Virus record (IMG/VR): IMGVR_UViG_3300045974_000425
Coordinates: 1 to 20,616 of that record
Length of the DNA: 20,616 nt
Reading direction: 5' to 3' (one strand)
Origin: a virus
The position numbers and the translations under genes are program-made. The notes beneath the pieces are model-generated. The model ran no database searches and was not told the origin of the DNA. It saw only the letters and a list, made by a program, of their open reading frames with translations. Below, one piece after another: positions 1-20,616 of this stretch. The stretch's first letter is position 1, and every line of letters starts with the position of its first letter.

Positions 1-2
1 GG

Positions 3-98
3 CACACGCTCAAGGAACTCCGCGAACGTGACGCGGAGCGGGCCGACAGCGTCAAAAGGGCGCACCAGAGGATCGACGCCATGATGGAGCGCAAGTGA
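3..98 (+). CDS. 3' end of a truncated gene, charged helical C-terminus
   Basis: The reading frame is open from the left edge and stops with TGA at 96-98; the start lies outside the window. The 31 visible residues are strongly charged and helical (rich in Glu, Arg, Lys and Asp, no Pro or Gly) and look like the end of a coiled coil. The next gene begins at GTG 95, giving a 4-base GTGA overlap that supports this as a genuine coding end. Function is not recognisable; its position suggests a member of the lysis or late operon. Confidence 0.6.
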   Translation, partial: HTLKELRERDAERADSVKRAHQRIDAMMERK

Positions 99-436
99 CG
101 GGGTACTGGGACATCGTGATCGTCCTCGTCATCGCCGGGGCCATGCTCTCGATCCTCGACTGGCGTATCAACCGGGCGTTCATCCAGCACGAGAAGCGCG
201 AAGCCCAGATGGTCGCGGAGGTGTCGCTCTCCTCTGATGCCGCCCTTGCCCTGGTGCGTGAGGGCCAGCGGCACATCCGCGAGATCGAAAAGGTTTCGAC
301 GCTCCACGGGATCGCCGTCCAGAACCTCTCCGACGAGGTGCGGATGCACGACAAGCGCCTGGGAGCGGTCGAGGAACGGATCATGCGGGCGGCCCTGACC
401 GTCCCGCACCAACACCGCAGGGAGAACGACCCGTGA
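95..436 (+). CDS. Small membrane-anchored coiled-coil protein upstream of the endolysin
   Basis: A 113-residue protein. Residues 6-22 form one hydrophobic segment (IVIVLVIAGAMLSIL) after a short N-terminus, followed by about 85 charged residues predicted to be helical or coiled-coil, ending in a basic tail. One N-terminal anchor with a long helical domain is the topology of inner-membrane spanins (Rz-like), and the gene directly precedes the endolysin with a 4-base GTGA overlap. It lacks the two or three membrane segments of most holins. The GTG start at 95 overlaps the upstream stop, which fixes the start. A spanin role is inference from topology and position; no family was recognised. Confidence 0.75.
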   Translation: MTGYWDIVIVLVIAGAMLSILDWRINRAFIQHEKREAQMVAEVSLSSDAALALVREGQRHIREIEKVSTLHGIAVQNLSDEVRMHDKRLGAVEERIMRAALTVPHQHRRENDP

Positions 437-864
437 CGCTCCCCGACCGCTCGATGCTGAAGCTCGCAGGCGTTCACCCAGACCTCGTCATGGTCATCGT
501 CCGCGCCTCCGAGATGACCTCGCAACCCTTCATCGTCACCGAAGGGCTGCGCACGAAGGAGCGCCAGATCGAACTCGTGCGCGAGGGCAAGAGCAGGACG
601 CTCAACTCTCGCCACCTTCATGGCTTGGCCGTCGATGTCGGGATCTGCCTCCCGGACGGCGGCATCACCTGGGCGTTCAACGAGTACAAGTTCCTGGCCT
701 CGACGGTGAAGGCCGCGGCCGTGGAGTTGGCGATCCCGATCCTCTGGGGCGGGGAAGCGTTCGGCCCCGGCTTCCGGGACGGCGTCCACTGGGAACTGGA
801 CCGTCGGTTTTATCCAGATCCAGTTCCCGACATCACGCAGCGCGATCCGACGACGGAGGCATGA
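433..864 (+). CDS. Endolysin, M15/VanY-type zinc peptidase
   Basis: A 143-residue single-domain peptidase of the M15_4 type (VanY or L-alanyl-D-glutamate endopeptidase), which cuts peptidoglycan cross-bridges at lysis. The zinc-site motif is visible as SRHLHGLAVD at residues 59-68, giving His61 and Asp68 as ligands. The second motif, GVHWEL, gives His119 as the third ligand, with Glu121 nearby. The length matches phage peptidases of this family. There is no signal peptide, so it should need a holin or similar for release. GTG at 433 overlaps the previous stop (GTGA) and has an AGGGAG ribosome site at 419-424. The last 32 bases overlap the convergent HNH gene on the other strand. Confidence 0.93.
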   Translation: MTLPDRSMLKLAGVHPDLVMVIVRASEMTSQPFIVTEGLRTKERQIELVREGKSRTLNSRHLHGLAVDVGICLPDGGITWAFNEYKFLASTVKAAAVELAIPILWGGEAFGPGFRDGVHWELDRRFYPDPVPDITQRDPTTEA

Positions 865-1330
865 GGTGCTTCCAGTTCCTACCGTTCACGATCATGTTGA
901 TCATCGAGTGGCCGACCCCGAACTCGGTGGCGAGCATCTTTCCGTTCCCGCGTCGGTATCGGCGGCGGATCTCAAAGACCTGCTCATTCGTCAGCTTCGC
1001 CATGGGATGCCTAGTGCCCTGGGTGGAGCGGTTCTTCGTCGCCATGTCGGCCAGGTTCTCGGCGCGGGTCGCGGCGAAGAGATGGGCGGGGTTCACGCAG
1101 AGCGGAATGTCGCAGGTGTGAGCGATGTCCATCCCCTTCGGTGCAGGCACGCCGTTCGCCAGCGACCACGAGAAACGGTGAGCGTAGATAGACGCTCCCT
1201 CTCTTCCGCCCTCGCTGAGCATCCCGTACTTCCCGTTCGTCCATCCGGTCCAGAGCCAGCATTCGCCGGGGTCGCCCTGCGTGAACCGCTGCCGAAAACG
1301 CACAGCCATCGGGATTCGCTTCGGTGCCAT
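833..1330 (-). CDS. HNH endonuclease (HNH_3 type) with C-terminal helix-turn-helix, probable homing enzyme
   Basis: A 165-residue HNH nuclease. It has the CWLWTG motif at 24-29 and a zinc/HNH core at residues 71-83 (AHTCDIPLCVNPAHLF, with His71, Cys73, Cys78, Asn80 and His83). The last 50 residues look like a DNA-binding helix-turn-helix (LTNEQVFEIRRRY, then ATEFGVGHSMINMIV), as in free-standing homing endonucleases. It is the only minus-strand gene in an otherwise plus-strand lysis region and overlaps the endolysin 3' end by 32 bases, typical of an invading homing gene. It shares its core motifs with the HNH protein at 4281-4964. No strong ribosome site precedes ATG 1330; ATG 1309 is an alternative start. 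Confidence 0.9.
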   Translation of the reverse strand: MAPKRIPMAVRFRQRFTQGDPGECWLWTGWTNGKYGMLSEGGREGASIYAHRFSWSLANGVPAPKGMDIAHTCDIPLCVNPAHLFAATRAENLADMATKNRSTQGTRHPMAKLTNEQVFEIRRRYRRGNGKMLATEFGVGHSMINMIVNGRNWKHLMPPSSDRAA

Positions 1331-1371
1331 GGGGGCATTGTAGGTCCATCGTCTGACAAGTCGGAGGCGGA

Positions 1372-1680
1372 ATGAGGCTCCCCGTCTTCACCGACCCTGT
1401 GACGGACCAGCCGTCGTTCAGCATCACCGTCGCGGCGATCACCTTCGCCGTCGTCATGGTCCGCTGGGTCATCGGCGGGCTGACGATCTGGACGCACCGC
1501 TTCGAGCCGGTGAGCGACGCGACGATCACCACCTGGCTCACGCCGACCTTGATCTTCTACCTGGCGCGCAAGGTGACGGGCGTCATGGAGGGCGTGTCCA
1601 TGGCCCGCATCGAGAGCCCGGCCCCGGGACCAACGTCCACGTCGTCCGTCGCGATCAACGTCCCCGTTGCAGGAGGCTGA
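1372..1680 (+). CDS. Small membrane protein, holin candidate
   Basis: A 102-residue protein with two hydrophobic stretches: about residues 17-40 (FSITVAAITFAVVMVRWVIG) and about 56-68 (TWLTPTLIFYLAR). A short polar Pro/Ser-rich tail of about 30 residues follows. A GGAGG ribosome site at 1363-1367 sets the ATG at 1372. It is the first plus-strand gene after the HNH insertion, and the genes behind it are further small membrane proteins. Size, segments and context suit a holin or antiholin, but no family was recognised, so this remains inference. Confidence 0.75.
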   Translation: MRLPVFTDPVTDQPSFSITVAAITFAVVMVRWVIGGLTIWTHRFEPVSDATITTWLTPTLIFYLARKVTGVMEGVSMARIESPAPGPTSTSSVAINVPVAGG

Positions 1681-1681
1681 C

Positions 1682-1894
1682 ATGAAGCCGATCGTCTTCT
1701 GGCCTGCTGTCTCGGTGGCGTTCGTCCTGGGGCTCGGACTCGTCGCGCTCGGCCTGGTGGCCGCGGCCGACCCCGAGGGGCGCGGGGGCGCCATCTTCTT
1801 CGCTGCCGGGTCGGGCGGGCTCCTCCTGGTCATCGTCTCCCTGGTGGCGATCCTCGTTCGGGTGACGGTCGCCCTCGCGAGGAGGCGAACATGA
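1682..1894 (+). CDS. Small two-segment membrane protein
   Basis: A 70-residue protein with two long hydrophobic segments, about residues 5-26 (VFWPAVSVAFVLGLGLVALGLV) and 38-62 (AIFFAAGSGGLLLVIVSLVAILV), joined by a short acidic/Gly loop and ending in a basic tail (ARRRT). That is a class II holin topology, so holin or antiholin is plausible. ATG 1682 is preferred over the in-frame TTG at 1667 because the AGGAGG ribosome site at 1670-1675 sits 6 bases before the ATG. It follows the previous stop by one base, and its own stop overlaps the next start (ATGA). Confidence 0.75.
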   Translation: MKPIVFWPAVSVAFVLGLGLVALGLVAAADPEGRGGAIFFAAGSGGLLLVIVSLVAILVRVTVALARRRT

Positions 1895-1977
1895 CCGGGC
1901 TCATCGTGCTGCTGCTCTGCCTCGCCGCCGGGGCCTGGGTCGTCCGTGGCTGGTACATCGAAGTGAGGCGCAAATGA
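1891..1977 (+). CDS. 28-residue single-span membrane peptide
   Basis: A very short gene: Met, one hydrophobic span (LIVLLLCLAAGAWVV) and a basic tail (EVRRK). Both ends are joined by ATGA overlaps, to the gene before (stop at 1892-1894) and the gene after (ATG 1974), and a GGAGG site at 1880-1884 precedes it. These are the grounds for calling so short a frame real. Function is unknown; tiny single-span proteins in lysis cassettes can modulate holins, but that is inference. Confidence 0.6.
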   Translation: MTGLIVLLLCLAAGAWVVRGWYIEVRRK

Positions 1978-2150
1978 ACGTCACCGAGAAGAGGAAGCAG
2001 TCGCTCTACTTCACCGAGGCGATGCTCCTCGAGATCCAGGCCGAAGCGAACCGCCTCGACCGTTCTATGTCCTGGGTCGTCCAGTACGCGTGGAAGCATG
2101 GCGTGTTCGCGCTGCGGAAGATCCCGGCGATGGACGAGGTGAGCGGATGA
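1974..2150 (+). CDS. Ribbon-helix-helix protein, TIGR04563-like
   Basis: A 58-residue protein with a ribbon-helix-helix fold pattern: a beta strand (KRKQSLYFTE, residues 6-15), helix A (AMLLEIQAEANRL) and helix B (SMSWVVQYAWKHG). The signature 'KQSLY..E.ML.EIQ.EA.R.DRS.SWVVQ.AW' matches the TIGR04563 ribbon-helix-helix family as I remember it, known mainly from myxobacteria and related deltaproteobacteria. Such proteins bind DNA as dimers through the strand. It overlaps its neighbours by 4 bases at both ends, so it is co-translated with membrane genes, an unusual place for a DNA-binding protein. The target is unknown; it could regulate its own operon or a host gene. Confidence 0.8.
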   Translation: MNVTEKRKQSLYFTEAMLLEIQAEANRLDRSMSWVVQYAWKHGVFALRKIPAMDEVSG

Positions 2151-2674
2151 ACCCAGTCTCCTGGCTACGGGAGCACCCGCGAGTGGCGGTGGGAGGGGCG
2201 GTGGCGGTTGCTCTCGTGGCCGGGGTCGGGATCGGGCGGTTCACCCTGCCGACAAAGGTCGAGGAACGCGAGGTCGTCAGGACCGTCGAGGTCGTGAAGT
2301 GGCGGGACCGCGAGGTCATCACGAAGGGGCCGGTCAAGGTCGTCACCAAGACCGTGACCACCCCCGGCCCCGCGGGTCCGACCGTCACCGTGGACCGCGA
2401 GGTCTTCCGGGACAAGGTGGTCACGGTCCACGTCCAGGGCAAGGATACCGTCACCGAGAAGGACCGCCTGGTCGAGAAGGTGGTGGAGCGGGACGCCCCC
2501 CGGGTCGCCGTCTTCGGGACCGTGGGCCTCCCGTTCTCGGCCGGCGGCATCCAGCCCCTCCAGTTCGGGGCGGCGGCGACCGCCAGGGTCCTCGGGCCGA
2601 TCTCCGTCATCGTCGCAGGGTCCGGGGGAGCGTCAGGCGGGGTGGCTACCGGGGGCCTGGGACTGTCCTGGTAG
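2147..2674 (+). CDS. Membrane-anchored, beta-rich spanin-like protein
   Basis: A 175-residue protein. Residues 13-31 form a membrane anchor (VAVGGAVAVALVAGVGIG). Residues 36-120 are a strongly charged, Val-rich stretch of alternating patterns (EEREVVRTVEVVKW, PVKVVTKTVTT). The last 50 residues are Gly-rich and beta-like, ending in an aromatic residue (GLGLSW). It ends the lysis operon and could bridge the inner and outer membranes as a spanin analogue, though it has neither a lipobox nor a typical coiled coil. ATG 2147 overlaps the previous stop (GATGA), with GAGGTGAG upstream. A start at 2090 would overlap the whole end of the ribbon-helix-helix gene and is rejected. Function is inferred. 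Confidence 0.75.
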   Translation: MNPVSWLREHPRVAVGGAVAVALVAGVGIGRFTLPTKVEEREVVRTVEVVKWRDREVITKGPVKVVTKTVTTPGPAGPTVTVDREVFRDKVVTVHVQGKDTVTEKDRLVEKVVERDAPRVAVFGTVGLPFSAGGIQPLQFGAAATARVLGPISVIVAGSGGASGGVATGGLGLSW

Positions 2675-3071
2675 GCCCGTCCCGCCCCTCGGACGGCCCG
2701 GGTGTGGGGCAGGAGAGGGTCCGGCGTCGGCGGGCCTTAAACGGGCTTCTTGTGAGCCACCGTGGAACCGTTGAACGGTACCGACCCGGACGGGGCGCAC
2801 CGTGACCCTGACGGTCCCGTGATGAGCCCCGGAGCGACGTGGACGCTCAACACCGGGTCGCGTTCGGCCGTCCCCGATGACACTTGGATATCGCCTTGAT
2901 CTGGATCCGAGGTCAAGAAGTATAGGCAAAATGTGTGCATAGGCGTGGGCTATCGATTCACCCAGGGTCGATAGCTTGCGCCTATCGCTCGCCTTGTCCA
3001 ATGGACATAAGCCTTTGCTGCGGGCTTCCCCCTATTGCCTACCGCTCCGGTCCTCTTTAGGGTGTGGGTCT
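2675..3071 (+). other. 397-base gene-free region with several hairpins
   Basis: No convincing gene lies here. Just after the lysis operon stop is a 6-base stem (CCGTCC/GGACGG, 2677-2696), possibly an operon-end hairpin but without a T tract. A second perfect short stem (ACCGT-TGA-ACGGT) lies at 2767-2779. From about 2880 the composition becomes more AT-rich. This part carries the long stem at 2939-2985, a TGTCC-AAT-GGACA palindrome at 2996-3008, and repeated TATAGGC/CATAGGC/GCCTAT words near 2921, 2939 and 2981. A 45-codon GTG frame at 2762-2899 has no ribosome site and was not called. The region is probably regulatory. Confidence 0.6.
2939..2985 (+). promoter_or_regulatory. Long RNA stem-loop, 18 pairs in plus-strand RNA
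   Basis: ATAGGCG (2939-2945) pairs with CGCCTAT (2979-2985), and CTATCGA (2950-2956) pairs with TCGATAG (2968-2974). The four bases between (TGGG, 2946-2949) face CTTG (2975-2978), which in plus-strand RNA gives U-G, G-U, G-U and G-C. The whole thing is therefore one continuous 18-pair stem with an 11-base loop. In minus-strand RNA those positions become C-A mismatches, so the element appears built for the plus strand. There is no T tract after it, so a simple intrinsic terminator is unlikely. It could be a leader, processing site or small RNA for the genes from 3072. Confidence 0.7.
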
Positions 3072-3230
3072 ATGACCTACTCCGTCCGCGTCGAGGCCCG
3101 TGGCGTCCCCGTCGTCGTGAAGGTGGACGCGGGGGACGAGCGGACGGCCCACGACATCGCCCATTGGCTCGTTGCTCATCAAGCGCACCTCCAGGCGCAC
3201 GGGGTCGTCGCGAAGCCGAAGGAGCGGTGA
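3072..3230 (+). CDS. Small hypothetical protein
   Basis: A 52-residue soluble protein beginning MTYSVRVEARGVPVVVKVDA. A beta-strand-like N-terminal half is followed by a helix (ERTAHDIAHWLVAHQAHLQAH) and a basic tail. ATG 3072 is chosen over an upstream start at 2976 because the latter would read through the hairpin region and encode an unconvincing N-terminus. The only ribosome site is a weak GGGTGTGGG. Its stop TGA (3228-3230) overlaps the next ATG (TGATG). It is unlike any family I recognise. Confidence 0.65.
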   Translation: MTYSVRVEARGVPVVVKVDAGDERTAHDIAHWLVAHQAHLQAHGVVAKPKER

Positions 3231-3511
3231 TGCTCATCACGCTCCTGGTGGCCGTCGTCGTCGCCGCCATCGTCTACTGGATCATCACGCTCATCCCCCT
3301 GCCGCAGCCCTTCAAGAACATCATCCTGGCGATCCTTGGGCTGATCCTCGTGCTGTGGATTCTCCAGACGACCGGGGTGTTCGGTGGCGACCCCTGGATC
3401 GGTGGGCCTCGCCTCCGCTGACCGGGGGCATGACCGAAGCTCCAAGCCGCAGTAGAAACAGGACCGTCGCCCGTCCTCGTGGCAGAGCCACGCACGGTGG
3501 GGGCAGATCAC
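3179..3511 (-). CDS. Small zinc-ribbon protein with doubtful C-terminus
   Basis: GTG 3511 overlaps the previous stop (GTGA) and follows a GGGAG ribosome site, so initiation looks real. The N-terminal 30 residues carry a zinc-knuckle pattern: Cys-Pro-His, then LCHEDGRRSCFYCG, then a further Cys. The frame then stays open for about 80 more codons to 3179, running antisense to both small plus-strand genes. That part is very acidic (DDGGDDDGHQERDEHH) and reads like the mirror of a membrane protein. Either the tail is real and the genes overlap convergently, or it is tolerated read-on. It is the last gene of the leftward operon. Function unknown. Confidence 0.5.
   Translation of the reverse strand: MICPHRAWLCHEDGRRSCFYCGLELRSCPRSAEARPTDPGVATEHPGRLENPQHEDQPKDRQDDVLEGLRQGDERDDPVDDGGDDDGHQERDEHHRSFGFATTPCAWRCA
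3230..3421 (+). CDS. Thivi_2564-like small membrane protein
   Basis: A 63-residue protein with two hydrophobic spans, about residues 2-24 (LITLLVAVVVAAIVYWIITL) and 31-50 (NIILAILGLILVLWILQ), separated by a short Pro-containing turn (IPLPQPFK). The pattern resembles the small Thivi_2564 family membrane proteins found in phages and bacteria (from memory). A holin role is possible. It overlaps the upstream stop (TGATG) and has AAGGAG just before the start. Its entire length lies antisense to the open 3' part of the minus-strand frame ending at 3179. Confidence 0.75.
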   Translation: MLITLLVAVVVAAIVYWIITLIPLPQPFKNIILAILGLILVLWILQTTGVFGGDPWIGGPRLR

Positions 3512-4284
3512 GTCCCGCTCCCGCCGCAGGAGGGGCACTTGAGGAGAATGTCGTGCCCAGGGATGAAGCGCCCATCCATCCCCGCCCCCCCGCACTCCCC
3601 GCACTTCGGCGAGAGGGGGGGCGGGGGCTGGCTACTCGGCGCGGGGAGGCCAGCTCCAATGACCGGGGCGGGGCAACTCGGAGTAGGGGCACCGCTCGTG
3701 GAAGAACAGGCCGGTTGGGTTGACGGCGCAGAGGCCAACGGTCCCGTCGTCGCTGACGACCTGGGTGATGATGGCGGCGCGGGGGAGCGGCTTGAACTCG
3801 CCTCCGGGGGTTCCGTAGGAGTGGTAGTGGACGATGCGACCGACGCTGGGCTTCGACATGGTGTCTCCTGTGCTGCGGTTGGTACTGCGTTGAAAGACCC
3901 CTCTCGCGGCCCGCTCGGCACCGGAACGGGATGCGCAAGAGCGCGCATCGCGTCGATGATCCCCAACCGCGTCCCGGTAGGGAAGTCCAGCAGCAGTTGC
4001 ACGCACATCGCGACACCTTCGCGGATGCCTACCTCGCGCCCCTCGGCGTGCGCCTGGGTGCGAACAGCGGCCATCCTGCGCTTGAACACGGACTCGGGGT
4101 CGCCGTAGGGCTGCATGTCGCCCTGCGGAGCGGTGGGGGCGGGGGAGAGGGCGTCATTGGCCTGTCGGATTCTGATGCTCAGGTGCGGGAGCTTCCGCCC
4201 CTCGTCCTCCTCGGCCCAGACAAGCCGCTCCGCTTCTTCGATGAGGTTCCGCAGGGACTTCTCGATCCTCTCTGCTCGGCTCAC
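3508..4284 (-). CDS. Helical protein with a C-terminal DnaJ-like zinc ribbon, containing a nested gene
   Basis: 258 residues in one uninterrupted frame. Residues 1-140 are charged and helical, beginning [17 protein letters not shown], with normal codon use. Residues about 141-218 are a Ser/Pro/Thr/Ala-rich stretch that coincides with the gene at 3632-3859 in another frame. The end has two knuckles, CGECGGAG and CPSCGGSG, about 15 residues apart, a DnaJ-type zinc-ribbon pattern. GTG 4284 overlaps the upstream HNH stop (GTGA) after a GGGGGAGGGGG ribosome site. No stop separates the halves, so the ribosome should make the full protein. A frameshift or assembly error is the alternative. Function unknown. 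Confidence 0.6.
3632..3859 (-). CDS. Small conserved-looking phage protein, nested out of frame
   Basis: 75 residues beginning [16 protein letters not shown] and ending [10 protein letters not shown]. This is the general form of a small phage protein seen widely (an N-terminal 'G.IVHY', a central 'AAIIT.V', a Trp-rich end), recognised from memory. ATG 3859 has a good AGGAGA ribosome site, and the codons end almost always in G or C, as in real genes of this phage. It lies wholly inside the 3508-4284 frame but in a different phase. Function is unknown. The nesting is the notable point. Confidence 0.8.
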   Translation of the reverse strand: MSKPSVGRIVHYHSYGTPGGEFKPLPRAAIITQVVSDDGTVGLCAVNPTGLFFHERCPYSELPRPGHWSWPPRAE

Positions 4285-4964
4285 TTGTCCCCCTCCCCCG
4301 GCTCGCGGGCCAGGGCGTCGCGGTTCTTGGCTCGACTCTCGGGGCGCTTCGGCTTCCACTTGTCGTAGTGGGCGCGCTGGCACTCACGGCACGCCCTCCA
4401 GCCCTGCGGCCTCACCAAGAGGTTCGCACCGGACAGCGGATGACCACGCACGCAATGCGTCTTGCGGCTTCCGGTGTGTCGGCCCTTCTTCACCATGATC
4501 CGAATCGGTCCTTGCCCCTTGGATCTCCGATATCGAGTGTCGGAACATCGGTGACATTCTCCGTTCCGACGCATCCCTGAATGGGCAACACCGCCGCATG
4601 TAACGCAAACGGTTGGCCCCTTCCTCGCCCACGGCCTTGGCCCGGTTTTCCCGCGGTACTTCTCCGGGTGCCGCTGAGAGTTGAGACGCCCCTTCTTCGC
4701 CGCGTCTTGCAGGTTGTCCTTGGCGGTGCCGACAAACAAATGCTCCGGGTTCACGCAGTTCGGATTGTCGCAGCGATGGCAAACGTACAGGCCATCGGGG
4801 ACGGGGCCGCGAGACATCGCCCATGAAGCTCGGTGCGCGAATCCGTACTTCCCGCTCCACCATGCGCGACCGTAGCCCTTCTTGTCCTTGCATCCCGTCC
4901 ACAGCCAGCACCCCGTCACCGGATCTGGATTGGTTCGGGAAAGAAACCGTTCGGTCGGAGTCAT
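4281..4964 (-). CDS. HNH endonuclease (HNH_3 type) with extra zinc ribbons
   Basis: 227 residues. The nuclease core is at about 19-82: CWLWTG, HRASW, then [17 protein letters not shown] (His63, Cys65, Cys70, Asn72, His75). Two extra zinc-binding parts follow: CVTC (120-123) with CHRC (137-140), and CVRGH (171-175) with CREC (192-195). A basic tail ends the protein. These are probably DNA-binding ribbons. ATG 4964 overlaps the upstream stop (ATGA), and its own stop overlaps the next GTG, so unlike a freshly inserted homing gene it is fully integrated into the operon. Its core is clearly related to the HNH at 833-1330. A homing or packaging-related role is possible. Confidence 0.88.
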
Positions 4965-5323
4965 CCGAGCATCTCCTTTTCGGCGGCGACCTTTTCCCGG
5001 CAGGGCTTGCAATAACCGCGATGCGAGTTGTTCCTCCGCTTCGACGGCCAGTCCCATGTGCGCGTGACGCCCCCGCAGACGACGCACGCCGCGGTCCTCC
5101 ACCCGAGCCGCACGCAAGCGGGGCACACCCTGGTTCCGGGGAGCGGCTTGCGCCAGGCGATACCGCCGGACGGCAGGTTGATCTTCACCGGCACCAGCGG
5201 TTCGGCGCAGACGTGACAGCACGTCGCGAGGTCGAACTCTCCCGGGTCGGGCAACCGCCACGCCCCGGACTCCATCTGCTCCTCGGCCAGGTAGACCGCT
5301 CGCGTCTCGGCGTCGAGCATCAT
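4961..5323 (-). CDS. Zinc-binding protein with four Cys pairs
   Basis: 120 residues with the pairs CHVC, CPAC, CVVC and CKPC in order. The first two bracket a loop ([19 protein letters not shown]) and the last two another, giving two zinc ribbons. Between them lies a Trp-containing basic segment ([11 protein letters not shown]), and the N-terminus is acidic and helical ([18 protein letters not shown]). ATG 5323 is chosen over GTG 5344 because it overlaps the upstream stop (GTATGATG). It may bind nucleic acid or a partner protein; no family recognised. It lies between the PP-loop enzyme and the HNH gene. Confidence 0.8.
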
Positions 5324-6165
5324 ACGCCGCACATCCCTTCGCACTCAGCGCCGAACAGGTTTAGCTGACGGGTGTCGGTCTTGGATGCGGCGGCGAAGTC
5401 GGCGTCGCGTATGGAGACGAGCCCATCCCAGAGATAGGGAGTCCCCCGGATCACGGCGTCGTGCTCGCGATATGCGGTTTGCAGATCCTCCTCAAACCTA
5501 ACGGCCCTGGCGAAGTCGGCTGGCTCCTCGGTCTTCAGCCGCAGCCACTCGTCGGCGCTGTGATACGGGCAGAACACGCACGCCGACCGCGGAGGCTTCG
5601 GGTATCCGTTCCGCTCCATCCATGCGAGGCACGCCGCCCGAGACATCCGCGCCTCGATGAGCGGGTATCGGTTCTCCATGTACGGGAACATCGAATCCTT
5701 CATCCGATGCGCCTCGTCGGTGCTGATGCCGAGCCACATCATCGCCGCTGCCTTCTTCGGGAGCCGATGCCCCTTCTTCACGAGTCGCTTCACCTCGCGG
5801 AAGATGGGGGTCAGCTTGTAGTCGCGGGTACACTTGCGGATGGTTGGCCCTCGCGAGCCATCTTCCGCCTTCACCCAGAACGGCACCGAATTGCTGACGT
5901 AGTTCTTGCCGGACACCTTACTGATGCGGCGGCGCAGAGAGTCGGCCTCAAGGTTCCCCTGGGTGACGCGCACGACCGGGAAATGGGGGGCCAATTCCTT
6001 TTCGAGCCAAGCGAGATAGCGGTAGACGCTTTCGGGCTCGGCCTGAACGTCGGCGAAGATGGCGAGGCTCGGCATCGGAGTGATCTCGCCCTTCGCGGCC
6101 ATGAGCGCCATCGTGGACGACTGCACCCCCGCGCCCAGGCTGATGACGTGGATCGGGTCCGTCAC
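5320..6165 (-). CDS. PP-loop ATPase, PAPS reductase-like family
   Basis: 281 residues of the adenine-nucleotide alpha-hydrolase fold. The PP-loop is at residues 9-17 (SLGAGVQSS), followed by the strand motif [11 protein letters not shown]. Cys112 (RKCTRDYK) and Cys196/Cys199 (CVFCPYH) are conserved-type cysteines of this phage family and could hold a metal or Fe-S centre (inference). The GIST-DEA-RMK segment at about 147-156 is typical. True PAPS reductases act in sulfate assimilation; phage members more likely modify nucleic acid or a nucleotide, but no reaction can be assigned here. GTG 6165 overlaps the upstream stop (GTGA). Identification of the family is firm; the function is open. Confidence 0.88.
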
Positions 6166-6341
6166 GACGCGACCTCCTCGGTGTCGAACTCGATCGATTT
6201 GATGGCGTCGAGCAGCGTCGTCACTTCCAGGCGCATCGCCTTCGCGATGGCGAGCGCCGGCTTGCCGTCCTGGACCGCGCGCTTCCTCGCGTCCCGGGCT
6301 CGCTCAACTCTTTGGAGCCAGACCATCTGGGAGCGGGTCAT
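6162..6341 (-). CDS. Small basic helical protein after bet
   Basis: 59 residues beginning MTRSQMVWLQRVERARDAR. The N-terminal half is Arg/Lys-rich and helical; the rest (PALAIAKAMRLEVTTLLDAI) could form a helix-turn-helix. ATG 6341 follows the TAG of the annealing-protein gene directly with no gap, in the same phase, and the stop overlaps the GTG of the PP-loop gene. Perfect packing between two good genes and normal codon use support it. It could also be made as a fusion by stop-codon read-through, since the frame continues. Function unknown. Confidence 0.65.
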   Translation of the reverse strand: MTRSQMVWLQRVERARDARKRAVQDGKPALAIAKAMRLEVTTLLDAIKSIEFDTEEVAS

Positions 6342-7217
6342 CTACTTCCCGCCCTTCAGCACGTCGCGGCGAGCCCGGTACGCGTCCATGACCTCGGCGT
6401 CGAGCGGAGGCGGCAGCTTCTTCACGTCGCCCAGCGTCAGCACGAGCTGGGACAGCGAGGTGCAGGCGGCGATGCGGTCCCGGAGCGCCTGGTCTACGGC
6501 GCGCTCGTCGTCGTCGGGGTCGGGCACGACCTCGGGTGGCGGCGCGTCCATCGCGGGCGGGTCGATGCCGGGGGAGAGCACCTCGACGGGGGGCGGGGCC
6601 GGGGGAAGCGCCTCGACGCGGGGGGCGGGAGCGGACTGGACGTGGGCTTGCCGGGCCGGAAGGGCCTCGCGCTCCTCGGGCATCTCCTCCGCGATGTAGA
6701 GCCCCGCGCTGTCCTCGGGGAACGCCTTGCGGATGGCGAGCGCCTCGGCGCACTTCGCCAGCATGAGGCGTGGCATCCGCGCCCAGAAGGAGGTGATGCT
6801 CCCGTCCTTCTTCTTCTGGATGAACTCCGACTCGTAGGCCACGCCGACCGCGGCACGCGTCGGGCTCCAGTCCTTGCGGTAGACCCGGACCTTGCAGAAC
6901 TTCCCGGCGTCGTCGGATCCGTACTCGGGCTCGTCCTGGCCGTCGTACTTGCCCGTCCGCTCGGCGATGGAGCGCAGCCCGTCGATGCTCGTCTGGATGG
7001 CCCAGACATCCTCCCGCTTCTGCATGTCCCACCGCTTGACGAAGTAGACCTGGCGGGAGAACGGGTCGAGCCGACGGCGCTTCACGATCTCGAGGAGGAC
7101 CGCCGCCTCCGACTTGGACGCCCCGCCCATGAACTGGGTGAGGATCATCCGCTCCTGCTCGGCGGTGAAGAAGGGCTGGATGGTGTCGGACTGGATGGTC
7201 TGGATGGCGGTGGTCAC
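6342..7217 (-). CDS. bet: Bet/RecT-type single-strand annealing protein
   Basis: 291 residues. The N-terminal 190 residues match the phage Bet family: the segment SEAAVLLEIVKRRRLDPFSRQVYFV, the core ASIDGLRSIAERT-like stretch (here SIDGLRSIAERTGKYDG), and the closing FWARMPRLMLAKCAEALAIRKAFPE. Residues 200-245 are a Pro-rich linker, and the last 45 form a separate helical tail. Bet anneals complementary strands during recombination and replication and usually works with an exonuclease, which is not seen in the window. GTG 7217 overlaps the stop of the Gam/Gp157-like gene (GTGA), a red-type pairing. Family call is confident; the tail is unassigned. Confidence 0.93.
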   Translation of the reverse strand: MTTAIQTIQSDTIQPFFTAEQERMILTQFMGGASKSEAAVLLEIVKRRRLDPFSRQVYFVKRWDMQKREDVWAIQTSIDGLRSIAERTGKYDGQDEPEYGSDDAGKFCKVRVYRKDWSPTRAAVGVAYESEFIQKKKDGSITSFWARMPRLMLAKCAEALAIRKAFPEDSAGLYIAEEMPEEREALPARQAHVQSAPAPRVEALPPAPPPVEVLSPGIDPPAMDAPPPEVVPDPDDDERAVDQALRDRIAACTSLSQLVLTLGDVKKLPPPLDAEVMDAYRARRDVLKGGK

Positions 7218-7792
7218 GGGGTCCTCGGGGGAAGGGTGGGAAGCGGGGACGGCTCGACGGTCATCTCGTCCTTCTCGGACTCGAAACTGGTCCCGGGCAA
7301 AAGGACCCCGTCCTTCTCGAAGCGGGCCTGGATGGCCTTGATCTCGGGCTCGTACTTCACGCGCACGAGCGCGGGGTCGCCGTCCTTGGTGAGGAAGTCC
7401 ATGAGGGCGGCGCGGTCCTCGATGACCAGGCGGGCCGACTTCTTCCGCCACGCGACTTTTCCGGCCAGGAACTCGCGGCTGCGCTTCTTCCCCAGGAGGA
7501 GCACATCCTTGTCGCGGGCCGCTGCCTCGGCGATGCGCCCCAGGAAGAAGGTGATGCGGGGCTCCTCGCGCGCCACCAGCTCGGCCAGTCGGGCGTCGAT
7601 GGCGGCGTGGGCCTGGCGGGCCGCTTCCTGCCACGAGGCGACCGCGGCCTGCGACTCGCCAGCGCAGCGGAAGGCGAACTCGTAGCCGGAGAGGTCGAGC
7701 GGCTTGATGCCCCACGCGCCCTCTCGGGCGAGCGCGTCGGGGTCCACGGGTTCCTGGGTTGCGAGAGCGGCTTCGATGATTGGGAGGGTCAT
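7214..7792 (-). CDS. Gam/Gp157-like protein (possible host nuclease inhibitor)
   Basis: 192 residues. The centre is a long helical stretch (about 45-95), followed by a strand/loop part (GKVAWRKKSARLVIEDRAALMDFL) and the ending VKYEPEIKAIQARFEKDGVLLPG. This layout resembles both Mu-type Gam, which protects DNA ends, and Siphovirus Gp157. I cannot separate them by eye. Its place directly before bet, with a 4-base overlap, favours a recombination role such as inhibiting host exonucleases. The C-terminus is acidic/Pro-rich. ATG 7792 overlaps the upstream stop (ATGA). Confidence 0.7.
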   Translation of the reverse strand: MTLPIIEAALATQEPVDPDALAREGAWGIKPLDLSGYEFAFRCAGESQAAVASWQEAARQAHAAIDARLAELVAREEPRITFFLGRIAEAAARDKDVLLLGKKRSREFLAGKVAWRKKSARLVIEDRAALMDFLTKDGDPALVRVKYEPEIKAIQARFEKDGVLLPGTSFESEKDEMTVEPSPLPTLPPRTP

Positions 7793-7875
7793 AGGGACAC
7801 CAGGACGGCGATGACGGTGAAGACGAAGGGAGTCGCCCAGAGGATGTAGATCACCTCGTCGCGCTCGAGCTTCAC
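7789..7875 (-). CDS. 28-residue membrane peptide
   Basis: Short frame starting at GTG 7875: a charged N-terminus (MKLERDEV) and one hydrophobic span (YILWATPFVFTVIAVLVSL). Both ends overlap neighbours by 4 bases (GTGA upstream, ATGA downstream), matching the operon's pattern; without it there would be an 80-base gap. Probable ribosome-site sequence is poor (ACGAGG). Function unknown. Confidence 0.5.
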   Translation of the reverse strand: MKLERDEVIYILWATPFVFTVIAVLVSL

Positions 7876-8051
7876 GGGGACCTCGTGATGACGGCGCCGA
7901 GGATGGCCGCGCCCTGGATGGGGTTGAGCGGCTTGATGATCCCGTCCTCCCAGACCTTGTGGCAGACCCGGAAACAGGCCGGACAGGCGGGGAAGCCGTC
8001 GAACTCCTTGGTCGCGGGCTCGCCGCAGCCGTAGCACTTGCCCTTGTTCAT
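7872..8051 (-). CDS. Small zinc-ribbon protein
   Basis: 59 residues beginning MNKGKCYGCGEPATKEF. The first 30 residues carry the pairs CYGC and CPAC, with a further Cys-His (FRVCHK), so one treble-clef or ribbon-type zinc site. The rest is hydrophobic/helical (LNPIQGAAILGAVI). ATG 8051 overlaps the stop of the previous gene (CGATGA), and the stop overlaps the next GTG. The similar pattern of 'C..CGEPAT' recurs in the plus-strand gene at 10799. No function can be assigned. Confidence 0.75.
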   Translation of the reverse strand: MNKGKCYGCGEPATKEFDGFPACPACFRVCHKVWEDGIIKPLNPIQGAAILGAVITRSP

Positions 8052-8224
8052 CGCGTCTCCTTCATCTCTTCGTAGGCCCGATCATCGACTGCGCCCTGGA
8101 TGCACTCGGGGCAGGGGTCGTCTTCGCACTCGGCGTGGGGATTCGGCTTGTCGTCGCCGCGCATCTCGTCGTCGTGCTGCCGCTGCTCGCTGGGGGTTGC
8201 TCGGCGTCGGAGTTCGGGGTCCAT
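8048..8224 (-). CDS. Small acidic protein with a Cys cluster
   Basis: 58 residues, hydrophilic and acidic, beginning MDPELRRRATPSEQ. The Cys-rich centre (HAECEDDPCPEC) could bind one metal ion. ATG 8224 lies two bases after the TAG of the preceding gene, and the stop overlaps the next ATG. Longer frames upstream of 8224 read antisense-like Arg/Pro-rich sequence and are rejected. Function unknown; one of several Cys-rich small proteins in this operon. Confidence 0.65.
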   Translation of the reverse strand: MDPELRRRATPSEQRQHDDEMRGDDKPNPHAECEDDPCPECIQGAVDDRAYEEMKETR

Positions 8225-8226
8225 GG

Positions 8227-8508
8227 CTACTTCCCCATCCGGCTGGCGATCCCGGCGTTGGCCTTCTTCATCAGGTCGATGCGGATGCGGAGGGCGTCGA
8301 ACAGGCCGAAGTCGTTGGCGACGAGGGCCGGGAACATCTCGAGGGAGTGGTTCGACAGGCCATCGAACGCCGCCTCGCCCTTCGCCGTGAGCAGGCAGCG
8401 GGCGTGGGCGTAGGAGCGGACGGCGTACTTGACGAGCTGGTTCGTCGTCGCGCTCTGGCGGCAGAACCGGCACTCGCGGTAGTCGGGGATGTAAGGGCTG
8501 GTCGTCAT
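8227..8508 (-). CDS. First gene of leftward operon, small CxxC protein
   Basis: 93 residues beginning MTTSPYIPDYRECRFC. A CRFC pair and HARC (about residues 36-39) form a plausible zinc knuckle. The C-terminal half is helical (LEMFPALVANDFGLFDALRIRIDLMKKANAG). A full AGGAGG ribosome site precedes ATG 8508, as expected for the leading gene of an operon, whereas downstream genes rely on overlaps. It faces the repressor gene across the 138-base divergent control region. Function unknown. Confidence 0.82.
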   Translation of the reverse strand: MTTSPYIPDYRECRFCRQSATTNQLVKYAVRSYAHARCLLTAKGEAAFDGLSNHSLEMFPALVANDFGLFDALRIRIDLMKKANAGIASRMGK

Positions 8509-8527
8509 GTGCTGCCTCCTGGGAAAG

Positions 8528-8557
8528 GGTATACGCCGGGTCGGACAGCGGTGTCTA
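8528..8557 (-). promoter_or_regulatory. Candidate sigma70-type promoter of the leftward operon
   Basis: Read on the minus strand: -35 TAGACA (8557-8552, 5 of 6 to consensus), an 18-base spacer, then -10 TATACC (8533-8528, 4 of 6). Transcription would start near 8521, about 13 bases before the ATG at 8508, just leaving room for the AGGAGG site. The first CTAG of the operator cluster lies inside the -35. This is consensus matching by eye, not proof. Confidence 0.5.
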
Positions 8558-8586
8558 GAGAAACAACTAGTCCCAGATGGGTCTAG
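8555..8586. promoter_or_regulatory. CTAG operator cluster in the divergent region
   Basis: CTAG occurs at 8555-8558, 8567-8570 and 8583-8586, three times in 32 bases, though it is rare elsewhere in this window. The last two form an imperfect 20-base inverted repeat (CTAG-T-CCC-AGAT-GGG-T-CTAG). The site lies between the divergent genes, with the first copy over the leftward -35. The XRE protein encoded next door is the obvious candidate to bind it; this is inference. Confidence 0.5.
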
Positions 8587-8646
8587 CGAGTATCCCCCCT
8601 CGTCTCATGCCTTTACAGGCAACGCGCCATGTGGTAGGGGTTGAGC

Positions 8647-8853
8647 ATGGCCCCGAAGAACGTCCTCGGATCGAACCTCAAGACGATCCGCCTGAAGAAG
8701 AAGATGAAGCAGCGCGTCGTCGCCTACATCGCCGACGTCCAGCCCGCGAACCTGTCCCGCTATGAGAACGGGAAGAAGACGCCGAACCTGGCGACGCTGG
8801 CCCGGCTCTCGAAGGCGCTCGGCACCACGCCGTCGAAGCTCCTCGCAGGGTAG
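8647..8853 (+). CDS. XRE (Cro/CI-type) helix-turn-helix repressor
   Basis: 68 residues, essentially one XRE helix-turn-helix domain. Helices run from NLKTIRLKKKMKQRVVAYIA through the recognition part PANLSRYENGKKTP to LATLARLSKALGTTPSKLL. There is no C-terminal dimerisation or cleavage domain, so it is Cro-sized rather than a full CI. ATG 8647 (with GGTAGGGG upstream) is preferred over TTG 8641. It is the first gene rightward of the divergent control region and likely controls the facing promoters by binding the CTAG sites. A short 13-base gap separates it from the next gene. Phage lifestyle cannot be settled from it, as no integrase was seen. Confidence 0.9.
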   Translation: MAPKNVLGSNLKTIRLKKKMKQRVVAYIADVQPANLSRYENGKKTPNLATLARLSKALGTTPSKLLAG

Positions 8854-8866
8854 CAGGGGCAAGGAC

Positions 8867-9193
8867 ATGAGCCACCAACCGTCCCTGTTCTCCTTCGACT
8901 CGACCGGCGCCGCGGTCGCGCCTCAAGCCCCGGAGCAGACCAGGGAGCTCGCCCGGGTGACCGGCCGCATCGCGGAGTCGGTCCTGCTCTTCCTGCGGCG
9001 CCGCCAGGGGCAGACGTTCCGAGCGGCCGACCTCGCAGCCTTCGTGATGGCCGACTGCGGGGGAGCGCCAGCCAGCGCGGACCGGGTGATGAGGCAACTC
9101 CGAGCGCAGGGCTACATCGACGTCCAGGTCGTGGATCGTGCAGGCAGTCTGTACCGGGTGGCGGCGGCGGGGCAGGGCGATGCCGGTACCTGA
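8867..9193 (+). CDS. Winged-helix-like small DNA-binding protein
   Basis: 108 residues. Residues about 30-100 look like a winged helix: ELARVTGRIAESVLLFLRRR, then the helix pair FRAADLAAFVMADCG and ASADRVMRQLRAQGYI, then the wing VQVVDRAGSLYRV. The first 28 residues are a polar, flexible leader. AAGGA precedes ATG 8867. The end overlaps the replication initiator start by 14 bases. It may be an early regulator or a replication accessory; no named family was recognised. Confidence 0.75.
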   Translation: MSHQPSLFSFDSTGAAVAPQAPEQTRELARVTGRIAESVLLFLRRRQGQTFRAADLAAFVMADCGGAPASADRVMRQLRAQGYIDVQVVDRAGSLYRVAAAGQGDAGT

Positions 9194-9995
9194 GCGGGAG
9201 GGGGGGTTCATCGTCCTGCACCGCCGGCTCCTGTCCTCGGCCGTCTGGGGGCTCCCGGCGACCCAGCGCCAGGTCTGGGTCGAACTCCTGTTCGCGGCCA
9301 ACTGGCGCGACACCGAGGCCTACGTCTCGGGCAAGTCCGTAACCGTCCCCCGTGGGTCCGCGCTCATCACCGGACGCACCCTGGCAGCTCGAGCCGGGGT
9401 GTCCCGGGGTGTCGTTGAGCGGGCGATGAGGGCCTTTCACGCCCTCGGCATGGTGACGTTCACCGACCTCGGTCCAGGGGCTCGTGGCGGGACAACCGTG
9501 CGCCTAGTCAACGTCTTGAATTACCGGAAGTACCAGGACGTGCCCGAGGACGAAGCGGGACAACCTCAAGACCAACCCCGGGACCAACCACGGGACAACC
9601 CCGGGGCCGATCAGAACAAGGGAACAAAGAAACAAGAGAACAAGAAAGAGACTACGCCGCCCGAGGCGGCGCTCCCCGAGGGGACAGACTGGTCGGGGCT
9701 CCTCGCTGCCATGTCCAAGGCCTGGGCCACGAAGTACGACGGCAAGAAACTCGTCCTCCTCGGTAAGGACTTCAAGCCCCTCCGCTCCCTGGTGTGCAGC
9801 CTGACCGATGTCGAGGTCTGGCGCCGCTGGGAGATCTACCTCGCCAACGACGACAAGTTCTACACCGGCCACCCCGTCGCCTTGTTCTGCTCACAGGTCA
9901 ACCGCTTCGTCGTCGCCCCCGCGTCCGACCGCTTCCGCGAACCGTGGGAGGGCGCGTCACCCGTTAGCCCGCAGGACTGGGAGAAAATGCAATGA
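9180..9995 (+). CDS. Replication initiator (lambda O / DnaD-like organisation)
   Basis: 271 residues. The N-terminal part (about 10-115) is a winged-helix replication domain, with signatures FIVLHRRLL, ALITGRTLAARAGVSRGVVERAM and TVRLVNVLNYRKYQ. Residues about 122-165 are a polar, repetitive linker (Gln/Asp/Pro, then Lys/Asn/Glu). The C-terminal 95 residues are a separate helical domain that may recruit a helicase or its loader. No helicase gene is visible, so it probably uses the host's. The linker DNA carries direct repeats and an A-rich tract, a likely origin. ATG 9180 is preferred over 9138. The stop overlaps the next ATG. Confidence 0.8.
   Translation: MPVPEREGGFIVLHRRLLSSAVWGLPATQRQVWVELLFAANWRDTEAYVSGKSVTVPRGSALITGRTLAARAGVSRGVVERAMRAFHALGMVTFTDLGPGARGGTTVRLVNVLNYRKYQDVPEDEAGQPQDQPRDQPRDNPGADQNKGTKKQENKKETTPPEAALPEGTDWSGLLAAMSKAWATKYDGKKLVLLGKDFKPLRSLVCSLTDVEVWRRWEIYLANDDKFYTGHPVALFCSQVNRFVVAPASDRFREPWEGASPVSPQDWEKMQ
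9557..9653 (+). other. Putative replication origin inside the initiator gene
   Basis: Four direct repeats with the core GGGAC(C)AACC begin near 9557, 9569, 9580 and 9592, spaced 11-12 bases. They are followed by a purine-rich, AT-richer tract at 9614-9653 made of four near-identical 8-base units (GAACAAGG, GAACAAAG, AAACAAGA, GAACAAGA). Iterons next to an easily melted tract in the middle of an initiator gene is the layout of the lambda origin in gene O. The repeats are seen directly; origin function is inference. Confidence 0.55.
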
Positions 9996-10252
9996 CCACC
10001 CACCTCATCGCCAGCCTCTTCATCGTCTCGATCGGCTTCAGTCTCGGCTGGCTCGCCGCGCTCCTCGTCACCGCCAGGGACCACCACCAACTCCTCGAGG
10101 ACATGACCTTCCTCGAGCAGCAATGGCAGTTGATCGACGAGGAGCGCCTCGAGCTCCACCGGGCATGGGCCGAGCACGCGCTCCAGGTCCGGGAGCAGAG
10201 GGTGGAACTCGCGCTCGGAAACCACAAGAGCCTCGCCGGGACACTTTCGTGA
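9992..10252 (+). CDS. Membrane-anchored coiled-coil protein
   Basis: 86 residues with an N-terminal span at about 5-27 (LIASLFIVSIGFSLGWLAALLV) and a helical, charged remainder (QLLEDMTFLEQQWQLIDEERLELHRAWAEH). ATG 9992 and the stop both overlap the neighbours by 4 bases (ATGA, GTGA). It lies between the initiator and RusA genes and may hold replication proteins at the membrane, or play no part in replication. No family was recognised. Confidence 0.75.
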   Translation: MTTHLIASLFIVSIGFSLGWLAALLVTARDHHQLLEDMTFLEQQWQLIDEERLELHRAWAEHALQVREQRVELALGNHKSLAGTLS

Positions 10253-10632
10253 CCGTCTTCGTGGACTACCGCGGCCCGGTCGTCAGCACCAACGCCGCCT
10301 ACCGCCGCCGGGGCGGGCCTCGACTCGGCCTGTACCTCACCCCCGAGGGCGCTGCCTTCAAGCAGGGCCTCTCCCTGGCAGCCAAGCGCGCCATGCGCGA
10401 CAGGATCCGATTCCAGGGGCCCGTCTCCGTCCTGGTGGACTTCTGGTTCAAGACCGCCTCCAACGACGTGGACGGGCCTCTCAAGCTCGTCCTGGACGCC
10501 CTCCAGGGGCACGTCTACGCCAACGACCGCCAGGTCGTCCACGTCAGCGCCGGCAAGCACAAGGCCGACGACCCGAAGTCGGTCGGGCTGTCCCTGACCG
10601 TCAAGGCCGTCGAGAACGAGGACACGCCATGA
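10249..10632 (+). CDS. rusA: RusA-type Holliday junction resolvase
   Basis: 127 residues. It has the RusA pattern: an N-terminal strand and PVVSTNAAY loop, then the catalytic stretch NDVDGPLKLVLDALQGHVYANDRQV (shown in part), with Asp73, Asp75 and Asp93 as the likely metal-binding acids and Lys79 conserved. RusA dimers cut four-way junctions that arise in replication and recombination, fitting the Bet-dependent pathway elsewhere in the window. GTG 10249 overlaps the previous stop (GTGA), and the stop overlaps the next ATG. Confidence 0.92.
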   Translation: MTVFVDYRGPVVSTNAAYRRRGGPRLGLYLTPEGAAFKQGLSLAAKRAMRDRIRFQGPVSVLVDFWFKTASNDVDGPLKLVLDALQGHVYANDRQVVHVSAGKHKADDPKSVGLSLTVKAVENEDTP

Positions 10633-10784
10633 GCCGAATCTCCAACCGCGAACGCGACCGCATCCTTCTCCGCACCGCCGCCCGACTCGAGGGCGCCGAG
10701 GGGCTCGTCCGCGAGCTCTCACGCGTTTGGTGGGGGCGTCTCGTCTTGAAGTGGGCGCTGCGAAGGATCGGAACGGGGGCGTGA
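10629..10784 (+). CDS. Small basic helical protein
   Basis: 51 residues: Arg-rich helices (NRERDRILLRTAARLEGAEG) and a Trp/Leu basic end (WWGRLVLKWALRRIG). ATG 10629 overlaps the RusA stop (ATGA). The Arg content and Trp cluster suggest nucleic-acid or membrane association, but this is weak. No family recognised. Confidence 0.6.
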   Translation: MSRISNRERDRILLRTAARLEGAEGLVRELSRVWWGRLVLKWALRRIGTGA

Positions 10785-10798
10785 CCAGGGAGGCGGCG

Positions 10799-10996
10799 AT
10801 GGATGACCCGAAGCGTTGCTGTTACTGCGGTGAACCGGCGGCGACCTACAAGAAGTTCGACCTCGTCTTCACTCGCGCCTGGTGTCGCGAATGCCTAGAC
10901 CGCATCCGCATTACCGGCGTCGTGGACTGGCACGAATACCCCACCGAGGACGAGGGCATGAACAGCGGCGTCCCGGGTCGCCTCGTCGTCGGTTGA
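10799..10996 (+). CDS. Small zinc-ribbon protein
   Basis: 65 residues (MDDPKRCCYCGEPAATYKKF...). A CCYCG knuckle and CREC form one zinc ribbon, followed by an acidic tail (YPTEDEGMNSG). ATG 10799 has GGGAGG six bases upstream; GTG 10781 is the alternative, overlapping the previous stop (GTGA). The CxxCGEPA start resembles the protein at 7872-8051 on the other strand, so these may be diverged copies. Function unknown. It ends the early rightward gene group. Confidence 0.72.
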   Translation: MDDPKRCCYCGEPAATYKKFDLVFTRAWCRECLDRIRITGVVDWHEYPTEDEGMNSGVPGRLVVG

Positions 10997-11018
10997 CCCG
11001 CCCCGCGACGCCTATACC
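10993..11018 (+). promoter_or_regulatory. Weak candidate promoter for the packaging/structural operon
   Basis: TTGACC at 10993-10998 (including the previous stop) is followed after 14 bases by TATACC at 11013-11018. The spacer is shorter than the usual 16-18, so the pair is weak. The -10 is more notable: CTATACCCT-like sequence also occurs on the minus strand at the leftward promoter (GTATACCCT). A start near 11025 would place the GTG of the small terminase at the very 5' end of the RNA. Confidence 0.3.
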
Positions 11019-11027
11019 CTGTAGGGC

Positions 11028-11462
11028 GTGCCGCTAAACGCCAAACAGCAACGCTTCGTTGCTGAATACCTGAAGGATTTGAACGCGACCCAGGCCGCGA
11101 TCAGGTCCGGGTATTCGCGCAAGACCGCCGCGGCCATCGGGTCCGAGAACCTTTCAAAACCTGAGATCGCCGCCGCAATCTCGGAGAAAACGGAACGCAT
11201 CGCGCAAAAGGCCGAGGTATCAGCGGCTTATGTGCTCTCCAGTTTGCTGAACATCGCCGAGCGATGCCAGCAAGCGGTTCCCGTCTACGAGCGAGTGAAC
11301 GGCGAGACGCTGGCCACCGGGGAGTATGAGTTCGACTCCTCCGGCGCGAACAAGTCGCTCGAGCTCCTCGGCAAGCACCTGAAGCTCTGGACCGACAAGC
11401 AGGAGTTGTCCGGCACCGGCGGCAAGTCGATCTCCATCTCCATCGGTGGGATCGCGAAGTGA
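11028..11462 (+). CDS. terS: Terminase small subunit
   Basis: 144 residues of the Terminase_2 family: LNAKQQRFVAEYLKDLNATQAAIRSGYS (shown in part) is the standard N-terminal helix-turn-helix, followed by AAAIGSENLSKPEIAAAI. The C-terminal part is helical (LELLGKHLKLWTDKQEL). It recognises the packaging site and regulates the large subunit. GTG 11028 fits the family's usual N-terminus, but no ribosome site is positioned before it (AGGG ends one base away), so translation may be leaderless. The stop overlaps the terL start (GTGA). Confidence 0.92.
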   Translation: MPLNAKQQRFVAEYLKDLNATQAAIRSGYSRKTAAAIGSENLSKPEIAAAISEKTERIAQKAEVSAAYVLSSLLNIAERCQQAVPVYERVNGETLATGEYEFDSSGANKSLELLGKHLKLWTDKQELSGTGGKSISISIGGIAK

Positions 11463-12847
11463 GTCAGGCCGACCTCGTCATCAACTACGATGCGCCGCCC
11501 ACCCTCGGGCGCTTCCTCGGCTCCGACGCTCCCGTTCGCCTGGTCATCGGCCCCGTGGGCAGCGGCAAGTCGAGCGCCTGCGCGATGGAACTACTGCGCC
11601 GCGCCCTGGAGCAGCGCCCGGGACCTGACGGCAAGCGTCGCACCCGGTTCGCCGTCATCCGCAACTCCTATCGCGAGCTCGCCGACACCACGGTGAAGAC
11701 CGTACAGCAATGGCTTCCCGACGACCTCGGCGTCTGGCGCATGGTGGACAACGCCTTCGACCTCTCGTTCAACGACATCGAGTGCGAGATCCTGTTCCGC
11801 GCCCTGGACCGTCCGGCCGACGCGAAGAAGTTGCTCTCGCTCGAGCTCACCGGGGCGTACATCAACGAGGCGAAGGAAATCCCTCGCGCCGTCTTCGACC
11901 TGCTCCAGACCCGCATCGGTCGCTACCCCGCGGTGAAGGACGGCGGATGCACATGGTCCGGCGTCTGGATGGACTCCAACCCGCCCGACACCGACGACTA
12001 CCTCTACAAGATCTTCGAGGAGCAGCGGCCCGAGGGCTTCGAGCTCTACCGACAGCCGGGTGGGCGCAGTCCCGAAGCGGAGAACGTCTCCAACCTGCCA
12101 GCGGACTACTACGCCCGCATCGCTCGAGGGAAGAACCCGGACTGGGTGAAGGTCTACGTCGATGGTGAGTATGGCTTCGTCCAGGACGGCCGACCCATCT
12201 ACCCGGAGTACAAGGACGCGCTCCACTTCGACGCGACCGTCCAGCCTATTCCGCGGTCGGACATCACGCTCGGCATGGACTTCGGGTTGACGCCAGCGGC
12301 GGTGCTCTGCCAGCGCGACGCGGACGGGCAACTCCAGGTCTTCGACGAACTCGTCTCCGAGGACATGGGCGCCGTCGCCTTCGCCCGGGAACTCGCGTCG
12401 AAGCTGAAGGGCGAATACTACGGCCGAGGCGTGACGGGATGGGGCGACCCTGCCGGTGAGCAGCGCGCCCAGACCGACGAGCGCACACCCTTCGACGTCG
12501 TCCTGGCCGCTGGGTTGCCCGTCTCTCCTGCCCCGACGAACGATTACACGCTGCGGCGCGAGGCCGTCGCCGGGATGCTCTTGAGGCTGACGATGACCGG
12601 GCGACCAGCTCTCGTCATCGGCCCGAAGTGCGCCAATCTCCGCAAGGCGATGGCCGGCGGCTACTGCTACAAGCGCCTTCAGATCTCCGGGGATGAACGC
12701 TTCCACGATAAACCCGACAAGGGGCGCTACTCCCACGTCGCCGAGGCTCTTCAGTACGCTGCCGTGGGTCTCGGCGAGGATCGACGCGCCGTCGATGGTT
12801 CGCGCTCGTCCATGTCGTTCACCGTTCGCAGGAGTCTTCGCACATGA
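11459..12847 (+). CDS. terL: Terminase large subunit
   Basis: 462 residues. The ATPase part has Walker A at 31-39 (GPVGSGKSS) and a Walker B-type stretch at about 130-138 (LTGAYINEA, with Glu137 catalytic). The nuclease half starts with LGMDFG (Asp274), has another acid in VFDELV (about 297), and GWGDPAG (Asp330). The end carries RYSHVAEALQYAAVG, the usual C-terminal motif. It drives DNA into the procapsid through the portal and cuts it. GTG 11459 overlaps terS, and the stop overlaps the portal start. Confidence 0.95.
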   Translation: MSQADLVINYDAPPTLGRFLGSDAPVRLVIGPVGSGKSSACAMELLRRALEQRPGPDGKRRTRFAVIRNSYRELADTTVKTVQQWLPDDLGVWRMVDNAFDLSFNDIECEILFRALDRPADAKKLLSLELTGAYINEAKEIPRAVFDLLQTRIGRYPAVKDGGCTWSGVWMDSNPPDTDDYLYKIFEEQRPEGFELYRQPGGRSPEAENVSNLPADYYARIARGKNPDWVKVYVDGEYGFVQDGRPIYPEYKDALHFDATVQPIPRSDITLGMDFGLTPAAVLCQRDADGQLQVFDELVSEDMGAVAFARELASKLKGEYYGRGVTGWGDPAGEQRAQTDERTPFDVVLAAGLPVSPAPTNDYTLRREAVAGMLLRLTMTGRPALVIGPKCANLRKAMAGGYCYKRLQISGDERFHDKPDKGRYSHVAEALQYAAVGLGEDRRAVDGSRSSMSFTVRRSLRT

Positions 12848-14568
12848 CCGTGAATACGATGGACCTGAAGCGGCGCCTGGAGATGCAGATCGCCAACCGC
12901 TCCACCCTCGACGCGACCTTCGATCAGGTGGACAAGTGGATTGGTCCTCACTCCGGCGGCGTGAATCCGAACACCGGACCCCAGGGCGAGTCCTCCGTCG
13001 ACTGGCAGTCGAACACCGACGTCTGGGATTCGACTGGCTCGGCGGGAGCGGACAAACTCATCGCGTTCCTCGCGTCATCCATCACGAACCAGGCCGTGCG
13101 CTGGATGCGCCGCACCTGGCTCGACAAGAAGCTCCAGGAGGACACGCGAGCGAACGCATGGCTCGACGATTCCACCGACGTCATGTTCGCGGAGCTCGAG
13201 CGGTCTGACTTCTACTCGGAGATCGGCAAGTTCTACGGCGACTTCGTCCGCTACAACACCGCCTGCTTCGTCGCCGAAGCGAAGAAGGATGCCATCGAGC
13301 GCAACGAGTGGGAGGGGCTCGACTTCACCGCGCCGCCCATCCGGGAGTGCTACCACGAGCCGGACTTCGAGGGACGGGTCCTGCGCTACTGGCGCGTGCT
13401 CAACTGGACGGCGGGCCAGATCCTCTCGAAGTGGCCGGACGGCCCGGTGCCGGAGAAGGTCCGCACTCGCGCTGCCCAGCCGGAAGGCTCCACCGAACGC
13501 TTCAAGGTCGCCTACGCGATCTGGGTGCGCGAGGAGTACGTCGGCCAGGAGGAGAAGTATCCCTTGGCGCCCGACCTCCGGCCGGTGGGGTGCTGCTACT
13601 TCCTCGTCGAGACGGGCGAGATCATAGGCGAGGAGACGGGCCTCTATGAGATGCCCGTCTACATCGTGCCCTGGGCGTCGGCCGCGGGATCCGACTGGGG
13701 ATACGGCCCCGGCATCCGATGCCTGCCCGACGTCCGCACGCTCAACGACTCGGTCCAGACCCAGCGGATGGCGGCGCGCAAGGCGGTTGACCCGCCGTTC
13801 ACCGCCACCGAGCGCGGGCTCATGTCGAACGTGGACATGAAGTCGGGCGGGATGACGATGGTCCGGGAGCACGACGCGCTGAAGCCCTTCGAGAGCGGCT
13901 CGAAGTACGCGGTCGGCGAGCACGACATCACAGACCAGCGCGCCCAGGTCCGGGCTCACTTCTGGGTGGACGAGCTCACCCTGAAGATGTCTCCACAGAT
14001 GACGGCGACCGAGGTGAACGCTCGCCTAGACGCGATGAACAAGCTCTTCGGGCCGACGCTCGCGAACCTGCAGTCGCTCGCGCTCGACCCGCTCGTGGAG
14101 CTCGTGGGCAGGATGCTCTACCGGGCGGGCAAGTTCGACAAGATGCCGCCCTCCGTGGCGCAATCGGTCAAGGAAGCGGGCGGCGAGTTCCGCATCCAGT
14201 ACGAAGGGCCGCTCTCTCGGGCGCAGCGCATCGACGAGGTGGCGAGCATCGAGCGCCTTGGCTCTGCCGCCGCCGCGTTCAAGAAGATGGAGTTCAAGGA
14301 CATCGACCTCGTCTTCGATGCCCAGCAAGCGTTGCGGGAGATCGCGAAGCGCCTCGGTACGCCGGCCGTCTGCCTGCGCTCTGTCGCTGACGTGAAGGCG
14401 GAGTCCGAGAAGCAGAAGAAGCTCCAGGCCGCGGCGATGGCTGCGGAGGTTGCTCGCGCACAGGGCGAGGCGGTGCAGCAACAGGCCGACGCCCAGGCGG
14501 CGGTTCAGTCTACTCCCGCAAGCCCGGTCCCAATGCTGACGCCGGAGGCCGGCGGGGGGTTGATGTGA
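12844..14568 (+). CDS. Portal (head-to-tail connector), podovirus type
   Basis: 574 residues, matching the podovirus head-tail connector family in size and order. It starts with a helical region (LKRRLEMQIANRSTLD), then WIGPHSGG and a Trp-containing early section (WDSTGSAGADKLIAFLAS), then the central PVYIVPWASAAGSDWGYGPG and LNDSVQTQRMAARKAVDPPF segments. The last 60 residues are a Gln/Ala-rich coiled coil (SEKQKKLQAAAMAAEVARAQ). It forms the dodecameric ring through which DNA passes. ATG 12844 overlaps the terL stop (ATGA), and its stop overlaps the next GTG. Confidence 0.92.
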   Translation: MTVNTMDLKRRLEMQIANRSTLDATFDQVDKWIGPHSGGVNPNTGPQGESSVDWQSNTDVWDSTGSAGADKLIAFLASSITNQAVRWMRRTWLDKKLQEDTRANAWLDDSTDVMFAELERSDFYSEIGKFYGDFVRYNTACFVAEAKKDAIERNEWEGLDFTAPPIRECYHEPDFEGRVLRYWRVLNWTAGQILSKWPDGPVPEKVRTRAAQPEGSTERFKVAYAIWVREEYVGQEEKYPLAPDLRPVGCCYFLVETGEIIGEETGLYEMPVYIVPWASAAGSDWGYGPGIRCLPDVRTLNDSVQTQRMAARKAVDPPFTATERGLMSNVDMKSGGMTMVREHDALKPFESGSKYAVGEHDITDQRAQVRAHFWVDELTLKMSPQMTATEVNARLDAMNKLFGPTLANLQSLALDPLVELVGRMLYRAGKFDKMPPSVAQSVKEAGGEFRIQYEGPLSRAQRIDEVASIERLGSAAAAFKKMEFKDIDLVFDAQQALREIAKRLGTPAVCLRSVADVKAESEKQKKLQAAAMAAEVARAQGEAVQQQADAQAAVQSTPASPVPMLTPEAGGGLM

Positions 14569-14792
14569 ACGACGCCCAGATCAAAGCGTTGGAGCAGAAG
14601 GCTCGCGCGTTCGCGTCGGTCCTCTCAACGCCAGCGGGCAAGGGTCTCATGGCCGCGCTCGAGCAGACCTTCGTCTGGGGCGACCTCCAGGCGAAGGACG
14701 ATCGAGAGATGAACTTCCGCCTGGGACAGCGCGACGTCGTGATCTATCTGCGAGGGATGTTGAATCTTTCCAACGAAGGGAAAACGCCATGA
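14565..14792 (+). CDS. Bbp19-like small protein
   Basis: 75 residues, helical, beginning MNDAQIKALEQKARAF. The stretch TPAGKGLMAALEQTFVWGD, with a second half MNFRLGQRDVVIYLRGMLNLS, resembles the small protein that follows the portal in Bordetella phage BPP-1 and relatives (Bbp19), as I remember it. Position directly after the portal agrees. Its function in those phages is not known to me. GTG 14565 overlaps the portal stop (GTGA), and its stop overlaps the next ATG. Confidence 0.75.
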   Translation: MNDAQIKALEQKARAFASVLSTPAGKGLMAALEQTFVWGDLQAKDDREMNFRLGQRDVVIYLRGMLNLSNEGKTP

Positions 14793-15262
14793 AGAAGACA
14801 CTCGTCGCGCTGCTCGCCGCCGTACCCCTTCTCGCCTTCGGTTCGGGCAAGGCCGCCACGCTGTCGAACGGCGTGCTGAACACGTTCTTCCGAACCACCG
14901 CATTGTCGGCCCCGGCGAACACCTACGTCGGCCTGCTCTCGACGTGCCCCACGACCGGGAGCGTCGGGACCGAGATCTCCGGGAACGGCTACACCCGGTC
15001 GAGCGCGCTCTCGAAGGCCGACGCGACGTGGACGTACACCGCGGCGACGTTCATCTCCGCATCGACGATCAAGAACACGGCTTCGATCGCGTTCCCCACC
15101 GCGACGACGAACCCGTGGACCGTGAACTGCTTCGGGGTCTGGGACGCGAGCACGGCAGGAAACCTGCTCTACTGGGGGCCGGTGACGGGAGCGCCCGTGA
15201 CGATCAGCGTGGGAGCAACGGCTTCCTTCGCGGCCCTGTCGCTCACGATCACCGAGCAGTAG
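14789..15262 (+). CDS. gp80-like structural-type domain with an N-terminal signal peptide
   Basis: 157 residues. Residues 1-22 are a classic Sec signal peptide: KK, then TLVALLAAVPLLAFG, then GSGKAA as the likely cleavage zone. The rest matches the small phage gp80-like domain: LSNGVLNTFFRTTAL, TYVGLLSTCPTTGSVGTEI, and the closing GVWDASTAGNLLYWGPV and FAALSLTI. In relatives that domain begins the protein. There is no ATG, GTG or TTG near the canonical start, and the ATG at 14789 overlaps the previous stop (ATGA), so the signal is genuine. A virion protein should not be exported, so either the product is secreted or the span serves as an anchor. Confidence 0.82.
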   Translation: MKKTLVALLAAVPLLAFGSGKAATLSNGVLNTFFRTTALSAPANTYVGLLSTCPTTGSVGTEISGNGYTRSSALSKADATWTYTAATFISASTIKNTASIAFPTATTNPWTVNCFGVWDASTAGNLLYWGPVTGAPVTISVGATASFAALSLTITEQ

Positions 15263-15264
15263 CC

Positions 15265-17550
15265 ATGCGAGCCCCCATCGCGCTCGCCATGCTGGCGGCG
15301 TGCTCGTCGGCGTGGGCCGATGGGCCGCAGACGTTCAGGCCACGGTTCACCCCAGGTCCTGGGACCTACGCCGTTCCGCAGATGGTGCGGGTCTGGTCCC
15401 CGACCGCGGGATCCGACATCTACTGCACGACGGACGGAAGCACGCCGACCATCTTCTCGACGAGGTACACGGCTCCGCTCTCGGTGGTAACGACCGCCAC
15501 GATCCGCTGCGTCGCCAAGGCCTGGCGCCGGCCCGTGTCGGACATCGGAGCGGCGAGTTACCTCATCCAGGCGACGCCATCTCCGATCTACTTGGTGGGC
15601 AACGCGACAGCGGTGGGGCGCGGCGCAATGGGGACGGCGACGCTCCAGGTGATCGGTCAGGCACTCCTCGCTGCGTCGGCCGGTGGGTCGTCTTCGGCTG
15701 GCGCCGTGTCGCTCGAGATCGCCGGGGCAGCGGATGTGCTCGTCGGAACCGCGGCAGGGCAGGGGTCGGGGATCGCGTCGATGACGGTGGCGGGACAGCC
15801 GTACCTCGTGGACATCGGGACGAACTTGAACGCGGTGGTGGACTACGACCCGGAGCGGCTGAACGCTGACCTCGTCTGGGGAGCTCGCCCCTGGGCGGTC
15901 GGTGACGGGAACGGCGCGACGGCTGCGAACTGGGTCGGGACCTACGCCGGCACGAGCCTGGACTCTCGAGGCTGGCCGATCGTTCCGACGAACACCGTCT
16001 TCGGTGCGGTCTTCGAGCAAAGCCCGTGGGTGGGGGTCTACAAGCTCTCGTTCAAGAACAAGGGCGGCACGACTGGAGATACCGTCTCGTCCTATTCCGG
16101 GAACATCACGCTGACGAACCGGGCGCACGACGCCGGGACCAACGTCACGACCTACGATGTGACCGTTCCGTCCTACGCCTCGCAGTTCATCTGGCTGCGC
16201 TGGGCGGGCTCCACCGGGGGCATCGAGGACGTGTCCCTGATGCGCCCGCTCAAGGACGCGAGCGGGTGGCACGCGGTGGGGACGCCGCTCTCGGACCACA
16301 TCATCGACCGGCTCGCGCACTTCTCGACCATCCGAACCATGATGACGACCTCGGGCTACTCCGGGCGCACCACGGGCCTCGACTCGGCGTGGGCCGACCG
16401 CGTGAAGCCGTGGGGGCCGCAGACCAGGACCGCGCTGGCTGGCGTGAACGGTGGCGTTGCCTGGGAAAACATCATCGCGATGGCGAACCAGGCGCAGAAG
16501 GACCTCTGGATCACGATCCCCTTCAACGCGACCGACAACTACATCCTGAACCTCGCGCAACTGATCCTGTACGGGAGCAATGGCACCACGCCCTACTCGT
16601 CGGTCCAGGGATCCCCGGTCTTCGCCCCCCTCGCGTCCAACCTCAAGGTCTACGTCGAGCACGGGAACGAGATCTGGAACAGCTACCCGCATTGGTCGGG
16701 GACGAACTACAACGCCAACCAGGCCGAGATCGCTGCCGGCGACCCGAACCGCACGACGTACTCGTCCGGGAGCGCCTGGGAGTACTCCTACCGGCGCGTT
16801 GGCTGGCTTGCCGTTCGGCAGTCGCTCATCTTCCGGGGCGTGTTCGGGGACGCTGCGATGATGACAAGGGTTCGCCCGGTCATGGCGACCCAGCACGCGA
16901 GCTACAGCACCACGACTCAGCCGATGGACTACATCGCCGCGGTCTGGGGGCCGTCGAGCTCCTACGACACGATCAACGGCGTCGCCAACCCGAAGCAGTC
17001 CACGTCCTACTACCTGTACGCGCTGGCGACCGCGCCCTACGTGCCGGATGGGAACGACGCGATCACCGACACGAGCAGCGCCGCCGGGATGCTGACCGGG
17101 ACGCTCGCGAACCTGGCGCTGACGACGGCCGGGAAGGTGCTTCCGGCGATGACGTGGCAGGCGGGCAAGGCAACCGCGGCCGGGATCGCCTATCTCGCTT
17201 ATGAGGGCGGGAACAACCTCATCCCGACGCTGATGCCCGGGGGAGCGACGGCAGGGGCCATCCAGAACGCGAAGGACGCGAACTACAGCTCGACGCTCGG
17301 CGCCGCGATGGGCGCGTCCATCACGGGCGGGCTCCCCGACGCGACCCAGTCCGGGAAGGTGTACGGGACGCTATTCAAGGAGTGGCGGGCCCGCGGTGGA
17401 GGTCTGTTCATGCACTACACGCTGGCCTATTCGGCAGGGGTAAACGGGACGTGGGGGCTCGGCCCTCCCGCCTCCGACAGCGGATCCGATCCTCGCGTCG
17501 AGACTGGACCGAAGTGGGACGCCATCAAGGCGTTCACGACGACACGGTGA
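15265..17550 (+). CDS. Exported TIM-barrel glycosidase-like protein with chitobiase-type domain
   Basis: 761 residues. The N-terminus has an export signal, readable as a lipoprotein (LAAC, Cys13) or as type I (SSAWA-D). Residues about 30-92 are a chitobiase-type CHB_HEX_C domain (YCTTDGSTPT). The rest resembles bacterial secreted proteins often annotated cellulose-binding or GH-A-like: VYVEHGNEIWN (Asn468-Glu469, likely acid/base), then LAYEGGNNL (Glu647, likely nucleophile), and a closing RARGGGLFMHYTLAYS. The probable substrate is an extracellular polysaccharide, but this is inference. It follows the gp80-like gene by two bases with a weak ribosome site. Such a large exported enzyme is odd inside a head operon; a virion-bound depolymerase is the alternative. 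Confidence 0.85.
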   Translation: MRAPIALAMLAACSSAWADGPQTFRPRFTPGPGTYAVPQMVRVWSPTAGSDIYCTTDGSTPTIFSTRYTAPLSVVTTATIRCVAKAWRRPVSDIGAASYLIQATPSPIYLVGNATAVGRGAMGTATLQVIGQALLAASAGGSSSAGAVSLEIAGAADVLVGTAAGQGSGIASMTVAGQPYLVDIGTNLNAVVDYDPERLNADLVWGARPWAVGDGNGATAANWVGTYAGTSLDSRGWPIVPTNTVFGAVFEQSPWVGVYKLSFKNKGGTTGDTVSSYSGNITLTNRAHDAGTNVTTYDVTVPSYASQFIWLRWAGSTGGIEDVSLMRPLKDASGWHAVGTPLSDHIIDRLAHFSTIRTMMTTSGYSGRTTGLDSAWADRVKPWGPQTRTALAGVNGGVAWENIIAMANQAQKDLWITIPFNATDNYILNLAQLILYGSNGTTPYSSVQGSPVFAPLASNLKVYVEHGNEIWNSYPHWSGTNYNANQAEIAAGDPNRTTYSSGSAWEYSYRRVGWLAVRQSLIFRGVFGDAAMMTRVRPVMATQHASYSTTTQPMDYIAAVWGPSSSYDTINGVANPKQSTSYYLYALATAPYVPDGNDAITDTSSAAGMLTGTLANLALTTAGKVLPAMTWQAGKATAAGIAYLAYEGGNNLIPTLMPGGATAGAIQNAKDANYSSTLGAAMGASITGGLPDATQSGKVYGTLFKEWRARGGGLFMHYTLAYSAGVNGTWGLGPPASDSGSDPRVETGPKWDAIKAFTTTR

Positions 17551-17597
17551 AGCCATGATGACGCTGTTCAACGAAGGCGAACGAACGGGGACAACCG

Positions 17598-18221
17598 ATG
17601 GCTGACGGACAGGACTGGAAGGAATCGCTCCCGGAAGACCTCCGGGGTGAGGTGGCGCTGAAGGACATCCCGGACGTCGCGACGCTCGCGAAGGTGTTCC
17701 GGGACACGAAGGCGTTCGTGGGCAACTCCATTCGCAAGCCGGGCGCGAACGCGACACCCGAGGAGAAGGCAGAGTTCCTATCCCGGGTCGCCGAGGTGAT
17801 GCCCGAGATCGCGGAGATGCGGAAGCAAGTGGAGGCGGGGCAGGCCGAAAGGACGAGGACCGCCGAGGCGCTCGCTGCAGCCGACACCACGCTTCGTCGC
17901 GAGTGGGGCATCGACTACGCCGACAAGGTGAAGTCGGCGAAGGCCGCGGCGAAGGCGATGGGAGTACCGGAGGGCGTACTCGACTCCATGCCGCCGGCTC
18001 AACTCAAGGTCTGGGCAGCGACCGCTGCTCGCGTGACCGGGCCGGGGAACGAGGTCGGGGCGCAGGGCGCCAGCGGCGGCAACGCGAGGATGACGCCCGC
18101 CGAGGCGCAGCGTCGGCAGGCAGAGATCCGCTCCAAGATCTGGGACACGAAGGACCCCGGGCTCGTGAAGTCGATGTCGGCGGAACTCTTCGAGCTCCAG
18201 AAGTACGCGACCCCGGGTTGA
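17598..18221 (+). CDS. Scaffold-like protein
   Basis: 207 residues, acidic to mixed and largely helical. It begins MADGQDWKESLPEDLRGEV, then a 'DVATLAKVFRDTKAFVGNSIR' type segment, and a long coiled-coil centre (AEVMPEIAEMRKQVEAGQAERTRTAEAL). The C-terminus is helical with a Gly-rich linker (GPGNEVGAQGASGGN). Position directly before the major capsid gene is the standard place for a scaffolding protein, and the start matches many phage scaffold N-termini. ATG 17598 follows GGGGAC, a fair ribosome site. A 16-codon frame at 17555-17605 overlaps the start and may be chance. Confidence 0.75.
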   Translation: MADGQDWKESLPEDLRGEVALKDIPDVATLAKVFRDTKAFVGNSIRKPGANATPEEKAEFLSRVAEVMPEIAEMRKQVEAGQAERTRTAEALAAADTTLRREWGIDYADKVKSAKAAAKAMGVPEGVLDSMPPAQLKVWAATAARVTGPGNEVGAQGASGGNARMTPAEAQRRQAEIRSKIWDTKDPGLVKSMSAELFELQKYATPG

Positions 18222-18245
18222 CCTTCGAGGTCCCGCCGATACTAT
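18218..18245 (+). promoter_or_regulatory. Candidate promoter for the capsid gene
   Basis: TTGACC (18218-18223, 5 of 6 to the -35 consensus), a 16-base spacer, then TACTAT (18240-18245, 4 of 6 to the -10). The -35 overlaps the stop codon of the scaffold-like gene. A start near 18252 would give a leader of about 158 bases that carries the hairpins below. This is a match by eye. Confidence 0.4.
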
Positions 18246-18409
18246 CGAGGCATCAGGGTCACGGGATTACCGGGCGACCGGCCTCTTGACCTCGGTGCCT
18301 CGGTAGCGGGCGCATAGCTACAAGCACGGCGGGCCTGGCTCTAGCCAGACTACTCGCGGCGATTGGTGCAACCACCCATCGCCCCGAGAAGTCGGGGCAG
18401 GAGCAGAAC
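18222..18409 (+). promoter_or_regulatory. Structured leader of the capsid gene
   Basis: This is the only sizeable gap in the structural operon (188 bases). Three stem-loops follow each other. CTGGCT/AGCCAG is at 18335-18348. GGCGAT-T-GGTG with CACC-C-ATCGCC is at 18358-18383, around loop CAAC. CCCCGA-GAAG-TCGGGG is at 18382-18397. The last stem ends a base before the AGGAG site (18399-18403) of the capsid ATG at 18410. The second and third stems share CC at 18382-18383, so they compete slightly. A CCTCGGTG repeat lies at about 18290-18305. The likely role is RNA stability, processing or translation control. Confidence 0.6.
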
Positions 18410-19303
18410 ATGGCCGTCCACGAGATCAGCGACCTCTACATCAAGACGTTCACCGACAACGTCATCATGCTGGCGCAGCAGAAGAAGAGCCGCCTGCGTG
18501 ACACCGTCACCGTCAAGAGCGGCATCGGCGAGCAGCTCCGGTTCCAGACCGTCGCCGCCCGCGCTGCGATGACCAAGCGCACCGCGCAGGGCACGAACGC
18601 CGGCAAGCGCCCCGCGACCGCCTACGTCGACACGGTGTGGGGGAACCGGGTCGTCATCCCGTCGCCCTACACCGCCGCCGACTCCTACGAGTGGGAGGAC
18701 GTCGCCCGCATGATCGGCGATCCGCAGTCCATCCTGACCACGTCGCTCGCGGCCCAGCTTGGCCGCACCTACGACGACGTCATCATCGCCGCGATGTTCG
18801 CCGCCTCGCTCGACGACCTCGGCAACTCCCACGCCCACCTCGCCGCGCAGCAACTCGGTGGCGCGACCACGGCTCCCTCCTTCGACCTCGTCAACGCCGC
18901 TCGCGAGGTTCTCGACGAGACCGACGTGGACCCGGACGAGGAGAAGTTCATGGTCGTCTCCCCGAACTTCATCTCGGCGCTTCTCGGCGACTCGAAGGCG
19001 ACCTCGTTCGACTTCAACAACGGCAAGGCGCTCGCGTCCGGCCAGGTCGTGCAGGGCTGGATGGGCTTCACCTGGAAGGTGACGAACCGGCTGACCACGC
19101 CGGGTGGCACGCCCAAGCAGATCTACGGCGCCGCCTACACCAAGGACGCCATCGGCCTCGGCATCAACGTCGAGGGCAAGGTGGACATCGGCAAGGACCC
19201 GGGCCAGTCGTTCTCGACCACGGTCCAGATCGCTGCCGACTTCGGCGCCGTCCGCATCCAGGACGCTCGCATCCTGCGGCTCCACTACCTCGAGACGAAC
19301 TAG
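18410..19303 (+). CDS. Major capsid protein (Bbp17-like)
   Basis: 297 residues, beginning MAVHEISDLYIKTFTDNVIM. The pattern resembles the phage capsid family of podoviruses such as BPP-1: an N-terminal helix, a Phe-Gln-Thr-containing early strand (LRFQTVAA), YVDTVWGNRVVIPSPYTAADSYEWED in the middle (shown in part), then the long helix LAAQLGRTYDDVIIAAMFAA, and the final strand VRIQDARILRLHYLETN. It is the main shell protein. A strong AGGAG ribosome site precedes ATG 18410, with a hairpin on each side of the gene. Confidence 0.92.
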   Translation: MAVHEISDLYIKTFTDNVIMLAQQKKSRLRDTVTVKSGIGEQLRFQTVAARAAMTKRTAQGTNAGKRPATAYVDTVWGNRVVIPSPYTAADSYEWEDVARMIGDPQSILTTSLAAQLGRTYDDVIIAAMFAASLDDLGNSHAHLAAQQLGGATTAPSFDLVNAAREVLDETDVDPDEEKFMVVSPNFISALLGDSKATSFDFNNGKALASGQVVQGWMGFTWKVTNRLTTPGGTPKQIYGAAYTKDAIGLGINVEGKVDIGKDPGQSFSTTVQIAADFGAVRIQDARILRLHYLETN

Positions 19304-19309
19304 TTCCAT

Positions 19310-19347
19310 GAGCGGGCAGGAGGGAACGTAGCCCCTCCTGCTCGCTC
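19310..19347 (+). terminator. Strong hairpin after the capsid gene
   Basis: Bases 19310-19324 pair with 19333-19347, giving a 15-pair stem including one G-T (G-U in RNA) and an 8-base loop (19325-19332). It begins 6 bases after the capsid stop and ends 18 bases before the next ATG. There is no T tract, so it may be a partial terminator or an RNA-stabilising or processing hairpin rather than a full terminator. The GGGAGGACTC that follows contains the next gene's ribosome site. Confidence 0.65.
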
Positions 19348-19365
19348 CCTCGTCCGGGAGGACTC

Positions 19366-20106
19366 ATGGCCGCAGAAATGGTCAACGAAGACTGCATCAA
19401 GTACGCCTCGGAGCGGATGCTCGCTGGCGACGACTGGGCCACCGTCTCGGGCCTAATCGAGATCGCCTACGACGCCGACCCAACGTGGTCGGAGACGTAC
19501 CTCCAGCCCATCGTCCTCGAGCGGGTGGCGGCGATGAAGCGGGACATGTCGCTCGGCGCCACCGACGAGCTCACGGCTCTGCGGGCCGTCGTCATTCCGG
19601 TCTTCACGAGCATCACCCCGGCGACGGGAGACATCGCCGGAGGGGTGACCGCTGTCATCGTCGGCACGGGCTTCTGCCCCGGCGCGACCGTGACCATCGG
19701 TGGACACGCGCAGACGGTGCTCTCCGTCCGGCCCACCGAGATCGCGATTCGCACGGTGGCGCACGCGGCGGCGGCGGCGGCTGCGCTCGTCATCACGAAC
19801 CCAAGCACGAAGGCGGTCACGGCGGCGGCGGCATTCGCCTTCGCCAAGGTGACGCCGGTCTTCACCAGCATCTTCCCGGTTTCCGGGCCGGCGGCTGGCG
19901 GGACCATCTGCAACATCACCGGGACGGACTTCACGCCCGGGATGACTGTCACCATCGGGGGGCACGCCTGCACGGTGCTCTCGCAGGGCGGGACCACGAA
20001 CCTCTGCATCAGGACTCCGGCCCACGCTGCCGGTGCCCTGGACGTCGTCATCACGGCGAAGAACGCCGACGCCGACACCGACACCGAAGGCTTCACCTAC
20101 GTCTGA
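19366..20106 (+). CDS. Head-associated protein with two TIG domains
   Basis: 246 residues. Residues 1-70 are a helical domain (VNEDCIKYASERMLAGDDW ... YLQPIVLERVAA). Two TIG/IPT immunoglobulin-like repeats follow, about 77-155 (PVFTSITPATGDIAGG ... GATVTIGGHAQTVLS) and 163-246 (PVFTSIFPVSGPAAGG ... GMTVTIGGHACTVLS). TIG domains commonly sit on phage surfaces as decorations or head fibres. The helical domain resembles the whole N-terminus of the next gene, so it may be a shared anchor. A GCG repeat run (19764-19783) encodes an Ala stretch. GGGAGG precedes ATG 19366. Confidence 0.85.
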   Translation: MAAEMVNEDCIKYASERMLAGDDWATVSGLIEIAYDADPTWSETYLQPIVLERVAAMKRDMSLGATDELTALRAVVIPVFTSITPATGDIAGGVTAVIVGTGFCPGATVTIGGHAQTVLSVRPTEIAIRTVAHAAAAAAALVITNPSTKAVTAAAAFAFAKVTPVFTSIFPVSGPAAGGTICNITGTDFTPGMTVTIGGHACTVLSQGGTTNLCIRTPAHAAGALDVVITAKNADADTDTEGFTYV

Positions 20107-20113
20107 CCCCCGG

Positions 20114-20150
20114 CCCGGTGCCGGCTTGGATGGGCCAGGCCGGCGCCGGG
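20114..20150 (+). terminator. Hairpin between the TIG-domain gene and its paralogue
   Basis: CCCGGTGCCGGC (20114-20125) pairs with GCCGGCGCCGGG (20139-20150), a 12-pair stem with one T-G pair (U-G in RNA) and a 13-base loop. No T tract follows; a CAGGAGA ribosome site starts 6 bases later. It may be an attenuator or RNA-stabilising structure, like the hairpin after the capsid. Confidence 0.55.
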
Positions 20151-20167
20151 TGCAGTCAGGAGAAGCG

Positions 20168-20434
20168 ATGCGAGACGCGATCAACCGAGACGAGTACGCC
20201 GCCCTGGTGGCGGCGGTGAAGAGTGGCAAGACCTGGGATGAGACCCGCGGCGTGCTCCCGGGTGTCGACCCCATCGCGCTCGACAAGAACTTCAAGGCCA
20301 TCGTCCTCAAGGCGGCGGGCGTCGAGGACGTCCAGCCTGCGACGGCGACCGAAGAGGTCGAGGAAGTGATGGAACCCGAGGCGAAGCACCCGAAGGCGAA
20401 GCACCCGGTCGTTCATCACAAGCCGAAGAGGTAG
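20168..20434 (+). CDS. Short paralogue of the TIG protein's N-terminal domain
   Basis: 88 residues. Residues 1-52 match the start of the TIG protein by pattern: N-x-D near residue 6, G-x-x-W at 20-23, DP at 34-35 and IVL at 45-47, against the same order at 7, 21-24, 38-39 and 49-51. The remainder is an acidic segment (TEEVEEVMEPE) and a His/Lys/Pro-rich repeat tail (AKHPKAKHPVVHHKPKR). The TIG repeats are absent. CAGGAGA precedes ATG 20168. A role as a second head or tail accessory is plausible but unproven. Confidence 0.72.
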   Translation: MRDAINRDEYAALVAAVKSGKTWDETRGVLPGVDPIALDKNFKAIVLKAAGVEDVQPATATEEVEEVMEPEAKHPKAKHPVVHHKPKR

Positions 20435-20437
20435 CCG

Positions 20438-20616
20438 ATGGACGTCGTCCAGATCTGCAACCTCGCCATCAGCCAGGTCGGGGCGAAGCCCATCACGAGC
20501 CTCGACGATGCCTCGACCGAGGCGCGGATCTGCAAGGCGCTCTACGTCTCGACCCGGGACGCGATGCTCGCGGCGCACGAGTGGTCGTTCGCGAAGGCGC
20601 GCATCTCCATCAACGC
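20438..20616 (+). CDS. Tail tubular protein A-like (gp11-type), cut by the right edge
   Basis: 59 visible residues, MDVVQICNLAISQVGAKPIT then the pattern SLDDASTEARICKALYVSTRD (shown in part) and AHEWSFAKAR. This is the N-terminal signature of T7 gp11-type tail tubular A proteins, which attach below the connector and start the short tail. The frame is open at 20616, so the C-terminus is outside the window. ATG 20438 is 3 bases after the previous stop. Its presence supports the podovirus assignment. Confidence 0.88.
   Translation, partial: MDVVQICNLAISQVGAKPITSLDDASTEARICKALYVSTRDAMLAAHEWSFAKARISIN

Follow-up and report, generated by a model that had tools for sequence, protein, structure and literature searches.

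The question raised by this locus is why a phage would place the genes for two proteins with predicted export signals, one a fibre-type protein and the other a glycosidase-like enzyme, within its head-assembly module. To our knowledge, tailed phages are taken to assemble entirely in the cytoplasm.

The gene pair and its products

The window (the whole stretch of DNA analysed) is a linear, partial viral record of 20,616 bases from a metagenome. The gene order of its head module is TerL, portal, Bbp19, a gp80-like gene (product P0001), a GH-like gene (product P0002), scaffold, major capsid protein and a TIG-domain protein, all in the same direction and some overlapping (Table 1). Only 2 bases separate the P0001 and P0002 genes, and a consensus scan of the coding strand found no promoter or terminator of their own near the pair. 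The tight spacing and overlaps, together with the lack of a nearby promoter, indicate that the two are co-expressed late.

Table 1. Positions of the gene pair, its domains and other features of the window
Feature	Position	Strand	Details
Endolysin	433-864		phrog_465
Gene similar by eye to PAPS-reductase/N-type ATP pyrophosphatase family members	5320-6165	-
Mu Gam-like gene	6342-7792	-	PF07352; adjoins a gene resembling RecT/Bet annealing protein by eye
tRNA-Glu (ARAGORN call)	9403-9481		within same-strand ORF 9180-9995; either may be false
Portal	12844-14568		4-base overlap with Bbp19 gene
Bbp19-like gene	14565-14792	+	PF25181, E 4e-7; shares 4 bases (ATGA) with gp80-like gene
P0001 gene (gp80-like)	14789-15262	+	ATG start; GAAGGG ribosome site upstream
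P0001 predicted signal peptide	14789-14854	+	Sec-type, MKKTLVALLAAVPLLAFGSGKA, cleavage before A; score 11.0
P0001 mature Gp80-type fibre domain	14855-15262	+	Cys53 (14945-14947), Cys114 (15128-15130)
P0002 gene (GH-like)	15265-17550	+	ATG at 15265; 761 aa
P0002 predicted signal peptide	15265-15318	+	MRAPIALAMLAACSSAWA, cleavage before D; score 10.7
P0002 chitobiase/hexosaminidase C-terminal-type domain	15352-15519	+	PF13290 (CHB_HEX_C_1), E 1.4e-14, residues 30-85
P0002 GH-A-like barrel region	15955-17550	+	~residue 231 onward; motifs and low-confidence Foldseek match
P0002 E469, candidate acid/base	16669-16671	+	motif E-x-GNE-x-WN, N468-E469
P0002 E647, candidate nucleophile	17203-17205	+	motif YEGG
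Scaffold gene	17598-18221	+	tblastn/blastp synteny
Major capsid protein	18410-19303	+	PF19821, E 4e-47; bait for finding the clade
TIG-domain protein	19366-20106		3' of the capsid gene

P0001 is 157 aa long and matches Gp80 (PF23140) over residues 23-155 (E 2e-29; profile score 102.9 bits, gathering score 27). The best Foldseek match to its AF2 model (pLDDT 79) is 8jou_a, Fiber I of podophage GP4 (E 2.3e-8, TM 0.79 by target). By profile and predicted fold, P0001 is a Gp80-family tail-fibre protein, with the domain and predicted fold of the gp80 fibre I of Ralstonia phage GP4 (PF23140, PDB 8jou), which is a virion fibre; for the homologue in Sinorhizobium phage phiM5, the annotation records detection in the particle proteome. 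Whereas GP4 gp80 starts at the domain, P0001 adds an N-terminal signal and two cysteines. The domain begins at the protein start in 75/75 viral homologues examined but at residue 23 in P0001; none of the 75 carries a signal peptide, their start codon sitting at the domain, so the P0001 signal is a local addition. Annotation error was considered as its source and rejected, since no alternative start with a ribosome site occurs near the domain start. In another phage, DSL-LC06, genes for glycosyltransferases, a KpsC-like protein and a sialyltransferase lie upstream of the gp80-like gene (L092:1-3670).

The N-terminus of P0002 can be read as a type I signal (AWA-D) or as a lipobox (LAAC at residues 10-13); the former is likelier, because the lipobox reading would leave a signal of 12 residues. 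Pfam gave only CHB_HEX_C_1 and Fn3_assoc for this protein, without any curated glycosidase family, and outside the N-terminal Pfam-matched part there was no PHROG match. The motifs around E469 and E647 align and are conserved in four distant relatives (L077, L085, L078, L088), and the best fold matches of the low-confidence model (pLDDT 45) are to GH51 of clan GH-A (E 9e-5). On the strength of these motifs and of the GH51 match of that low-confidence model, P0002 is likely a glycosidase of GH-A type, with substrate and family not assigned; family assignment from the predicted structure was given up, the model being too poor. P0002 resembles GH51 and clan GH-A glycosidases in the N-E and distal E motifs, with a weak fold match for the putative barrel region, but differs from them in having no Pfam glycosidase family, in its fused chitobiase-type domain and signal, and in its place in a phage head module. 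Neither P0001 nor P0002 has a peptidoglycan hydrolase domain among its Pfam and PHROG matches.

No close relatives of P0002 turned up when viral and genome contigs were scanned with exact peptides, and a degenerate scan (E-[YH]-GNE-x-WN) recovered distant ones on phage contigs. Some of the relatives of its C-terminal region adjoin phage structural genes (L077, L078, L084). Another distant relative, on a phage-like contig (L090:2347-3843, minus strand), has a signal peptide and a PEP-CTERM-like C-terminus (VPEPSGLAAIAVGCCLCRRRR).

Sec signals were scored with a simple home-made scorer, which is crude, and the gene caller was also home-made. Eight E. coli signals used as controls scored 9.7-12.5, a range that includes the scores of P0001 and P0002 (Table 1). 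Scores above 10.5 were reached by 3.9% of 488 called phage genes versus 0.6% of shuffled N-termini. In the cultured phages ZP6, HTVC010P, J2 and phiM5 (136 coding genes scored), no comparable signal-bearing head-module fibre was found, and moderate scores were few. The descriptive claims of an earlier note on this DNA are thus borne out: both reading frames are present between the Bbp19 and scaffold genes (gene calls, Pfam, synteny), the gp80-like protein has a Sec-type signal before a domain that otherwise starts at residue 1, and P0002 has its own signal, in the two readings given above, and is glycosidase-like, with a chitobiase-type domain (E 1e-14) and with Glu469 and Glu647 in aligned, conserved motifs.

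Signal-bearing structural-type proteins in related phages

The nearest relatives by capsid sequence, at 55-60% identity, are L095, L096/L179, L097, L098/L180, L099 and L181. Signal-bearing structural-type proteins occur in the same operon at 5/7 clade loci (window included) versus at most 8/73 more distant ones (p = 9e-4). Three clade members are represented by long contigs. In G002, signal-bearing proteins of 277 and 298 aa follow the capsid gene, and others of 906 and 1067 aa lie further downstream of the fibre gene. G004 encodes a signal-bearing 480-aa protein between Bbp19 and scaffold, with collagen and tail-fibre PHROG matches and a weak signal (score 8.1, no basic n-region), as well as one of 144 aa after the capsid gene. 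In G012, signal-bearing proteins of 137 and 272 aa flank the capsid gene. The 144- and 137-aa proteins of G004 and G012 belong to one family, in which the signal is kept while its letters vary. The slot 3' of the capsid gene that is taken by the TIG-domain protein in the window holds signal-bearing proteins in all three long contigs.

No gp80 or P0002 homologue was found in the clade records, these three contigs included, and in L095, L099 and L100 the scaffold gene lies directly 3' of Bbp19, with no insertion. Searching genomes for prophages of the clade, by capsid alignment, confirmed none. By their sequences, the clade members differ in which signal-bearing genes they carry and have the export-signal habit in common. 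The earlier note had proposed looking for the pair in related phages and had named a lack of signal-bearing homologues as something that would refute its idea. The pair itself is absent, and a lack of signals is what the gp80 homologues display (0/75); the answer to this lies in the other virion-type proteins with signals that the relatives do carry.

The tail fibre of G002 (342 aa) starts with MRRILAVLPTLLLLGTVPSETS, followed by a tail-fibre N-terminal domain, residues 16-128 corresponding to positions 2-117 of phrog_1640 (tail protein). This domain, a homologue of Bbp9 of Bordetella phage BPP-1, shares 50% identity over 117 aa with the G012 fibre, which is signal-less and has the domain from residue 2. 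At the sequence level the G002 fibre is built like P0001, with a signal in front of a virion domain that normally lies at the very N-terminus. It shares with podovirus fibres (BPP-1 Bbp9, phrog_1640) the N-terminal domain, and departs from them by the signal in front and six cysteines behind. No second copy of the attachment domain was found in G002, the signal-bearing copy being the only one detected.

Cysteine parity as a sign of probable export

Cysteines tend to come in pairs in proteins that fold in the oxidising periplasm. In the mature part of the signal-bearing structural-type proteins, the number of cysteines is even and above zero without exception (23/23), compared with an even count in 188 of the 428 signal-less, cysteine-containing genes at the same loci (44%). 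The raw Fisher p of 1e-8 overstates the independence of the proteins, many of the 23 being homologous, and becomes ~6e-4 when they are collapsed to nine families. Signal-bearing proteins of lysis cassettes, such as the 190- and 108-aa gene products of G004, were left out of the count because they resemble holin or spanin parts; of these two, the 108-aa protein has one cysteine and the 190-aa protein none.

Comparisons within families follow the same lines. Several phage lineages have proteins with the NLRDGATGAG domain, the one found in the 144-aa G004 protein, some bearing a signal and others not; the cysteine number is even in 13/13 signal-bearing members versus 1/8 signal-less ones (p = 7e-5). 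Cysteine counts are 2, 4 or 6 in the 13 distinct members with a signal, which use at least two different column pairs, while the eight without a signal have one cysteine in seven cases and two in the other. Among the tail fibres, the signal-less ones of G012 and G004 have three cysteines and one, respectively, and the signal-bearing one of G002 has six. As for gp80, cysteine is absent from 43 of 51 distinct signal-less homologues and occurs once in 7; the two cysteines of P0001 fall at alignment positions where the homologues carry none. Both mature cysteines of P0002, Cys54 and Cys82, lie inside its chitobiase-type domain. These patterns support export independently of the signals, although they too are read from sequence.

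The NLRDGATGAG proteins also extend to other phages. Signal-bearing members are encoded upstream of scaffold-like and capsid-like genes at L265:3881-4333, L269:398-1009 and L270:3740-4351, in L265 and L270 downstream of a portal-like gene; the slot is much like that of the window's pair, while the portal and capsid of these phages differ from those of the window. Longer signal-bearing proteins with 4-6 cysteines and the domain at their end occur in L273 (3431-4354), L283 and L284 (~3450-4366 in the latter two), phage contigs of moderate GC that do not belong to the window's clade.

Probable export and the possible fate of the proteins

Signals, families, operon position, recurrence and cysteine parity are facts at the sequence level. 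From the signal scores, the cysteine parity and the recurrence in relatives, both P0001 and P0002 look exported, as the earlier note had suggested, and we regard their export as likely. We favour an explanation in which export is followed by use as virion-type proteins, and give it as a whole a probability of about 45%. P0001 and P0002 would be late virion-type proteins that have acquired Sec signal peptides and are made alongside the head genes. They would be exported to the periplasm of the presumably Gram-negative host, losing the signal and forming a disulphide bond there. At lysis the periplasmic pool would meet virions leaving the cytoplasm, and the fibre-type proteins might dock onto these progeny from outside; P0002 would cleave surface polysaccharide, on the particle or beside it. 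The absence of a signal from all 75 gp80 homologues counts against this explanation.

Attachment after lysis is a weakly inferred working model, held tentatively. It is favoured for the fibres because several of the proteins fall in virion families, the genes sit in a late operon and, in G002, the only detected fibre keeps its attachment domain. The earlier note preferred free action over fixation to the virion, which the evidence favours no more than attachment: GP4 gp80 is a virion fibre, the phiM5 homologue is found in the particle, and the signal on the only attachment domain detected in G002 is at least as good a sign that the protein attaches once exported. We lean towards attachment to the virion for the fibres, and the glycosidase could be virion-bound or free. 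The literature searched, with partial coverage, gave no precedent for fibre attachment after lysis. A wider generalisation, in which the clade exports fibres, decoration proteins and a depolymerase via Sec, their disulphides form in the periplasm and the virion is finished outside the cytoplasm at lysis, is possible but open to considerable doubt.

The best-surviving alternative, which we also consider doubtful, and slightly more so, is that the exported proteins act as effectors without ever becoming part of the virion, close to what the earlier note proposed: the copy of the fibre would mask or occupy the host receptor and the glycosidase strip surface polysaccharide, which would keep progeny from being trapped on debris or slime. 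The export and cysteine evidence fits this equally, and the GH-like relative at L090 pairs its signal with a PEP-CTERM-like anchor. There is also a parallel in Llp of T5, a disulphide-bonded periplasmic phage protein encoded beside the receptor-binding protein pb5, which shows that phages gain from such a protein (PMC9586334). Llp and Cor of T1/phi80 are superinfection-exclusion lipoproteins, phage-encoded, exported, disulphide-bonded and located beside receptor-binding genes (PMC9586334), and P0001 and P0002 are like them in their predicted export. Llp and Cor are, however, small lipoproteins of another family: P0001 has a fibre domain and a type I signal without cysteine, and P0002 is 761 aa long with an ambiguous lipobox, so neither qualifies as a small lipoprotein. 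Free effectors sit less well with the translational coupling to head genes and the lack of a detected promoter, and the G002 virion would lose this fibre, the signal being on its only detected attachment domain.

It is improbable that the N-termini do not serve export at all, the proteins staying in the cytoplasm and entering virions intact with the N-terminus as an anchor or trimerisation element. The known Gp80 and podovirus fibre homologues, which have no signal and for which cytoplasmic assembly is assumed, would agree with this, but the N-termini have the three-part layout of signals, score like known ones, keep that layout as the letters change, and are accompanied by even cysteine numbers. 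More improbable still is lysogenic-conversion cargo (morons) located in the head module by chance. Exported morons exist, lambda Lom and Bor among them, and integrase-like genes, recognised by eye in G004 and G012, imply that clade members may be temperate; against this, neither promoter nor terminator was found for the genes, they have 4-base overlaps, and several of the families consist of virion fibres. That host genes were joined to a phage contig by misassembly or chimera formation, conceivable for a 20.6-kb linear metagenomic fragment, is largely refuted, since the GC3 values of both genes fall among those of the flanking phage genes, codon score and overlaps agree as well, and genes of the same kind occur in three independent relatives.

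In the literature searched, exported phage proteins were lysis enzymes, spanins and exclusion lipoproteins. One such enzyme, Lys44 of phage fOg44, is a secreted endolysin, produced late and exported before lysis by a genuine Sec signal (PMC6116005). P0001 and P0002 resemble it as late phage proteins with a (predicted) Sec signal; Lys44 is a lysis enzyme, whereas the pair in the window consists of a fibre-type protein and a GH-A-like enzyme. No paper on exported tail fibres or decoration proteins was found, and since literature coverage was partial, this is weak evidence of novelty. What the locus combines is known virion families and a known export route, a combination that we did not find described.

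These results suggest an unrecognised route by which phages bring fibres and enzymes that cut sugars into use. Were export and oxidation the routine first step for fibre and decoration proteins, then either assembly would end outside the cytoplasm or phages would make use of secreted copies of their receptor-binding parts. The mark by which this could be recognised, a signal and even cysteines on a member of a virion family that otherwise has neither, is searchable in all phage genomes. Should completion of the virion outside the cytoplasm prove true, the assembly of tailed phages would be split between two compartments.
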